Part shown: positions 1 through 64,000 of the stretch, piece by piece | How positions within the stretch are numbered: the first letter of the stretch is position 1 | How the letters are laid out: each line of letters begins with the position of its first letter | Assembly (NCBI GenBank): GCA_027622975.1 | Contig: JAQBVN010000011.1 | Span: 1 to 64,000 of the forward strand | Source: Bacteroidota bacterium | GTDB lineage: Bacteria > Bacteroidota > Bacteroidia > Flavobacteriales_D > Sanyastnellaceae | Length of the DNA stretch: 64,000 nt | Reading direction: 5' to 3' | Translations under genes and position numbers: made by a program | The notes under the pieces: generated by a model | Databases searched by the model: none | Seen by the model: only the letters and a program-made list of their open reading frames with translations | Told to the model about the DNA's origin: nothing

Positions 1-380
1 CCCCACTGGCCACGGGTGTCGTAAGAGACTGAGCCGTCGAGAGGGTCCGCAGCGAAGGTGAAGATGATGGGGCAAGACTCAGCTCCATCTGCAATCAATT
101 GACCGCCCTTGGCCACGATGAAGGCTGACGCATCTGCACCGGCACCGGCTGCGCCCTTGATGACTGTGCCTGGTTCGATGGTGAGGGTTTGACCTGCATT
201 CACGAAGACATAGCCGTCGAGAATGTAGGTGTTGTTGCAGGACCATGTTGTTGAACCTGTGCCGGAACCGGCGTCAGCAATGATGACCTCAGTGCGCTGT
301 GTCAATGGTGGACAGTCACATTGGGCCCACATGGCCACAGCCGAGAAAGCTATGGTCAAAGAGAGAAACAATCGTTTCAT
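1..380 (-). CDS. Secreted beta-helix-like surface protein, N-terminal part
   Basis: The gene starts at the ATG at 380 and runs off the left edge, so only about 126 residues are visible. It begins MKRLFLSLTIAFSAVAMWAQ, a clear Sec signal peptide (charged start, hydrophobic core, cleavage near AQ). The following sequence carries a short Cys-rich segment and then the pattern YILDGYVFVNAG, LTIEPGTVIKG and FIVAKGGQLIADG, typical of extracellular parallel beta-helix proteins of marine Bacteroidota, many of which end in a T9SS sorting domain. That C-terminus would lie outside the window, so T9SS export is only likely. Substrate and role are unknown. Confidence 0.72.
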   Translation of the reverse strand, partial: MKRLFLSLTIAFSAVAMWAQCDCPPLTQRTEVIIADAGSGTGSTTWSCNNTYILDGYVFVNAGQTLTIEPGTVIKGAAGAGADASAFIVAKGGQLIADGAESCPIIFTFAADPLDGSVSYDTRGQW

Positions 381-449
381 GGTTGGGGAATTATTAAAAT
401 TTGACATTTCGTCGTCAAAATTCCCCTTTTGGTCGTCTTGGCTTGGTTC

Positions 450-468
450 ACGAAACCTTACGTTTCGT
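450..468. promoter_or_regulatory. Inverted repeat upstream of the secreted protein gene
   Basis: Seven-base arms ACGAAAC (450-456) and GTTTCGT (462-468) flank a five-base centre, 70 bases upstream of the start at 380. It could be an operator or a leader hairpin for the minus-strand gene. No clear TAnnTTTG element is seen here. The rest of the 381-575 gap shows nothing I recognise. Confidence 0.35.
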
Positions 469-575
469 TGAAAGTGTTGGGGCCAAAATGTTACCAAAGC
501 ATGCCCGTAGCTAACGCCAACTTCGCTGAATCGTTCCCGCTGCTTCAAGCCAACGTCACGAGGATGTTATCGAAT

Positions 576-1430
576 TTAAAGTATGGTTAGAAATAAAATA
601 CCCATAGATGCTTTATACCAAGCAGATAGACTTTGAACATTGTGTGTAAAAGCCCGGTGAATCAGGGCGCAGCTGGCAACACTCCAAATCACAATTTCCC
701 AAGGTTTTGGTTGGACCATTGTCATCCAAGAACTGGCTGCGACGATCACAACCAGGCTGGCAATGAGCAGGCCCCATTTGTTTTGGGATTGGGAGAAACG
801 AGCCGCCATTGTTTGATGACCAGCCACGCGGTCACCCACCAAGTCTTGGACGTCTTTGACCCATTCTCGGACAAAATTCATGGCAACAATAAGGCCCGTA
901 AATCCCCAAAATCGCAACTGAGAAAAGGGTTGCCCTGATGCAGACCACAAGGCGGGCAGGGCTGCCCAAACAATCATGGCGAACACGCACAGAGAAATGG
1001 AAAGGTTTCCCCATGCGTTTTTCCCCTTGAGCCAGGGTGAATAGAAGTACAGGATGAGGGAGACCGTCATCGACAGTATGAGTGGCAGATGCGAAGTCAT
1101 CTTCATTCCCAGCCAAGCACTCCATCCCAAACCTAGGAGCGTCAGGAACCAATGACTGACCATCACCACCCGACGTTTGACAGTGCGGCCTACATGAGCT
1201 TTATGCGGCTTGTTGATGCGGTCTTCACGAATGTCGAAGTAGTCATTGATCAAATTGCCGGCAGCGCCAATCAGCATGGGCACCGCAAGCCATCCCGCTC
1301 CCCGCAAGGTTGCGAGGTCTTCCATAGGCAAATCGAGCCACCTCCGAATGGCAAAAACGACGCCCCCCATGGCCAACACATTCCAGGGCCTGGTAAGTCG
1401 AAACCAATGAAGGAAAGCTGTGAGTGACAT
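576..1430 (-). CDS. UbiA-family membrane prenyltransferase
   Basis: This is an integral membrane prenyltransferase of the UbiA superfamily, 284 residues from the ATG at 1430. The first Asp-rich motif is N-D-Y-F-D-I-R-E-D at residues 62-70 (start at 1430) and the second is the KDVQDLVGD region in the middle of the protein. Several hydrophobic helices follow each motif. In Bacteroidota such proteins are often annotated as geranylgeranylglycerol-phosphate transferases or menaquinone-type enzymes; the acceptor cannot be read from sequence. An upstream TTG at 1457 is also possible: it would form a TTGA overlap with the stop of the asparaginase-like gene and give 293 residues. It is the last gene of a three-gene operon after the exporter and the Ntn-hydrolase. 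Confidence 0.85.
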   Translation of the reverse strand: MSLTAFLHWFRLTRPWNVLAMGGVVFAIRRWLDLPMEDLATLRGAGWLAVPMLIGAAGNLINDYFDIREDRINKPHKAHVGRTVKRRVVMVSHWFLTLLGLGWSAWLGMKMTSHLPLILSMTVSLILYFYSPWLKGKNAWGNLSISLCVFAMIVWAALPALWSASGQPFSQLRFWGFTGLIVAMNFVREWVKDVQDLVGDRVAGHQTMAARFSQSQNKWGLLIASLVVIVAASSWMTMVQPKPWEIVIWSVASCALIHRAFTHNVQSLSAWYKASMGILFLTIL

Positions 1431-1453
1431 GGAGAGGGGGAGAAGAAAGGTTC

Positions 1454-2488
1454 TCAACCAAAAGTAGCGTCAATCAACGAGGCACCTGCATGGTTTGTGA
1501 GGGCATAATTGAAGCCTTCGTGGATGGCGTGACCACCGGTCTCCGCTGATGTTGACAATGCCAGGTATCCCACTTGCAAGTCTTGGGTGGGCATGCGGCA
1601 CATGATGCGATGAACAGCCTCTTCACAAGCCTGTTGAGGGCTTTGGCCTTGACGCATCAATTCCACAACCAAAAAGGATCCCACCGTTTTCATCACAGCT
1701 TCACCCAATCCCGTGGCGGTGGCACCGCCTATGTCAGGATCGACAAAAAGTCCAGCACCAATGATGGGACTGTCTCCAACCCGTCCGTGCATCTTGTAGG
1801 CGAGACCGCTTGTGGTGCATCCGCCGGCGATTCGACCTTCATCGTCCAACGCCAATAAACCAATGGTGTCATGGTTTTCAATGTTGATCACTGGCGCGTA
1901 GTTGGAGGTTTGGCGCCATGTTTCCCATGCGCGTCTTGAGACATCAGTGAGTAATTCTATGCGGTCAACCCCGATTTCGCGTGCGAATTGTTCAGCACCA
2001 GCCCCGGCAAGCATCACGTGTGGTGTGTCTTCCATCACTTTTCGAGCGAGCGACAAGGGATGAAGGACCCCTTGAACGAAGCATACAGCCCCGGCGTTGC
2101 CGGTGTGATCCATGCAACATGCATCCAAGGTGACATGACCATCTCTGTCTGGCAAACCTCCAATCCCGACGCTGAGGCCAGTTGCATCAGCCTCCACCAC
2201 CCGGGCACCGGCCTCGATCATGTCCATGGCTGTCCCTCCTTGAGTGAGTGCCAAAAACCCAGCAGCGTTGGCCTCGATTCCATGGTTCCAAGTGGATACC
2301 ATGGTGGCCATTCCTTTCACAGGGGCGATGAAGGCTTCATGATTGGCCTCGCTGAGGGGTTGACAGGCTGGCTCGAGGTTGTCTTCTGCGGCATGGACCA
2401 TGTTGCGAACGCTCCACGGTGCGAGTCCCATGGCTGCTCCTGTGGCTGCCAAGTTTCTCAAAAATGAACGGCGGTTGGAATTTCCCAT
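1454..2488 (-). CDS. Tat-exported N4-(beta-GlcNAc)-L-asparaginase / isoaspartyl peptidase family Ntn-hydrolase
   Basis: 344 residues. The N-terminus has a twin-arginine signal (RRSFLRN, residues 6-12) followed by a hydrophobic Ala/Gly stretch, so the protein should be exported folded. The autocatalytic centre is NHDTIG, with Thr208 as the expected nucleophile exposed by self-cleavage. The downstream GCTTSG and GAGLFVD motifs match aspartylglucosaminidase. Family members hydrolyse GlcNAc-Asn or beta-aspartyl linkages, which would suit scavenging of glycopeptides. The gene follows the RND exporter after 15 bases and is overlapped by or adjacent to the UbiA gene, so the three are probably co-transcribed. 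Confidence 0.9.
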   Translation of the reverse strand: MGNSNRRSFLRNLAATGAAMGLAPWSVRNMVHAAEDNLEPACQPLSEANHEAFIAPVKGMATMVSTWNHGIEANAAGFLALTQGGTAMDMIEAGARVVEADATGLSVGIGGLPDRDGHVTLDACCMDHTGNAGAVCFVQGVLHPLSLARKVMEDTPHVMLAGAGAEQFAREIGVDRIELLTDVSRRAWETWRQTSNYAPVINIENHDTIGLLALDDEGRIAGGCTTSGLAYKMHGRVGDSPIIGAGLFVDPDIGGATATGLGEAVMKTVGSFLVVELMRQGQSPQQACEEAVHRIMCRMPTQDLQVGYLALSTSAETGGHAIHEGFNYALTNHAGASLIDATFG

Positions 2489-2503
2489 GGGTGGCCAAGT
2501 TCG

Positions 2504-4795
2504 TCACTTTTTGGCATGAAACCACCTGACAATCATCCAAGGAAGGAATGTCAGGTCAGCCACCACGGCAAACAACAAGGTCAAACTGATGAGCAGTCCA
2601 ATGTGGAACGTGCCCAAAAAGGAGGAGGTTGTCAACGTCAAAAAACCACCACACAAAATCAAGCTAGTGACGACAATCGCCTTGCCGGTGGCCAGATAAC
2701 TTCGCTTCACAGCCAAGGCGAGCGATTTCCCCTGATTCAGTTGCATGCGAAGTTTGCTCAGGAAGTGAATGGTGTCGTCCACCGCGATGCCAAAGGCGAC
2801 CGTAAATATGATGCCAGAGGTGACCTTCAAATCGATGCCCAACAAGACCATCACGGCAGCAATCATGGCAAGGGGGAGAACATTGGTGACAAGACATACC
2901 ATCACCATCACGACACTTCGAAAAAGCAATCCTGTGATCAAAGCAACGGCAACCAGCGCCAAGCCCAAGCCACCCACCATGTCCGAAGCGAGTGACGCGT
3001 TGTTGACATCGACGAGGTGAGCCGTGCCGGTCACTTTCCATGTGGACCCCTTGGGGAGGTTGGCCAAACACCAGGCATTGAGTTCATCGTTTCGTCCACC
3101 CAGGGCTTGAGAGCCGATGTCCTCTACCTTTCCGAACACGCGGACCAAGGTGTCTTCGTGGGCTACCAAGGAGGACCATTGTCCCGATTTTTTGACCAGC
3201 TTGACCATGCGATTGAGCAGGGTGGTATCCTGCGGGATGGCATAAAATTCTTCGCGGTCACCTTGCCAGCCCCGATGGGTCATTCGAATTGCGGTCGCTG
3301 GACCCACAAGAGCTCCCACCTGGTATTCCTGCTCCAGATAGCATTCCAGCCGATCCATCGCAGTGATCATTTCCCAATCACTGGCAGGAGAGGGCAGTGT
3401 CACGGCCAATTCAAAGGGCCTCACCCCCGCGAATTCCCGCTCAAAAAAGACGAATTCTTGGCGAAAAGGATCGTTTTCGCGAAGGTCCTCGATGAGTTTG
3501 TTGTCGACAGTGAGCTGACTGCTCGCGGCAGTGGCTCCTAGGCCAATGGCAAGCCAGACCCATGACAGGGCTCGTCGATGTCTCATGGTCCAGCGAAGGC
3601 TTCTGTGCATGGCACCATTCCAGAATACCCCTGTTCCCGACGTGGACACCACCGGTGGAGGGGAAAGAACCATCACACTCGGAAGCAACGTGAAGGCCAA
3701 AACGTAGGCAACACCCACCCCGACGGCAGCATACATGCCAAAGTCGTGAACAGGTCCGATGGAGCTGGTCAGGAGAGTCAAAAAGCCAACGGCGGTTGTG
3801 AGGGACGTCAAAAAGGTGGCCAAGCCAACTTCTCGAAAGGCCTTGGTCATGGCCTCTGCGTGCCCGATGTCCTGCCGTCGTTCATCGTAGTATCTCGTAA
3901 GCACGTGTACCACATCCGAAATTCCCACAACAAAGAGAATGGTGGGAAGTACAACCGTCATGACATCCACGGCTTTCCCTGTGCTGACCATGATGCCCAG
4001 AGTCCAAAGTCCACTCACCAAAACCACACCCAAGGGCACCAGCACACCCCAAATTGTGCGGAAGGCGAACCACAAAAAGACCACGAGCAAGAAAATCCCT
4101 ACTGTGACGAACCACGTGACTTCGCGCTCCATGACACCCACATAATGAGCTTGTGCGACAGCTCGGCCTGCCACATAAACCGCTTCAATGGATGATTGAC
4201 TGGCGGTGACGTTTTCTCTCCATGCCAGGACGGCTGAAGCCAGGCTGTCGCATCCTGCCTTGCTCAATCCTTGCTTGTGAAACAAGGTCACGGCCACGGC
4301 CCTTCCACCTGGACTGACCCATGTACCCATGACGTCGTTTCTGGACTTCATGCGTTCCAAATCTCGTCCGAGGTCCTGAGCGTCTTCCCAAGCCAACAAG
4401 GGCCGTTGGAAGACCATGCCACTCAGGCGGTCCCTCACGGGCAATGTCATCCTCGTGGGAGATTGGACATGTTCTACGTGTGGAAGAGCCATCAAAGCAT
4501 CGACATGGCCGTCGACGTCTCCCAGAAAAGTGGCGTCAACCATCTCGCCCTCAAAACCAACAATCAAAAAATCATTGTCGCTCCCAAAAGCATCGCGAAA
4601 AGCACGGTAAAACTGAGTCTCTGGATGGTCTTCCGGAAAGAACTGTTCAAAGTCATAATTGAAGGCCAGGTCTTTGGCCTGCCAAGCCATCCAAGTCGTC
4701 ACTGCCAACAACACGCCTACCATCACCCAAGCCGCCCGCTTCCAAGAGGGTGGCACGGAAGGTTGTGGCGGAAATTCCGTGGGAAGAGGACTCAT
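2504..4795 (-). CDS. RND/MMPL-type exporter
   Basis: 763 residues from the ATG at 4795; a GTG six codons upstream is less likely, because a -7-like CACCTTTG sits four bases before 4795. The protein has the two-fold RND layout: a TM helix, a large periplasmic loop, a TM bundle containing GISDVVHVLTRYYDE, then a repeat of the same plan ending with GIAVDDTIHFLSK. The paired Gly-x-x-x-Asp segments are the expected proton-relay region of MMPL/HpnN-like transporters. At about 770 residues it is shorter than HAE-type pumps. It is probably a lipid or hydrophobic-molecule exporter. It heads an operon with a secreted hydrolase and a UbiA prenyltransferase, which hints at a lipid substrate (inference). 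Confidence 0.87.
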   Translation of the reverse strand: MSPLPTEFPPQPSVPPSWKRAAWVMVGVLLAVTTWMAWQAKDLAFNYDFEQFFPEDHPETQFYRAFRDAFGSDNDFLIVGFEGEMVDATFLGDVDGHVDALMALPHVEHVQSPTRMTLPVRDRLSGMVFQRPLLAWEDAQDLGRDLERMKSRNDVMGTWVSPGGRAVAVTLFHKQGLSKAGCDSLASAVLAWRENVTASQSSIEAVYVAGRAVAQAHYVGVMEREVTWFVTVGIFLLVVFLWFAFRTIWGVLVPLGVVLVSGLWTLGIMVSTGKAVDVMTVVLPTILFVVGISDVVHVLTRYYDERRQDIGHAEAMTKAFREVGLATFLTSLTTAVGFLTLLTSSIGPVHDFGMYAAVGVGVAYVLAFTLLPSVMVLSPPPVVSTSGTGVFWNGAMHRSLRWTMRHRRALSWVWLAIGLGATAASSQLTVDNKLIEDLRENDPFRQEFVFFEREFAGVRPFELAVTLPSPASDWEMITAMDRLECYLEQEYQVGALVGPATAIRMTHRGWQGDREEFYAIPQDTTLLNRMVKLVKKSGQWSSLVAHEDTLVRVFGKVEDIGSQALGGRNDELNAWCLANLPKGSTWKVTGTAHLVDVNNASLASDMVGGLGLALVAVALITGLLFRSVVMVMVCLVTNVLPLAMIAAVMVLLGIDLKVTSGIIFTVAFGIAVDDTIHFLSKLRMQLNQGKSLALAVKRSYLATGKAIVVTSLILCGGFLTLTTSSFLGTFHIGLLISLTLLFAVVADLTFLPWMIVRWFHAKK

Positions 4796-4799
4796 GATG

Positions 4800-4807
4800 C
4801 AAAGGTG
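4800..4807 (-). promoter_or_regulatory. -7-like element of the exporter operon
   Basis: Read on the minus strand this is CACCTTTG, one mismatch from TAnnTTTG, ending four bases before the ATG at 4795. It shares this spacing with several other genes in the window. Confidence 0.45.
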
Positions 4808-4875
4808 GAACACTTTGTTCGGGAACGGGGTTCATCCGGTCACTCTGAAAAAATCATCGTGGCGCCATCCAAGAA

Positions 4876-4902
4876 AAAAGCCCCGCACGTGACGGGGCTT
4901 TT
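4876..4902. terminator. Rho-independent terminator after dnaK
   Basis: A ten-base stem (AAAAGCCCCG at 4876-4885, CGGGGCTTTT at 4893-4902) with a seven-base loop. Being A-rich on one side and T-rich on the other, it can work in both directions, but dnaK is the gene ending next to it. Confidence 0.85.
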
Positions 4903-4938
4903 GGGTAGGTCTGAGAATGGACACGGGGAAGGGTTGAA

Positions 4939-6849
4939 TCAACCTTCTTTGACTTCCTCGAAATCAACATCCGTCACTTCTGCATCGGCACCAACGGATT
5001 CCCCGGCGGAACCGGAGGTTTGTGCACCTTCGGCCCCTGATGCTTGCTGCGCAGCATACATTTCTTGACTGGCAGCCTGGAAAGCAGTGTTCAATGCTTC
5101 GATGCCGGACTTACAGCCGTCTACATCTTGTGCGGAGTGCACTTTTTTCAAGTGATCGAGGGCCTCGTTGATGGGAGCCATTTTGTCAGCAGGGATTTTG
5201 TCGCCAAATTCCTTCAGCTGCTTTTCTGTCTGGAAAACCATCGCGTCGGCTTGGTTCAAGACGTCTGCGCGCTCCTTGGCTTGGGCATCGGCATCAGCAT
5301 TGGCTTCTGCGTCGGCCTTCATGCGTGCGATTTCATCTTCGCTCAAACCGCTTGAGGCTTCAATCTTGATGCTCTGTTCCTTGCCGGTGGCTTTGTCTTT
5401 CGCCCCGACGTTGATGATGCCATTGGCGTCGATGTCAAACGTCACCTCGATCTGAGGCACTCCGCGAGGTGCAGGGGGGATGTCGGCCAAGTGGAATCGA
5501 CCGATGGTCTTGTTGTCCGCCGCCATGGCACGCTCACCCTGCAATACGTGAATTTCCACGCTGGGCTGGTTGTCACTGGCTGTGGAGAACGTTTCCGACT
5601 TCTTCGTGGGGATGGTCGTGTTGGCGTCGATCAGCTTGGTGAACACGCCTCCCATGGTTTCGATGCCGAGGGACAGAGGCGTCACGTCCAAGAGGAGGAC
5701 GTCTTTCACGTCGCCCGTCAACACGCCACCTTGGATGGCTGCACCCACGGCCACCACTTCGTCAGGGTTCACGCCCTTGGATGGTTCCTTGCCGAAGTAG
5801 GCTTTCACGGCGTCCTGGACTGCAGGAATTCGGGTAGATCCGCCAACGAGAATCACTTCGTCGATGTCGCTCTTGTCCAAACCAGCCGCCTTCAAGGCAC
5901 TCATGCACGGTTCGATGGAACGCTTGACAAGGCTGTCGACCAACTGCTCAAATTTGGCCCGGGTCAAACTGCGGACGAGGTGTTTGGGCACGCCGTCCAC
6001 AGGCATGATGTAGGGAAGGTTGATCTCTGAACTCGTGGTGCTTGACAATTCAATTTTGGCCTTTTCTGCGGCTTCCTTCAAACGCTGGAGGGCCATGGGG
6101 TCCTTGCTGAGGTCGAGGCCGCTGTTTTCGCTCTTGAATTCGTCCACGAGCCACTCGATGATGGCTTGGTCGAAATCGTCTCCGCCCAGGTGCGTGTCGC
6201 CATCCGTGGACAATACCTCGAAGACACCGTCGCCAAGCTCAAGAATGCTCACGTCGTGTGTTCCACCCCCCAAGTCAAAGACCACGATTTTTTGGTCTGT
6301 GGCTTTTTTGTCCATGCCATAAGCAAGGGCGGCAGCCGTGGGTTCATTGATGATGCGCTTGACTTCGAGCCCTGCGATTTCGCCGGCCTCCTTGGTGGCC
6401 TGACGTTGGCTGTCATTGAAATAGGCAGGCACCGTGATGACGGCTCCTGTCACTTCCTGTCCAAGGTATTCCTCTGCTGTGCGCTTCATCTTTTGAAGCA
6501 CCATGGCAGAGATTTCTTGAGGGGTGTATTGGCGGTCGTCGATTTGAACGCGTGGTGTGTTGTTGTCGCCTTTCACGACCTTGTATGCGACACGACCAGC
6601 CTCCAGTTCCACTTCTCCAAAGCTCGAGCCCATGAAGCGCTTGATGCTTGAGATGGTTTTGGTCGGATTGGTGATGGCTTGGCGCTTGGCGGGTTCACCC
6701 ACTTTGCGTTCTCCACCGTCGATGAAGGCCACCACAGACGGTGTCGTGCGCTTGCCTTCGCTGTTGTTGATGACCACGGGCTCATTTCCTTCCATCACTG
6801 CAACGCAGCTGTTGGTTGTGCCGAGGTCAATGCCAATGATTTTACTCAT
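4939..6849 (-). CDS. dnaK: Chaperone protein DnaK (Hsp70)
   Basis: 636 residues, the usual length. The N-terminal ATPase domain opens with [14 protein letters not shown] and contains the [12 protein letters not shown] and [10 protein letters not shown] signatures. The substrate-binding domain follows from about residue 385, and the C-terminus ends in an acidic tail ([12 protein letters not shown]) as in other bacterial DnaK. It refolds cytosolic proteins with DnaJ and GrpE, neither of which is in this window. It appears to be a single-gene unit with its own terminator. No CIRCE inverted repeat was found in the 161-base upstream gap. Confidence 0.98.
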
Positions 6850-6925
6850 GATGCGAGGTTGTGTGTTTGGATTTCATGCGCCGTAGGTCAAAACCAATGC
6901 CAAGCGCCCCATCCACGGCATGACC

Positions 6926-6938
6926 TGACATCCTGTCA
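6926..6938. promoter_or_regulatory. Short dyad upstream of dnaK
   Basis: TGACA-TCC-TGTCA, five-base arms with a three-base centre, 77 bases upstream of the dnaK start. It could be a regulator site but is short enough to occur by chance. Confidence 0.2.
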
Positions 6939-7010
6939 AGTTGCTCCCCAAATTGTCTGCCATGATTGTCGTTCGGCCTTGCAAAGGCTGACAGCATGAC
7001 GTGAATTTTC

Positions 7011-7772
7011 TCAGGAATCCACGGTTTCTTGTACCCATCGAGCGACGCTCTCAAGATGACGGGTGACGTGTGCCATGCGAGAGCCATACCAGCTGAATGC
7101 TTCTCCGTCCACCAATCGGAAAGCAGCCTGTGGATGGTGGGATTGCAGTTCAGACAGATTCTTGTCTCGAAAGGGAAAGGGCTCAGAGGGCAGGAGCCAT
7201 GCCGATCCCAAACGAGCGCCTTCGTTGGGATTATCCGCCAGGGTGGGGTAGCGATCCCCATGCAACGTGGGGTCTGTCCAAGCATTGTCTATGCCCCAAT
7301 GCTTCATGACGTCATGAATGAAGGTGTCTTGGCCCGCCACCATCCAAGGAGAAGACCACACCACGTAACCCACTGCGCCCACCGAGGGCTTTTCCGTCCC
7401 CCAAGCGTGTCGCACCCGATCGGTCCATTCATGAGCCTTGTCCTTTCGATGCACAGCATCCCCGAGTCTTGACATCTCGGAAAGGGCGTCCGAAACGGTG
7501 CGCACATCCGTGACTAGCACTTCTGAGCTTGAGGGCAGGGCCTCTCGCAGGGTCTCAACTTGAAGTCGGTCATTCTCCTCCATGTTGGCCACCACCAAAT
7601 CGGGCTTCAAGTTCATCACCTTGTCCACATCCACTGTTTTCGTCCCGCCAACGCGAGGAATGCTGCGAAAGGCGTGCTCTGGACGTACACAAAATTTGGT
7701 TTGACCAACGACATGAACCCCCAAATCATGGAGGTATTCTGTCCAACTCGGCACCAGGGACACGACGCGCAT
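7011..7772 (-). CDS. BtuF-like helical-backbone metal receptor
   Basis: 253 residues, starting at the ATG at 7772 with MRVVSLVPSWTEYLHDLG, the usual opening of the cobalamin/iron-chelate receptor fold. Other family features are VVGQTKFCVRP, RVGGTKTVDVDKV, LKPDLVVANMEEN and GEAFSWYGSRM near the end. There is no signal peptide or lipobox, so this version seems cytosolic, unlike the periplasmic BtuF of enterobacteria. No BtuC/BtuD partner is nearby. A TACCTTCG element ends four bases before the start, back-to-back with the promoter of the oxidoreductase. Ligand unknown. Confidence 0.83.
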   Translation of the reverse strand: MRVVSLVPSWTEYLHDLGVHVVGQTKFCVRPEHAFRSIPRVGGTKTVDVDKVMNLKPDLVVANMEENDRLQVETLREALPSSSEVLVTDVRTVSDALSEMSRLGDAVHRKDKAHEWTDRVRHAWGTEKPSVGAVGYVVWSSPWMVAGQDTFIHDVMKHWGIDNAWTDPTLHGDRYPTLADNPNEGARLGSAWLLPSEPFPFRDKNLSELQSHHPQAAFRLVDGEAFSWYGSRMAHVTRHLESVARWVQETVDS

Positions 7773-7776
7773 TTCG

Positions 7777-7784
7777 CGAAGGTA
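7777..7784 (-). promoter_or_regulatory. -7-like element of the BtuF-like gene
   Basis: TACCTTCG on the minus strand, four bases before the ATG at 7772. It lies in the 30-base divergent gap with the oxidoreductase promoter. Confidence 0.5.
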
Positions 7785-7790
7785 CTCCGC

Positions 7791-7798
7791 TACCTTTG
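7791..7798 (+). promoter_or_regulatory. -7 element TACCTTTG of the oxidoreductase gene
   Basis: A perfect TAnnTTTG match ending four bases before the ATG at 7803. If transcription starts 4-7 bases downstream, as usual for Bacteroidota, the mRNA would be leaderless or nearly so. Confidence 0.65.
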
Positions 7799-7802
7799 CG
7801 TC

Positions 7803-8882
7803 ATGAAAGCTCCGGTTCGATTTGCCGTTGTAGGGTGTGGTCACATCGGCATGCGTCATGTGGCCATGGTGACCTCCCATCCCGAATCTGAACTGGTGGC
7901 ATGTGCTGACATTGCTTGGTTGGATGAGGTCAATCGACCGGTTCAAGGGGAGCACGTGGAAGCCAATCATGACGATGGAAATCGTCCACAAAGCATGTGG
8001 CGTGACTTGTCGGTTCCCTGCCACGGTACCTTGACAGCGCTGTTACAACAGCACGACATCGATGTCGTGTCGATTTGCACCCCCAACGGTTCCCATGTTG
8101 CTTTGGCCTTGGAAGCGATTCGTGCGGGGTGTCATGTGGTTGTTGAGAAGCCCTTGGGACTTGTTCCGACTGACGTGCAAGCCCTTGCGATGGAAGCCCA
8201 ACGTGCAGGTCGATTGATTTTTGGGGTGATGCAAAATCGGTTCGCCCCAGCCGCTCAGTGGTTGAAGTCAACCCATGAGGCCGGTGGTTTTGGCCTGGTT
8301 CATCAGGTGCACGTGACGTGTCTGTGGAATCGCGACGAACGCTATTACACCCCGGGGTCGTGGCGGGGAACCTTGCTTCAAGACGGAGGTCCTCTGTTCA
8401 CCCAGTTTTCTCATTTCTTGGACATTTTGCTGTGGGTGTTTGGGCCTTTGGAGGTGGTGGATGCTTATTTGGAAAACCAAACCCATCAAGAACTCACTGA
8501 ATTCGAAGATGCGGGGCTCGTGCGTTTCAAACTCGCTTCTGGGGGATGGGGGTCGCTGACTTTCAGCACATCTGTGGCTGGAGGTAATTTTGAGAGCAGC
8601 ATGACGGTTGTGGGCAGCCAAGGGGCTGTGAGAATCGGAGGACAGTACATGGATCGTTTGGACGAATGCTCCTTGTCCAACGGCCAGAGGCCAAGTTTAC
8701 CACCGCCACCGCCGCCCAACAATTATGGTGGGTACACAGGGTCGGCAGCCAATCACCACTTTGTGTACGATAACGTGATGGACGTACTCCTTCGTGGGGC
8801 GTCAGTGGCTACACCCATTTCAGAGGGTCTTCAAGTGGTGGAGGTCATCGACCGAATTCACACGCTGGGTCGAGGGAAGTAG
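7803..8882 (+). CDS. Gfo/Idh/MocA-family NAD(P)-dependent oxidoreductase
   Basis: 359 residues. The start is the ATG at 7803, giving MKAPVRFAVVGCGHIGMRH with the Rossmann GxGxxG. The EKPLG motif (catalytic Lys region) follows in the VVVEKPLGL segment. The C-terminal domain has QNRFAPAAQWLK and WRGTLLQDGGPLFTQFSHFLDIL, resembling WlbA/WbpB-type nucleotide-sugar dehydrogenases that act in O-antigen synthesis. That substrate assignment is tentative. Six consecutive prolines (codons 8700-8717) precede NNYGGYTGSAANHH. The 3' end overlaps the convergent FemAB-like gene by 25 bases. Confidence 0.87.
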   Translation: MKAPVRFAVVGCGHIGMRHVAMVTSHPESELVACADIAWLDEVNRPVQGEHVEANHDDGNRPQSMWRDLSVPCHGTLTALLQQHDIDVVSICTPNGSHVALALEAIRAGCHVVVEKPLGLVPTDVQALAMEAQRAGRLIFGVMQNRFAPAAQWLKSTHEAGGFGLVHQVHVTCLWNRDERYYTPGSWRGTLLQDGGPLFTQFSHFLDILLWVFGPLEVVDAYLENQTHQELTEFEDAGLVRFKLASGGWGSLTFSTSVAGGNFESSMTVVGSQGAVRIGGQYMDRLDECSLSNGQRPSLPPPPPPNNYGGYTGSAANHHFVYDNVMDVLLRGASVATPISEGLQVVEVIDRIHTLGRGK

Positions 8883-9799
8883 GGCGAAGGTTGGGTCCAA
8901 ACCCTGCAGGCGCCTGACAACATTGGTTTCCACCACGCAGGCACGTAGACCCAACGCGTCAGGGCATGGGGCAAAGCCCCGAATTCGGCGTAAAATTGAT
9001 CGACTCCGCGGTCGAGGCTTCCTCCGAAATCAAATTCCGCCATGCCTCGTCTGCGGGCTTCTCTCATCGCTTCAATCAACATGGCCACACTGGCTCGACC
9101 CGATTCTGCTGAGCGCTTTTGGCCTCCCAAGGCGTAGACCACCCGTCCCTCGCCATCTTCCAAGAACCCACCCGAGGCGAGCGCGGTTCCGTCCGATGCC
9201 AGAGCCACAACAGAAAAGGCCCAAGGCTCAGTGCGTATCCTCTCAATCAATTGGGCCAAGGCGTCCCCACCTGGGTCCAAGTTTTTGCGCTCCCGAGAGG
9301 CCCAATGGAGCCGAAAAACGTCGTCCCATGATTCCTGTTGCCCTCGGATTTCCACCCTGCCGCCGTCGCGCAAAAATCGTCGCTCTTGTTTTCGCCTCGT
9401 GGAGGGGATCAGATCAAGAATATCCTGGTCAACATCCTGGTCAATAGCTTGGCGGCCGTCGCCCCCTTGGTCATCTTCCTGCTGCCCTTTCCATCCCTTG
9501 CGTTGAACGAGAGAGAGTCGACGTGTATGCCGATTCACAACGTGCCAATGGACTGGAGGGTCGCACGGAGGGGGGACATCAAAATCCAACACCTTGATGC
9601 CGCGCTTGCGTGAAAATCCTTGGAGCAGGGCGGATTGGTCTTTCGCTTCACCCGTCAGCCCCACATGCAATGCCCATGGTGGCGTAATCCAGGCTGGGAC
9701 GATTCCTTGGAGCCGAACGAAATTCACCCCCATCGAGGCACTGCCAAGGTGGAGCGTCTTTCCTGTGGGCCCGAGCCAAGATGGATGGTTGTAGCCCAT
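8858..9799 (-). CDS. FemAB/GNAT-like acyltransferase
   Basis: 313 residues. The second half shows the GNAT-fold pattern of the FemAB/BioF2-like acetyltransferases: STRRKQERRF, LASGGFLEDGEGRVVYALGG, AMREARRRGMAEFDFGGS and VDQFYAEFGALP. Members transfer aminoacyl or acyl groups in the cell envelope or capsule. The substrate here is unknown. A hydrophilic insertion around residues 100-125 (QQEDDQ and a repeated DQD) precedes the STRR motif and includes a 12-base duplication. It is 21 bases downstream of the gene for a secreted protein and probably co-transcribed with it. Its 3' end overlaps the oxidoreductase gene. Confidence 0.72.
   Translation of the reverse strand: MGYNHPSWLGPTGKTLHLGSASMGVNFVRLQGIVPAWITPPWALHVGLTGEAKDQSALLQGFSRKRGIKVLDFDVPPPCDPPVHWHVVNRHTRRLSLVQRKGWKGQQEDDQGGDGRQAIDQDVDQDILDLIPSTRRKQERRFLRDGGRVEIRGQQESWDDVFRLHWASRERKNLDPGGDALAQLIERIRTEPWAFSVVALASDGTALASGGFLEDGEGRVVYALGGQKRSAESGRASVAMLIEAMREARRRGMAEFDFGGSLDRGVDQFYAEFGALPHALTRWVYVPAWWKPMLSGACRVWTQPSPYFPRPSV
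9422..9445. repeat. 12-base tandem duplication inside the FemAB-like gene
   Basis: ATCCTGGTCAAC followed by ATCCTGGTCAAT. It encodes an in-frame DQDV/DQDI repeat in the insertion before the conserved STRR segment. Confidence 0.6.
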
Positions 9800-9820
9800 G
9801 AATTGGAGCCACTGGAGGCG

Positions 9821-10648
9821 TCAACCGCCGATGGATCGCTTGACAGCTTCGTATTGACGATCTCCTGAAAGGACGATGTCACCGAGTTCAGTCCATTGAC
9901 GGATTGCGGTGGAATCTCCTTTGTCGTGAAAAGTCTCAAGCATGAAAACCATCGCGTAGGAAAGCAATTTTTGTTGGCTCTCAGACAAACCACGCCCTCT
10001 TTGATCGCGAATCAGAATTTCAGCGGAATCCCACCAAGTCTGTGCGTCTCGAGCCGCATTGGCGAGGTAGTATGTCGCGCCCATCATCATGAGCGCTCCG
10101 GGGTCTTCCTCATCGATCATCGTGAGGTATTTGTAATACGATTTGGCCTTGGTGTATTTGTCAGACTCCATCTCAGACTCCGCAGCAGCCACGGTTTCCT
10201 TGCGCAACTGCTCGAAAAACTCATCTTCGAGTTGCACAAACTCTTGTTCTTTATCCTTTTTGACAAACTTCGACCCGTACTTGAGAGCGTTTTTCAAAGC
10301 CTTCAATTTGTCCACTTCGTATGATTCTCTCAGACTTGGCTCTGAACTGAAGTGAATGCCGAGGTAGGCCTTGGCCATGAACAAGTAGGGAAGCGGGTGC
10401 TTGTTCTCCTCATCGTCTTCGGTGTAGCGAATGGCTTTGAAAAGCACCTTTTCGTATTTCTCATCCACGTACCACATCAACAGTTCATCGAGATCTTCTT
10501 GGGGAATCAAAATGGGTTCTTCTCCGTCTCCCTCGTCTCCAAATTGAGCAAAGACCGAGGCAGGAGATGCGATGCAGGACATCACCAGCAAAATGAATGC
10601 GACCCAAGACAATGAGTTGATTGGGATGGAGAGGGTTGGAGTCTTCAT
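9821..10648 (-). CDS. Secreted TPR-like protein of unknown function
   Basis: 275 residues from the ATG at 10648 (MKTPTLSIPINSLSWVAFIL), which gives a Sec signal peptide ending near VFAQ; the longer upstream extension has no coding character. The mature protein is acidic and helical, rich in Lys/Glu, with short units such as YLFMAKAYLGIHF, YTKAKSYYKYLTMI and ALMMMGATYYLANAA that look like TPR helices. I do not recognise the family. A TTG-N19-TATCTTTC promoter lies upstream. It is followed by the FemAB-like gene, so the two may form an envelope-related operon. Confidence 0.7.
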   Translation of the reverse strand: MKTPTLSIPINSLSWVAFILLVMSCIASPASVFAQFGDEGDGEEPILIPQEDLDELLMWYVDEKYEKVLFKAIRYTEDDEENKHPLPYLFMAKAYLGIHFSSEPSLRESYEVDKLKALKNALKYGSKFVKKDKEQEFVQLEDEFFEQLRKETVAAAESEMESDKYTKAKSYYKYLTMIDEEDPGALMMMGATYYLANAARDAQTWWDSAEILIRDQRGRGLSESQQKLLSYAMVFMLETFHDKGDSTAIRQWTELGDIVLSGDRQYEAVKRSIGG

Positions 10649-10700
10649 GCGGATTGATTTTTGAAGCGATGTGACAAGGTCCATGCCAATTCCTTCAGCC

Positions 10701-10731
10701 CGAAAGATACGAGGACGCTTTGGCTTGTCAA
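10701..10731 (-). promoter_or_regulatory. Promoter of the secreted TPR-like protein gene
   Basis: On the minus strand a TTG (10731-10729) and TATCTTTCG (10709-10701) are separated by 19 bases, matching the Bacteroidota -33/-7 layout with one mismatch in the -7 element. Confidence 0.5.
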
Positions 10732-10818
10732 GAAATGGATTCAGATTCTTTCGGGGTGGAGTCAACCGAGGCCAAGATCTTTTTGTTCCATGTTGGCCGG
10801 ATTGTTTCTTCTCGGAAT

Positions 10819-10838
10819 AACCCTCAAATTGCAGGGTT
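10819..10838. promoter_or_regulatory. Dyad directly before the helicase start
   Basis: AACCCT (10819-10824) and AGGGTT (10833-10838) around an eight-base centre, three bases before the ATG at 10842. It could be a leader hairpin or an operator. Confidence 0.4.
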
Positions 10839-10841
10839 CAC

Positions 10842-13283
10842 ATGAATGCATACGTTCGCTCTCAACTTCACCCGGTGCTGCAATGGTTTGACCATCGCGG
10901 TTGGAGTCCCCAGCCCTTTCAGCTGGAGGTGTGGGAGGCATGTGTGTTGAAGAGGTCGGGTCTCTTGCAGGCACCTACTGGAAGTGGCAAAACCTACGCG
11001 GCAATGGCAGCTGTCATGGCAACCCATAGGGCCAACTCACCCAGCAGTGGCCAAGGTGGCTTGAGGTTGTTGTGGGTCACGCCACTTCGGGCATTGTCCA
11101 AGGACATTGCGAATGCGGCGGAGGACATGCTGGAAGGATTGGGTCTTGATTGGCGTGTGGAATTGAGAACGGGAGACTCTTCCACGTCAACGAAGGCCCG
11201 TCAACGTCAATCTTTGCCAGAGGTGTTGGTGACGACACCCGAGTCTTTGCACGTCTTGATCAGTCAACAAGGGGGGCTTGAGCGACTCTCAGAAGTGGAT
11301 GTGGTGGTGGTGGATGAATGGCACGCGCTGTTGGGTTCCAAACGCGGGGTGCAAGTGGAGTTGGCCCTGGCCTGGCTGCGGGCAATGAAGGAAGTGCCCG
11401 TGTGGGGAATCAGCGCCACCCTCGCCCAGCCTCAACGCGCATTGGAAGCGCTGCTTGGGCCCTCAGCCTCACGCCAAGCCGTTTTGATTCAATCCAAACA
11501 GCACAAACACGTGGTTCTCCGCAGTGCGATGCCTCGGGCTTTCGAACGGTTGCCGTGGGCGGGGCACATCGGGTTGCAGTTGATGGAGGAAGTCTCTCAA
11601 ATCGTCGAAAAGCATCGCTCGAGCTTGGTGTTCACCAACACCAGACGTCAGGCCGAAATCTGGTATCAAGCACTTCTTGAACACCGGCCTGATTGGGCGG
11701 GTCTGCTGGCCATGCATCACGGTTCCATTGCGAAGGACTTGCGAACGTGGGTGGAGGATGCCCTGCATGAGGGTCAACTCAAGGCCGTGGTGTGCACAGC
11801 TTCTTTGGACCTCGGCGTCGATTTCCTTCCTGTGGACACGGTCATTCAAATCGGAGGCCCCAAGGGTGTATCTCGCATGATGCAACGCGCAGGACGAAGT
11901 GGGCACCGACCCGGAGCCACGAGCGAAGTGCATTTTGTGCCCACCCACGGGCTTGAGCTGGTCGAAGCCGTGGCCATGCGCGAGGCAATCGCCCATCACG
12001 AAATTGAGCCTGTCGAGCCTCTTGTGGCTTGTTGGGACGTCTTGATGCAATGGTTGTGCACCTTGGCCGCTGGAGATGGGTTCATTCCGGAGGAGGCTTG
12101 GGCCATGGTTCGGACGACCCATGCTTATGGCGAGGTGGATGTGGAAGACTGGCAGAGATGCCTTGACGCCATTTCGACGGGCGGTCCTGCACTTCGGGCT
12201 TATTCTGAACATCGTCGGGTGACCGTGGATGAGTCTGGTCTGTGGGTGATGCGTGACAAGATCAAGGTGCGACGGCATCGGATGGGCATGGGCACCATCG
12301 TGTCATCGACCATGGTGGCCGTCCAATTGTGGGGGGCCGGATTGCTCGGTCATGTCGAAGAGGCCTTCGTCGCTTCTCTGAATGAAGGTGATTCGTTTGT
12401 CTTTGCGGGCCACTGCGTCTCTTTGGTGTCATTCCAGGGTTTGATTGCCAAGGTCAAACCTTCCAACGCCACCAATGCCCGAACTCCTGCTTGGATGGGA
12501 GGTAGGATGTCGCTGAGTTCCGAACTGTCTCATCGCTTGCGCTGGGCGTGGGATCGCATGGCGGATCCGCAGGCGGAACTTGAACCAGAGCTGATGCGTT
12601 TGGCCCCCATGGTCCAAATCCAGGCAGAGCGCTCCCACATTCCCCGTCTTGGCGAGGTTCTCGTGGAAACCCTCCAGGACAAGGATGGCCATCATTTGTT
12701 CATGTATCCATTTGAAGGGAGAAAAGTTCATGAGGCCCTTGCTTCCATGCTGGCTTATCGCCTGAGCTTGTTGGCACCTCAAACCTTCAATTGGGCTTGC
12801 AATGACGATGGGTTTGAGTTGCTTTCCGATCAACCCATTGTTTGGTCGACAATTGTCGAAGCCCAGTTGCTTTCCCACGATCATGTTGTCGACGACTTGA
12901 TTGCAGGATTCAATGCTTCCGAACTGGTTCGCAGGAAATTTCGGGATGTGGCCACCATCGGTGGTTTGGTGTTTCAGGGATTTCCTGGGGCGCAGGTGAA
13001 GGAGCGCCATCTACTCACATCGACCAATCTGCTCTTGGAGGTCTTTGAGGATCACGATCCCCACCATTTGCTCTTTCGGCAAGCCCGTGATGAAATGTTG
13101 GCTGACCAATTGGAGCTGGGGCGGCTGATGCTTTGGCTTCAGTCCCTTTCAACCCAAACCTTCATCCATCGTCACTTGGACAAACCGTCGCCGTTGTGCT
13201 TTCCGTTGTTTGTTGATCGGCTTCGGGAACGATTGACTTCGGAGAAGCTTGAGGATCGGCTCAAGCGAATGGCTTGGTCTTGA
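10842..13283 (+). CDS. Lhr-like DEXH-box helicase (ligase-associated type)
   Basis: 813 residues. Superfamily 2 motifs: Walker A APTGSGKT (44-51), motif II DEWH (158-161), motif III SAT (191-193), then LVFTNTRRQAE, ASLDLGVDF and MMQRAGRSGHRPG in the second RecA domain. The C-terminal Lhr extension is present, and the length fits the family annotated as ligase-associated DNA damage response helicases. In many bacteria this gene sits beside a DNA ligase, an exonuclease and the phosphoesterase PdeM; none is adjacent here. The ATG at 10842 is preceded by a small dyad. The TonB receptor gene starts 16 bases after the stop but has its own promoter element. Confidence 0.9.
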   Translation: MNAYVRSQLHPVLQWFDHRGWSPQPFQLEVWEACVLKRSGLLQAPTGSGKTYAAMAAVMATHRANSPSSGQGGLRLLWVTPLRALSKDIANAAEDMLEGLGLDWRVELRTGDSSTSTKARQRQSLPEVLVTTPESLHVLISQQGGLERLSEVDVVVVDEWHALLGSKRGVQVELALAWLRAMKEVPVWGISATLAQPQRALEALLGPSASRQAVLIQSKQHKHVVLRSAMPRAFERLPWAGHIGLQLMEEVSQIVEKHRSSLVFTNTRRQAEIWYQALLEHRPDWAGLLAMHHGSIAKDLRTWVEDALHEGQLKAVVCTASLDLGVDFLPVDTVIQIGGPKGVSRMMQRAGRSGHRPGATSEVHFVPTHGLELVEAVAMREAIAHHEIEPVEPLVACWDVLMQWLCTLAAGDGFIPEEAWAMVRTTHAYGEVDVEDWQRCLDAISTGGPALRAYSEHRRVTVDESGLWVMRDKIKVRRHRMGMGTIVSSTMVAVQLWGAGLLGHVEEAFVASLNEGDSFVFAGHCVSLVSFQGLIAKVKPSNATNARTPAWMGGRMSLSSELSHRLRWAWDRMADPQAELEPELMRLAPMVQIQAERSHIPRLGEVLVETLQDKDGHHLFMYPFEGRKVHEALASMLAYRLSLLAPQTFNWACNDDGFELLSDQPIVWSTIVEAQLLSHDHVVDDLIAGFNASELVRRKFRDVATIGGLVFQGFPGAQVKERHLLTSTNLLLEVFEDHDPHHLLFRQARDEMLADQLELGRLMLWLQSLSTQTFIHRHLDKPSPLCFPLFVDRLRERLTSEKLEDRLKRMAWS

Positions 13284-13285
13284 CC

Positions 13286-13293
13286 TATTTTTG
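13286..13293 (+). promoter_or_regulatory. -7 element TATTTTTG of the TonB receptor gene
   Basis: A perfect TAnnTTTG match between the helicase stop and the receptor ATG at 13300, six bases before the start codon. Confidence 0.6.
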
Positions 13294-13299
13294 GCCTCC

Positions 13300-15654
13300 A
13301 TGCAAGAAACAGAACGCTCTGGTAGATTTTGGAGGGGAGCCTTGGTTGTACTCTCCTTTGTGATGGTCCTTGTTGCCCAAGGACAAGGCACCGTCAAAGG
13401 ATTTTTGAAGTCAAGCCAATCTGGGGAAGCCGTGATGTTTGCTTCTGTCACGTTGGAGGGCACGACCTTTGGTGCGAGCAGTGATGTGGAGGGGTATTTT
13501 AGTTTGAGCAGGATCCCCGCAGGTCAGTACACCCTGGTCGTGTCAAGCTTGGAATACGAAACGTTGAGGGAGCTCATCGAAATCCGTGATGACAAGGTCT
13601 TGACCAAAAATTTGTTTCTCTCAGGCAAAGTTATCAGTCTGGGAAGTGCGGAAATTTCAGCAGATCGCGAAGAGCAAACCACCCAGGTTCGCACGTCGGT
13701 GGAGACCATTCGGCCAGCAGATATCAAACGCATTCCGAGCTTTGGAGGGGCGCCAGATTTGGTCCAGGCACTTCAAGTTTTGCCAGGGTTTGTGTCCACG
13801 GGTGACCAAGGCGGCCAACTCTACATCCGAGGGGGGTCACCCATCCAAAACAAGGTCCTGCTTGATGGGATGCTCGTGTACAATGCATTTCACAGCATCG
13901 GATTGTTCAGTGTATTTGATTCTGATGCGCTTGCCAATGCCGATGTGTACACGGGAGCGTTCTCCGCCAAGTACGGAGGTCGTATCAGTTCCGTGATGGA
14001 CATTCGAACCCGAGACGGCAACATGAGGGAAACCGAGGGAAAGGTTGCGGCGAGCCCCTTCGGAGCCAAGTTGCTTGTTCATGGTCCTTTGCGGGCCATG
14101 AAGGAGGACCGAACGGGTGGCATCAGTTACCTCATGAGTGTCAAACACAGTTACCTTGAGCAGAGCTCTCAACTCTTCTATCCCTACATCGATGATGGAA
14201 GACTTCCATTTGGCTTCACAGACGGGTATGGCAAGTTGACATTTGGAGGGGGAGATGGCTCCAAATTCAACCTCTTTGGGTTTGGTTTCAACGATCAAGC
14301 CAGTGTTTTGGATGACACCACAGGGACGCCCTTTGCCCAGTATGGATGGCGGAATGTGGGGGGCGGGGGAACGTTCACCGTGGTGCCTCCAGGTAGTTCC
14401 GTGTTGATGAATGGCCATTTCGCCATGAGCAATTACCACATCAACTTTGAAGAGACCGGCTCCCCAGACCGATTCAGTGAAGTTCAAGGTTTCAACTTTG
14501 GATTGGATTTCAAATACGTGCTTGGAGAGGACAATGTGGAATATGGTCTTGAGGTGGTTGGCATGCGGACCGATTTCCAGACTTACAATTCCCTTCAAGT
14601 GGCCGTGGAACAGCAGGAGAACACCACTGAACTCGGGGGTTACCTCGATTACACCATCAAACGCAATGCTTGGATTGTCCAGCCGAGTTTGCGCATGCAG
14701 TACTACAGTTCATTGGCCAGGATTCGAACCGAGCCTCGGTTTGGTGTGAAGTACAAGGCGACAGAGAGGCTTCGTTTGAAGGCAGCCGCAGGCATGTATT
14801 CCCAAAATGTCATTTCGGCCAATTCAGACCGTGACATTGTGAACTTGTTCTATGGATTCCTTGCGGGACCCCAGAATTTGCAAGACGAAATCAGAATGCC
14901 AAATGGGGAGGAGCAAGAGATTCGGCATCGTTTGCAAACAGCAAATCACGTGGTGGCCGGCTTTGAGTTTGACCTTACGGAACGACTGAACATCAACACG
15001 GAGGGCTATGTGAAGCATTTCACGCAGTTGACAAACTTCAACCGCAACAAGCTCTTTCCTGACAACACCACCTATGCGGATGAACCCGATGCATTCAAAA
15101 AGGACTTCATCGTCGAGACGGGACGGGCAGTGGGTGCCGATGTGGTGGTCAAGTATGAGGAACGTGAAACCTATCTGTGGTTTGTCTATGGATTGGGTGA
15201 TGTGGATCGATGGGACGGCGTTCGTTGGTACGACCCCGTGTTTGATCGTCGGCACAACGTGAATTTGGTCGCGAGCCAAGGCTTTGACCAGGGGAAGTGG
15301 ATGGTTTCTGCTCGTTGGAACCTCGGTTCAGGCCTGCCGTTTACGCAGAGCCAAGGATACTATCAGGCACCAGGAACAGGGGGGGGGATTGATGGTGATT
15401 ATCTCAATGCCAATCCAAACCAAGTCAGCATCTATCTCGCGGGATTGAACGAAGGGCGACTCCCTGCGTATCATCGCCTCGATGTCAGTGTCAAGCGCAC
15501 GTGGCAAGAAGTGGCCGGTGGAGACATGGAATTGTCCATGGGCATCACCAACCTGTACGATCGGGACAACATCTTTTACATCAACCGAATCACGGGGCAA
15601 CGCAAAAACCAATTGCCATTCCTGCCTTCCATCGGCTTGGATTGGGCTTTTTGA
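13300..15654 (+). CDS. TonB-dependent outer-membrane receptor with carboxypeptidase-regulatory-like domain
   Basis: 784 residues from the ATG at 13300. Order of domains: signal peptide (ending near VAQGQ), a beta-sandwich carboxypeptidase-regulatory-like domain (about 30-110, with GTVKGFLKS and GYFSLSRIPAGQYTLVVS), a plug domain (about 140-250, GGQLYIRGGSPIQNKVLLDG), and a 22-strand-type barrel ending in an aromatic residue (LPSIGLDWAF). Such receptors import bulky ligands with TonB-ExbBD energy. No SusD-like lipoprotein or DUF4249 partner follows, so the substrate is open. It converges with recN across a 142-base gap (15655-15796) in which I see no clear terminator. Confidence 0.92.
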   Translation: MQETERSGRFWRGALVVLSFVMVLVAQGQGTVKGFLKSSQSGEAVMFASVTLEGTTFGASSDVEGYFSLSRIPAGQYTLVVSSLEYETLRELIEIRDDKVLTKNLFLSGKVISLGSAEISADREEQTTQVRTSVETIRPADIKRIPSFGGAPDLVQALQVLPGFVSTGDQGGQLYIRGGSPIQNKVLLDGMLVYNAFHSIGLFSVFDSDALANADVYTGAFSAKYGGRISSVMDIRTRDGNMRETEGKVAASPFGAKLLVHGPLRAMKEDRTGGISYLMSVKHSYLEQSSQLFYPYIDDGRLPFGFTDGYGKLTFGGGDGSKFNLFGFGFNDQASVLDDTTGTPFAQYGWRNVGGGGTFTVVPPGSSVLMNGHFAMSNYHINFEETGSPDRFSEVQGFNFGLDFKYVLGEDNVEYGLEVVGMRTDFQTYNSLQVAVEQQENTTELGGYLDYTIKRNAWIVQPSLRMQYYSSLARIRTEPRFGVKYKATERLRLKAAAGMYSQNVISANSDRDIVNLFYGFLAGPQNLQDEIRMPNGEEQEIRHRLQTANHVVAGFEFDLTERLNINTEGYVKHFTQLTNFNRNKLFPDNTTYADEPDAFKKDFIVETGRAVGADVVVKYEERETYLWFVYGLGDVDRWDGVRWYDPVFDRRHNVNLVASQGFDQGKWMVSARWNLGSGLPFTQSQGYYQAPGTGGGIDGDYLNANPNQVSIYLAGLNEGRLPAYHRLDVSVKRTWQEVAGGDMELSMGITNLYDRDNIFYINRITGQRKNQLPFLPSIGLDWAF

Positions 15655-15796
15655 GGCCTGTCAAAGCGGTCATCGTCGATCCGACGGACGACTATGCGGG
15701 AATCGCACTGGCCGGGAATTTTATCGAACACCCTGGCCCGAGGCCCGTGCGAGCGTCTTGTGCATTGAACCTGACCCAACATCTTGAACGATTTCG

Positions 15797-17461
15797 CTAC
15801 ACCTCCGGAGCTTCGAGCAACCGACTGGCTTGGCCGAGGGCCTCGGATGTGATTGAATCACCACTCAACATGCGGGCAATCACTTGGATCCTTTCTTGAG
15901 GTGTCAAACCCTTCACATGAACGTGCGTGTTGGCACCATCCGTCGTTTTGGAAACTTCCCAGTGATGGTCCGCCAGAGAGGCCACTTGGGGAAGGTGAGT
16001 CACGGCAATCACCTGCATGGTTCCTTCCGAGGAGGCGATGGCTTTCATGGATCGCCCCATGTGGCTTGCGACGTCTCCACTGACACCGGTGTCGATCTCA
16101 TCCAACACGAGCACAGGGGTGTGGAGGGCATCCGAGGTGGTGCGCTTCATGGCCAGGCCAAACCGCGATTTCTCTCCTCCACTTGCCACTTTGTGAATGG
16201 GTTGAAGGGAAGAGCCTGGGTTGGAGGCAAACAGCAGGGAAGGTTCGTCCGCTCCGAGCATGTCTGGGGTGCATGGAGTCATCACCCATTCAAGCTGGGC
16301 ATGGGGCATTTTCAATTGGGCCAACCTGGGCAAAAGACTCTCCACAAGAGAACTTCCAGCAGCTTGTCTGGCCTTTCGCAAACGAATGGCTGCTGCATCG
16401 CGTGCGTGACGCGCAGTTTCTTCGAGACGCATCGCCGACTCCCAGTTGAATTCGAGATCATCCAGCGACTCGAGTTGTTGTCGAAGCGATTCGTTGAGAA
16501 GCACCAAGGATTGGATGTCATCGACACCATACCTCCTCATGGCTTGCATCACAAGGTCATGCTTGGCTTGCAATTGATGCAGACGTTCCGGATTGGGGGC
16601 CTTGTCTTCAGTCAGTTGAAACAACGTCTCGGACACATCTTTCATTTCAATCCGCACGCTATCCACCCGGTCAAGCAGCTCTTTGGCATCACCATCCCAT
16701 TGGGCCGCGATTTGAAGTTTTCTGCGAACCTGATCCAATCCACCCAGCAACCCTTGGGTTTCGTCGTCACATATTGAGGCCGCCTGGGACAGTGCATCCG
16801 TGATGTCAGCCGCGTGGGTCAACACCTGCAATTCGTCGGTCAGCTCCTGCCAATCGAAGGAGTCCAATTGAAGGCCCTCCAGGGCTTGAACTTGATGCTG
16901 AAGGTAGGAGAGGTCCCCCTGTGGCGATTGGCGAAGTGCCTGCAATTGGGCGAGATTTTGAGAAGCCTGTTGCCATTGTTGTTGAGCGTGGCGATAGGCT
17001 TCAAGCACCTCGTGGTGCCCTCCAGCTGAATCCAACACGTTACACAGCGAATCGCGCTGAAACATGTCGCCCAAATCATCTTGCCCATGGAGGTCTACCA
17101 TGTGAGCGCCAAACTCCTTCAATTGAGAGGCCGTGGCCAGGGCATCGTTGATGAATGCACGTGATCGTCCGTTGCGGAGCACTTCTCTTCGGACCACAAC
17201 AGGTTGGGATGAAGGGAGGCCTTGATGCTTCAGCCATTCGCCGAGATGGCCTGCCTCAAAATCTCCTTCTACCATGGCACGGTCACCGTGAAGACCCACA
17301 GCGGCACTCTCCGCACGTGCCCCGAGCAACAGTCCCAAAGCGCCGAGCAGAATGGATTTCCCTGACCCCGTTTCTCCAGTGAACACATGAAATCCCTTGT
17401 CGAAAGTCAATTCCACATGCGCAATCAGCGCGTGATTGTGGACCTCCAGTCTCCTCAACAT
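15797..17461 (-). CDS. recN: DNA repair protein RecN
   Basis: 554 residues. SMC-like ATPase with Walker A GETGSGKS at 29-36, a long central coiled coil rich in Gln/Leu, and a C-terminal half carrying VASGGEKSRFGLAMK (signature) and PVLVLDEIDTGVSG (Walker B). It acts in double-strand break repair by recombination. It is the last gene of the bamD - omega - coaBC - DUF4835 - recN run; its ATG shares one base with the stop of the DUF4835 gene. The block order agrees with that known from many Flavobacteriia. Confidence 0.97.
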   Translation of the reverse strand: MLRRLEVHNHALIAHVELTFDKGFHVFTGETGSGKSILLGALGLLLGARAESAAVGLHGDRAMVEGDFEAGHLGEWLKHQGLPSSQPVVVRREVLRNGRSRAFINDALATASQLKEFGAHMVDLHGQDDLGDMFQRDSLCNVLDSAGGHHEVLEAYRHAQQQWQQASQNLAQLQALRQSPQGDLSYLQHQVQALEGLQLDSFDWQELTDELQVLTHAADITDALSQAASICDDETQGLLGGLDQVRRKLQIAAQWDGDAKELLDRVDSVRIEMKDVSETLFQLTEDKAPNPERLHQLQAKHDLVMQAMRRYGVDDIQSLVLLNESLRQQLESLDDLEFNWESAMRLEETARHARDAAAIRLRKARQAAGSSLVESLLPRLAQLKMPHAQLEWVMTPCTPDMLGADEPSLLFASNPGSSLQPIHKVASGGEKSRFGLAMKRTTSDALHTPVLVLDEIDTGVSGDVASHMGRSMKAIASSEGTMQVIAVTHLPQVASLADHHWEVSKTTDGANTHVHVKGLTPQERIQVIARMLSGDSITSEALGQASRLLEAPEV

Positions 17462-18390
17462 CAGCCCAATCGTTGGTCGTAGGATTGGATGTTCCCGGGG
17501 TCCATTTGCTTCAAAATGGGCAGCAATCTCACCCGTTCGGCTTCCGTCGCTGGTTCAAAAACGTCGATGATTTCGTCGCTCTTGGCTGAGAAAAAAATCT
17601 GAATGTTGTAAGAACCTGGCCGTATGCGGTTGGTGGATCTCATGTCGATGATCGCTTCAGCCATGGTGAGCCTTGCGCCTTCAATGTCCGTGAACAACAT
17701 GTCCATGCCTTTGCGATGGTAGTTGTACAGGCACGTACGAACAGGCCGAAAAGTTTGGCTCAAGTGATTTTCCACCAACCAATACCGATTTTGACGGCTT
17801 TGTGATGCGCGCCATCCTGTTTCACCCGCGTTTTGAGCATTGGCCACAACTGCTTGGGCTTGGAGGAAATAAGGTGTGCCACCTTCCATCCCAAACGTAT
17901 CGTAATCCATGCCGAGGATCATGTACGAATAGTAGGCGAGCAAAGAGGACAGGTTGTCTCTGTGTTGCCCAGGGTTGAACAAAATGGCGCTGTTGTCCAA
18001 CCACTCAAACTGGATGTCTCCATCGTTGACAAGGAGCACTGGGGTGTTGTAGTCCGCGTTGAACACTGGACGTGAACTTTGCACTTGAAGGCTTCCTTTG
18101 AACACGGTGGAACCGACCACTTCACTGATGGTCAATTGCATGGTACATTCAATCCGCTCTTCGAATTCAAAATTGTGGTCAGTCCAACGGCGTCCGTTGA
18201 GGAATTCACGAATGGCTTCCTCCAAGGCATCAAAACGTGAGGCATCCACGTTGCTGATTTGAGGTGCAATCACCGTGACCGTGCAATTGAGTTCCTGAGA
18301 AGAGGCGGTCATGGACCAACATCCGAGCAACAAGCAGAAGGCGACATGTGCCGATCCGAAAAAGCGTGGGAGATTGGTTGGAAAGATCAT
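17461..18390 (-). CDS. DUF4835 family secreted protein (T9SS-associated, PorD-like)
   Basis: 309 residues. The ATG at 18390 forms a 4-base ATGA overlap with the coaBC stop and gives a signal peptide ending near TASSQ; an ATG seven codons upstream is less likely. The mature part begins ELNCTVTVIAPQISN and includes WTDHNFEFEERIECTMQLTI and LAYYSYMILGMDYDTF, which I recognise as the DUF4835 pattern. This family is Bacteroidota-specific and has been linked to type IX secretion under the name PorD; I am not certain of that link. Function at molecular level is unknown. Confidence 0.85.
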   Translation of the reverse strand: MIFPTNLPRFFGSAHVAFCLLLGCWSMTASSQELNCTVTVIAPQISNVDASRFDALEEAIREFLNGRRWTDHNFEFEERIECTMQLTISEVVGSTVFKGSLQVQSSRPVFNADYNTPVLLVNDGDIQFEWLDNSAILFNPGQHRDNLSSLLAYYSYMILGMDYDTFGMEGGTPYFLQAQAVVANAQNAGETGWRASQSRQNRYWLVENHLSQTFRPVRTCLYNYHRKGMDMLFTDIEGARLTMAEAIIDMRSTNRIRPGSYNIQIFFSAKSDEIIDVFEPATEAERVRLLPILKQMDPGNIQSYDQRLG

Positions 18391-19595
18391 GCGTTGGGTT
18401 TCGGTGTCCAAAGCGCGATGAGATCAATGGCCAAGTCGCGTTTGGATTTCAACTCAAATCTAACGCAATTCCCGCCCCTTTCGTGTACGGTGACTTTGTT
18501 GGTGTCATGGGCAAATCCAGCACCGCGATCCGCCAAGGTATTCAAGACAATGGCATCGAGGTTCTTACGCTCCAATTTGGACAGGGCACTCGAAGTGCCT
18601 TCCCCTGTTTCAAGCGCAAATCCGACAAGTTTTTGCTGGGCTTGTTTGGATTGCCCCATGCGCCACAGGATGTCGGGATTTTCCACGAGTTGAATGGCTT
18701 GTGGCATGTCCCCACGATGCCATTTGGCGGAAGAGGTTTCAGAGGGCCTGAAGTCTGCGACGGCAGCGCATGCGATGCCCAGATTCATGGCCGGCCAACG
18801 CGCTTGAACTTCCCGATCCATGTCGAGGGCTGTTTCCACATCGATTCGGTACGCCACCCTCGGAGGGGTAGGGAGGGCTACAGGTCCTGTGACCAAGTGC
18901 ACTTCAGCTCCTTGGTTGGCCAGGGCCTCTGCCAAGGCAAACCCCATTTTGCCGGAGCTTCGGTTTCCCAGGAAGCGCACAGCGTCCAAGGGCTCATGGG
19001 TAGGCCCTGCCGTGATGATGACTTTCTGTCCGAACCAAGGGAGATTGTTCTTGAACCATTGTTCCACACGGTCCGCAATGTCTTCTGGTTCAGCCATGCG
19101 CCCACGTCCAACCAAGCCGCTTGCAAGTGGACCTTCCGTCGGGTCAATCACCATCACCCCGCGAGAGGCGAGGGTGTCCAAGTTTTGTTGTGTGGATGCG
19201 TGGGTGTACATGTCCAAGTCCATGGCTGGTGCCACTGCCACCGAACATCGGGCACTCAGAATCACCGCCAACAGCAGGTTGTCGCATTGACCTTGAACCA
19301 TGGCAGCCATGGTGTTGGCCGTGGCTGGCGCCACAAGAATGAGGTCCCCCCAAAGTCCAAGTTCGACGTGATTTGTCCAGGTCCCCGCATCACGATTCTC
19401 GGTGAAATCAGAATAGACAGGATGATCCACCAAGGTGGCCAACGTCAAGGGGGTGATGAATTCGGTTGCTCCAGGAGTCATCACGACACGCACTTCAGCT
19501 CCCCTGCGACGGAGTTCGCGAGCGAGCACAGCAGATTTGTACGCCGCAATGCTTCCGGTGATTCCGAGAACGATGCGACGGCCAGTCAATGGCAT
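18387..19595 (-). CDS. coaBC: Bifunctional phosphopantothenoylcysteine decarboxylase/synthase CoaBC
   Basis: 402 residues. The N-terminal flavoprotein half (CoaC) has GITGSIAAYKSA and the PATANT motif. The C-terminal synthetase half (CoaB) begins near residue 185 with VIITAGPTHEPLD and contains FLGNRSSGKMG and AAVADFRP. It converts 4'-phosphopantothenate to phosphopantetheine for coenzyme A synthesis. It lies 12 bases after the omega-subunit gene and overlaps the DUF4835 gene by four bases. Confidence 0.97.
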   Translation of the reverse strand: MPLTGRRIVLGITGSIAAYKSAVLARELRRRGAEVRVVMTPGATEFITPLTLATLVDHPVYSDFTENRDAGTWTNHVELGLWGDLILVAPATANTMAAMVQGQCDNLLLAVILSARCSVAVAPAMDLDMYTHASTQQNLDTLASRGVMVIDPTEGPLASGLVGRGRMAEPEDIADRVEQWFKNNLPWFGQKVIITAGPTHEPLDAVRFLGNRSSGKMGFALAEALANQGAEVHLVTGPVALPTPPRVAYRIDVETALDMDREVQARWPAMNLGIACAAVADFRPSETSSAKWHRGDMPQAIQLVENPDILWRMGQSKQAQQKLVGFALETGEGTSSALSKLERKNLDAIVLNTLADRGAGFAHDTNKVTVHERGGNCVRFELKSKRDLAIDLIALWTPKPNA

Positions 19596-19607
19596 GGGAC
19601 GTGAGTG

Positions 19608-19964
19608 TTAGGCCTCCGCAGAACCTCCCACTTGGGGGGTATCTTCTTGGGGGACGATGTGCAAAGAGTCGTCTTGCAACTCCTTGATGGCGATGCTGTG
19701 GGGCTTGGGGAGTCGCTCGTAAAACTTCGAAATCTCGATTTGCTCGCGGTTTTCGAAGACTTCCTCCAGTGAATCTGTTGGAATGACAAACTCCTCCAAT
19801 TTTTCAGCAAGCTCGGATTTCAAACTCAAGGCCACCTGGTTGCTACGCTTCGAGAGGGCAACAATCGTCTCGAAGATGTTGCCTGTTCCGTGTGATTCCA
19901 AGTCGTGTGTGTCACGGGTTTCCGTGGTGCGCTCAGCCTTGATGCTCTTGAAGTTGGTGCTCAT
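19608..19964 (-). CDS. RNA polymerase omega-like subunit (Rpb6 family)
   Basis: 118 residues. NIFETIVALSKRSNQVALSLKSEL corresponds to the conserved helix of bacterial omega/Rpb6, where the family assists assembly of beta-prime. The sequence is longer and more diverged than proteobacterial RpoZ, which is normal for Bacteroidota. Its place between bamD and coaBC supports the call. Only three bases separate its stop region from coaBC spacing typical of an operon, and it starts right after bamD. Confidence 0.82.
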   Translation of the reverse strand: MSTNFKSIKAERTTETRDTHDLESHGTGNIFETIVALSKRSNQVALSLKSELAEKLEEFVIPTDSLEEVFENREQIEISKFYERLPKPHSIAIKELQDDSLHIVPQEDTPQVGGSAEA

Positions 19965-19967
19965 CCT

Positions 19968-20807
19968 TCAGCGGTTTGTTTGCGTGTTGTTTCCCGTTTC
20001 CTCGAGTTCTGCAATGGCTTGAACGGACGCATCGTACAATCGTTGTGCCTGTCCCATCCGCTTGCTTTCCGGATAACGGGATGCAAAGGTATGAAAAGCT
20101 TGAATAGCATTGTTGTAGCGTTCAAACTTCCTTCGCTCCGTGCTCAAGGAGGCATAACGGAAGTGGCTGTCTATGATCAAAAAGTACAGCTCTTCTGTGA
20201 AAGGAGAGCCTGGATAATCATCGATGGCGTGCTTCATGGCCAAGGTCGCACTTTCGTAATTTCCTGTTTTGTGATAGAGCTTGGCATTCTCGAAGGCCTT
20301 GAGCTCGAGCTTCAACCGCAAGTCATCAACCATGGACTGGCTGCTGTCGCGCAGGCCACTGGAAGGGTACCGGTCCATGAACAACTGAAGTTCGTCCATC
20401 GCCGATTTGGTGTCCGTTTGGTCTAACGAGGCTTCAGGAGACAAATAATAGGAGCAGAGAACTGCTCGGAACATGGCTTCTTCCACCCGCGGGTCGTTGG
20501 GGAAAGTCTTGGCGAAGGTTTGGAAGTAGTAACGACTGAGGTAAAAGTCGTTGACGCAGTCGTGGGTCAGAGCCCGCTGCCAATGCACCTCTGGGGCCTG
20601 TTCAGTGCCGCGGGTCAACCTCATCAACTCATCAAACAAAGGAAGCGCTTTGAAGCAATTCCCGGAATCCAAGGCGGCTGTGGCGTAGTCCATTTTCAAC
20701 TGCATGTCATCTGACTTCAGAACTTGGTTGTATTCAGAGCACTGGGTCAAGGAGGACAGCGCCAAAGCACACAGGAAGGCAAAGGATAGTGAATGGGTTG
20801 GGGTCAT
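19968..20807 (-). CDS. bamD: Outer membrane assembly lipoprotein BamD
   Basis: 279 residues from the ATG at 20807; the longer reading lacks coding character. It begins MTPTHSLSFAFLCALALS and has a lipobox-like LTQC, so it is probably an outer-membrane lipoprotein. TPR units follow (YATAALDSGNCFKALPLFDEL, DFYLSRYYFQTFAKTFPND, YPSSGLRDSSQSMVDDLRLKLE). In the BAM complex it works with BamA to insert outer-membrane proteins. It heads a five-gene block that ends with recN. A TACTTTCG element lies 30 bases upstream. Confidence 0.88.
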   Translation of the reverse strand: MTPTHSLSFAFLCALALSSLTQCSEYNQVLKSDDMQLKMDYATAALDSGNCFKALPLFDELMRLTRGTEQAPEVHWQRALTHDCVNDFYLSRYYFQTFAKTFPNDPRVEEAMFRAVLCSYYLSPEASLDQTDTKSAMDELQLFMDRYPSSGLRDSSQSMVDDLRLKLELKAFENAKLYHKTGNYESATLAMKHAIDDYPGSPFTEELYFLIIDSHFRYASLSTERRKFERYNNAIQAFHTFASRYPESKRMGQAQRLYDASVQAIAELEETGNNTQTNR

Positions 20808-20837
20808 GCGTAGGCGACGTGCTCGGTGGAATCCCAG

Positions 20838-20845
20838 CGAAAGTA
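20838..20845 (-). promoter_or_regulatory. -7-like element upstream of bamD
   Basis: TACTTTCG on the minus strand, one mismatch from TAnnTTTG, 30 bases before the bamD start. It lies in the 149-base divergent gap. Confidence 0.35.
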
Positions 20846-20890
20846 CAACGCATGCACCGACCCTTGGTGAAAACTGTGTGAACACAATGG

Positions 20891-20936
20891 TTGTGCGCAA
20901 CGTTCCTCGAGATAGGTTTGCGCTTTGTACATTTGC
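20891..20936 (+). promoter_or_regulatory. Promoter region of the alpha-oxoamine synthase gene
   Basis: Two perfect -7 elements occur: TAGGTTTG (20913-20920) and TACATTTG (20928-20935). A TTG at 20891-20893 is 19 bases upstream of the first, matching the -33/-7 spacing. The two could be alternative start sites. Confidence 0.55.
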
Positions 20937-20956
20937 ACCTTCTAAATCTCTGATTT

Positions 20957-22201
20957 TTGGACATTTTTGATCGAATCCGTCAGGAGCGGGGCCCACTGGG
21001 CCAGCATGCTCGCGACAGCCATGGTTACTTCACTTTCCCCAAGCTCGAAGGAGAAATCAGCAACCGCATGACATTTCGAGGGAAGGAGCTCCTGGTGTGG
21101 AGCATCAACAATTACCTCGGACTTGCCAACCATCCTGAAATCCGTAAAGTCGACGCTGAAGCTGCGGCTGAGTGGGGCATGGGTTATCCCATGGGGGCCC
21201 GCATGATGTCGGGCCAAACCTCGCAGCACGAAGCCCTCGAGCGTGAACTCGCGGACTTCATGCAAAAGGAGGATGCGTTCCTTCTCAATTTTGGCTACCA
21301 GGGTTGCCAATCAGCCATTGAGGCGTTGGTTTCGCGTCACGACGTGATCGTTTACGACAGTGAGTCCCACGCGTGCATGGTCGATGGGGTTCGCCTTCAC
21401 CAGGGCAAGCGGTTTGTGTTTCAGCACAACGACATGGAGAGCTTTGAAAAGCAGCTCAAGCGTGCCAAGAACTTGACCCAGCAGACGGGCGGAGGAATTT
21501 TGGTTGTCACCGAAGGAGTCTTTGGCATGGCCGGAGACCAAGGCAAGCTCGCAGAGATCTGCAAATTCAAGGATGAGTACAAGTTCCGTCTGTTTGTGGA
21601 CGACGCCCACGGCTTTGGTACTGTGGGAGAAAATGGACGCGGCGCGGGCGATCACCAGGGCTGTCACGACCAAATCGACGTTTACTTCGGAACCTTCGCC
21701 AAGGCGATGGCCACCATCGGCGCGTTTGTTGCCGGAGATGAGGATGTCATCGAATTCTTGCGCTACAACATGCGCTCACAAACGTTTGCCAAGTCCTTGC
21801 CCATGCCTCTTGTCGTGGGGGCACGAAAGCGTTTGGAGATGCTTCGTACCCAGCCAAAACACAAGGCCAACCTTTGGAAAATTGCAACAGCTCTGCAGGA
21901 TGGTCTTCGTGCTGAAGGGTTTGACTTGGGAGTCACCAACTCTTGCGTTACGCCAGTCTTCCTTCACGGGGGATTGGGCGAAGCGACCAATTTGACGTTG
22001 GATCTCCGCGAGAACTATGGCATTTTCTGTTCCATTGTGGTGTATCCCGTGGTACCCAAGGACACGATCATGCTTCGCTTGATTCCCACGGCTGTCCACA
22101 CACTGGATGACGTTCAATACACCATTGAGACGTTCAAAAAAGTCAAGGATAAGCTGTTCGCAGGCGAATACAAGAGCGAAAAAATCGCCTCTTGGGCCTG
22201 A
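20957..22201 (+). CDS. Alpha-oxoamine synthase, serine palmitoyltransferase / cysteate acyltransferase type
   Basis: 414 residues. The reading begins at a TTG (20957), giving MDIFDRIRQERGPLGQHA, which fits the family N-terminus; no upstream ATG is in frame. PLP-binding features: stacking His138, Asp215 and His218 in VDDAHGFG, and the Schiff-base Lys249 in GTFAKA. The SINNYLGL and GARMMSG motifs are typical. The family condenses an amino acid with an acyl-CoA. In Bacteroidota close relatives make the sphingoid base of sphingolipids (serine) or the capnine base of sulfonolipids (cysteate); which one cannot be read here. It is followed by truA seven bases downstream. Confidence 0.82.
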   Translation: MDIFDRIRQERGPLGQHARDSHGYFTFPKLEGEISNRMTFRGKELLVWSINNYLGLANHPEIRKVDAEAAAEWGMGYPMGARMMSGQTSQHEALERELADFMQKEDAFLLNFGYQGCQSAIEALVSRHDVIVYDSESHACMVDGVRLHQGKRFVFQHNDMESFEKQLKRAKNLTQQTGGGILVVTEGVFGMAGDQGKLAEICKFKDEYKFRLFVDDAHGFGTVGENGRGAGDHQGCHDQIDVYFGTFAKAMATIGAFVAGDEDVIEFLRYNMRSQTFAKSLPMPLVVGARKRLEMLRTQPKHKANLWKIATALQDGLRAEGFDLGVTNSCVTPVFLHGGLGEATNLTLDLRENYGIFCSIVVYPVVPKDTIMLRLIPTAVHTLDDVQYTIETFKKVKDKLFAGEYKSEKIASWA

Positions 22202-22208
22202 CACGCGC

Positions 22209-22994
22209 ATGCGGGTCTTTCTCGAGCTGACATACGACGGCACCCGATACCACGGGTGGCAAAGACAGCCCAAAGCCATCACCGTTCAAGAGGTGTTGGA
22301 AGATGCCATGGCCCGCCTGTTTGGTGGGCCGTGTCCTGTCATGGGATGTGGGAGAACGGATGCAGGTGTTCATGCACGTTATTACGTGGCCCATGCCGAA
22401 TTGCCATTGGATGCTGTCGGGGCCCGAGTGAGCACACTGGAGGAAGCGGTGCTCAAATTGAATGGCATGCTTCCCGTGGACATCGCCATCCTTGACATCC
22501 AGGAGGTGGGCGAGAAGGCGCATGCCAGATTCGATGCTGTGGAGAGGGGCTACATCTATTTGCTCCATGGCGAAAAGGACCCTTTCCTCGAGGGAAAATC
22601 CACCCGAATTCGAGGGGAACTCGATGTGGACGCCATTCAAAAGGCCTGTGCGTTTCTCGTTCAGCAAGGCGATTTTGCGTCGTTCTGCAAGTCGGGGTCT
22701 GACCAAAAAACAACCCTGTGTGATGTGCGGGAGGCTCGCTGGGAACAAACGGGCCCGTCTCAGTGGCAATTCACCATTGTCGCCGATCGGTTCCTGCGAA
22801 ACATGGTGCGCGCCATCGTGGGGACCCTGCTTGAGGTCGGTATGGGAAGGCGGTCTCCGGAAGACATTCCTCAAATCATGGCGGCCAAGGACAGAAGTGC
22901 TGCCGGAAAGAGCGCTGCTGGATGCGGTTTGTACTTGCACCATGTGAAGTATCCCTCGGATGTGTTCCAGCCTCGAGGTCCTGAGTACCTTTAA
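22209..22994 (+). CDS. truA: tRNA pseudouridine(38-40) synthase TruA
   Basis: 261 residues from the ATG at 22209. The catalytic Asp51 sits in GCGRTDAGVHA, and the opening LELTYDGTRYHGWQRQP is standard. Later motifs DFASFCKSG and DRFLRNMVRAIVGTLLEVG match the family. It isomerises uridines in the tRNA anticodon arm. It lies seven bases after the alpha-oxoamine synthase and three before the ABC exporter. Confidence 0.97.
   Translation: MRVFLELTYDGTRYHGWQRQPKAITVQEVLEDAMARLFGGPCPVMGCGRTDAGVHARYYVAHAELPLDAVGARVSTLEEAVLKLNGMLPVDIAILDIQEVGEKAHARFDAVERGYIYLLHGEKDPFLEGKSTRIRGELDVDAIQKACAFLVQQGDFASFCKSGSDQKTTLCDVREARWEQTGPSQWQFTIVADRFLRNMVRAIVGTLLEVGMGRRSPEDIPQIMAAKDRSAAGKSAAGCGLYLHHVKYPSDVFQPRGPEYL
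22986..22993 (+). promoter_or_regulatory. -7-like element before the ABC exporter gene
   Basis: TACCTTTA, one mismatch from TAnnTTTG, ending four bases before the ATG at 22998 and overlapping the truA stop codon. It may give the exporter a private promoter inside the operon. Confidence 0.35.
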
Positions 22995-22997
22995 GTC

Positions 22998-24779
22998 ATG
23001 ACGCAATCGTCCAAGGCAGGGAAGATTTTTGACGTAGAAACGGTACGACTGATTCTGTCGCAGGTGGGACCTTACCGGAGGCGATTCACCATGACAGGAA
23101 TTCTCGTGTTGTTCCTGTCAGCCTTGGTTTGGGTGAGACCTGCGTTGATCCGCCAGGCCGTGGATGTTCACATTGCGCAGGGCGACATGCAAGGCTTGTT
23201 GCACATCTTTTTGGCAGTGGTTGGGGTGCTCTTGGTCGAGGCCATTGTGCAGTACAGGGTGACGTATTTGGCCAATTGGGTTGCCCAAAGTGTGAGTTTG
23301 GATTTGCGCGCGAAATTGTATCGTCATCTTTCAAGGTTTCGCCTCCAGTATTTTGACCGAACGCCCGTCGGAACTCTCGTCACGAGACATGTGAGTGACA
23401 TTGACGGCATTGCAAACGTGTTCAGCAACGGCATCCTCAACGCGATCGGTGATCTTCTCTCGCTGTTCGTCGTCGTGGCCGCCATGCTATGGATTCATTG
23501 GGAGCTCACCTTGGTGGTGTTGTTGCCGATTCCCATGTTGTTGTGGGCCACCAGGGTTTTCCAACGTCACATCAAGGGCGCTTTTGTGGATGTTCGAAAC
23601 CAAGTGGCTCGGATCAATGAATTTGTGCAAGAACATGTCACCGGGATGGCCATTGTTCAGGCATTCAACAGAGAAGGGGCAGAGGCCCGTGCTTTTGACG
23701 TTATCAATGGAGCACATCGCGATGCCAACATTCGCTCCATCTGGGCCTTCAGTGTGTTCTTTCCGGTGGTGGAGATGCTCAGTGCGACGAGCGTAGGACT
23801 CTTGTTGTGGCTGGGCATCGGTCGTGTGGTCGAGGGTGGATTGACCCTTGGCATCGTTCTGCAGTTTATCCTGTACGTGTTCATGCTGTATCGCCCGATT
23901 CGTCAGCTTGCAGACCGATTCAATGTGCTTCAAATGGGCATTGTCAATGCAGACCGCGTGTTCAAGTTGTTGGGTCGAGACGAGCGCATGCCTGAGCCGT
24001 CACATCCCATCAGTCCTTCGTGGTCTGGGGAAATTGTGTTTGATCAGGTGTGGTTTGCCTATGCCAACAAAGGAGATGGCACGCCTGATTGGGTGCTGCG
24101 CGATGTGTCGTTTGTCATTCGACCCGGTGAACGCGTCGCATTTGTGGGTGCCACTGGAGCAGGGAAAAGCAGCATCGTCAACCTGATCTCTCGGTTTTAT
24201 GAATTTCAACAGGGTAGCATCACCCTCGACGGCGTGGACATTCGGTCCATCCCTGTGGACCAATTGCGCGAGCGTATCGGTGTGGTCCTTCAAGATGTTT
24301 TCCTGTTCAGTGGTTCACTCCGTGAAAACTTGCGATTGCATGACGCGTCCATCAGCGATGAACACATGTGGCAAGCCATTCGGGCTGTCGGTGCGGAGAG
24401 GTTTGTCGAGCGATTGCCCGACGCACTCGACCACGACGTCAGGGAACGTGGCATCACATTGAGCGTGGGACAGCGTCAACTCATCGCCTTTGTCAGGGCC
24501 TATTTGAGCAACCCCCAGATTTTGATCTTGGATGAAGCGACTTCAAGCATTGACAGTGAAAGTGAACAGTGGATTCAACGCGCGACACAGGCCTTGACAG
24601 AAGGACGAACCTCAGTGTTGGTGGCCCATCGGTTGAACACGGTTCGCGATGCGGATCGAATTGTGGTGCTAGACAAGGGCCAAATCGTCGAACAGGGATC
24701 GCACGACGAGTTGGTCCTCACGCGTGGGGCCTACCACAAGTTGTTCAAAATGCAGTTCCAGCAATCGATTGGAACCTGA
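22998..24779 (+). CDS. ABC exporter (MsbA/multidrug type, fused TMD-NBD)
   Basis: 593 residues. Six TM helices occupy about 1-330 and the ATPase domain about 340-593, with Walker A GATGAGKSS, the Q-loop in VVLQDVFLFSG, signature LSVGQRQL, Walker B ILILDEATSSID and the switch His in VAHRLNTV. The signature reads LSVGQ rather than LSGGQ, a common variant. Half-transporters of this kind dimerise to flip lipids or drugs. Its position behind a sphingolipid-type synthase makes a lipid substrate attractive, but this is inference. Confidence 0.93.
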   Translation: MTQSSKAGKIFDVETVRLILSQVGPYRRRFTMTGILVLFLSALVWVRPALIRQAVDVHIAQGDMQGLLHIFLAVVGVLLVEAIVQYRVTYLANWVAQSVSLDLRAKLYRHLSRFRLQYFDRTPVGTLVTRHVSDIDGIANVFSNGILNAIGDLLSLFVVVAAMLWIHWELTLVVLLPIPMLLWATRVFQRHIKGAFVDVRNQVARINEFVQEHVTGMAIVQAFNREGAEARAFDVINGAHRDANIRSIWAFSVFFPVVEMLSATSVGLLLWLGIGRVVEGGLTLGIVLQFILYVFMLYRPIRQLADRFNVLQMGIVNADRVFKLLGRDERMPEPSHPISPSWSGEIVFDQVWFAYANKGDGTPDWVLRDVSFVIRPGERVAFVGATGAGKSSIVNLISRFYEFQQGSITLDGVDIRSIPVDQLRERIGVVLQDVFLFSGSLRENLRLHDASISDEHMWQAIRAVGAERFVERLPDALDHDVRERGITLSVGQRQLIAFVRAYLSNPQILILDEATSSIDSESEQWIQRATQALTEGRTSVLVAHRLNTVRDADRIVVLDKGQIVEQGSHDELVLTRGAYHKLFKMQFQQSIGT

Positions 24780-24786
24780 TCCAGAC

Positions 24787-24806
24787 GAATTTCATCAATG
24801 AAATTC
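24787..24806. repeat. Near-perfect palindrome between convergent genes
   Basis: GAATTTCAT (24787-24795), CA, ATGAAATTC (24798-24806): nine-base arms around a two-base centre, eight bases after the exporter stop. It may end transcription from both sides, although no T-run follows. Confidence 0.5.
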
Positions 24807-24852
24807 TGCGAGCTGCTTCAGCGTGGATCATCGCTTTGCCCAGGGCTCTGCC

Positions 24853-25269
24853 TCATTCAGTGCGGGAATAGCGGTTGAACGATTCGCCCGTTTGCGTGCC
24901 ACTCAACACCCTTTGTCGGATGCAATTCAATCGCGAAATGAACCGCCTCGTGGCTTCTTGTGCTTCGGGAGAAATGTCAGACAATCGGTTTTCATCGCGC
25001 AGACTTTCCAAGTCCGCGAGTCCAATGGCATCCAAGAGGATTTGTGCTTCGTATTCATTGTTTGAGGCACGGTCCCAATTGTTCAGGCACTGCTGTTTGA
25101 ATTGCGTCATGAATTCGTAGAACTCGTGGGCACGTCTCACATGCCTTTTCCAAGACATGGTCACGACTTGGTACAATCCGATGGCGGCTGTCACTAAGGC
25201 GGCAAGGACAATCAACAGGTCTTCCAAGCCGGAAAGCATGTGTATGCTTTGATGAATCAAATGGTACAT
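24853..25269 (-). CDS. Small membrane-anchored protein of unknown function
   Basis: 138 residues from the ATG at 25269; a GTG eight codons upstream is possible. One clear TM helix near the N-terminus (LLIVLAALVTAAIGLYQVV) is followed by a charged helical cytosolic part with HEFYEFMTQFKQQCLNNWDR and ISPEAQEATRRFISRLNCIRQRVL. I do not recognise the family. It converges with the ABC exporter and lies downstream of the paa cluster on the same strand, 52 bases after the thioesterase start region, so it may be unrelated to either. Confidence 0.55.
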   Translation of the reverse strand: MYHLIHQSIHMLSGLEDLLIVLAALVTAAIGLYQVVTMSWKRHVRRAHEFYEFMTQFKQQCLNNWDRASNNEYEAQILLDAIGLADLESLRDENRLSDISPEAQEATRRFISRLNCIRQRVLSGTQTGESFNRYSRTE

Positions 25270-25321
25270 GGCAGGTGCCACGAAAGGCTGCACCCCATGG
25301 TTTCATGCCTTGTAAATTTCC

Positions 25322-25738
25322 TCACACCCAAGACTCTGAACGTTTGTATCCTGTGGCTGTTAACAGAGCCACAGGCTGATCTTGTTGGTTGGTGACCTCT
25401 ACATCGACATGCACCATGGTTCCCCCATCAGAGCGTAGCTGGGAAGTCGCAGTCAGCGTGTCGCCTGCATGCGCTGGACGGAGGTGCTGAATGGTACTCG
25501 TCACGCTGACGGTGTGCCTGCCCATGGCATTGGAGGCAAAGGCCAGCGTGCTGTCGGCCAAGGCGTAGGTGATGGCGCCGTGGGCGATGCCAAATCCATT
25601 GACCATCTCTTTCCGCACGGTCATGCGACAAACACAATGACCTGGTGTGCTTTCAATCACCTCGATGCCGAGCCATTGGCTCATGGCATCACGTTCCATC
25701 ATGAGGGCCACGATGGGATGGACCTGCGATTCACTCAT
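25322..25738 (-). CDS. paaI: PaaI-type hotdog-fold acyl-CoA thioesterase
   Basis: 138 residues from the ATG at 25738. The hotdog-fold segment NGFGIAHGAITYALADSTLAFASN matches the PaaI active-site region. The enzyme hydrolyses phenylacetyl-CoA-derived thioesters that would otherwise trap CoA. It is the last gene of the paaABCD-I run, 16 bases after paaD. Confidence 0.87.
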   Translation of the reverse strand: MSESQVHPIVALMMERDAMSQWLGIEVIESTPGHCVCRMTVRKEMVNGFGIAHGAITYALADSTLAFASNAMGRHTVSVTSTIQHLRPAHAGDTLTATSQLRSDGGTMVHVDVEVTNQQDQPVALLTATGYKRSESWV

Positions 25739-25754
25739 GAGTTCAAGATAAGGG

Positions 25755-26249
25755 TCAAATGCACTTGAAATGCTCAAAGGGCTCCAAGCACGCATCGCAC
25801 GTGAAATGGGCCTTGCATGCTGTGCTTCCAAATGCCGATACCATGGTTGTGTGGGTCGATTTGCACCGTGGACATGGGATGGATTTTCCTTGACCCGTCA
25901 AAAAGGCGCGGTCAGCACTAGGGCCCTCTGGGGGCGCGATGCCATGCTCTGTCATGAGACGGCGGGCTCCGTCTGAAATCCAGTCTGTCGTCCAAGGGGG
26001 GGACAAGGCGAGTTCGACTCGACCTGTGGGCTCGACAGAGTGCAGTGCAGAACGAACATCAGAAGAAATGACATCCGTGGCGGGACATCCCGAGTAGGTC
26101 GGAGTGAGGGTTACGATGATTTGGTCTTGCTCGAGACGCACCCCGCGAATCATGCCCATGTCATCCACAGAAAGAAAGGGTAGTTCCGGATCCATGACCT
26201 GTCGGATCAGGTCCCACACTCGATTCACACGTTCTTTCGCATTGTCCAT
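25755..26249 (-). CDS. paaD: 1,2-phenylacetyl-CoA epoxidase subunit PaaD
   Basis: 164 residues from the ATG at 26249. The N-terminal MIP18/DUF59-like part has DPELPFLSVDDMGMIRGV and TPTYSGCPATDVI with the conserved Cys. A C-terminal zinc-ribbon has CPRCKS and CDACLEPFEHFKC (four Cys plus more). The subunit is thought to help Fe-S or di-iron maturation of the epoxidase. Its start follows the paaC stop by one base. Confidence 0.93.
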   Translation of the reverse strand: MDNAKERVNRVWDLIRQVMDPELPFLSVDDMGMIRGVRLEQDQIIVTLTPTYSGCPATDVISSDVRSALHSVEPTGRVELALSPPWTTDWISDGARRLMTEHGIAPPEGPSADRAFLTGQGKSIPCPRCKSTHTTMVSAFGSTACKAHFTCDACLEPFEHFKCI

Positions 26250-26250
26250 G

Positions 26251-27009
26251 TCACCACGCGGCGTCTGGGTATGTGCGAGGGAGCACTTGCATTTCTGCCA
26301 ACAAAAACCCAAGGTGTTCGCTGTGAATGCCGTGCTTTCCTCCACGCTGGGACCATGTGGTGGTCGGTTTCTGAAGTGTTGCTTGAATCAGCACCTCCGA
26401 CACACGCGCGTGCCAAGCATGTGCAACATGACTCAAATCAGGCAGCAAGCCCGCAAGGCTCGCAGCCTCGTCAATGTCGTCTGCCACGAAAAACTCCCCA
26501 GCGTATGGCCACAAGTCATCGAGGCTTTGTTGCACTTTGCGATGGCTTTCCTCCGTGCCGTCTCCCAAGCGCAGCATCCATTGACTCGAATGGCTGAAGT
26601 GATACCGCACTTCTTTCACGGCTTTGGCTGCCACAGCTGCCATGTCTTCGTCCACCGTTTGATTGGCCAAAAATTGCGTTCGTTCCAACGAGAAAGCATC
26701 AAAGAGGAACTGGCGAACCATGGTGTCACCAAAGTGGCCATTGGGACGTTCCACGAGCAGGTGGTTCCTGTACTCTTGGTCCGTTCTGAAAAATGCCAGT
26801 TGGTCTTCATCTCGCCCAAGGCCTTCCAAGGCACCAGCCCTTGAGTAGTACCCACGTGCTTGTCCCAGAAGATCCAAGGCTATGTTGGACATGGCGATGT
26901 CCTCCTCAAGCACTGGCCCGTGGCCACACCATTCGGCGAGACGTTGGCCCAAAATCATGGCATCATCCCCAAGACGTAGCGCCACCTGAAAATGCTGTTC
27001 TGCAGTCAT
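26251..27009 (-). CDS. paaC: 1,2-phenylacetyl-CoA epoxidase structural subunit PaaC
   Basis: 252 residues, the usual length. Ferritin-like helices with LRLGDDAMILGQRLAEWCGHGP, EDIAMSNIALDLLGQAR and KEVRYHFSHSSQWMLRLGDGT are characteristic. PaaC partners with PaaA in the di-iron monooxygenase but has lost the iron ligands in the family generally. It follows paaB by four bases. Confidence 0.96.
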   Translation of the reverse strand: MTAEQHFQVALRLGDDAMILGQRLAEWCGHGPVLEEDIAMSNIALDLLGQARGYYSRAGALEGLGRDEDQLAFFRTDQEYRNHLLVERPNGHFGDTMVRQFLFDAFSLERTQFLANQTVDEDMAAVAAKAVKEVRYHFSHSSQWMLRLGDGTEESHRKVQQSLDDLWPYAGEFFVADDIDEAASLAGLLPDLSHVAHAWHARVSEVLIQATLQKPTTTWSQRGGKHGIHSEHLGFLLAEMQVLPRTYPDAAW

Positions 27010-27013
27010 GGGG

Positions 27014-27307
27014 TCACATGTGGTTCACCTCGTCAGGCAACTTGTAAAACGTTGGATGTCTGTACACCTTGTCATTGGCGGGATCAAAGAGAGGCTCCTT
27101 GTCGTCAGGGCTGGAGGCCGTAATGGCAGAGGCTGGAACCACCCAGATGCTTACACCTTCCTGACGACGCGTGTATACATCTCGCGCATTGGTGATGGCC
27201 ATCTCTGCATCTGCGGCATGGAGGGACCCCACGTGCTTGTGCCCCAAGCCCTGTCGGCTTCGAACAAAGATTTCCCAGAGAGGCCATTCTTTGGCTGAAG
27301 TACTCAT
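27014..27307 (-). CDS. paaB: 1,2-phenylacetyl-CoA epoxidase subunit PaaB
   Basis: 97 residues. [26 protein letters not shown] is the family hallmark, and [18 protein letters not shown] follows. PaaB is a small structural subunit of the PaaABC complex. Its ATG overlaps the paaA stop by four bases (ATGA), indicating coupling. Confidence 0.96.
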
Positions 27308-28269
27308 GCGGCGTGTGGTTCAGTCGATGACGTTTTTCGTTGGGCCTGCTTTTCGGCATAGGCTGCCGCAGCTTCCCTGACCCATGCTCCACGTTCATGC
27401 GCTGATCGGCGGGCAGCGAGTCGTTCTTTGTTGCAGGGGCCGTTTCCTTGAACAACCTCTTGAAACTCGGTCCAATCAATGGGTCCAAAGTCGTGATGAC
27501 CTCGCTCCTCATTCCAACGGAGATCTGGATCGGGGATGGTCAAACCAAGCAATTCGGCCTGTGGCACAGTCATGTCCACAAATTTTTGACGCAACTCATC
27601 GTTGGAGAACCTCTTGATGTTCCATTTCATGCTTTGGGCAGAGTGTGGTGATTCTGCGTCGCTTGGTCCAAACATCATCAAGGAAGGCCACCACCATCGA
27701 TTCAAGGCATCCTGAGCCATGGCACGCTGGTCTGCTGTGCCTTGGGCCATGGTGAGCATGATCTGAAAGCCCTGACGCTGATGAAAACTTTCTTCCTTGC
27801 ACACGCGGACCATGGCCCTCGCGTAGGGACCGTAGCTGCATTTGCACAAAGGCACCTGGTTCATGATGGCAGCTCCATCCACAAGCCAACCAATGGCACC
27901 CATGTCGGCCCAATTCAAGGTGGGGTAGTTGAAAATCGAGCTGTATTTGGCTTTGCCAGAGTGCAAGTCGTCCAACAATTCGTCCCGAGAGACTCCCAAG
28001 GTTTCACAGGCCGAATAGAGATACAAGCCATGACCTGCTTCGTCTTGAACTTTGGCCAAAAGGATGGACTTGCGCTTCAGCGAAGGTGCACGTGTGATCC
28101 AATTGCCCTCCGGCAACATGCCTACAATCTCACTGTGGGCATGTTGGCTGATTTGCCGAATCAAGGTCTTGCGGTACGCATCGGGCATCCAATCTTTGGG
28201 CTCGATTTTTTTCTCATCCGCCACGTAGGCCTCAAAGCGTGCTTCCAAGTTCATTTCTACAGGACTCAT
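27304..28269 (-). CDS. paaA: 1,2-phenylacetyl-CoA epoxidase catalytic subunit PaaA
   Basis: 321 residues from the ATG at 28269. Di-iron ligands appear in the paired helix motifs [14 protein letters not shown] and [13 protein letters not shown], and the WITRAP segment is typical. With PaaB, PaaC and the reductase PaaE it epoxidises the phenylacetyl-CoA ring, the committed step of aerobic phenylacetate breakdown. It heads the minus-strand run; its promoter TAATTTTG lies 15 bases upstream. The later pathway genes paaG, paaZ, paaF, paaH, paaJ and paaK are not in the window. Confidence 0.97.
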
Positions 28270-28279
28270 ACGCGCAATT

Positions 28280-28296
28280 TTCCTCAAAATTAGGAA
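28280..28296. promoter_or_regulatory. paaA -7 element inside a short dyad
   Basis: On the minus strand TAATTTTG (28292-28285) is a perfect TAnnTTTG element. It is enclosed by a dyad TTCCT-N7-AGGAA (28280-28296), which could be a regulator site controlling paaABCD-I. Confidence 0.4.
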
Positions 28297-28353
28297 GATG
28301 CCGGCCCGTTGCGATTGATGACACTCACAATGTGCCCAAACGGGGGTGTGGAC

Positions 28354-28361
28354 TACTTTCG
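28354..28361 (+). promoter_or_regulatory. -7-like element of paaE
   Basis: TACTTTCG, one mismatch from TAnnTTTG, five bases before the ATG at 28367. Confidence 0.4.
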
Positions 28362-28366
28362 CGTTC

Positions 28367-29437
28367 ATGACACGATTTCACAATGTGCAAGTGCAGGCGG
28401 TCGAAAGAGAAACGTCCGACAGCGTGGTTGTCACCTTGGCGATTCCTCCCGCCCTGCAATCCGAATTTCAATTTGCATCGGGTCAGTACTTGACGTTGAA
28501 AGCGAACATCGGAGGGCAAGAGGTTCGTCGGAGCTATTCCTTGTGTTCAGCTCCCGCTGAAGGAACTTGGAAAGTTGGCATCAAGAAGGTTCCGGGCGGC
28601 GTGTTCTCGACGTTTGCCAACGAGGAATTGTCCGCAGGGGCGATGCTCGACGTGATGGCTCCCCAGGGGAGGTTTGTGCTGAGAGAAGGGCAGGGGTTGC
28701 ACCATGTAGGATTTGCCGCAGGATCGGGCATCACACCCATCCTGAGTCAAATCACCGAAGCGCTCACCAAGGACAGCGAGGCGACCTTTACCTTGTTCTA
28801 TGCCAACAAAACTGCGGCTTCAACCATGTTCAGGGAAGCGCTCCAAGACTTGAAAGATCGGCATTTGGATCGCCTTCGACTGTTCTACCTCCTGACGCGC
28901 GAGCCGGTCGATGCGGAGTTGTTGTCCGGTCGCCTCGACGGGGATCGCTGCGCGAAATTGCTCTCCACCTTTTTTCAAGGCCAAACACCCGACGCAGCGT
29001 ATCTCTGCGGTCCTGAGCCCATGATTTTGGCTTGTCGCGACGCGTTGGTGGCTCATGGGATGCCCGAGTCGGAGGTGAGGTTTGAGTTGTTCACCACCCC
29101 TGGCGATGCCACAGCCAATCAAGTGGCGGAAAAGCACACGGGTGATTCGGGTGATTCTGTGGCCATGCAGGTGGTGTTGGACGGAGTGACCACAACGCTT
29201 GAATTGCCGAGAAACCAGAACATGCTCGACGCGGCCTTGGACGCTGGTTTGGATGCACCCTACAGTTGTTTAGGAGGCGTCTGTTGCACGTGCCGGGCCA
29301 AACTCGTGTCGGGCAAAGCCTCCATGAAAGTGAATTTCGCTTTGGAGCCAGGAGAGGTGGAGCGTGGATTTGTGTTGTCCTGTCAAGCCCATGTGGTCGA
29401 TGATGAGCCGGTCGTGTTGGATTACGACCAACAGTAA
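28367..29437 (+). CDS. paaE: Phenylacetyl-CoA epoxidase reductase PaaE
   Basis: 356 residues from the ATG at 28367. Order: FAD domain with [11 protein letters not shown](P)H domain with [12 protein letters not shown] and YLCGPEPMI, then a plant-type [2Fe-2S] ferredoxin domain (about 270-356) with C-x4-C-x2-C in CLGGVCCTC and a distant Cys in LSCQA. It passes electrons from NADPH to the PaaA di-iron centre. It is divergent from paaABCD-I across a 97-base gap, whereas in E. coli it is in the same operon. A strong terminator follows. Confidence 0.96.
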
Positions 29438-29505
29438 CCCGGGTGGTTGGCGGTTCCTGCACGGTGTGTCAAGGGATGAAGTGCAGGGGCGCTTGATGCC
29501 ACAAC

Positions 29506-29529
29506 AAAGGGCCGCGGTTGCGGCCCTTT
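29506..29529. terminator. Bidirectional rho-independent terminator
   Basis: A ten-base stem AAAGGGCCGC / GCGGCCCTTT with a GGTT loop, between the convergent ends of paaE and the T9SS cargo gene. Confidence 0.85.
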
Positions 29530-29582
29530 GAAATTCAATCAGGGTGATACATCGGGGCTTTCGCCCCCACCAAACGATGGGC

Positions 29583-32033
29583 TCAACGTCCCTTGATCCA
29601 CGTCCCTTGCTTCAGGTTCGTACCCTGGGTGGCTCGGATGATGTACATGCCGTCAGCCCAAGAGGAGGCGTCAAACGTCCACAACGGTGTCTCAACGCCA
29701 CGTGTCTTGATGGTTTCGAGAACCACCTTCCCCGTGACATCCACAATTCTCACCACCACGGGCTCGTGAAAGTCAAAATCATCACCTAACACGTTGACTT
29801 CGCCGTCTCCCGGGTTGGGGTAGGGCTGCCACATGACTGTCCCGTCGTATCCCCCTGGCTGGCCACCGAAGTCGTCTTGACCATCACACGAAGCTCCGAT
29901 GCCTATGGTTTGGCTTTCGAACGATCCAGTGGCCATGGTCATGGTGCCGACAGACTCACCGTTGACCCACATCTCGGCCCATGCACCGTTCCATCCATCT
30001 CCAAAGCTGTCGTGCATTTCCACGGTGTAGCATCCTGCAGGGACACATCCCTGCATGGCACCGGTGTACCCATTCATCTCCATGAGAATGTTTCCCTCGT
30101 CGTTGAGGACCAACAGGGAGACCTCGCTTGGCCAGATGCCTCCATTGAGGATGAGCAGCACGTCCTCCATGTCTTCACAAATGCTTGGATAGATGCAGGA
30201 ACCGTCGTCTTCGAGGGCGCTGGGGTCGTAGTTCAACGCCGCTGGATCGGTGCATCCAAACCCAGGATTTTCAGTGTAAACACAGGATCCGTCGTCGTAC
30301 GTGGCGAAGGGGTTGTAGTTGATGGCCGCTGGATCTGTGCATCCAAACATGTCATTTCCTGTGGGGTCATCACCACATGTCCCATCGAGCGAGAATTCGA
30401 CCGTGTTGAGCGTTTGGCCTGGATCCAAATCTTCATGAATCAAATCGTAGTACCCATTGGAAATCCAGAAATATCCACCGTTCCATCCCAATCCTTGACC
30501 ACTTAGATCCGTGAGGGTGGCAGTGTAGCACGTGCTGTCCTGCAAACAAATGTCCAGATATACGATGGCAAAATCTCCAAAGCCAACTTGGGAATACACC
30601 ACTGTTCCGTCGTCACTCGTGATTTCGAGTCCAACGTTGTCACCTCCAGAAAATGTACACACGTACATCTGAGCTGGCGTACCCTCCTCACATTGGAACG
30701 GATATTGGCAGGATCCGTCGTCCACCGTGGCTGTGACATTGAAATTCAAGGCCTCGGGGTCGGTGCAACCGGGAAGCGTGAGTTCGCATCCTTCGGTTTC
30801 TACGCCGATTGCGCAGGCCGCTTGGTACTGTCCTTCCGGAACGGAGTAGTTCGTCGTCGTGCCGTTGAAGGTCACGTTGACGCTGCCCGTGCCGGGAGCC
30901 CAGCCGTAGTCGCTCAAGATGAAATTGTAGCAGCCTGGCGCAACGCATCCGTATGCGTTGGCTTGCTGGAATTGGTCGTACGTGAACACAAGGTCGACGT
31001 ACGATCCGCTTGAAGTCGTCAACGACCACCACAACGTGGCGCCAAAACCAAGCTCGATCAAGGAATCGGGTGAGACAGTCTCCACGCTCAACAGCGTTTC
31101 ACCCTCACCGCACAAGGGGAGTGAGACGCACGACCCGTCGTCGTTAGTGGCCTCCGGGTTGTAGTTGAGGGCCTCGGGGTCCGTGCAGCCCCAAACGGGT
31201 TGGTCGGAGCAATCGCCTTCCCAGGCAATCCATGCGCCGACGCAGTTCGCTTCGCAAGCGTTGTTGAACGTCACGTAATCTCCCGTGAGGTAGTCGTAAC
31301 CGCACACAGGGTCAAACACGTCGTCACATTCGCAAGGGTAGAGGCAGGATCCGTCGTCGGTGTCGGCGTCAGGGTTGAAGTTGAGGGCCTCGGGGTCAGT
31401 GCAACCGTAAGTTGGCAGGTTGCTGCAGTCGCCAAATCCGACGATTTGGAATGCTTGGGCACAAAACGCTTCGCAGAGGTTGGGAAAGGTCTCGAGTGTG
31501 CCGTCAAATAAAATGGCGCAGACGGGGTCGACCAAGTCCTCGCACTCGCACTCGTAAATGCACGACCCGTTGTCCAACGTGGCGGATGGATTGAAATTGA
31601 AGGCAGCCGGGTCGGTGCAACCTTCGAGGTCCACCGCAGTTTCTTCGCAGCCCTCGCCGTACCCAAGAACCACGGATTGTCCGTTGCCTTGTTCGAGGCT
31701 GAATTCCCCAAGATACACACCTGTGGCAGGGAGGTAGATTTCCAGGTAGGCCCCGTTCCAGCCGTCGCCAAACGAATCGACCATGTCCAAGACGAGGCAT
31801 CCCGAGACGTTGTCCAAGCAGAACGTGCTGGAGCTCACCCCATAATCTTCCGTACCAAAACCTTGGGCCAAAATGCCGTTGTCGTCCGAGACGGTGTAGC
31901 TCACTTCTTCGGACCACGATCCCGTGTACAGGGTGGCGATGGCTTCTACAGAACAAGCTTGGGACAAAGCGGCTGGTCCTGAAAATCCGAGGACTATCAG
32001 GGCCAACATGGCGAGTTTAAACATGCGATTCAT
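29583..32033 (-). CDS. T9SS-exported protein with Kazal-like domains and GCTDP repeats
   Basis: 816 residues from the ATG at 32033, with a signal peptide ending near ALSQ. Order: a DSFGDGWNG beta module (86-102), six GCTDP-type repeats of 21 residues ending GSC (from 138 to 613), two Kazal-like inhibitor domains (about 161-203 and 234-275, with DPVCAIL and DPVCGYD cores), further beta modules (GLGWNGG near 515, DSFGDGWNG near 675), then a C-terminal T9SS type A sorting domain (from YPNP, about 738, to LKQGTWIKGR). The GCTDP unit is common in marine Bacteroidota exoproteins and may bind calcium (inference from its Asp-rich loop). The Kazal-like domains could act as protease inhibitors or as adhesive folds. 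Confidence 0.9.
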   Translation of the reverse strand: MNRMFKLAMLALIVLGFSGPAALSQACSVEAIATLYTGSWSEEVSYTVSDDNGILAQGFGTEDYGVSSSTFCLDNVSGCLVLDMVDSFGDGWNGAYLEIYLPATGVYLGEFSLEQGNGQSVVLGYGEGCEETAVDLEGCTDPAAFNFNPSATLDNGSCIYECECEDLVDPVCAILFDGTLETFPNLCEAFCAQAFQIVGFGDCSNLPTYGCTDPEALNFNPDADTDDGSCLYPCECDDVFDPVCGYDYLTGDYVTFNNACEANCVGAWIAWEGDCSDQPVWGCTDPEALNYNPEATNDDGSCVSLPLCGEGETLLSVETVSPDSLIELGFGATLWWSLTTSSGSYVDLVFTYDQFQQANAYGCVAPGCYNFILSDYGWAPGTGSVNVTFNGTTTNYSVPEGQYQAACAIGVETEGCELTLPGCTDPEALNFNVTATVDDGSCQYPFQCEEGTPAQMYVCTFSGGDNVGLEITSDDGTVVYSQVGFGDFAIVYLDICLQDSTCYTATLTDLSGQGLGWNGGYFWISNGYYDLIHEDLDPGQTLNTVEFSLDGTCGDDPTGNDMFGCTDPAAINYNPFATYDDGSCVYTENPGFGCTDPAALNYDPSALEDDGSCIYPSICEDMEDVLLILNGGIWPSEVSLLVLNDEGNILMEMNGYTGAMQGCVPAGCYTVEMHDSFGDGWNGAWAEMWVNGESVGTMTMATGSFESQTIGIGASCDGQDDFGGQPGGYDGTVMWQPYPNPGDGEVNVLGDDFDFHEPVVVRIVDVTGKVVLETIKTRGVETPLWTFDASSWADGMYIIRATQGTNLKQGTWIKGR
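30195..31622 (-). repeat. Six GCTDP-DDGSC coding repeats
   Basis: Six 63-base units within the T9SS cargo gene, each coding GCTDPxAxNxNPxAxxDDGSC with variation. They are dispersed, separated by Kazal-like or beta modules, not in tandem. Confidence 0.85.
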
Positions 32034-32098
32034 GATGCAGGGCGTCGATTTGTTTCGAAGCAAAAACACTTGCCAAGCCAGAAGGTTGCATCGGGGCC

Positions 32099-33991
32099 TC
32101 AAGCGCGCTCAGAGAGCTCCAACCAGCGCATCTCGGCCGCGTCCAAATCGGAAGTCACGGCGCCCAGTTCTTCGCCGAGCTTGCGCATGTTCTCGTGATT
32201 GAGCTCTGTTTGCAATTGCGTGGACAGGCCATCTCGACGTTTTTCAAGCTCGGCGATTCGGGCCTCGAGCCCTTCGTATTCCAAACGTTCCTTGTAGCTC
32301 AAGCGCGCACTGTAATCCCCCTTGATGGATGTGGCCTGGGGTGAGGTAGAGGCCACTTTGGTTGCTGCAGCCTCGGCTTGGGCGCGTTTGACTTCTTCCG
32401 ACCGTTGCGCTCGATACTGGCTGTAGTTGCCCGGATAGTCCCGAACGGTGGTTTGGCCTGATTCTCCGAGCACCCACACGTGATCGACGAGCTTGTCCAT
32501 GAAATAGCGATCGTGCGACACGACGACCAGGCAGCCGGAGAAGTCCATCAAGAATTCCTCGAGGACGGAGAGCGTGAAAATGTCGAGGTCGTTGGTGGGC
32601 TCGTCCATGACCAAGAAATTTGGGTTGCGCATCAAAATGCGCAGCAGGTGCAATCTTTTGCGTTCCCCTCCACTCAACAGCCGCACGTGCTGGTGATGCA
32701 TGGCATGGGGAAAGAGGAACCTTTCGAGGAGCTGGGCTGCCGTGAGTTTGGCCCCACCTTTCAGGGGAATCCAATCAGCGATGTCTCTGACGGCATCAAT
32801 GACCTTCCAATCTTCGTTGAACGAGCCTCCTTCTTGGGTGTAATGACCAAAGACGACGGTTTCCCCAACGACGACCTTCCCGGCATCCGGCATATCCTGT
32901 CCGAGAATCATATTCAACAGGGTGGACTTGCCCGTGCCATTTCTGCCTACAATGCCGATGCGTTCACCGCGCTTGAAGTGGTGGGTGAATCCTTCCACGA
33001 GGATCCGTCCGTCGAAACCTCTCTTGATTTTGTGCAGTTCGACGATTTTGCTTCCCAACCGTTCAGGGATGATTGTCAAGTGCAACGGGTCTTCTTGAAG
33101 GCGCTTAGCCGCTGCGGCTTTGATGTCTTCAAAACGATCCAATCGGCTTTTGCTCTTGGTGGTTCTCGCAGAGGGAGTGGCCCGAACCCATTCGAGCTCC
33201 CGTTTCATGTGGGTTCTTGCCCGTTCCTGAACTGCCAAGGCATTGGCACGCCTTTCCTCCCTTTTTTCGAGGAAGTAGCTGAAGTTTCCCTGGTAGCTGT
33301 GCAGGGTGTGGTCGTCAAGTTCAAGGATCCGGTCGCAGACATTTTCCAAGAAGTAGCGGTCGTGGGTGACCATCAGGATGGTGGTGCCCATGGAGGCCAA
33401 ACGCTGTTCCAACCATGAAATCATGTCGAGATCGAGGTGGTTGGTGGGTTCGTCGAGGACTATGAAGTCGGGCGCTTCGAGCAGGACCTGGGCAAGAGCG
33501 ACGCGCCTTTTTTCGCCACCGCTGAGCTTTCCAACGGTTCTGTCGAGTTGGTGGAGGTTGAGTTGGCCGAGGATTTCACGGGCTCTTGCCTCGAAATTCC
33601 ATGCTTGGGTGGCGTCCATGGCGTCGCAAGCGCGTTGAAGGGCATCACCTTCGGAACCCTCTGCAAGGACACGCTCATAATTGCGAAGCGCGTGCACGGC
33701 TGGACTATCACCAATGTAAAGGGTGTCTAGAATGGTGGCATCCGGCAGAAGCTCGAGTTCCTGCCTGAGGTGGCCATGCCGCACCCCGCTTCCAAAAACG
33801 ACGCGACCACTGTCCGCTGGTTCATTGCCACAAATGGCGCGCAGCAGCGTCGACTTTCCCGATCCGTTGCGAGCCACAAGTGCCACGCGCTCACCTTCCT
33901 GAACCCCGAAGGTCAGGTCCTTGAAAAGAAGCCTTTCCCCATAGGTCTTGGTGAGTCCTTCCACGGAAAGTACATTTCGCGTCAACGCCAT
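32099..33991 (-). CDS. ABC-F family ATPase (Uup-like)
   Basis: 630 residues with two ABC domains and no TM helices. First domain: Walker A ARNGSGKST, signature LSGGEKRRV, Walker B FIVLDEPTNHLD. Second: GRNGTGKST, LSGGERKRLH, FLVMDEPTNDLD. The C-terminal tail (from about 560) is a coiled coil with YKERLEYEGLEARIAELEKR, as in Uup. ABC-F proteins act on ribosomes or branched DNA intermediates rather than in transport. The start is preceded by a perfect TACCTTTG element four bases away. Confidence 0.95.
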   Translation of the reverse strand: MALTRNVLSVEGLTKTYGERLLFKDLTFGVQEGERVALVARNGSGKSTLLRAICGNEPADSGRVVFGSGVRHGHLRQELELLPDATILDTLYIGDSPAVHALRNYERVLAEGSEGDALQRACDAMDATQAWNFEARAREILGQLNLHQLDRTVGKLSGGEKRRVALAQVLLEAPDFIVLDEPTNHLDLDMISWLEQRLASMGTTILMVTHDRYFLENVCDRILELDDHTLHSYQGNFSYFLEKREERRANALAVQERARTHMKRELEWVRATPSARTTKSKSRLDRFEDIKAAAAKRLQEDPLHLTIIPERLGSKIVELHKIKRGFDGRILVEGFTHHFKRGERIGIVGRNGTGKSTLLNMILGQDMPDAGKVVVGETVVFGHYTQEGGSFNEDWKVIDAVRDIADWIPLKGGAKLTAAQLLERFLFPHAMHHQHVRLLSGGERKRLHLLRILMRNPNFLVMDEPTNDLDIFTLSVLEEFLMDFSGCLVVVSHDRYFMDKLVDHVWVLGESGQTTVRDYPGNYSQYRAQRSEEVKRAQAEAAATKVASTSPQATSIKGDYSARLSYKERLEYEGLEARIAELEKRRDGLSTQLQTELNHENMRKLGEELGAVTSDLDAAEMRWLELSERA

Positions 33992-33995
33992 GGCT

Positions 33996-34003
33996 CAAAG
34001 GTA
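33996..34003 (-). promoter_or_regulatory. -7 element of the ABC-F gene
   Basis: TACCTTTG on the minus strand, four bases before the ATG at 33991. Confidence 0.65.
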
Positions 34004-34049
34004 GCGGGGAGGAGAGGAGGCTCGATGCCGAACAGCCGTTTTCTCAGCG

Positions 34050-34057
34050 TAAGTTTG
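34050..34057 (+). promoter_or_regulatory. -7 element of the ElaA-like gene
   Basis: TAAGTTTG, a perfect match, four bases before the ATG at 34062. It is back-to-back with the ABC-F promoter in a 70-base gap. Confidence 0.65.
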
Positions 34058-34061
34058 GCCC

Positions 34062-34535
34062 ATGTCTGACCCAACGACATGGCATCTTTCAACTTGGTCT
34101 GAATTGACCCGTGATGCCTTTCATGGCATCGAACGATTGAGGCTCGACGTGTTTGTGCTGGAACAAGATTGCGTCTACAGTGACTTGGACGGCAAGGACC
34201 TGCGCTCCCTTCATTTGTGGGCGGAGGACCGTGACGTGATGAAGGGACATGCTGTGGCAGCCTATGCACGGTTGGTGTCTCCCGGAGTGAGCTACCAAGA
34301 ACCGAGCATCGGAAGGGTGGTGACCCGCCAAGATCGCAGGGGAGAAGGTTTGGGACGTGACTTGATGAATCGAGCCATCCAAGCGTGTTCGGACGTGTGG
34401 CCCGACCTCGGCATTCGAATCTCAGCCCAGTGCTATTTGCAGGGTTTCTACGAGAGTTTGGGCTTCGTTCCCGTGGGCAATCCCTACCTCGAGGATGGCC
34501 TGCCGCACATCCAAATGCTTCGCTCGGCCCGCTGA
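34062..34535 (+). CDS. GNAT-family N-acetyltransferase, ElaA-like
   Basis: 157 residues. The segment RLDVFVLEQDCVYSDLDGKDLRSLHLW is typical of ElaA, and the acetyl-CoA loop is RVVTRQDRRGEGLGRDLM. The end, YLQGFYESLGFVPVGNPYLEDGLPHIQML, matches the family. Substrate unknown. It converges with pyrG with only seven bases between the two stops. Confidence 0.92.
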   Translation: MSDPTTWHLSTWSELTRDAFHGIERLRLDVFVLEQDCVYSDLDGKDLRSLHLWAEDRDVMKGHAVAAYARLVSPGVSYQEPSIGRVVTRQDRRGEGLGRDLMNRAIQACSDVWPDLGIRISAQCYLQGFYESLGFVPVGNPYLEDGLPHIQMLRSAR

Positions 34536-34542
34536 AGAGGGT

Positions 34543-36267
34543 TCAGTCCCTTGGTTGAGAAGTCTCTCTCTCCCAGGATTCATTTTTGCCAGATGCAGGG
34601 GGTGCGTCGGCATCTTCATGGTCCATGGCCGCTTGGACGAAAGAAACGAACAGGGGGTGGGGATTGAGCACAGTGGACGCGTATTCCGGGTGGAATTGAG
34701 ATGCCACGAAATAGGGGTGGTTGGGTACCTCCACAATTTCCACCAAACCGTTGTCCGGATTGATGCCTGTCGCCACCATTCCAGCTGACTCGAAATCAGC
34801 GAGGTAGGCGTTGTTGAATTCGTAGCGATGGCGATGTCGCTCACCCACCTCCTTCTGGTGTCCGTAAGCGGCATGAGCTTTGGAACCTTCTTTCAGGGAG
34901 CATGGATATTCCCCCAACCGCATCGTGCCCCCCATGTTGGTGATGGACTTCTGCTCAGCCATCAAATCGATGACTGGTTGGGAAGTGTATTCTTTGATTT
35001 CCGTAGAATGCGCATCCTTCAGGCCAAGGACATTTCTGGCAAATTCAATGACGGCGCACTGCATTCCCAAGCAGATCCCAAAGAAGGGAATGCCTTCCGT
35101 TCGGGCATGGCGAATGGCAAGGAGCTTGCCATCAATGCCTCGAGACCCAAACCCGGGAGCCACCAAAATGCCATGAAGGCCAGCGAGTCGCGAGGTGGCA
35201 TTCTCGGCCGTCACGGTTTCACTGTGAATCCAATCCACGTCGATGTGGGCTTCCAAGAGGGCACCGGCATGATCCAATGCTTCTGCAATGCTTTTGTAGC
35301 TATCCTTCAACTCGACGTATTTCCCAACCAATCCTATGCGGACGTGGCGTTTGGGATTCTTGTATCGGTGAAGGAAATCCTTCCATTCGGTCAGGTTGGC
35401 TTCGGTGTCATCTGCTTGCATCCCCAACTTGCGCAGCACAACCTCATCAAACCGCTCTTCCTGCATCAACAAAGGCACGTCATAGATGGTGTCAGCATCG
35501 ATGCTCTCAATGACTGCGTTGGGTGCCACGTTGCAAAATCGAGCGAGCTTGGTGCGCACGCTCGGGGGCAGAGGATGCTCTGTTCGACACACCAACACAT
35601 CGGGTTGCACCCCGAATTCAAGCAATTGCTTCACGGAGTGCTGGGTGGGTTTGGTTTTCAATTCACCTGCAGCAGACAAATACGGGACCAAGGTCAAATG
35701 CACGACCAGGGTATCCTCGGGGCATTCCCACTTCATCTGACGGACCGCCTCGATGTACGGAAGGGACTCAATGTCCCCCACGGTGCCCCCAATCTCCGTG
35801 ATGACAAAATCGTAATCCGTCTTGGACCCGAGGATTTGCACGCATCGCTTGATTTCGTCCGTGATGTGAGGGATGATTTGTACCGTCTTCCCTAGGTATT
35901 CCCCGCGGCGTTCCTTGTCAATGACACTTTGGTAAATGCGACCGGTGGTGATGTTGTTGGCTTGGGTGGTTTGGACATTCAAAAAGCGCTCGTAGTGACC
36001 GAGGTCCAAATCCGTTTCAGCCCCATCCACAGTGACGTAGCACTCTCCGTGCTCATAAGGGTTGAGGGTGCCTGGATCCACATTGATGTAGGGATCGAGT
36101 TTTTGGATGGTGACGCGATAGCCTCGGGCCTGCAGGAGTTTGGCCAAAGAAGCACTGACAATGCCCTTGCCCAGGCTGCTGCTCACACCACCTGTCACAA
36201 AAATGTAACGGCTGTTGCGACCGCTTGCGAGCGATTCGATGGAGGAGGAAGAGGAAGGTGAAGGCAT
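34543..36267 (-). CDS. pyrG: CTP synthase
   Basis: 574 residues. The N-terminal amidoligase domain (YIFVTGGVSSSLGKGI, then GTVGDIESLPYIEA) is followed from about residue 300 by a class I glutamine amidotransferase domain with the nucleophile Cys in GICLGMQCA and His-Glu in FHPEY. It makes CTP from UTP and glutamine. The Ser-rich N-terminal leader (MPSPSSSSSIESLASG) is longer than usual. An 18-base palindrome fills the space directly before the ATG, and a TTG-N18-TACCTTTG promoter lies behind it. Confidence 0.97.
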   Translation of the reverse strand: MPSPSSSSSIESLASGRNSRYIFVTGGVSSSLGKGIVSASLAKLLQARGYRVTIQKLDPYINVDPGTLNPYEHGECYVTVDGAETDLDLGHYERFLNVQTTQANNITTGRIYQSVIDKERRGEYLGKTVQIIPHITDEIKRCVQILGSKTDYDFVITEIGGTVGDIESLPYIEAVRQMKWECPEDTLVVHLTLVPYLSAAGELKTKPTQHSVKQLLEFGVQPDVLVCRTEHPLPPSVRTKLARFCNVAPNAVIESIDADTIYDVPLLMQEERFDEVVLRKLGMQADDTEANLTEWKDFLHRYKNPKRHVRIGLVGKYVELKDSYKSIAEALDHAGALLEAHIDVDWIHSETVTAENATSRLAGLHGILVAPGFGSRGIDGKLLAIRHARTEGIPFFGICLGMQCAVIEFARNVLGLKDAHSTEIKEYTSQPVIDLMAEQKSITNMGGTMRLGEYPCSLKEGSKAHAAYGHQKEVGERHRHRYEFNNAYLADFESAGMVATGINPDNGLVEIVEVPNHPYFVASQFHPEYASTVLNPHPLFVSFVQAAMDHEDADAPPASGKNESWERETSQPRD

Positions 36268-36285
36268 ATCCCGTACTTACGGGAT
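36268..36285. promoter_or_regulatory. Palindrome abutting the pyrG start codon
   Basis: ATCCCGTA-CT-TACGGGAT, eight-base arms, ending at the base before the ATG. With the promoter just upstream it would make up nearly the whole pyrG 5' leader. Confidence 0.55.
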
Positions 36286-36286
36286 T

Positions 36287-36315
36287 CAAAGGTAGGTCAA
36301 ACATTTCGTTTGCAA
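36287..36315 (-). promoter_or_regulatory. pyrG promoter
   Basis: On the minus strand a TTG (36315-36313), 18 bases, then TACCTTTG (36294-36287): a good -33/-7 pair. Confidence 0.65.
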
Positions 36316-36431
36316 CCAGACACGCCCGTTGGGAAGTTGTTCACCATTCATTCACCGATTGGGAACCTTGCGTCTCTTTGAGAAACTCGACAGGTTGAAT
36401 GCAGAATCTTGGAGTTCCCCAAGGAGCGCAT

Positions 36432-37505
36432 TCAGGAGCGCTTGTCCAGCCGCTTTGTCATGGCCTGGACCCATTGGAATTCATTGAAGAACTCGCGAAT
36501 GATGATGCGAAACAACGTGTATGCGGGAATGGCCAAAACCATCCCTGCAGGTCCTGCCAAGCTTCCCGCGATGGAAATGACTGCGAAAATTTCGAGGGGA
36601 TGTGCGTGAACACTTTTGGCAAAAATCACGGGTTGGGTGAACAGATTGTCCACCAACTGGGCAGCACCATACATGATCATGGCAAGCCCGACAGTACCCC
36701 AGGTCAGGCCGCTTGAGATCATGACCAACATGCCAAAGGCAGCGCCTACCAGCGGGCCGACGTAAGGAATGAGATTGCAGAGTCCCGCAAACAGCCCCAG
36801 CAACCATCCGTGTGGCACTCCCACAACGGTCAGTCCAGCGCCGACCACGGCCGTGATGATGCCCACTTGCAAGACGAGTCCACCAAAGTACCTCGTGAGC
36901 AATTCGCCGGAAGTTTCCATGATGCGCAGCATGGCTTCACGACGGGAACCTGGGGTGAAAGACAGGAGCAAATCCTTGAACAATTCGGGTTCTCTCATCA
37001 GAAAGAACGACATGAAAAGGATGGAGAAGGAGGCCACCAAAAGGTTTCCCATGGAGGCCAAAAGGGCCGAAAACAACCCCGCTGCATCGGTCGCTCGGAA
37101 GAAATCCATCATGTGGTTGGCGAGAAATTCGCTGTTGGCGACGCCCTCTCCGCTCAGATCCACCCACGAAGTCCAGCGGTCCAAAGCGGCCAGAGCCTCG
37201 AGCCAGTGATTCGCCAATTCATTGGGCCTCAATGAGGTCAAGGCTTGGAGTTGTTCCTGCACCAGCGGAGCAAACAACATCACGACCGTGGTGGCAATCA
37301 TCAGCATCCCGGAAAGCGTCAACGCGGCCGAAGCAGTCATGCCCATATGCCATCGTCCCACACGACGCGCAGAGAGCCAAGCCACCACGGGTCTTCCAAT
37401 GAAACTGATCGCCACTGCCGCGAGAAAATACATGGCCAATTCGGAAAACCGAATGAGCAGGACGGCGAGGACGAGGGCGGCGAGCCACCATGGCCAACGT
37501 ATCAT
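36432..37505 (-). CDS. AI-2E family transporter-like permease
   Basis: 357 residues from the ATG at 37505, which overlaps the sixA stop as ATGA. The protein is strongly hydrophobic with about eight TM helices. Family features include SFILFMSFFLMREPE-like spacing in the middle, GVPHGWLLGLFAGLCNLIPYVGPLVG and QLVDNLFTQPVIFAKSVHAHP. Members are YdiK/PerM/TqsA-like; some are H+-coupled exporters. Substrate unknown. Confidence 0.92.
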   Translation of the reverse strand: MIRWPWWLAALVLAVLLIRFSELAMYFLAAVAISFIGRPVVAWLSARRVGRWHMGMTASAALTLSGMLMIATTVVMLFAPLVQEQLQALTSLRPNELANHWLEALAALDRWTSWVDLSGEGVANSEFLANHMMDFFRATDAAGLFSALLASMGNLLVASFSILFMSFFLMREPELFKDLLLSFTPGSRREAMLRIMETSGELLTRYFGGLVLQVGIITAVVGAGLTVVGVPHGWLLGLFAGLCNLIPYVGPLVGAAFGMLVMISSGLTWGTVGLAMIMYGAAQLVDNLFTQPVIFAKSVHAHPLEIFAVISIAGSLAGPAGMVLAIPAYTLFRIIIREFFNEFQWVQAMTKRLDKRS

Positions 37506-37996
37506 GGGAGGAGGTGAGATTTGGGGGTAAACAGGCCTCTGAGACGACCCGTCCCAGCAAACACCTCGGCCCAAGAGTGAACGTGAAGCTCAATTTCTGC
37601 CATGCCGGAGGTGGGAAGCCAAATGGTTTGGTCTGTCAGTCGGTCCACCAATTCACTCAAGCCCGGGTTGTGCCCCACGAGCCATCCACTTTCAGCCTGG
37701 TCGTCCCATTCGTTCACCCAGCGCAGCCAAGCACGGTCCGACGCGAGGTAGGCGTCGGGTTCAAGCGTCATGGCAGATTCCGGTTCTTGCCATGCCGAGA
37801 GAAGGAGCAGGCCCGTTTGCAAGGTTCGGTTGGCAGGACTGACGCAACACGGCGTTCCCTGCCGCCGTGCCGGTGCACACCACGCACCGAGTTGCTGCAC
37901 ATCTTGAATGCCTCTAGGGGCCAAATCCCGCTCAAAATCAGGACATGAACCATGAGGCTCAGCCTTTCCGTGGCGAACGATGAAGAGGCGCTTCAT
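37502..37996 (-). CDS. sixA: SixA-like phosphohistidine phosphatase
   Basis: 164 residues from the ATG at 37996. The RHG motif is at residues 8-10 (IVRHGKAE), with His9 as the phospho-acceptor, and the second His is in VGHNPGLSELVD. Histidine phosphatases of the SixA type remove phosphate from phosphohistidine in signalling proteins. It forms an operon with the AI-2E permease. A divergent gap of 105 bases separates it from the DtxR-like gene. Confidence 0.88.
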   Translation of the reverse strand: MKRLFIVRHGKAEPHGSCPDFERDLAPRGIQDVQQLGAWCAPARRQGTPCCVSPANRTLQTGLLLLSAWQEPESAMTLEPDAYLASDRAWLRWVNEWDDQAESGWLVGHNPGLSELVDRLTDQTIWLPTSGMAEIELHVHSWAEVFAGTGRLRGLFTPKSHLLP

Positions 37997-38034
37997 AGGG
38001 TGAAGGTCGCAAAAAGTCCTTTGCAATCAATATT

Positions 38035-38050
38035 TTTAGATTTGTCTAAA
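38035..38050. promoter_or_regulatory. Operator-like dyad 1 upstream of the DtxR-like regulator
   Basis: TTTAGA-TTTG-TCTAAA, a perfect dyad resembling DtxR/MntR-type boxes. A -7 element TAGATTTG (38037-38044) lies inside it, so a bound regulator would block transcription. Confidence 0.65.
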
Positions 38051-38055
38051 TTATT

Positions 38056-38073
38056 TTTTAGATACAGCTAAAA
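38056..38073. promoter_or_regulatory. Operator-like dyad 2 upstream of the DtxR-like regulator
   Basis: TTTTAG-ATACAG-CTAAAA, six-base arms, five bases after the first dyad and 28 bases before the ATG at 38102. Its arms resemble those of the first. Confidence 0.6.
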
Positions 38074-38101
38074 ATGAAGGTCGCTGCCGTAGTTTTGTTC
38101 C

Positions 38102-38752
38102 ATGGCAAAATCCAAACAACGAGAGGATCATGTCAAAGCGCTTTATGCACTTGGCGAATCCTTGGGTGGTCCCAAGGCGTGGGTGTCCACCAATCAAATG
38201 GCGGATCACCTCGGGGTGAAGGCACCGAGCGTCACCAGCATGGTCCAGGTACTTCAAGAACTTGGATGGGCGGAACATCGCCCGTATCGCGGGGCTCGCT
38301 TGACCGTGGCTGGCCGTCGGTTGGCGCTGAATTTGGTGCGCAAGCATCGATTGTGGGAGACGTTTCTGGTGGAACGTTTGGGGTTTGGTTGGGAGGAAGT
38401 GCATGACATCGCCGAGCAGCTTGAGCACATCGACAGTGTCAAACTTGTGGACCGACTGGATGAATATTTGGGATGTCCCAAAGTGGACCCTCATGGAGAT
38501 CCCATCCCCGACGGAAAGGGGCTGTTCAACGACGACCGGTCTCTCCGATCTCCTTCAGACCTGGTGGCAGGCGACGTGGGAAGGGTTGCAGCTGTCCAAC
38601 GCGATGATGCGGCTTTGTTGTCCTTGTTGAAGTCCCACGGAGTCGCGTTGGGGACGGAGTGGACGCACGAAGCATTGCAGGGGTTGCCCCATGATTTGCG
38701 GGAGCAACTCTTGTTGGAGTTGGTGTCAACGATGAAACACGGAGCATCATGA
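38102..38752 (+). CDS. DtxR/MntR-family metal-dependent transcriptional regulator
   Basis: 216 residues. The winged-helix DNA-binding domain (WVSTNQMADHLGVKAPSVTSMVQVLQELGW) is followed by the dimerisation/metal domain with HRLWETFLVERLGF, HDIAEQLEHIDSVKLVDRLDEYLG and the family motif DPHGDPIP. A FeoA-like C-terminal part follows from about 150. Metal, probably Mn2+ or Fe2+, turns on DNA binding. Two dyads upstream suggest that it controls its own operon. The stop overlaps the ATG of the ZIP transporter gene (ATGA). Confidence 0.93.
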   Translation: MAKSKQREDHVKALYALGESLGGPKAWVSTNQMADHLGVKAPSVTSMVQVLQELGWAEHRPYRGARLTVAGRRLALNLVRKHRLWETFLVERLGFGWEEVHDIAEQLEHIDSVKLVDRLDEYLGCPKVDPHGDPIPDGKGLFNDDRSLRSPSDLVAGDVGRVAAVQRDDAALLSLLKSHGVALGTEWTHEALQGLPHDLREQLLLELVSTMKHGAS

Positions 38753-39573
38753 TGGACACAGTCATCGCCTGGTTTGAGGGTCAGGGACCCGTTCGTTCAG
38801 CCCTTGTTGCGACTCTGTTTACTTGGGGGCTGACAGCGGCTGGAGCCGCCTTGGTGTTTCCGTTCAAAACGATGAACAGGAAGTTGTTTGATGGCATGCT
38901 CGGTTTCACAGGGGGGGTGATGGTCGCGGCGAGCTTTTGGTCGTTGTTGGCGCCAGCCATTGACATGGCAGGGGGGGATGGCTTTGCCAAAGTCGGACCG
39001 CCTGCCCTTGGTTTTGCGCTGGGTGCTTTGTTTATCCATGCCTTGGATCGGCTCATCCCTCACCTTCACATCAATTTCAAAAAAGAGGAAGCAGAGGGTC
39101 TACAGACCAATTGGCGTCGAACCACGTTGTTGGTGCTAGCCATCACCCTGCACAACATTCCCGAGGGATTGGCTGTGGGTGTTCTGTTTGGAGGAGCGGC
39201 GTTGGGTTTGGATGGAGCGACCACGGCAGGTGCCGTGGCTTTGGCTTTGGGCATTGGAATTCAGAATTTCCCAGAGGGATTGTCGGTCAGCATGCCTCTG
39301 CGTCGGGAAGGCGTGTCACGGACCAAGGCTTGGTGGTACGGTCAATTGTCGGCTGCCGTGGAGCCCGTCGCGGCTGTGGTTGGTGCTGTGGCTGTGATGA
39401 CCATGCGGCCGCTTTTGCCATACGCCTTGGCCTTTGCAGCAGGGGCCATGATTTACGTTGTGATCGAAGAAGTGATTCCAGAAACGCAGCGAGACAAATA
39501 CACAGATGTCGCCACGTTGGGATTCATCGCGGGCTTCATTGTGATGATGTCACTGGACGTGGGTTTGGGATGA
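38749..39573 (+). CDS. ZIP-family divalent metal transporter
   Basis: 274 residues; an ATG one codon later (38752) is an alternative start. Eight TM helices are expected. The two metal-site helices carry HNIPEG (135-140) and QNFPEG (172-177), as in ZupT/GufA-type ZIP proteins, and a histidine-containing loop (IPHLHINFKKEE) sits between helices. It moves Zn2+, Fe2+ or Mn2+ into the cytosol. Coupling with a DtxR-like regulator favours manganese or iron. Its 3' end overlaps mpl by 38 bases, tail to tail. Confidence 0.93.
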   Translation: MMDTVIAWFEGQGPVRSALVATLFTWGLTAAGAALVFPFKTMNRKLFDGMLGFTGGVMVAASFWSLLAPAIDMAGGDGFAKVGPPALGFALGALFIHALDRLIPHLHINFKKEEAEGLQTNWRRTTLLVLAITLHNIPEGLAVGVLFGGAALGLDGATTAGAVALALGIGIQNFPEGLSVSMPLRREGVSRTKAWWYGQLSAAVEPVAAVVGAVAVMTMRPLLPYALAFAAGAMIYVVIEEVIPETQRDKYTDVATLGFIAGFIVMMSLDVGLG

Positions 39574-40912
39574 TGTTCACACCACCAAACCGACCGCTGC
39601 TCATCATCAGAAGCACGTGGTTGCTTTGGGGAACGTCTTGCAATCGCGCATTCAACTCTGCCTGGTCTGTGATGACTTCCAAGGAGGTTCGGCCAAAGCA
39701 AGCTCTCACAAATTCAGCATCGAGTGAAGGCAAGCGCTTGTGGGCCACAACGTCGGGATCGAAGTACACCACGGCGTGATCCACAGCATCCATGGATCCG
39801 TGGTATTGGGGAAGAAAATCCTTGTTTAGGCTGCTGAAGGTGTGCAATTCAAACACGGCTGTGACTTCTCGATCGGGAAACTGCCCCACGACTGAAGCTT
39901 GGGTGGCCCTGAGTTTGGAGGGGGCATGGGCAAAGTCTCGGAACACCACAAAGTCGTTGGATTCATGGGCCATTTCGAGTCGTCGGGCTGCACCCGTAAA
40001 ATCAGTCATGTGAGCGTCGAAATCGACAGCATCCATCCCCATGGCCACGCAACACGCCCGGGCGGCTGCGAGATTCTGCATGTTGTGAGCACCCAACAAC
40101 GATACGGCCAAGGGCTTCGTTCCATCCAAGGTCACCTCGCTGCCGGTGGACGTAGGGTGATGTGGTGGCGTTTGATAGCCAATCCAACGAATGTCGGGAC
40201 GAAGCGGTTGGGCCTGGGCTATCACGCGGGCCAGGAGTTTGTCTTCTGTGCAGTGGACAACGGTGCCTCCATGTTCCACCGTCAGGAGGTAGGTAGAGAA
40301 CTGAGCGATGTAATCCTCTTCAGTCGGAAACACATTCACATGATCCCATGCAATGCCCGTGATGACTGTGACATGCGGGCCGTACCACAGGAACTTGGGT
40401 TTGGGGTCAATGGGTGAACTGAGGTATTCATCACCCTCGATGACTGCCCATTCGGTGTGGGGATCCAGGTGAACCATGCGATCAAACCCCTCGAGTTGCG
40501 CGCCCACCATGAGGTCAGTCGATTGACCGGCGCCTTTCATGGCATGGAGAATCATCGAGGTGACGGTCGTTTTGCCATGGCTTCCTGCGATGACCATGCG
40601 CTTCTTGTCTCGGGTGGCAAAGCGCAGGAACTCGGGATAGGATTGGATGGTCAATCCCATTTCTTGGGCGCGAAGCAGCTCGGGGTTATCGGTCCGAGCG
40701 TGCATTCCCAGGATCACGATGTCAATGTCGGGATTCAGTCGGTCTGGATGCCATCCATCCATTTCAGGCAACAAGCCAGCTTTGTCAAGACGGCTTCGAC
40801 TCGGTTCAAAAATTTGGTCATCCGACCCGGTAACATCATGACCTGAATCTGCCAAGGCCAAGGCAAAGTTGTGCATCGCGCTTCCGCCGATGGCAATCAA
40901 ATGAATCCGCAT
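39536..40912 (-). CDS. mpl: UDP-N-acetylmuramate:murein tripeptide ligase Mpl
   Basis: 458 residues from the ATG at 40912. It starts MRIHLIAIGGSAMHNFALAL (Mur-ligase Rossmann domain); the ATP loop is GSHGKTT (110-116), and AGAHNMQNLAAA-type and DFAHAPSKLRAT motifs belong to the Mpl/MurC group. It joins a recycled cell-wall peptide to UDP-MurNAc. The long upstream reading extension has no coding character. A -7-like AAGATTTG lies 11 bases upstream. Confidence 0.92.
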   Translation of the reverse strand: MRIHLIAIGGSAMHNFALALADSGHDVTGSDDQIFEPSRSRLDKAGLLPEMDGWHPDRLNPDIDIVILGMHARTDNPELLRAQEMGLTIQSYPEFLRFATRDKKRMVIAGSHGKTTVTSMILHAMKGAGQSTDLMVGAQLEGFDRMVHLDPHTEWAVIEGDEYLSSPIDPKPKFLWYGPHVTVITGIAWDHVNVFPTEEDYIAQFSTYLLTVEHGGTVVHCTEDKLLARVIAQAQPLRPDIRWIGYQTPPHHPTSTGSEVTLDGTKPLAVSLLGAHNMQNLAAARACCVAMGMDAVDFDAHMTDFTGAARRLEMAHESNDFVVFRDFAHAPSKLRATQASVVGQFPDREVTAVFELHTFSSLNKDFLPQYHGSMDAVDHAVVYFDPDVVAHKRLPSLDAEFVRACFGRTSLEVITDQAELNARLQDVPQSNHVLLMMSSGRFGGVNIIPNPRPVTSSQ

Positions 40913-40923
40913 GGTGTGAATTT

Positions 40924-40931
40924 CAAATCTT
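40924..40931 (-). promoter_or_regulatory. -7-like element of mpl
   Basis: AAGATTTG on the minus strand, one mismatch from TAnnTTTG, 11 bases before the ATG. Confidence 0.35.
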
Positions 40932-40968
40932 TTGGAGCGCCTGTGGCGGGGCTTCCCCAGCATTTTCC

Positions 40969-40976
40969 CACATTCG
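40969..40976 (+). promoter_or_regulatory. -7-like element of the EI24 gene
   Basis: CACATTCG, two mismatches from TAnnTTTG, exactly four bases before the ATG at 40981. The match is weak; the spacing is what suggests it. Confidence 0.3.
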
Positions 40977-40980
40977 CAGG

Positions 40981-41766
40981 ATGAGAACCTTTGTCCACAC
41001 ATGGAAGGCACACCGAGAAGCTTGGCGCTTGCTTCAAGGCCCCCTGAAGATTTGGATGCTGCCGTCTGCCTTGATGACCTTGGGAGTTGCGGCCTTAGGG
41101 TGGTGGGGGATTTCAAGCTTGGCCAAGCATGTTTCGATGTGGTTGGTGTCTCAAGGTGGGTGGGCCTTTGAATCAACCTGGCTCCTTGTAGGTGTGGAAT
41201 GGTCGATATGGCTTGCGCTTTTTGTCGTGAAGTTGAAGGTGACCAAGTACGTTGTCTTGATTGTGATGGGGCCGTTGTTTGCCGCGTTGAGCGAAGCTGC
41301 TGAAGCCCAAATCACAGGCCATGCGACCCCATTCTCATGGTCTCGCTGGTGGAGAGATTCAGTCCGAGGGATGCGGTCTGCGTGCATCCTTTTGGTCGTG
41401 GAGTGGACTCTTGTGGGGTGTTGCTTCGTTGCGGGCTTGTGGATGCCCTTCTTGTCTCCGCTGATGGTTCCAGTGGCTTGGCTTGTGGGTGCTTGGGCCT
41501 ATGGAGCGTCGGTGATGGACTACGTGTGGGAACGCGAGGGAAAGGGCGCGCTCCAAGCCTTGGCGGAGACGACCAGTCGGCCAGGGGTTGCCCTGGGTGT
41601 GGGGATTCCATTTGCCTTGTGGATGGCTGTGCCAGTGTTGGCTTGGACTGTGGGTCCTATGCTTGGCGGGTTGTCTGCGACGGTTACGTCGGTGCAAGCT
41701 TTGAAGGGGGGAGACGGTGAGACGCGCACAAACCTGTCTGGCGACAGTCAGCCAGCAACTTTTTGA
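40981..41766 (+). CDS. EI24/CysZ-like membrane protein
   Basis: 261 residues with about five or six TM helices. Family features: RLLQGPLKIWMLPSALM, KYVVLIVMGPLFAALSEAAE and SWWRDSVRGMRSA-like spacing (read SRWWRDSVRGMR). Its E. coli relative CysZ is a sulfate transporter, but the Bacteroidota branch is uncharacterised. The gene is divergent from mpl. Its 3' end overlaps aroA by 19 bases. Confidence 0.85.
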   Translation: MRTFVHTWKAHREAWRLLQGPLKIWMLPSALMTLGVAALGWWGISSLAKHVSMWLVSQGGWAFESTWLLVGVEWSIWLALFVVKLKVTKYVVLIVMGPLFAALSEAAEAQITGHATPFSWSRWWRDSVRGMRSACILLVVEWTLVGCCFVAGLWMPFLSPLMVPVAWLVGAWAYGASVMDYVWEREGKGALQALAETTSRPGVALGVGIPFALWMAVPVLAWTVGPMLGGLSATVTSVQALKGGDGETRTNLSGDSQPATF

Positions 41767-43040
41767 ATGTGAATGCCCAAGGCCTCGAGGTCGTCAAAGA
41801 AAGACGGCCAGCTCTTGGCAACACATTCAGCGCCTTCAATTTCCACAGGGGCACCTGCGGCGCCAAGCACGGCCGCAGCCATCGCAATGCGATGGTCACC
41901 ATGACTTGAAATTCTGGCGGATTGGACAGGGCCGGGGTGTATGGTCATGCAGTCGCGATCCTGGTCCAAATCCACGGAGATTCCACATTTGGCAAATTCT
42001 CGCTGCAGGGTCAATCCCCGATTGGATTCCTTGTTGGACAGCCGGTGCAATCCTCGCAGATGACTCGAATTTGTGCCAAACACGGCCAAAGCCGCCAACG
42101 GAGGAAAGAGGTCGGGACAGTCCGTCAAGTCCACCTGGAACGAGGAGGGGCGACCCTTCATGACGCGCACACCTTCATCTGTTCCCGCCAATTTGCATCC
42201 TCCAAACAACATGGCTCCTTTGATGGCTTCGTCGGCTTGCGTGTACGCGCTGTGAAGTCCCTCAACGTCCAGATGGTGTGGACTGATGAGCACGCCAAGG
42301 GACATCAAAAAGGCAGCTGAAGACCAGTCTCCATCGATGGCGACATCAATCGGGGTTGCGCGTTGTCCCCCTGGGATGGAGATGAGCATGCGGCGCTCGT
42401 CTGGGTCGTCTTCGAGGATGTGAACATGAATTCCCATGTCCTCGAGGACTTCCAGCGTCATGTCCAAGTAGGGCCGGCTGACGACCCCATGAAGATTGAT
42501 GACACTGTTGCCTTCAGCATGTGGCAAAGCGCACAACAGACCCGTCAAAAGTTGGCTGCTCCCAGCGGCATCCAAGCTCGCCTCTGCGCCACGCATGGGA
42601 CCGACAATCCGTGGATGGTCTTCTGTGGTTTGTTCAACCCGCACGCCAAAAGATTCGAGGGTCTCCTGCATGGAGGACAGGTTCCGTCCTCGAAGGGTTC
42701 CCATGCGCTCGAGCACCAAGGGGTCGTGATGAAGTCCTGCAAGCGCACCAAACATGCGCAAGCCAAGACCGGATTCCCCGGGTGTAAGCACTTCGGATCG
42801 AGGTCTCAAGGGAAATGTTCCGTGGATGGCAATGGCGTCCTCTCCCAATTCAACTTCCGCACCCAATTGTGCGGCCATCATCAATGCGTGGGTGCAATCG
42901 TCCGACTCGGAAGGTCTTCGAATCATGGTGGTGCCATCGGCCAGCGTCGCCAAGGCCACCACCCGTTGCATCACACTTTTGCTCGGAGGCGCCCATACTG
43001 AATCAGCTGACAAGGTGCTCGGCAGGACCCGGAGAATCAT
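41748..43040 (-). CDS. aroA: 3-phosphoshikimate 1-carboxyvinyltransferase (EPSP synthase)
   Basis: 430 residues. PPSKSVMQR near residue 18 (phosphoenolpyruvate site), ESGLGLRMFGALAG, IDGDWSSAAFLMSLG, LSNKESNRG and SHGDHRIAMAAAV are conserved EPSP synthase motifs. It makes the sixth product of the shikimate pathway. The ATG at 43040 overlaps the ubiE stop by four bases, so the two genes are translationally coupled. Confidence 0.96.
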   Translation of the reverse strand: MILRVLPSTLSADSVWAPPSKSVMQRVVALATLADGTTMIRRPSESDDCTHALMMAAQLGAEVELGEDAIAIHGTFPLRPRSEVLTPGESGLGLRMFGALAGLHHDPLVLERMGTLRGRNLSSMQETLESFGVRVEQTTEDHPRIVGPMRGAEASLDAAGSSQLLTGLLCALPHAEGNSVINLHGVVSRPYLDMTLEVLEDMGIHVHILEDDPDERRMLISIPGGQRATPIDVAIDGDWSSAAFLMSLGVLISPHHLDVEGLHSAYTQADEAIKGAMLFGGCKLAGTDEGVRVMKGRPSSFQVDLTDCPDLFPPLAALAVFGTNSSHLRGLHRLSNKESNRGLTLQREFAKCGISVDLDQDRDCMTIHPGPVQSARISSHGDHRIAMAAAVLGAAGAPVEIEGAECVAKSWPSFFDDLEALGIHIQKVAG

Positions 43041-43774
43041 GGCTTTCTCCCTGTGTATATGGTGGCAATGCCGCCCGAGAGCATCCGAGACTTCAGATCC
43101 ACGTACCCGGCCCGTGCCATGTGTTGCAAGAAATCCTCACCCTCTGGAAAGGCATCCACACTTTCAGGAAGGTAAGTGTATGCGGCGGGGTCCTTGCTCA
43201 CCCACCGGCCAATGGTAGGCATGATTCGTTTGAAGTACAGACCAAAAAGCTGCTTCACAGGAAAATGGCGGGGCTTGCTGAATTCGAGAACAAGGCCCAA
43301 CCCTCCAGGACGAAGCACCCTGAACATGTCTCGGAGCCCCCCGTCCAAGTCTTCAAAATTCCGCACCCCAAAAGCCACAGTGAAGACATCAAATTTCCCA
43401 TCCTCAAAGGGCAAGGCCACCGAATCACCTTGAATCAATTCGATGCGTTGGTCCCAACCGCGCGCCTTGATTTTCTCCCGTCCCATATCGAGCATTCCCG
43501 CACTGATGTCCACGCCAGTGACATGAACGTCCAAGCCCATGCGAACCGCTTCAATCGCAAAATCCGCCGTTCCGGTCGCCACATCGAGCATTGTCTGTGG
43601 CTGTTCCTTGCGCAGAATTCGGATGCAGCGTTTTCTCCACAACACGTCAATTCCCAGCGAAAAGAGATGGTTCAACAGATCATACCGATGCGCGATGCCG
43701 TCAAACATGCGCGCTACCTGCGCCGTTTTGCCTTCCTCTTCGGGAGAAACGTAGGGTGTGATTTTGGTTCCCAT
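43037..43774 (-). CDS. ubiE: Demethylmenaquinone methyltransferase
   Basis: 245 residues from the ATG at 43774; a start six codons upstream is less likely. YDLLNHLFSLGIDVLWR (31-47) and the SAM motif LDVATGTADFA (63-73), then GDSVALPFEDGKFDVFTVAFGVRNF, identify UbiE/MenG. Because Bacteroidota rely on menaquinone, the C-methylation of demethylmenaquinone is the expected role. It lies 48 bases downstream of the TrkH-like gene on the same strand. Confidence 0.95.
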   Translation of the reverse strand: MGTKITPYVSPEEEGKTAQVARMFDGIAHRYDLLNHLFSLGIDVLWRKRCIRILRKEQPQTMLDVATGTADFAIEAVRMGLDVHVTGVDISAGMLDMGREKIKARGWDQRIELIQGDSVALPFEDGKFDVFTVAFGVRNFEDLDGGLRDMFRVLRPGGLGLVLEFSKPRHFPVKQLFGLYFKRIMPTIGRWVSKDPAAYTYLPESVDAFPEGEDFLQHMARAGYVDLKSRMLSGGIATIYTGRKP

Positions 43775-43822
43775 GGTTCGATTGAAGCACAAACATGCAA
43801 CACTTTTCGTGGCTTTCGGGTC

Positions 43823-45643
43823 TCAGCCCACCATGGTGTGTCCTTCTGGGTATTTGAAGTGCGACTGAAGGGGTCGGCCTCCCACAGCAAAGGCCACAGT
43901 GAGCGTGCCAACCCTGCCCACAAACATGGCCACGGACAAAATGATTTTGCCCATGGCGGACAAATCGGCCGTGATGCCCGTGCTCAACCCCACAGTACCC
44001 ATGGCGCTGACATGCTCAAAAGCGAGGTCAAAAAAGCTCGCACCATGCTGGGTGATCAAAGCGTGTTCCGTCAAGGTGAGGGCAAAGATGCCCACCATGT
44101 TTCCCACCAAAAAGAACAGCAGGACACTGTATGCCCTGGACCTGAGGATGGGAGCGACTGTCCGCTGAAAGATTTGAACGTGGTCAGAGCCCCGGACGGT
44201 TCGCCAAACGTCGGCGATCACGATGGCTAGGGTGGAGGTTTTGATGCCGCCTCCTGTCGAACTGGAAGACGCGCCAATGAACATCAAGACCAACAACAAG
44301 AACAGCATGGGCATGCCCACGGAACCAATATCCACGGTGTTGAAGCCACTTGTTCTGGTCACGCTTTGAAAGACCGAAGTTGTAAATTTCCCAAAACCCG
44401 ACATGCCCTCAAGTGTGCCGTGCCATTCCAGTGCCGCGTAAGCCACAGTGCCAAGAGCCACCAAGCCCAAAGAAAAGTACAGTGCGATTTTCGTGGCGAA
44501 AGTGATGGTCTTCCACGGCTGCTTCATACGCTCTTTGAGTTTGGATATATCGACCAAATCAAACAGAGCCACCATGCCAAGAGCACCCGCGAACACAAGC
44601 AAAGTAATCACCCAATGCACGAGCCAATTGTGTGCAACCCAAGGGTGTGCCAGCCCATCGGTGAACAGGGTGATTCCCGCGTTGTTGAAGGCGGATACAC
44701 TGTGGAAGACAGAAGAAAACACCCGGTCACTCCAATGCTCAAAGGGAACGTCTTGTGACCAAAGCACCATCAACGCCAAGGCGCCAATGGCCTCGAGTCC
44801 GAGGCACCACACAACCACCTTGCTCAGGCTCCCCGTGCTACCCAACAAGTTGTCGCTGTTGACAAAATCTTCAATGACGTCGTGTTGTTTGACCGCCACG
44901 CCAAACTTGGCCACCAGCGCCAAAAAGGAACCAAATGCAATGAAATTCAATCCGCCGAGCTGAATCAAAATCAACAACACCCAATGGCCTTTGGTGGTGA
45001 AATAAGTCATGGTGTCTACGCTCATAAGTCCTGTGACGCACGTGGCGCTGGTGGCGGTGAAAAACGCGTCGACAAGAGGCATGCCTCCAGCGACAGTGGA
45101 CATTTCTGGCATGGTCAACAACCAGGTGCCAACTGAGATCAACGCCAAGAAGCTCAAGATGAAAATCACGGCGGGGGGCAATCTGATTTTGGGAAGCCTT
45201 GATCCCTTTCTCATCCATTCAGACAAAATGGCAATGAACAGATATCCTTGCACGAGAAGGGTGCTGGCATCGGTGATTCCTGGAATGCTGGAAAGGGCTG
45301 CGCCTAGAAAGGGTTTGCCAAACATCAAGTCTCCTGCACCTTCAACCAACAGGAGGGCCATGAGCAATCCTTCGGCCCATGTTTCGCGGAACAATTGGCG
45401 TGGTTGGAAATGGTAGAGGATGCGGATCAGGTAGTGAAGCACGTAGAACCCGAAGCTCATCTTCACCACGCCGAAAAGCCCTGCGGCAGTTCCTTCGTCA
45501 TGGGGATATCCAAAGTAAATGGCGAGAACGCTCAAGGCAGTCAAATTCACGCCGACATTCAACCATTGGAAAGTTCCCAGCGCGCGTTCCTTGCTGTCAT
45601 AGAGCCAAACATTGGCTCTTTCGCGAAATTGTTGCCAGGTCAA
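43823..45643 (-). CDS. TrkH/KtrB-like potassium channel subunit
   Basis: 606 residues if the TTG at 45643 is used; it overlaps the kinase stop as TTGA. The open frame extends to 45736 but would then overlap the kinase by 97 bases. Four pore-loop repeats are visible: TATSATCVTGL, FHSVSAFNNAGITL, QSVTRTSGFNTVDI and MGTVGLSTGI, each with the selectivity glycine. The N-terminal part adds several helices, an arrangement seen in Bacteroidota. It takes up K+ (or Na+) with a cytosolic TrkA/KtrA partner not encoded here. Confidence 0.93.
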   Translation of the reverse strand: MTWQQFRERANVWLYDSKERALGTFQWLNVGVNLTALSVLAIYFGYPHDEGTAAGLFGVVKMSFGFYVLHYLIRILYHFQPRQLFRETWAEGLLMALLLVEGAGDLMFGKPFLGAALSSIPGITDASTLLVQGYLFIAILSEWMRKGSRLPKIRLPPAVIFILSFLALISVGTWLLTMPEMSTVAGGMPLVDAFFTATSATCVTGLMSVDTMTYFTTKGHWVLLILIQLGGLNFIAFGSFLALVAKFGVAVKQHDVIEDFVNSDNLLGSTGSLSKVVVWCLGLEAIGALALMVLWSQDVPFEHWSDRVFSSVFHSVSAFNNAGITLFTDGLAHPWVAHNWLVHWVITLLVFAGALGMVALFDLVDISKLKERMKQPWKTITFATKIALYFSLGLVALGTVAYAALEWHGTLEGMSGFGKFTTSVFQSVTRTSGFNTVDIGSVGMPMLFLLLVLMFIGASSSSTGGGIKTSTLAIVIADVWRTVRGSDHVQIFQRTVAPILRSRAYSVLLFFLVGNMVGIFALTLTEHALITQHGASFFDLAFEHVSAMGTVGLSTGITADLSAMGKIILSVAMFVGRVGTLTVAFAVGGRPLQSHFKYPEGHTMVG

Positions 45644-46671
45644 GACGTCAGCGAATGGGAGAGTGGAACACGCACCGCTTCGCGCTCGAGCTCTGCTTTG
45701 GAAATGGGGACAACTCCCACGCGCTCGCATACCCATCCTCCAGCCAAGTTGGCCAAGGCAGCCATGGCCAGGGGAGAAGCTCCAGATGCCAACATCAGGG
45801 CAGCCACGGCAATCACCGTGTCTCCTGCGCCGCTCACATCCATGACCTCTCGGGGAATCGCCGGAATGTGTTCATGGTTGATGCCTTCCGCTGGAGCGTG
45901 AATCCAAGTCCCATGTTCACCCAACGTCACCATCAATCGTTGGCAGGTCAGTCGATCCATGAGTGTTTCAACCGCGCATTCCATGGCCTCCCGAGATCCA
46001 GGATGAACCGGGTGGGTCAAAGCGAGGCCTTCATTGAGTTCCTTCAAATTGGGTTTGAACAATGCCACACCCCGGTAATGGTTGAAATGACGAAGTTTCG
46101 GATCGACGGCCACAGGGATGTCGTAGGCTTCGCAAGCTTGGAGGACCCCCTCAATCAGTGATTCTGAGAAAAACCCCTTGTCATAGTCCTCCAAAATCAC
46201 CGCATCCGGTCGATTGTCGGAGGCAATCAGACGTCCGAGGGAATCAAGCACCTTGTGTTGGATGTCCGAAGGCAAAGCATGGGTGGCCTCTTCATCGACG
46301 CGAACCACATGTTGTCCACCGCTGATCACCCTTGTCTTGACCGTGGTAGGGCGGCTGCCATCTCGTTCCAAATGAGGGTTGGATATTTCAGCGAGGAGCT
46401 GCTCAAGCATTTCCCCTTCGCTGTCCGTTCCGACAACGCTGATGACGTCGACCTCCGCTCCGAGCGCGTGAAGGTTTTTGACCACGTTTGCAGCCCCACC
46501 AACCCGTTGCTCTCGACGTGTGATTTCCACCACAGGCACGGGCGCCTCGGGGCTGATGCGACGCACCTTGCCCCACATGTAGGCATCAATCATGACGTCC
46601 CCAAGCACGCAAATACGTGGATGAGACCAAGGAATGTGCGTTGCGGATGCCAAATTCAATCCTTCAGCCAT
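45640..46671 (-). CDS. D-glycero-beta-D-manno-heptose 7-phosphate kinase-like (PfkB family)
   Basis: 343 residues. RfaE1/HldE-N-like motifs: CVLGDVMIDAYMWGKVRRISPEAP, RVGGAANVVKNLHALGA, VILEDYDKG, DPKLRHFNHYRG and the anion-hole DVSGAGDT. It phosphorylates heptose 7-phosphate for the ADP-heptose of LPS core. The cytidylyltransferase half of HldE is absent, so another gene must supply it. A -7-like GACCTTTG ends four bases before the ATG, in the gap to the aminotransferase gene. The TrkH-like gene follows by a TTGA overlap. Confidence 0.88.
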   Translation of the reverse strand: MAEGLNLASATHIPWSHPRICVLGDVMIDAYMWGKVRRISPEAPVPVVEITRREQRVGGAANVVKNLHALGAEVDVISVVGTDSEGEMLEQLLAEISNPHLERDGSRPTTVKTRVISGGQHVVRVDEEATHALPSDIQHKVLDSLGRLIASDNRPDAVILEDYDKGFFSESLIEGVLQACEAYDIPVAVDPKLRHFNHYRGVALFKPNLKELNEGLALTHPVHPGSREAMECAVETLMDRLTCQRLMVTLGEHGTWIHAPAEGINHEHIPAIPREVMDVSGAGDTVIAVAALMLASGASPLAMAALANLAGGWVCERVGVVPISKAELEREAVRVPLSHSLTS

Positions 46672-46675
46672 GACG

Positions 46676-46683
46676 CAAAGGTC
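46676..46683 (-). promoter_or_regulatory. -7-like element of the heptose kinase gene
   Basis: GACCTTTG on the minus strand, one mismatch from TAnnTTTG, four bases before the ATG at 46671. Confidence 0.4.
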
Positions 46684-46689
46684 GGGGAC

Positions 46690-47886
46690 TCAAGCCAATT
46701 GTCGGCATGCCCGGTCAATCCGGGCAATGGCTTCGAGCAGCACTTCGTCCGCAGCAGCATAGCTGAGGCGAATGCATTCTGGGGTGCCAAAGGCAGCTCC
46801 ACTGACCGTGGCCACTTGCGCGGCATCGAGCAGGAAGAGCGCCACGTCATCCGCGTCACGCAGGGTGTTGCCTTGGTAGGTTTTGCCAAACAACTCGGAC
46901 ACATCGGGGAACACGTAAAACGCGCCCATGGGCTGGTTGACTTTGAATCCGGGAACGTTGGACAGCCCTTCGACCATCAAGGCGCGTCGACGGCGGAAGG
47001 CATCGACCATGCCTTGAACCATGGCAGGATCAGCTTCCAAAGCTGCTGCCGCTGCCGCTTGGGTGATGCTGCATGGCGCGGACGTGAATTGACCTTGGAT
47101 CTTGTTGCACGCTGCTGCGATCCATGTGGGCGCACCGATGTATCCGAGGCGCCAACCTGTCATGGCAAAGCCTTTAGACACGCCATTGACGGTGACAGTG
47201 CGCTCCCACATGCCGGGTTGGGCCGCCATGCTCGCGTGCTTGTCCGTGAAGTTGATGAGCTCATAGATTTCGTCGCTGACCGTCACAATTCGGTCATGGG
47301 CGCGCAACACCGCAGCCAGCGCAGCGGTTTCAGACTCAGTGAACACCGAGCCCGAGGGGTTGCAGGGCGAAGAGTACATGACCATCCGGGTCCGAGGCGT
47401 GATGGCCGCCTCAAGGTCCGAAGGTTGAATTTTGTAATCGTTTTCGATTCGCGTGGGAATGACCACGGGGATGCCGCCAGCCACTTTGACGATTTCTTCA
47501 TAGCTCACCCAGAACGGAGCGGGAAGGATGACCTCATCTCCTGGGTCGACCAAAGACAGCACCACATTGGCCAAACTCTGCTTGGCGCCCGTGCTTACAA
47601 CCACTTGGTCAGGGGTGTAGTCTAACCCATTGTCGCGTTTGAACTTGGTGCAGATCGCCTCGCGGATGCGAGGAGTTCCAGGAACAGGGGTGTAATGCGT
47701 TTCGTTGTTGTGGATGGCATCGATGCCCGCCTGCTTCATGGCATCAGGGGTGTCAAAATCGGGTTCTCCCAAGGACAACGAGATGACGTCAATGCCTTGG
47801 TCCTTCAATTCGCGTGCCTTGCGTGCCATCGCGATGGTTGCGGATTCACTGAGGCGTTGGAGGAGTGCAGAGGTGGTGGGTTCCAT
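46690..47886 (-). CDS. aspC: Aspartate aminotransferase (class Ib)
   Basis: 398 residues. The Schiff-base Lys238 lies in NGVSKGFAMTGWRLGY, with YSSPCNPSG (substrate) and the DEIYELINF segment. The opening motif SLSLGEPDFDTPD is typical. It interconverts aspartate and oxaloacetate and probably other pairs. A perfect TATTTTTG -7 element lies 46 bases upstream. Confidence 0.93.
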   Translation of the reverse strand: MEPTTSALLQRLSESATIAMARKARELKDQGIDVISLSLGEPDFDTPDAMKQAGIDAIHNNETHYTPVPGTPRIREAICTKFKRDNGLDYTPDQVVVSTGAKQSLANVVLSLVDPGDEVILPAPFWVSYEEIVKVAGGIPVVIPTRIENDYKIQPSDLEAAITPRTRMVMYSSPCNPSGSVFTESETAALAAVLRAHDRIVTVSDEIYELINFTDKHASMAAQPGMWERTVTVNGVSKGFAMTGWRLGYIGAPTWIAAACNKIQGQFTSAPCSITQAAAAAALEADPAMVQGMVDAFRRRRALMVEGLSNVPGFKVNQPMGAFYVFPDVSELFGKTYQGNTLRDADDVALFLLDAAQVATVSGAAFGTPECIRLSYAAADEVLLEAIARIDRACRQLA

Positions 47887-47932
47887 TCAAACAAGGGGAA
47901 ATACAAACAGACATTCCGTGCATTGCGGCGTG

Positions 47933-47940
47933 CAAAAATA
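47933..47940 (-). promoter_or_regulatory. -7 element of the aspartate aminotransferase gene
   Basis: TATTTTTG on the minus strand, a perfect TAnnTTTG, 46 bases before the ATG. No -33 TTG at the right spacing was found. Confidence 0.5.
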
Positions 47941-47965
47941 CGGCGATTCAAGCAGATTGAAGGTC

Positions 47966-49444
47966 TCAGGGGCGTTTGGAAATCAGGGCCAAACCGAGGA
48001 CCGTCAGAAGCCCGTTGACGGGCAACAGCGCAAACCCAAAACTAAAGCCCCATTGGGCGGAGAGCACCGATTCCAGGATGTAACCAAGGACGGGGGCCGT
48101 CACGCAAACCCAGGGGATGCCCTTGGGTGAGGGGCGAAGCGTCGTGAACATGCCTGCCACAAACAGCCCAAGGAGGGGTCCGTATGTGTAGTTGGCGACC
48201 GTGAACAAGGCGGCCACAACCGACGTGTCATTGACCGCTCGAAAGGCCAGAATGACCACCAGCAACACCAGTGCCATGATGGCATGGACACGCTTTCGAG
48301 TGCGCGATGCCGCCTCGGCCGACACGTGGTCGGTTTGAAGGATGTCCACACAAGTCGATGTTGTCAGCGCTGTCAAAGCGGAATCGGCTGAACTGAAGGC
48401 CGAGGCGAGCAGGCCCACCAAAAACGCCACCCCCATCCATGGCCCGAGGGTGCCACCCATGGCAATGAGGGGATACAGCCTGTCCGTGGAGGACGGAATG
48501 TCCATCCCGGTGGCTTCTGCATGCATCCAAAGCAGGGCCCCCATGGTCAGGAACAGCACATTGGCGCCGACCAAAATGACCGTGAAAGTCCCCATGTTCC
48601 ACTGCGCCTCTCGGAGGTTTCGACAGGCCAGATTTTTTTGCATCATGTCTTGGTCCAGGCCCGTCATGGCAATCGTCACGAACATGCCGGCCAACACGTG
48701 CTTGACCGCATGGTTGGGCATTCTCCAATCCTCAATGACCCACACCCTGGTCAGCCCGGTGTCCCCAAGCAAGGCTGGAAGATCGCTCCATCCAGCATGG
48801 CTTGCCGACAGAATTCCACCAATGGTGAGCACCACAGCGATGAGCATGCAAGCCGTTTGGAGTGTGTCCGTCCAGATGACGGTTCCCATCCCGCTTCTGC
48901 GGGTGTAGATGTAAATGACCGCAAGGATGGCTGCAGTGGTCAGGCCAAACATCCATCCGGGTGTCGCTCCCCCATGCCAGGGTTCCAACATCAGCACGTC
49001 AATCACCAGAGCCACGAGGAACAGTCTGAAGGAGGCCCCAATGATGCGACTGAGTAAGAAAAATGCAGCGCCCGTCGTGTGAGCTTCTCGCCCAAACCGA
49101 TCGCCGAGATACCCATAAATGCTCGTGAGTTTGAGCTTGTAGTAAAGCGGGAGGAGAATTGTTGCAACAATCGCATAACCAATGGTATATCCAAACACCA
49201 TTTGCAAGTATGTCCATTGTTGATCTCCCACCCAACCCGGAATGCTCAAGAAAGTCACACCAGAGAGTGAGGCTCCCACCATGCCAAAGGCCACCACCGC
49301 CCATGGGGCACTTTGGTTGGCCACAAAAAAGCGTTGGTTGTCAGAGGAATCCTCGCCAGCCCCCTTTCGCGAGGAGAGTTGGGCAATCAACAAGAGGAGC
49401 CCAACGTAGGCGAGGGTGGTGAAAAGGGCGGTGGTTGCCGTCAT
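47966..49444 (-). CDS. Sodium:solute symporter (SSS family)
   Basis: 492 residues with about 13 TM helices. Family features: GVTFLSIPGWVG, FGYTIGYAIVATILLPLYY, MTGLDQDMMQKNLACRN, AFSSADSALTALTTS and TYGPLLGLFVAGM. It imports a solute such as a sugar, proline or pantothenate, driven by Na+; the solute is not clear. It is divergent from recR across a short gap. TACTTTTG lies 19 bases upstream. Confidence 0.93.
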   Translation of the reverse strand: MTATTALFTTLAYVGLLLLIAQLSSRKGAGEDSSDNQRFFVANQSAPWAVVAFGMVGASLSGVTFLSIPGWVGDQQWTYLQMVFGYTIGYAIVATILLPLYYKLKLTSIYGYLGDRFGREAHTTGAAFFLLSRIIGASFRLFLVALVIDVLMLEPWHGGATPGWMFGLTTAAILAVIYIYTRRSGMGTVIWTDTLQTACMLIAVVLTIGGILSASHAGWSDLPALLGDTGLTRVWVIEDWRMPNHAVKHVLAGMFVTIAMTGLDQDMMQKNLACRNLREAQWNMGTFTVILVGANVLFLTMGALLWMHAEATGMDIPSSTDRLYPLIAMGGTLGPWMGVAFLVGLLASAFSSADSALTALTTSTCVDILQTDHVSAEAASRTRKRVHAIMALVLLVVILAFRAVNDTSVVAALFTVANYTYGPLLGLFVAGMFTTLRPSPKGIPWVCVTAPVLGYILESVLSAQWGFSFGFALLPVNGLLTVLGLALISKRP

Positions 49445-49463
49445 GGAATCGTGGGTGAGGTCT

Positions 49464-49471
49464 CAAAAGTA
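49464..49471 (-). promoter_or_regulatory. -7 element of the sodium:solute symporter gene
   Basis: TACTTTTG on the minus strand, a perfect TAnnTTTG, 19 bases before the ATG at 49444. Confidence 0.5.
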
Positions 49472-49509
49472 AGGTCCGTAGGTGTGGGAGGTGCCGCCCC
49501 TCACTGATG

Positions 49510-49517
49510 TACCTTCG
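49510..49517 (+). promoter_or_regulatory. -7-like element of recR
   Basis: TACCTTCG, identical to the element of the BtuF-like gene, ending four bases before a GTG at 49522. It lies inside the longer frame that starts with ATG at 49507. Confidence 0.45.
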
Positions 49518-49521
49518 CAAG

Positions 49522-50127
49522 GTGCAAATCCCGTCCCGTTTGATTGAAGCTGCTGTGGACCAAATGGCCACTCTGCCCGGCATTGGCCGACGCACGGCGT
49601 TGCGTTTGGTCTTGCACATGCTCGGCCGGGACGCCGTTCGGGTTCGGGATTTTGCCGAAGCCATGGTGGCGATGCGTGAAGGGGTGAAGCCATGCTCCAC
49701 ATGTCATGCCCCGACGGAGTCTGAGACCTGCGCCACCTGTTCTGACCCTCGACGAGATGGTACGACCCTTTGCGTGGTTGAAGACATCCGTGACATGCTC
49801 GCCCTCGAAGCCGTGGGGGAGTACCGCGGGCTGTACCACGTGCTTGGTGGGGTGATCAGTCCCATGGACGGTGTGGGCCCGGCTGACTTGCACATCGACA
49901 GCCTTGTCATTCGCACCGCCTCGAAAGGGGTTCGGGAAGTGATTTTGGCTTTGCCTGCATCGATGGAAGGCGACACGACTGCGTTTTACCTGGCACGAAA
50001 GCTGCGAGAAACGGAGGTGTTGCTCACAACTTTGGCCCGTGGAGTGGCGGTCGGTGAGGCTTTGCAATATGCGGATGAGGCCACCCTTTCGCGCTCGTTG
50101 TCCAACCGCATTCCCTACGCTGGGTGA
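49522..50127 (+). CDS. recR: Recombination protein RecR
   Basis: 201 residues from the GTG at 49522, giving MQIPSRLIEAAVDQMATLPG, which lines up with the usual RecR opening. An ATG at 49507 would add five residues but would place the -7-like element inside the gene. Other features: the HhH segment LPGIGRRTALRLVLHML, four zinc Cys in CSTC and CATC, and the Toprim domain with VVEDIRDMLALE and YRGLYHVLGGVISPMDGVGP. It loads RecA on gapped DNA with RecF and RecO. The next gene overlaps as GTGA. Confidence 0.95.
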   Translation: MQIPSRLIEAAVDQMATLPGIGRRTALRLVLHMLGRDAVRVRDFAEAMVAMREGVKPCSTCHAPTESETCATCSDPRRDGTTLCVVEDIRDMLALEAVGEYRGLYHVLGGVISPMDGVGPADLHIDSLVIRTASKGVREVILALPASMEGDTTAFYLARKLRETEVLLTTLARGVAVGEALQYADEATLSRSLSNRIPYAG

Positions 50128-52061
50128 AGGACCTCAGTGTCATCATCGTGAGCTACAACGTTCGGGCTTTTCTCGAACAATGTCTCGTCTCTGTGGAACG
50201 TGCCATGCAGGGGTTGGATGTCGATGTGTGGGTCGTTGATAACAGGAGTGTGGATGGGTCGGTGGACATGGTCAAACGGCGGTTTCCGTGGGTCCACGTG
50301 ATTGCGAATGAGGACAATGTCGGCTTTTCCAAAGCCAACAACCAGGCGATGCGAGCCTCGTCGAGTCGACATGTTTTGCTCTTGAATCCGGACACTGTGG
50401 TGCGCGAGGATACTTTTCAGCGGTGCCTCGCGCACATGGAAAAGCACCCAGAAGTCGGTGGAATGGGGGTGCCGATGGTGGATGGCACGGGTCAATATTT
50501 GCCGGAGTCCAAACGAGGATTGCCCACCCCTTGGGCGGCGCTGAGCAAGATGGTCGGGGCCCATCGTTTGTCCCCAACATCTCAGACATTCAATGCCTAC
50601 TACGCGGGGCACGTGAGGAGAGACGAAACGGCCGCCGTGGACATCTTGTCTGGGGCCTTCATGTGGATGCGGCGCGAATCGTTGGACCAAGTGGGGTTGC
50701 TCGACGAACAATTCTTCATGTATGGTGAGGACATCGATTTGAGCTGGCGATTGAAACTGGGGGGGTGGGAAAATCACTACTTCGCAGGCACGAGTATCAT
50801 TCATTACAAAGGGGAGAGCACCAAAAAGGGAAGCTTGAACTACGTGTTGGTGTTTTATCGGGCCATGCTGTTGTTTGCAGCCAAGCATTTTGAAGGTGGA
50901 CAGGCTCGTGCCTTCACTTGGATGGTTCGCCTGGCGATCTATGCACGGGCGGGACTGGCCATCGGCCGAAGGTTGTTGTCTCGCTGGGGTGTGGCAATGG
51001 GTGTGGCCATGGTGATGGTCCCGTTGGTGGCCGTCGTGTTGTTGGGGGTCAGTCATGGGTTGGGAAAACAATTCACATGGAGCGACGTCGTGCCTTTGTC
51101 TGTGGCTCTTGCCTTGGTGCAGTTGATTGGAATGGGGGCCTTTGGAGGATACAGACCATGGAAAAACCAGCGTTCGCCAGCAGGCCAAACCATGGCATGG
51201 CTCGCTGCGTCATTGTTGACTTTGGGGATGTACAGCCTGTGGCCTGAGTCCATGAGGTTCAGTCGCACAGCGATGCTTGGCACGGTGATGGCCCATGGCG
51301 TGGCCCATGCATGGGTGGTTCATCTTCAGTGGCGTCGTGTCGGGAGTCCTTCCCGGGTGCGTCGATTGCTCGTGGCTGGCCACGACATGGAGTCCATGGT
51401 GGCTTTGTTGCGTCGCACGGAAGGGGAACAAAGGCGACAGACCCACTTCGCGTTGTGGCCTTCGACCTCCGTTCCCGAGGATTTGCCCCCTATTCAGTCC
51501 ATGCCTTGGGTGGGAGGATGGGGCGACATCGAAGAGGCCATTCAAGTGCACGGTGTGGACGAGGTGGTCTTCAGTGGTCAAGAGGTGCGCGCTGACGACA
51601 TCGTTCAATTGCTCCCCGTGTTGGGACAGCGCGGCGTGCGTTGTCGGATCGCGTGGACCGAGGTGGGGGATTTGATGTCCAGCGGTGGCGCGGCCAGAGA
51701 GGCCTTCGTTGGATTCAGCCACGGGTTGCATCATCCCGACGTGGCTCGGACCAAACGAATGCTTGATCTTGTGCTTGCCTTGGGGATCGCTGGGGCGAGT
51801 CCTTGGCTTCGAATCTCGGGAAGGAGGGGGTGGGGACGTGCCGCGTGGCGGGTCCTTCGCGGGAAGGCCACATGGGTCAGCCCAGGGAGTTTGGCCTCAT
51901 CCAAGGCGTTCATCTTTGATGTGGCTTGGGGACTCGAAGGCCGGGCAGCATCACGCAAGGCATTCACCCATGCCCAAGATTACCATTGGCGAAAGGACCT
52001 TTCGGTGGTCCTCGATGCCTTAATTTCGCGCCGAGCAATCATCTCACATGGCCATCATTGA
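50124..52061 (+). CDS. GT2 glycosyltransferase fused to phosphoglycosyltransferase-like region
   Basis: 645 residues. The GTG at 50124 overlaps the recR stop. Residues 1-240 form a GT2 domain (SVIIVSYNVRAFLEQCL; NPDT at 88-91; SGAFMWMRR; YGEDIDLSWRL). Residues 290-405 hold four TM helices, and 410-520 form a Rossmann-like part (RVRRLLVAGHDMESMV; GVDEVVFSGQEV). The last part, about 560-645, resembles the C-terminal polyprenyl phosphoglycosyltransferase domain (KRMLDLVLALGIAG; VLRGKATWVSPG; DYHWRKDLSVVLDAL) but lacks the RxGxxGxxFxxxKFRSM and Asp-Glu core and is probably inactive. It likely acts in surface glycan synthesis. The 3' end overlaps the E2 gene by 14 bases. Confidence 0.8.
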   Translation: MKDLSVIIVSYNVRAFLEQCLVSVERAMQGLDVDVWVVDNRSVDGSVDMVKRRFPWVHVIANEDNVGFSKANNQAMRASSSRHVLLLNPDTVVREDTFQRCLAHMEKHPEVGGMGVPMVDGTGQYLPESKRGLPTPWAALSKMVGAHRLSPTSQTFNAYYAGHVRRDETAAVDILSGAFMWMRRESLDQVGLLDEQFFMYGEDIDLSWRLKLGGWENHYFAGTSIIHYKGESTKKGSLNYVLVFYRAMLLFAAKHFEGGQARAFTWMVRLAIYARAGLAIGRRLLSRWGVAMGVAMVMVPLVAVVLLGVSHGLGKQFTWSDVVPLSVALALVQLIGMGAFGGYRPWKNQRSPAGQTMAWLAASLLTLGMYSLWPESMRFSRTAMLGTVMAHGVAHAWVVHLQWRRVGSPSRVRRLLVAGHDMESMVALLRRTEGEQRRQTHFALWPSTSVPEDLPPIQSMPWVGGWGDIEEAIQVHGVDEVVFSGQEVRADDIVQLLPVLGQRGVRCRIAWTEVGDLMSSGGAAREAFVGFSHGLHHPDVARTKRMLDLVLALGIAGASPWLRISGRRGWGRAAWRVLRGKATWVSPGSLASSKAFIFDVAWGLEGRAASRKAFTHAQDYHWRKDLSVVLDALISRRAIISHGHH

Positions 52062-53421
52062 TATTCTTCTGCCCAAAATGGGCGAGAGCGTGGCGGAAGC
52101 CACCATCACGAAACTTGTGGTTGATCCCGGTGCAGCGGTCGACGCGGATGACCCCATCGTGGAAATTGCCACGGACAAGGTGGATTCTGAGGTGCCCGCG
52201 CCTGAAGACGGCACCTTGGTGGAATGGTGTGTCGCGGAAGGCGATGTGGTTCAGGTAGGTGCTGTGATTGCCCGCTATGATGTCGGAGGTGAGGCGGTCG
52301 GTTCAGGTTCCACGACAGCTCCTGCCTCAGTTGCGAACGACTCCCAGCCCCAAGCAGCCCACCCCAACACCCCTCCCGCTGAAGTCCTTCAAGCCACCAT
52401 GGCACCACTCGAAGAAGCTGGTGCTCCTGCAAGAAAGGGTCCATCGGGTCGCTTCTATTCCCCTTTGGTTCGAAGCATTGCGGAAAAGGAGGGCATGAGC
52501 ATGGCAGAATTGGAGGCCATTCAAGGGTCAGGTTCAGAAGGCAGGGTGACCAAAAAGGACATCCTCGCATACGTTGCCAACCGCGGAGCAGGGTCCGTTG
52601 GCACGGCCGTGCAAGCCCCGGCTCCAACTCCGGCCTCGACCTCAGCCCCGGCCCCGGCTCCTGCGCTCTCCTCTTCCGGGAACACACCTGCGACCAGTGT
52701 GAGTGGAGCCTACGACATCGTGGAGATGGACCGCATGCGCAAAATGATCGCCGATCACATGGTGCGCTCCGTGGCGACAAGTCCTCACGTGACCTCTTTT
52801 GTGGAGGCTGATGTCACCAACATGGTTCATTGGCGCAACGCCAACAAAAAAGCCTTCGAGCAGAAGTTTGGCGAAAAACTCACGTTCACGCCACTCATTG
52901 CCGAAGCCATTGTCAAGGCCATTCGGGATTTTCCAGGGGTCAATGCCAGTGTAGACGGGGACAAAATCTTGATTCACAAAGCCATTCATCTTGGCATGGC
53001 AGCCGCTTTGCCAAGTGGCAATTTGATTGTGCCTGTGATCAAACACGCCGATCAGTACAATTTGCAGGGCTTGGCACGGCAAGTCAACGACTTGGCCAAT
53101 CGTGCACGTTTGGGCAAATTGTCCCCCGATGACATCCAAGGAGGGACATACACCATGAGCAATGTGGGGACGTTCGGCAATGTGATGGGGACTCCCATCA
53201 TCAATCAACCCCAAGTTGGCATTTTGGCTCTTGGCGCGATTCGAAAGCGCCCCGCTGTGTTGGAAACAGCTCACGGAGACGTCATTGCCATCCGTCACAT
53301 GATGTTCCTCAGCCACAGTTACGACCACCGCGTGGTCGATGGCATGTTGGGTGGAAGTTTTGTGCGCCGGGTGGCGGATTTCCTCGAGGGATTTGACCCT
53401 CAGCGACCCCTCGAGGGCTGA
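52048..53421 (+). CDS. 2-oxo acid dehydrogenase E2 (dihydrolipoamide acyltransferase)
   Basis: 457 residues. Lipoyl domain at 1-76 with Lys44 in ATDKVDSEV; an Ala/Pro-rich linker; the E3/E1-binding domain near 130-175 (SPLVRSIAEKEGMSMAEL, GRVTKKDILAYV); a second Ala/Pro linker; and the catalytic domain ending with HRVVDG (His427, Asp431). Length and motifs suggest the branched-chain or pyruvate complex, not clearly one of them. The E1 and E3 genes are not in the window. Confidence 0.94.
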   Translation: MAIIDILLPKMGESVAEATITKLVVDPGAAVDADDPIVEIATDKVDSEVPAPEDGTLVEWCVAEGDVVQVGAVIARYDVGGEAVGSGSTTAPASVANDSQPQAAHPNTPPAEVLQATMAPLEEAGAPARKGPSGRFYSPLVRSIAEKEGMSMAELEAIQGSGSEGRVTKKDILAYVANRGAGSVGTAVQAPAPTPASTSAPAPAPALSSSGNTPATSVSGAYDIVEMDRMRKMIADHMVRSVATSPHVTSFVEADVTNMVHWRNANKKAFEQKFGEKLTFTPLIAEAIVKAIRDFPGVNASVDGDKILIHKAIHLGMAAALPSGNLIVPVIKHADQYNLQGLARQVNDLANRARLGKLSPDDIQGGTYTMSNVGTFGNVMGTPIINQPQVGILALGAIRKRPAVLETAHGDVIAIRHMMFLSHSYDHRVVDGMLGGSFVRRVADFLEGFDPQRPLEG

Positions 53422-53505
53422 GAATTCCAGACTTGGGACGTTGGCGAGTTGACTGCCGTGGGTGCTGTATACACGATGGACAGGGGATAAGTTGGTCAAC
53501 ACCCT

Positions 53506-53513
53506 TACATTTG
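53506..53513 (+). promoter_or_regulatory. -7 element of the PorE-like gene
   Basis: TACATTTG, a perfect TAnnTTTG, 30 bases before the ATG at 53544. Confidence 0.45.
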
Positions 53514-53543
53514 GCTCATCTTGTGGGAGTACTTTGGTTGAAA

Positions 53544-55925
53544 ATGAGAAAAATGACTCAAACAACAACGTGGAATAGATGCCTGCGTCGAAGTGTTATT
53601 TTGGCCTGGGTCGCTGTGCTGCCAGGGTGGAGTATGTGTGGGGTGATGGCAGCAGATTCATGGGGAACTTCCGAAGTGAAAAAGCCCAAGAATCCAACTT
53701 TCGGAGATTTGTTCAAGGAAGGTTGCACACTGATGGAAGAAGGATTTTGGTCCGAAGCCATTCCCGTATGGACTGAAGCGATTGAATTGCGTCCGGGGCA
53801 TCGAAACGCCATGTACAAGCGCGCGGTATGCATCTTTGAATCTGGGGCCAATCTCGCCCTTGTTCAAACCGAATTGCAGGCGTGCCTAGATGGTGATTTC
53901 GCTCAGAGGTACGACCCTTTCAACGAATTCAACGATTTGCCCCCGGTCGAGGTGTGGCTGTGGATGGCCACCGTCAATCACCGGATCATGAATTTTGATG
54001 AAGCCCGAAAGGACATTGGACGATTTGTGGAAGAGGCAGGATCAAAGCATGTGTCTGCTGATTTGGCATCGAAGCTTATTGCGGAGATTCAGTTTACCCA
54101 AGTCCAGATGGACAATCCCAGAGACATGTCCGTGCAGAAGATGCAAATCAATTCGCCTGAGGAGGATTCACATCCTGTGCTCACGGCAGATGGGAGCACC
54201 ATGTTTTTCTCCTCATCGCGCGTTCCAGAATCGGGAGAAGCCCCAGGTCGTGGTTTCCGCGATGTGTATGTCACACGGCTTGGAGATGACAATGTATGGT
54301 CGAAGCCAGAGCGTTTGGATCTCGGTGTGGAGAAACATGCCCAGGTCATTTCAGTGGATCCTTATGGTGTGGAATTGGTCGTGGAGGAACATGATGGTTG
54401 GGTGACGGATCGTCGGGTGTCTGTCCGCACTGAAAAGGGCTGGGCAGAAGTGGAAGACTTGGTGCTTGACAAACACATTCCCAACCATGGAGAGGTTGTC
54501 TTCTTCCCTGGCAAGGATCGAATCATTGCGAGTGTTGTGGATCGTAAAGGAGAGGGAGGGTTTGACTTGTATGAAAGTGAACGTCGTGGAGATGGAACGT
54601 GGACAGCACTTCGCCCTTTGGGAACGGAAGTGAATACGTGGGGCGATGAAATCACCCCATTCGTAGCGCCTGACGGGCAAACCTTGTTTTACGCCTCTGA
54701 CGGACTCGTTGGAATGGGTGGCTTTGACGTGTATCGCAGCGTGCGGAATGAATCGGGCACATACTCACCTCCCGTAAACATGGGCTATCCAATCAACAGC
54801 GTGGAGGACGATCTGGGGTTTGTCATTGACGCCACTGGCAAGAAGGCTTACGTGTCCTCTCGCCGCGATGTGTCAGAGGGTGATTTGGACCTCTACGAGG
54901 TGAATCTGCAGGAGAAGACATTGGAACGGGATGTCGTGGTGGTTACGTTGCATGCGGAGGAAACGGAAAACGAGGCAGTTCCAAACCAGTTGATTTTGCG
55001 TGATGCCCAATCCCAAAACGAAATCAATCGCATTGCTTCGTTGCCAGGAGAAAAGGCTTTTCAATTCATTTTGGAAACTGGGTCGACGTATGTGTTGGAG
55101 GCCGAATCGGTCGATGCCGAGGGCGAGGTTGCCTTGTTGAATGTGCGCACCATTGATGTGCCTGAAGATCGGGGTAGTGGTGTCGTGGACATGAGCATCC
55201 ACACGTTGTACGGAGGAGATTTGATGGCCTCCAATGGAGACCATGGAACTCCATTTGTACTGATGCCAGATGCGCGCACACAGTCTTCAGAATCCACACT
55301 CAAATCCAACGGCTTGGTCGAGCTTCAGCGGGAGGAGAATCAGGAGAAGGAAGTTCAGGACGAGTCCGAGCTGCAAAGCTTGAGCCCAACTGTTTCCGGG
55401 GAAAAACCAACAAAGAACGTCACCACTGAGGAAGCTGAAGTGTCTGTCGTGATTGAGGAAGCGCAACCCGAAGTGCCTGCCCTGCTAAAATCGGCTTTTG
55501 CTGCATTCATCTCAGAGCCTATCTGCGGGATTGTGACGAAGCCAGCAGGAGGCCAAGCACAGTTGTTGCTCGCGGTGCAATTGTACGGTGCTCAGATCCA
55601 TTCCGGACGCATGACGTTGGAGGCTACAATCGACCAGGTCGTGATTGCATCTCAGAATGCTCGCCCTGTCGTTCGCATTGAAGGCAGTGCTTCAGCCAAA
55701 ACACGACTTGCCAGCAAGAGCAATGAGGTTTTGGCCAATGACCGTGTCATGGATGTATACCTCCGAATGCGAGATGCCTTGTTGGCCAAAGGCTTGGTCG
55801 CTGGGGATGACTATGTCATGGAGGTGATTCGTCGTGTGCAACCTGACGCAGACACCCCGTCAGAACTCCGTCATTCGGACGTGCCACCTGCCACATTTCA
55901 GTACGTTCGGGTTGACATTCGATGA
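53544..55925 (+). CDS. PorE-like envelope protein (TPR - PD40 propeller - OmpA-like)
   Basis: 793 residues from the ATG at 53544 (or 53553). A signal peptide ends near CGVMA. Then TPR-like helices (about 55-180), a WD40/PD40-like propeller (about 205-410, with SHPVLTADGSTMFFSSSR and TPFVAPDGQTLFYASDG), a regulatory-like beta domain (about 420-540), a Glu/Ser-rich linker, and a C-terminal OmpA-like part (RIEGSASAKTRLAS, NEVLANDRVMDVYLRMRDAL). The order TPR - WD40 - CRD - OmpA is that of PorE, a T9SS component that binds peptidoglycan. The OmpA-like part departs from the usual motif, so peptidoglycan binding is uncertain. Confidence 0.72.
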   Translation: MRKMTQTTTWNRCLRRSVILAWVAVLPGWSMCGVMAADSWGTSEVKKPKNPTFGDLFKEGCTLMEEGFWSEAIPVWTEAIELRPGHRNAMYKRAVCIFESGANLALVQTELQACLDGDFAQRYDPFNEFNDLPPVEVWLWMATVNHRIMNFDEARKDIGRFVEEAGSKHVSADLASKLIAEIQFTQVQMDNPRDMSVQKMQINSPEEDSHPVLTADGSTMFFSSSRVPESGEAPGRGFRDVYVTRLGDDNVWSKPERLDLGVEKHAQVISVDPYGVELVVEEHDGWVTDRRVSVRTEKGWAEVEDLVLDKHIPNHGEVVFFPGKDRIIASVVDRKGEGGFDLYESERRGDGTWTALRPLGTEVNTWGDEITPFVAPDGQTLFYASDGLVGMGGFDVYRSVRNESGTYSPPVNMGYPINSVEDDLGFVIDATGKKAYVSSRRDVSEGDLDLYEVNLQEKTLERDVVVVTLHAEETENEAVPNQLILRDAQSQNEINRIASLPGEKAFQFILETGSTYVLEAESVDAEGEVALLNVRTIDVPEDRGSGVVDMSIHTLYGGDLMASNGDHGTPFVLMPDARTQSSESTLKSNGLVELQREENQEKEVQDESELQSLSPTVSGEKPTKNVTTEEAEVSVVIEEAQPEVPALLKSAFAAFISEPICGIVTKPAGGQAQLLLAVQLYGAQIHSGRMTLEATIDQVVIASQNARPVVRIEGSASAKTRLASKSNEVLANDRVMDVYLRMRDALLAKGLVAGDDYVMEVIRRVQPDADTPSELRHSDVPPATFQYVRVDIR

Positions 55926-55952
55926 TGCATCTCTAACCCAAACCGAAGGAAG

Positions 55953-56795
55953 ATGGAAGCGTGGATGGAGCAAGTCAAGTCTCTTCATTTGAAGAGACCG
56001 TTGGTGTTCTTCGACTTGGAGACGACAGGTACGAAGGTTGGGGTGGACCGAATCGTGGAAATGGCCATGATCAAGGTGCAGCCGGATGGGTCGGTGGAGC
56101 GCAAGCCTGAAGAGCCGGGAAAAAGAATTCTTGTTCACCCAGAGATGCCGATTCCTTTGGAGTCGAGCTTGGTCCACGGTGTGTACGATGCGGACGTTGC
56201 CGACGCACCCACCTTTGGACGCATTGCCCCAGGCTTGCTCAAATGGTTGCACGGCTGCGATTTGGCCGGTTTCAACAGCAATCGCTTCGACGTCCCCATG
56301 CTGGCAGAGGAGTTTTTGAGAGTGGGCATTGATTTTGGTTTGGAGGACCGTCATCTGGTCGATGTCCAAAACATCTTTCATCGCATGGAACAGCGGACGC
56401 TGCGTGCGGCCTACAAATTTTACTGTGACAAGGACCTCGAGGGAGCCCATGAGGCGCTGCCGGATACGACTGCCACTTTGGAGGTCTTTTTGGCTCAAGT
56501 CGAGCGCTACAAGGACTACACAGTGCTCGACAGCCGAGGTGAGACGGTGGGGCCTCTCCCTTCAGATGTGGCGGAAATTGCTTCGTTTTGTCGGATGCAG
56601 AACAACGCCGATTTGATGGGCCGATTGGTGTTTGATGACGAAGGGCACGTGTTGTTCAATTTTGGCAAGCACAGTGGGCAGCGCGTCAAAGACGTGTTGG
56701 ACAGAGACCCTGGGTATTTCGGGTGGATGATGCAGGGAGATTTTCCGCGATACACCAAGCGGATTTTGCAGCAGGTGAAGGAGGGGAAATTGTGA
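55953..56795 (+). CDS. DEDD-type 3'-5' exonuclease
   Basis: 280 residues. Exonuclease motif I is DLETTG (Asp21, Glu23), motif II is LAGFNSNRFDVPML and motif III is AHEALPDTTATLEVF. A C-terminal extension with FNFGKHSGQRVKDVL and YFGWMMQGDFPRYTK is typical of the Bacteroidota proteins related to DNA polymerase III epsilon. It may act in DNA repair or tRNA turnover. It starts 27 bases after the PorE-like gene and ends five bases before the GT4. Confidence 0.92.
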   Translation: MEAWMEQVKSLHLKRPLVFFDLETTGTKVGVDRIVEMAMIKVQPDGSVERKPEEPGKRILVHPEMPIPLESSLVHGVYDADVADAPTFGRIAPGLLKWLHGCDLAGFNSNRFDVPMLAEEFLRVGIDFGLEDRHLVDVQNIFHRMEQRTLRAAYKFYCDKDLEGAHEALPDTTATLEVFLAQVERYKDYTVLDSRGETVGPLPSDVAEIASFCRMQNNADLMGRLVFDDEGHVLFNFGKHSGQRVKDVLDRDPGYFGWMMQGDFPRYTKRILQQVKEGKL

Positions 56796-56799
56796 TTTG

Positions 56800-57942
56800 A
56801 TGCCTCGGATTGCTGTTTGGGTTTCCAATGATTTGACCTTTGATCAGCGGGTCCAAAAAACCTGTCAATCCCTCGTCAATCGGGGTTGGACCCCCGTGTT
56901 GGTCGGGCGAGAGATGCCGGGCATGAAGCCATGGCAGGGCCCGTGGGAGGCGCATCGCTTGCCTGTGAAGGCCCAGCGTGGAATTCGATTCTATGCTTCA
57001 TGGCAGTGGGCCCTTTGGAAGTGGGTCCGAAGGCATGGTTTGGAGGTGGACGCGATTTGGTGCAACGATTTGGACACACTTGCTCCAGCCTTGGGATGGG
57101 GGCATCGTCCGGTGGTGTATGACAGCCACGAGTATTTCACGGAAGCGGCAGGGTTGACGGGGAAGCCTGTTCGTCGGGCTGTGTGGTTGATGTTGGAACG
57201 ATGGTGCATGTCGCGTTTGACCTCCATGATCACGGTGAATGAATCCATTGCCGCGGCCTACAGAGAGAAATATGGGGTGGAGGTGGAGGTTGTCAGGAAC
57301 ATGCCTGTCTTGCGCCCTCCTGTGCTGACGGAGGGTCGCTCTGTGTTTGACTCCTACGGCATCCCGAGCGATTTGCCCATTGTGTTGATGCAAGGTGCCT
57401 ACATGGACCGAGACAGGGGAACGGCAGAAGCGGTGGCTGCCCTGCCTCATGTGCCTGGCATCAGGTTGGTACTTGTGGGAGCAGGCATCGAATGGGAAGA
57501 GGCCCGATCAGTTCAGGGCGAAGAACGATTCGAGGGAAGACTGCATTGCCTGCCCATATTGCCTTTTGAGGAGTTGAGAATCTTGACTGCATCTGCAGAT
57601 GTGGGGCTGAGCTTGGACAAATCGGGTCACGGGAATTATGAGATGAGTCTGCCCAACAAGTTGTTTGATTTCATGCATGCAGGCCTTCCGATGGTCACCA
57701 CGGCGAGGGCTGAGGTGGCCAAGGTGGTCGAGGGACACAGGTTGGGCGTGGTGGTCCCGGATCTCGAGCCCGAGACCCTTCGTGGGGCCATTTTGGAAGT
57801 CTTGTCCATGCCGAGGAAGGAGTGGACCATACGCGCCGGGGAGGCCCGCAATCAATTTCATTGGGGCGTCGATGAGCCCAAGCTTCTCAAGGTTTTGGAC
57901 GAGAGCTTGAAAGCCCATTTGAGGGGAAGCCAAAAGGCTTGA
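56800..57942 (+). CDS. GT4-family glycosyltransferase
   Basis: 380 residues from the ATG at 56800, with a TTG one codon upstream. GT-B features: IAVWVSNDLTFDQRVQKTCQSL at the start, YDSHEYFTEAAGL and RDRGTAEAVAALPHV in the middle, then SLPNKLFDFMHAGLPMV with the nucleotide-sugar Glu region. It adds a sugar to a surface glycan. Donor and acceptor unknown. The 3' end overlaps the convergent GT2 by 85 bases. Confidence 0.9.
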   Translation: MPRIAVWVSNDLTFDQRVQKTCQSLVNRGWTPVLVGREMPGMKPWQGPWEAHRLPVKAQRGIRFYASWQWALWKWVRRHGLEVDAIWCNDLDTLAPALGWGHRPVVYDSHEYFTEAAGLTGKPVRRAVWLMLERWCMSRLTSMITVNESIAAAYREKYGVEVEVVRNMPVLRPPVLTEGRSVFDSYGIPSDLPIVLMQGAYMDRDRGTAEAVAALPHVPGIRLVLVGAGIEWEEARSVQGEERFEGRLHCLPILPFEELRILTASADVGLSLDKSGHGNYEMSLPNKLFDFMHAGLPMVTTARAEVAKVVEGHRLGVVVPDLEPETLRGAILEVLSMPRKEWTIRAGEARNQFHWGVDEPKLLKVLDESLKAHLRGSQKA

Positions 57943-58733
57943 GCAAGCATCCAAACCCGAGGGAGATGTTGTCTCTTGATTCGCCATTCTTCGAGGTACA
58001 AGGATGGCGTGAATTGGCGCGAATGCCCACCCGCTTGAACCCTTGCTATGACAACGTGGGGATGGCATGCGACAGGCGCTTGAGAGTGCCTGAGTTGGAG
58101 AAGCCAAGCATAATCGCCCAAGACAGGAAATGATGTATCGAGGGGTCGCTCTACGAGCCACGACCTTGGAATCCAGAGTCCCTGATGATGGATGGTGTTT
58201 CGCCACATCAATCGCCAGTCCCAACGCGGAACAAACTCCGAGGGTACGCCGGGTTCAAGGGGCGGCAGGGCTTGGACGCAGGCAGCCATGGCGATGTCAG
58301 GCTGGGGTCCAACGGGGCGTGGGTGTTCCTGGGACTGCGAGTGTTCCTGGGACTGCGAGTGTTCCTGGGACTGCGAGTGTTCCTGCGCCACAGCAAGCAT
58401 CTCTTCAAGTCCTTCCGGGTCCGGCAAGTCACCAGCCCCAAGAAACCAAACCCACGCACCTTGTGCTCGGGCTACACCGCGATTCATGGCATCGTAGATT
58501 CCCAAGTCTTGGGAAGATTCGATGTGGTCCAGCGTATGCAAGAAGTCCGCGACGGTCTCGAAGAAACCGTCGGATGACCCACCATCTTTGACGATGACTT
58601 CAAGATGAACTCGCAAAGTTGGCGGCAGTTGGTCAAGAGCAGCCAGCGTGCTTCTCAGCCCAACCGCATCGTTGAGCACTGGAATGATCACGCTGACGAG
58701 GGTCGATCCGTTCATGGAATCAATCGTGACCAT
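57858..58733 (-). CDS. GT2-family glycosyltransferase with internal hexapeptide repeat
   Basis: 291 residues from the ATG at 58733; a TTG one codon upstream and an ATG at 58715 are alternatives. GT2 features: [59 protein letters not shown] and [13 protein letters not shown] hydrophilic insertion at about 120-140 holds the repeat EHSQSQ, coded by an 18-base tandem repeat. It is the last gene of the M16-M16-ftsE-GT2 run, three bases after ftsE. The 3' end overlaps the GT4 gene by 85 bases. Confidence 0.88.
58323..58385. repeat. 18-base tandem repeat, 3.5 copies, in the GT2 gene
   Basis: Three identical copies of an 18-base unit (58323-58340, 58341-58358, 58359-58376) plus nine bases of a fourth. 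It codes the in-frame hexapeptide EHSQSQ. Copy-number change would alter length without shifting frame. Confidence 0.9.
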
Positions 58734-58736
58734 CAA

Positions 58737-59411
58737 TCATTCGTCCATGCCCGAATCTGACAGGCGACCCTGGGCACAAGTCAAGATTCGACCGGGGTGC
58801 CGTTGGATGCTGTCCCAGTCGTGGGTGGCCATGACCAGGGACCGTCCTTGTTTGGGCAAGTCGTGCATCAGCGACAGGATCTCCTCTGTGGTTTCAGGGT
58901 CAAGGTTTCCGGTCGGTTCGTCGGCCAAAAGGAGGGGAGGATCGTTGAGCAGTGCCCGCGCAATGGCCACGCGCTGTTGTTCACCGCCGCTGAGTTCATG
59001 AGGGTACTTGTACCCTTTGTGCGGCAGTCCCACGGCCTCGAGGACCTCTGCGATGCGCTTGGTTTGGGCTTTGGAATCCTTCCATCCTGTGGCCTTGAGC
59101 GCAAACGACAAGTTGTCCGACACCGTTCGGTCTTCGAGCAAACCAAAATTCTGGAACACCATGCCCAGCTTGCGCCGGAGTTTGTGAACGTTTCGGTGGG
59201 TGATGCGCCCCAAGTCCATGTCGCACACCGTGCCCGAGCCACTGTGTAGGCCCAAGTCGCCGTACAACGCCCGAAGCAAACTCGATTTTCCACTCCCGGT
59301 TTTTCCGATGAGATACACCAATTCTCCCTGACCGACCGTCAAGTTCACATCCTCGAGGACCACGTGTTCGCGGTGGCGAAGCGAGACGTTTTGCAGGGAG
59401 ATCAAATTCAT
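58737..59411 (-). CDS. ftsE: FtsE-like ABC ATPase
   Basis: 224 residues. Walker A GKTGSGKS (36-43), Q-loop VFQNFGLL, signature LSGGEQQR, Walker [13 protein letters not shown], switch His in ATHDWDS. Length and sequence match FtsE of the divisome, which pairs with FtsX to control peptidoglycan hydrolases. No ftsX is adjacent. It overlaps the M16B start by four bases (ATGA). Confidence 0.9.
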
Positions 59412-61516
59412 GGTGTCAACTTGAACGTGTCTGCCTCGAATATGGGATTGAACGTGGCTTTGGCAAGCCGAATGGTCATGGTTTGTCCAGACACAGATGT
59501 GACCTTTTCAGAGGGCAATTTCAACCCAAGGTCCCCAAATGGCAAATAGTGATTGAATTGCTCTACCTGCGTACCGCCATCGAGGGAAGGGCGCTTGCTT
59601 TGTTTCAACAGACCATCGGATATGCCAAACCAGTGGGTCTCCACCACGTGATCCTGGGAAAACTCCACCACAACGGTAGGTTCCCCCTTGAAGGGTTCGC
59701 TCCCAAGAACGACAGCTTGCCAATCCTTCCCCAGCATGTCCATGAATCGAGAAGGTGACATGGCCTGAAGAGACATGTCTACCTCGGACGGTTCCATCCG
59801 GCTCACCTGGCCCATTTGCAATTCTTCACCCCCAGACTCCGTCACAATCCGGGTCATCACGCCTTGCCCCGCCATGGCGAGTTCTGTTCGAATGGCGCGG
59901 TTCTTCTTGCCGAATTGTTTGGACTCTTTGTGTTCAAGCGACATGCCCATGCCAAACTCAATGGACCCGAAAGTCTCCATCCCGGCGACTTTTTTCCACG
60001 CCTTCGCACCTCCGATGGCCTCGTAATAGGCGTTGATCACGCTCTGTGCGGTGACACCCTCGGGCGCAGGTGTGCGAGGTATGACCGCATGTCCGAAGGC
60101 ATCAAACAGATCCACGCCTTCAGATTCATCAAAGGGGCGCAGTTTGTCCAAGATCGAAGGATTGCCCACAATGCAGATGTTCAGATTGTTGGACTTCAGG
60201 AAGCTTTTGGCCACGCGTTGTACGTCATCGACCGTCACAGCTTCGAGGCGCTGCAGATAGGTGGTGTAGTGATCGTCCTGCAGTCCATACCGAGCAATGT
60301 TCAGAGCAAAACGAGCGACCGTGCCGGGGCTCTCCAAGGAACGGGCAAAGCTGCCCGCCATGAAGCTCTTGGTAGAGGCCAAATCTACACTGTCGACCAA
60401 CGTTGTGCGGATGCGATTGATTTCGTGGAGGAATTCCACCACAGCACTGTCTGTGACCTCGGTCCTCACATCGGCGTAGGCCAAAAATTGACCACAAACT
60501 GGGTCGCTGTTCAAGGATGACCGGGCCCCGTAGGTGTAGGCCTTGTCCTCGCGCAGGTTTTGCATCAAGCGACCTGAAAAGGCTCCGCCACCCAAGATGG
60601 AGTTCATCACCGCCACAGCCATGGCATCTGGATGGCTTGGGGGCAGAGGAACAGGTTGGGTGATGTTGATGGTGCTTTGGACAGCCCCGTCGAGTTCGGC
60701 AAATCGAACTTGGTTGCCGGTCGGGAGTTTGGGGGTTGGAACTCGATAGAAGGGGATGTCTCCACGACGCCAACCGGCAAATACGCGCTCTCCCACGCGT
60801 TTGACGTCATCGGGAGTGATGTCTCCAACCACGATGAGATACCCCACGTTGGGACGGAAGTACGTTTTGTGATACGCCAAGAGGTCGTCGCGCGTGATGG
60901 AAGAGACGCTCTCCTCGGTGGTGATTTCTCCATAGGGATGGTCGGGTCCAAAATTGATGGCTGCCACCAAGTTGGAAGCAATGCTTCCAGGGGATGTTGC
61001 CGTGTTGGCCAAACTCGAAAGCTTCTGTTTCCGGGCTTTTTCGACCTCGTCTTCGGGGAAAGATGGGTGCAAAACGGCGTCGGCCACGATGTCCATGAGT
61101 GCTTCGCTGTGCTTGCTGAGCGATCGGGCGTAGAATCCATCCGAAGAGGCATTGAAGGACGCCCCGAGGAATTCAACATCCTCCGCGATCTCGGCTTTGC
61201 TTCTTGTGGATGTGCCGCCGGCCAACGTGGCGCCGACCATCTCTTGAAGTCCCGCCTTGTCACCCTCGAGAAAGGGAGGAAAGTCCAAGGTGAGGTTCCA
61301 CGAGACGGATGGGGTCTTGTGATTTTCCACCACAATGACTTTCAATCCATTGGAAAGTTCAAATTGGGTGGAAGTCCCAATGTTCAGTTGTGGCGCTGGT
61401 CCGGCCTCGGGTGCGTGGGATCGATCCACCTGCGCCCGTCCGCTCCCGATGCTGATGGCCAACAGCATCCCAAGAGATGCCCAAGCATTCCGGGTGAAGT
61501 GTGATTGGAGGTTCAT
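59408..61516 (-). CDS. M16-family peptidase-like protein, zinc motif lost
   Basis: 702 residues with a signal peptide ending near GRAQ. Two M16 modules are visible (GLKVIVVENHKTP; DGFYARSLSKHSEALMDIVADAVLHP; VGDITPDDVKRVGERVFAGW), then an extra C-terminal domain of about 230 residues. Where active members have HxxEH, this one reads EMVGA (about 92-96), so it cannot bind the catalytic zinc there. Such inactive partners pair with an active M16 subunit, here encoded five bases upstream. It probably degrades peptides in the periplasm as part of a heterodimer (inference). Confidence 0.9.
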   Translation of the reverse strand: MNLQSHFTRNAWASLGMLLAISIGSGRAQVDRSHAPEAGPAPQLNIGTSTQFELSNGLKVIVVENHKTPSVSWNLTLDFPPFLEGDKAGLQEMVGATLAGGTSTRSKAEIAEDVEFLGASFNASSDGFYARSLSKHSEALMDIVADAVLHPSFPEDEVEKARKQKLSSLANTATSPGSIASNLVAAINFGPDHPYGEITTEESVSSITRDDLLAYHKTYFRPNVGYLIVVGDITPDDVKRVGERVFAGWRRGDIPFYRVPTPKLPTGNQVRFAELDGAVQSTINITQPVPLPPSHPDAMAVAVMNSILGGGAFSGRLMQNLREDKAYTYGARSSLNSDPVCGQFLAYADVRTEVTDSAVVEFLHEINRIRTTLVDSVDLASTKSFMAGSFARSLESPGTVARFALNIARYGLQDDHYTTYLQRLEAVTVDDVQRVAKSFLKSNNLNICIVGNPSILDKLRPFDESEGVDLFDAFGHAVIPRTPAPEGVTAQSVINAYYEAIGGAKAWKKVAGMETFGSIEFGMGMSLEHKESKQFGKKNRAIRTELAMAGQGVMTRIVTESGGEELQMGQVSRMEPSEVDMSLQAMSPSRFMDMLGKDWQAVVLGSEPFKGEPTVVVEFSQDHVVETHWFGISDGLLKQSKRPSLDGGTQVEQFNHYLPFGDLGLKLPSEKVTSVSGQTMTIRLAKATFNPIFEADTFKLTP

Positions 61517-61521
61517 GGTCT

Positions 61522-62898
61522 TCAGGGTTGGAGGTTGGGGTCTTGCATGAAGTAGAGCGTGATTCGCTGAGAGGGCTGGTAATAGGTTTGGGCTGCCGCG
61601 CGAATGTCCTCGGGAGTCACTGCCAAATACCTTTCGATTTCCGTGTTGATCAAGTTGGCATCACCAAAATAAGTGTGGTAGTTGGCCAAACTCTCTGCAA
61701 TGCCAGCCATGCTTTGGTTTCCCGCAAAAAAGGAGGTCTCGATTTGATTTTTGAGCTTTTGCAATTCCCGATCGGAAATCAACTCGGTCTGCATCCTTTC
61801 CACTTCGTCGTTCATGGCTTGCTCAACCATGGAAGGTTGAACACCCATGTTGCACATGGCAAATGCCAAAGTCAATCCTGGATCTTCAAGGCCAAAACTG
61901 AACGCACCACAAAACAGGGCGAGCTGGTCGTTTTCAACCACACGTTGATTCAAGCGTGAACTCTCACCTTGGCTCAGGACCTGGTTCAACATGTCCACTG
62001 CGTAATAGTCGGGGGTCCCTTGGGCAGGGATGGGATAGGCTTGAACCACCATGGGCAAACGGTCTTTTCCAAAGATGGTGTCTCGAACCTCCGCGGTTCT
62101 CATTGGCTCGACAATGGATGGCCGGGGAATGTCGCGACCGCCCCGTGGGATGTCCTTGAAATACAGTTCGACCAAGGCTCTGGCCTCTTGAACATTCAAA
62201 TCCCCCGCAATGCTTAACGTGGCATTCTCTGGCACGTAGAACGTGTTGTAGAAATCCATGAAATCGGCATGGTTGGCTGCATCGAGATGTTCCATGGATC
62301 CAATGGGTGTCCATTGGTAGGGGTGCTCACTGTAGGCCATGGCCATGGTGGTGGGAAGCAATTGCCCATATGGCTGGTTGTCGTAGCGTTGACGCTTCTC
62401 TTCTTTAACCACTTCATTTTGCGTGTCGATGCCGATCTGCTCAATGTTGGCATGCAGCATTCGTTCTGATTCCAACCACAACCCCAACGCAAGTTGGTTG
62501 CTTGGCAAGAGCTCATAATAGAAGGTGCGATCTTGGGTGGTGTTGGCGTTGAGGATGCCGCCCGCGCGCTCCACGTAGGTGTCAAACTCTCCACGTCCAA
62601 TGTTTTCTGACCCCTCAAACAACAGGTGCTCAAAAAAGTGAGCCATGCCTGTTCGGTCGATGCGTTCGTTTTTGGAACCGACGTGATACAACACGGTGAC
62701 AGCCACAAGGGGCGTGCTGTGATCTTCATGAAGGATGACGTGCAGTCCATTGTGGAGGTCAAACTCCGTGAATTCGATGGTTGGCGTTTGGGTTTGGCCC
62801 CAAAGGCTGCTGCCCGCGCTCAAGGCTAACCATGCCAAGAAAGGCACGTGACAACAGCGGTAGCTGCCGATTGCCGGGCTGGAAAAGGTGAATCGCAT
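61522..62898 (-). CDS. M16-family zinc peptidase, active subunit
   Basis: 458 residues from the ATG at 62898; the longer upstream reading lacks coding character. A signal peptide ends near LWGQ. The inverted zinc motif HFFEH is at 87-91, with a Glu-rich NEVVKEEKRQR stretch at 161-171 expected to supply the third ligand. It heads the operon M16A-M16B-ftsE-GT2. It is divergent from hutH, and an 8+8 base dyad lies in the 51-base gap. Confidence 0.93.
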   Translation of the reverse strand: MRFTFSSPAIGSYRCCHVPFLAWLALSAGSSLWGQTQTPTIEFTEFDLHNGLHVILHEDHSTPLVAVTVLYHVGSKNERIDRTGMAHFFEHLLFEGSENIGRGEFDTYVERAGGILNANTTQDRTFYYELLPSNQLALGLWLESERMLHANIEQIGIDTQNEVVKEEKRQRYDNQPYGQLLPTTMAMAYSEHPYQWTPIGSMEHLDAANHADFMDFYNTFYVPENATLSIAGDLNVQEARALVELYFKDIPRGGRDIPRPSIVEPMRTAEVRDTIFGKDRLPMVVQAYPIPAQGTPDYYAVDMLNQVLSQGESSRLNQRVVENDQLALFCGAFSFGLEDPGLTLAFAMCNMGVQPSMVEQAMNDEVERMQTELISDRELQKLKNQIETSFFAGNQSMAGIAESLANYHTYFGDANLINTEIERYLAVTPEDIRAAAQTYYQPSQRITLYFMQDPNLQP

Positions 62899-62915
62899 GT
62901 GGGAAAATTGAGCCT

Positions 62916-62945
62916 GCAAGATAGGTCGGTCCCGAGGTATCTTGC
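62916..62945. promoter_or_regulatory. 8+8 base dyad between the M16 operon and hutH
   Basis: GCAAGATA (62916-62923), 14 bases, TATCTTGC (62938-62945), perfect arms. Each arm also resembles a -7 element reading outward toward its gene, so it may be a shared operator or just two back-to-back promoters. Confidence 0.5.
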
Positions 62946-62949
62946 CTCC

Positions 62950-64000
62950 ATGGAAACGAGCCATGATCAGGAACCCAATGTGAAGACCTTGCCAGAGGGT
63001 TGGTGGGGTGCCGATGTGTTTTGGAAGTTGCAGAGGGAACGTGGAACGACATGGACCTTGTCTCAGGAGGCAATCGATCGCGTGGAAGCTTGCCACGTCT
63101 ATCTTCTCGGACGCGTCGAGGGTGGGGACACCCTGTATGGGATCAACACAGGCTTTGGAGATTTGGCCACCACGAGGGTGGACGATTTGGCGGGATTGCA
63201 GCGGAATTTGCTTCGCTCCCATGCATGTGGAGTGGGTGATCCATTGCCCCAGGAGGTGGTGAGCGCCATGCTTTTGTTGAAGGTCAAATCGCTCTCGCAA
63301 GGCCACAGTGGGGTGGCGGTTGCCACGGTTCAACGGCTTCTCGATCATTGGAATGCATGCGTGTTGCCGGTGGTTCCACGGCAGGGGTCGTTGGGGGCGT
63401 CCGGGGATTTGGCGCCCCTGGCGCATTTGGTCTTGCCTTTGATTGGGGAAGGGGAGGTCATCATGTCGGATGGACGCAGACTGGGGGCCGGAGAGGCCTT
63501 GGCTGAGCTTGGTTGGAAACCCCTTGCATTGGGACCTAAAGAGGGATTGGCGTTGATCAATGGGACCCAAATGATGCTCGGCATGGGCATGGTGGCCCTG
63601 GAACGAGTCACGCGGTTGGCCGAATGGGCCGATGCCGTCGGGGCGTGGTCACTCGAAGCGTGGAATGGCCTGAAAGCTGCCATGCACCCGTCGATTCACC
63701 GCATCCGGAATCAAGCTGGGGCGATGATTTCAGCCCACAACGTAGCCTCGTGGCTCGAAGGCAGTCAACGAATGGACCTTCCTCGAGCGTACGTCCAAGA
63801 CCCTTATTCGTTCCGGTGCCTTCCTCAAGTGCACGGAGCATCCCGGGATGTCCTCGAAGGCGTCCGAGCCGTGTTGGAGGCGGAAGTGAATGCCGTGACC
63901 GACAACCCGCTCGTTTTCCCGGACGAAGATTTGATTGTCAGTGGTGGCAATTTCCACGGCCAGCCGCTGGCCTTGGCCATGGATCGATTGGCCTTGGCCG
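62950..64000 (+). CDS. hutH: Histidine ammonia-lyase, N-terminal part
   Basis: About 350 residues are visible; the gene runs off the right edge. The MIO cofactor triad is Ala150-Ser151-Gly152 in GSLGASGDL. YGINTGFGDL, KEGLALINGTQ and YSFRCLPQVHGASRDVL are family motifs, and VTDNPLVF precedes the edge. It deaminates histidine to urocanate, the first step of histidine breakdown. Other hut genes would lie beyond the window. Tyrosine or phenylalanine ammonia-lyase activity cannot be fully excluded, but the sequence fits HAL best. Confidence 0.92.
   Translation, partial: METSHDQEPNVKTLPEGWWGADVFWKLQRERGTTWTLSQEAIDRVEACHVYLLGRVEGGDTLYGINTGFGDLATTRVDDLAGLQRNLLRSHACGVGDPLPQEVVSAMLLLKVKSLSQGHSGVAVATVQRLLDHWNACVLPVVPRQGSLGASGDLAPLAHLVLPLIGEGEVIMSDGRRLGAGEALAELGWKPLALGPKEGLALINGTQMMLGMGMVALERVTRLAEWADAVGAWSLEAWNGLKAAMHPSIHRIRNQAGAMISAHNVASWLEGSQRMDLPRAYVQDPYSFRCLPQVHGASRDVLEGVRAVLEAEVNAVTDNPLVFPDEDLIVSGGNFHGQPLALAMDRLALA

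Follow-up and report, generated by a model that had tools for sequence, protein, structure and literature searches.

A putative tandem operator with a 22-bp pitch upstream of a DtxR-family regulator and ZIP transporter operon in a Bacteroidota bacterium

In Deinococcus radiodurans, the metal-dependent regulator DR2539 answers to Mn(II) as well as Fe(II), has a lysine at the position of MntR Glu11, and keeps the equivalent of His98 (PMC3327659). It is a repressor of mntH and recognises an inverted repeat within the promoter of a metal importer, its characterised targets being the NRAMP transporter (mntH) and MntABC. In S. mutans, SloR acts at the sloABC and mntH promoters, where 18-bp sites placed 4 bp apart (i.e., with a pitch of 22 bp) overlap the promoter and are bound cooperatively (PMC12096823). 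IdeR and DtxR of Actinobacteria occupy a classical 19-bp site with two overlapping dimers, and the site of a single IdeR dimer has been given as TTAGGNNNNCCTAA (PMC8464063). B. subtilis MntR, whose binuclear Mn site includes Asp8 and Glu11, forms cooperative arrays at mneP, with sites 1 bp apart and thus a 19-bp pitch (PMC11275975).

The locus compared here with these systems lies in the window, i.e., the whole stretch of 64,000 nucleotides that was analyzed from a contig of a Bacteroidota bacterium (Table 1). Region 38035-38073 is very probably a two-dimer operator, through which a DtxR/MntR-type repressor loaded with Mn(II) (possibly with Fe(II)) would shut off its own operon of regulator and ZIP transporter. 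As for DR2539, an inverted repeat is found in the promoter of a metal importer and the lysine and histidine mentioned above are both present, the difference being that the regulator is here the first gene of its own operon, together with a ZIP. The Mn-regulator fold (5cvi) and the 22-bp pitch are common with SloR, whereas the half-site (TTTAG vs. AATTAA) and the promoter (Bacteroidota-type vs. sigma-70 type) differ. The fold is also that of IdeR and DtxR, and the half-site spacing of TTAGGNNNNCCTAA equals that of TTAGN-N4-NCTAA here, but separate sites 22 bp apart take the place of two overlapping dimers and the partners are Mn-type importers. The repression of importers by metal-loaded DtxR-family dimers, which is inferred for our locus, is likewise the mode of B. 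subtilis MntR, from which the locus differs by its pitch (22 vs. 19 bp) and by the lysine in place of Glu11. This kind of system is already known, and the interesting parts are the fixed 22-bp spacing and the swappable partners.

Table 1. Coordinates of the features at the regulator–ZIP locus (positions in the window)
Feature	Position	Strand	Basis
Distal dyad of the putative operator, TTTAGATTTGTCTAAA	38035..38050	.	One of two genome sites; in 3/7 congeners
TAGATTTG, -7 element of the earlier note	38038..38045	+	Probably not the main promoter in the genus
Proximal dyad of the putative operator, TTTAGATACAGCTAAA	38057..38072	.	The conserved one; no variation in its TTAG and CTAAA columns among 7 congeners
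Probable -7 promoter element TAGTTTTG, TAnnTTTG type	38090..38097	+	TA..TTTG unchanged across 7 congeners
DtxR-family metal-dependent regulator, 216 aa	38102..38752	+	PF01325, PF02742; structure model and PDB matches; ligands invariant
ZIP-family metal transporter, 274 aa	38749..39573	+	Pfam Zip 93.7 bits; BbZIP match, E 1e-36

The first gene had been read in the earlier note as a DtxR-like regulator, which was borne out by Pfam, as both Fe_dep_repress (the N-terminal winged-helix DNA-binding domain; 40 bits vs. a cut-off of 26) and Fe_dep_repr_C (the metal-binding and dimerisation domain; 104 bits vs. a cut-off of 27) were recovered. In the structure model (mean pLDDT 91.5) the winged helix is present and the C-terminal region is folded, and its top fold matches are manganese repressors (5zr6, SloR 5cvi, and ScaR 3hrs). 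The two core domains are 48% identical to those of DR2539 (8pvt, 8pw0) and superpose at 1.1–1.4 Å, with 1.1 Å over 138 columns for the structure containing Mn and DNA (8pw0). The ligand residues H82, E86, H101, E105, E108, H109, and D129 are invariant in 110 of 110 orthologues, as is Lys12, the equivalent of MntR Glu11, while position 9 is an Asp at this locus. Because of this lysine, and since the scores remained below the cut-offs of the NCBIfam equivalogs for MntR in the sense of B. subtilis and E. coli (PRK03902 50.6 vs. 138, PRK11050 55 vs. 153, and NF047407 168.5 vs. 350), the protein does not read as a MntR of the B. subtilis type. It carries the DR2539/TroR/SloR-like signature (K12, H101, and the C-terminal domain) and belongs, by sequence and fold, with the DR2539/SloR/TroR group. 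The regulators of this genus lack approximately 17 residues of the C-terminal domain that are kept by other Bacteroidota orthologues.

The overlap of the regulator stop with the following start (ATGA, with the regulator ending at 38752 and the next gene starting at 38749) and the ZIP identity of that second gene, both proposed previously, were recovered as well: the Pfam Zip cut-off (35.1 bits) is exceeded, the HNxPEG motif is present as HNIPEG, and the score against the ZupT equivalog PRK04201 lies below its cut-off (134.3 vs. 252 bits). The divergent upstream neighbour has a weak match to SixA phosphatases. Across 110 loci, the regulator is followed by a ZIP gene in 45, by an NRAMP gene in 24, and by the gene of a TroA-type binding protein in 14. 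Two ZIPs are encoded in the genome itself, the second one on contig 10, while no NRAMP and no match to ZnuA/TroA were found in this 92% complete assembly, from which further operator sites or importers could be absent. Zinc is a frequent substrate of ZIP proteins. As unrelated importers of ZIP, NRAMP, and TroA type share one regulator, their common substrate is most simply Mn(II). Iron is possible as the sensed metal, since DR2539 answers to Mn(II) and Fe(II) (PMC3327659) and FeoB-like genes, recognised by eye, follow the regulator in two loci (L070 and L114, from Arenibacter and Allomuricauda), where they are accompanied by a membrane protein of unclear type. With repressor and operator unchanged, a main role of Fe(II) or Zn(II) instead of Mn(II) in both sensing and import seems unlikely, though it deserves weighing: in addition to the DR2539 response and the FeoB-like genes, BbZIP is the solved relative closest to the ZIP, and the zinc transporter ZupT is the NCBIfam model closest to it, but the ZIP is replaced by NRAMP and TroA-type importers in 38 of the 110 loci, and the top structural relatives of the regulator are Mn repressors. 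The operator motif could provide a means to assign ZIP substrates.

The two dyads described in the earlier note were found at the same coordinates, TTTAGATTTGTCTAAA at 38035-38050 and TTTTAGATACAGCTAAAA at 38056-38073, with a gap of 5 bases. They would be better described as one 16-mer occurring twice, TTTAGA-N4-KCTAAA, with starts 22 bp apart (TTTAGATTTGTCTAAA and TTTAGATACAGCTAAA). TTTAG-N6-CTAAA has two sites in the 2.27-Mb genome, both in 38035-38073; given this rarity and the recurrence at orthologous promoters, the dyads are far beyond chance. In 4 of 7 congeners the proximal dyad stands alone, which makes the distal one dispensable in those species. The regulator has orthologues in 52 of 60 relatives and at 80 further named Bacteroidota loci. 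Of 109 orthologous regulators in Bacteroidota, 94 are preceded by TTAG-N6-CTAA within 200 bp (1 out of 109 for the reversed control pattern), and 85 by the longer TTTAG-N6-CTAAA. An absence of the dyads from orthologous upstream regions, which had been named beforehand as the outcome that would speak against the proposal, is thus the opposite of what was obtained.

Compared with the one-dimer consensus TTAGGNNNNCCTAA, the geometry matches and four of the five bases per half-site (TTAG/CTAA) are conserved, the inner G/C being variable, with A or G on the left side in most loci. Since TTAGN-N4-NCTAA has its half-sites spaced as in the site of a single IdeR dimer, and since several congeners carry a TTTAGG half-site, the putative operator appears to be of DtxR type. 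The earlier remark that the half-site is not the classical TTAGG is accurate for this locus but fails as a general rule, and the departure reads as a local deviation. It is scarcely credible that the dyads belong to another regulator, e.g., the one Fur homologue encoded in this genome (contig 37), and merely adjoin the DtxR gene, as the dyad tracks the regulator at the 94 of 109 loci whatever the importer partner and has a geometry of the DtxR class (PMC8464063). No direct description of a Bacteroidota MntR/DtxR operator was found in the open-access literature searched, and the seemingly phylum-wide operator, which is unusually clear, is undescribed as far as that literature shows. Pairs of TTTAGR-N4-YCTAAA 22 bp apart would offer a concrete operator for a metal repressor found across Bacteroidota.

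When the regions upstream of the regulator are compared among seven congeneric species, the invariant columns fall in the two arms of the proximal dyad (TTAG and CTAAA), in TA..TTTG at 38090-38097, and in the ATG start codon, with TA..TTTG at a fixed 33 bp from the start of the proximal dyad. TAGTTTTG, the conserved -7-like sequence at this position, has the TAnnTTTG pattern of the Bacteroidota sigma-A -7; it had been overlooked in the earlier note, according to which the promoter is blocked through a -7 element embedded in the first dyad. The embedded octamer TAGATTTG does exist at 38038-38045, but among the seven congeners it is present solely at this locus, being unconserved in the other two with a distal dyad (G007 and G009) and absent wherever that dyad is absent, while TA..TTTG at 38090-38097 is found in 7 of 7. 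The earlier promoter assignment is probably wrong. That the working promoter nevertheless uses TAGATTTG and is covered there by the repressor is quite improbable: the octamer fits TAnnTTTG, and an identical TTTAGATTTGTCTAAA precedes the start codon by 26–37 bp in Chitinophaga, Pedobacter, and relatives, but, beside its lack of conservation and the loss of the distal dyad in four congeners, the octamer has no -33 TTTG at the usual distance, the closest one lying 14 bp upstream.

For the preferred promoter with its -7 at 38090-38097, transcription is predicted to start at the A of the ATG (38102), giving a leaderless mRNA, since the -7 element of F. johnsoniae spans -12 to -5 (PMC6847099); leaderless transcripts account for 5.5% of the mapped mRNAs in F. 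psychrophilum (PMC9723704). Because of this predicted start, the proximal dyad would span -45 to -30 and lie over the -33 region. A clear -33 TTTG was not found approximately 20 bp upstream of 38090, a region occupied by the proximal dyad, and the -33 element is also weak in F. johnsoniae (PMC6847099). Both candidate -7 elements (TAGTTTTG and TAGATTTG) have a G at -10, which is rare in F. johnsoniae (PMC6847099) and calls for caution. A sigma-70 promoter scan of 37900-39700 gave no hits. A reading of the dyads as an RNA hairpin was rejected, since they precede the predicted transcription start. The dyad is positioned differently in other lineages, including over a -7-like element (Chitinophaga, Pedobacter).

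For the operon behind 38035-38073 we infer binding, cooperativity, metal identity, repression, transcription start, and transport direction as follows. With a sufficient supply of Mn(II) (or possibly of Fe(II) as well) in the cytoplasm, a metal-loaded dimer would bind the proximal dyad (38057-38072) and cover the -33 region of the promoter with its -7 at 38090-38097. A second dimer would sit at 38035-38050, 22 bp or about two helical turns upstream and on the same face of the DNA, and stabilise the first one cooperatively. Two bound dimers would exclude RNA polymerase and keep the regulator–ZIP operon off, while a fall in metal would lift repression and lead to production of the ZIP importer.

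The spacing was analyzed by an offset scan in which the best dyad of each promoter served as anchor and every other offset was scored, using a non-redundant set of 54 loci (proteins clustered at 65% identity), a match of at least 7 out of 10 positions for the second dyad, and shuffled flanks (500 trials) as null. A second dyad at exactly +22 or -22 bp was detected in 25 of the 54 loci (null mean 2.5, maximum 7). The next best offset, 44 bp (7 loci), is the double of 22, and none of the others exceeded 7. The second dyads at 22 bp are mostly weaker than the first. Our locus, with its two strong sites, clearly exemplifies a widespread tandem in which a strong dyad is paired with a weak one. That streptococcal SloR, a relative by fold, has the same pitch suggests that one way of binding cooperatively is common to this branch of the DtxR family. 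Among 399 genomes of the order, strict tandem pairs gave many matches of varied spacing, which by eye look like chance matches in coding sequences, and the pairs at regulator-type promoters were all spaced 22 bp. One further 22-bp pair (G091, L158), which has phage-like genes in its vicinity but no visible metal gene, was left as chance or unknown. In L047, L050, L089, and L097 (Mucilaginibacter and a Pedobacter), the weak +22 dyad contains a -7-like element (e.g., ATTAGATTTGTATAAA), so a second dimer would sit on the -7.

Outside the regulator promoter, the other genomic 22-bp tandem pair of two congeners (G002 and G010) precedes a TonB-dependent receptor gene, 33–34 bp from TACTTTTG, and a third (G004) has one clear operator site before such a gene; these sites lie in L115 (1500-1580), L128, and L119, respectively. 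Furthermore, in 32 of 110 loci (including L013, L026, L027, and L029), the regulator and a TonB-dependent receptor gene are divergently oriented and have the intergenic operator region in common. The operator-bearing receptor is a candidate outer-membrane metal receptor, and genes of both membranes are probably under the control of the regulator in other species. Through the motif, a set of TonB-dependent receptors that lack a known substrate is linked to a manganese-type regulator. At the threshold used, no homologue of the G002 receptor was found in our 92% complete genome, where the operon may stand alone; the earlier idea of a self-contained metal homeostasis unit may hold in this genome, but not in those congeners with the operator at a receptor gene. 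In the seven incomplete genomes of the genus, a TonB-dependent receptor match is absent where the regulator has tandem dyads (this genome, G007, and G009) and present where it has a single one (G002, G004, G006, and G010). Single-dyad matches in other congeners (L118, L123, L127, and L133) had no obvious target. More tentatively, and with slightly less than even confidence, we suggest a phylum-wide manganese regulon of Bacteroidota, with two dimers at a 22-bp pitch, interchangeable inner-membrane importers (ZIP, NRAMP, or ABC), and often a dedicated TonB-dependent receptor of the outer membrane; if true, this would mean that manganese actively crosses the outer membrane by a TonB-driven route.

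A variant of the operator, GTTAG-N6-CTAAC, was observed in L026, L027, and L029 (G008, G005, and G001, respectively) and in L106. The regulators of the first three, although from the same genus, are only about 43–45% identical, and their recognition helix reads SKPSVNSM or SKPSVNGM vs. KAPSVTSM, so that variant operator and altered helix together could reflect a possible change of specificity.
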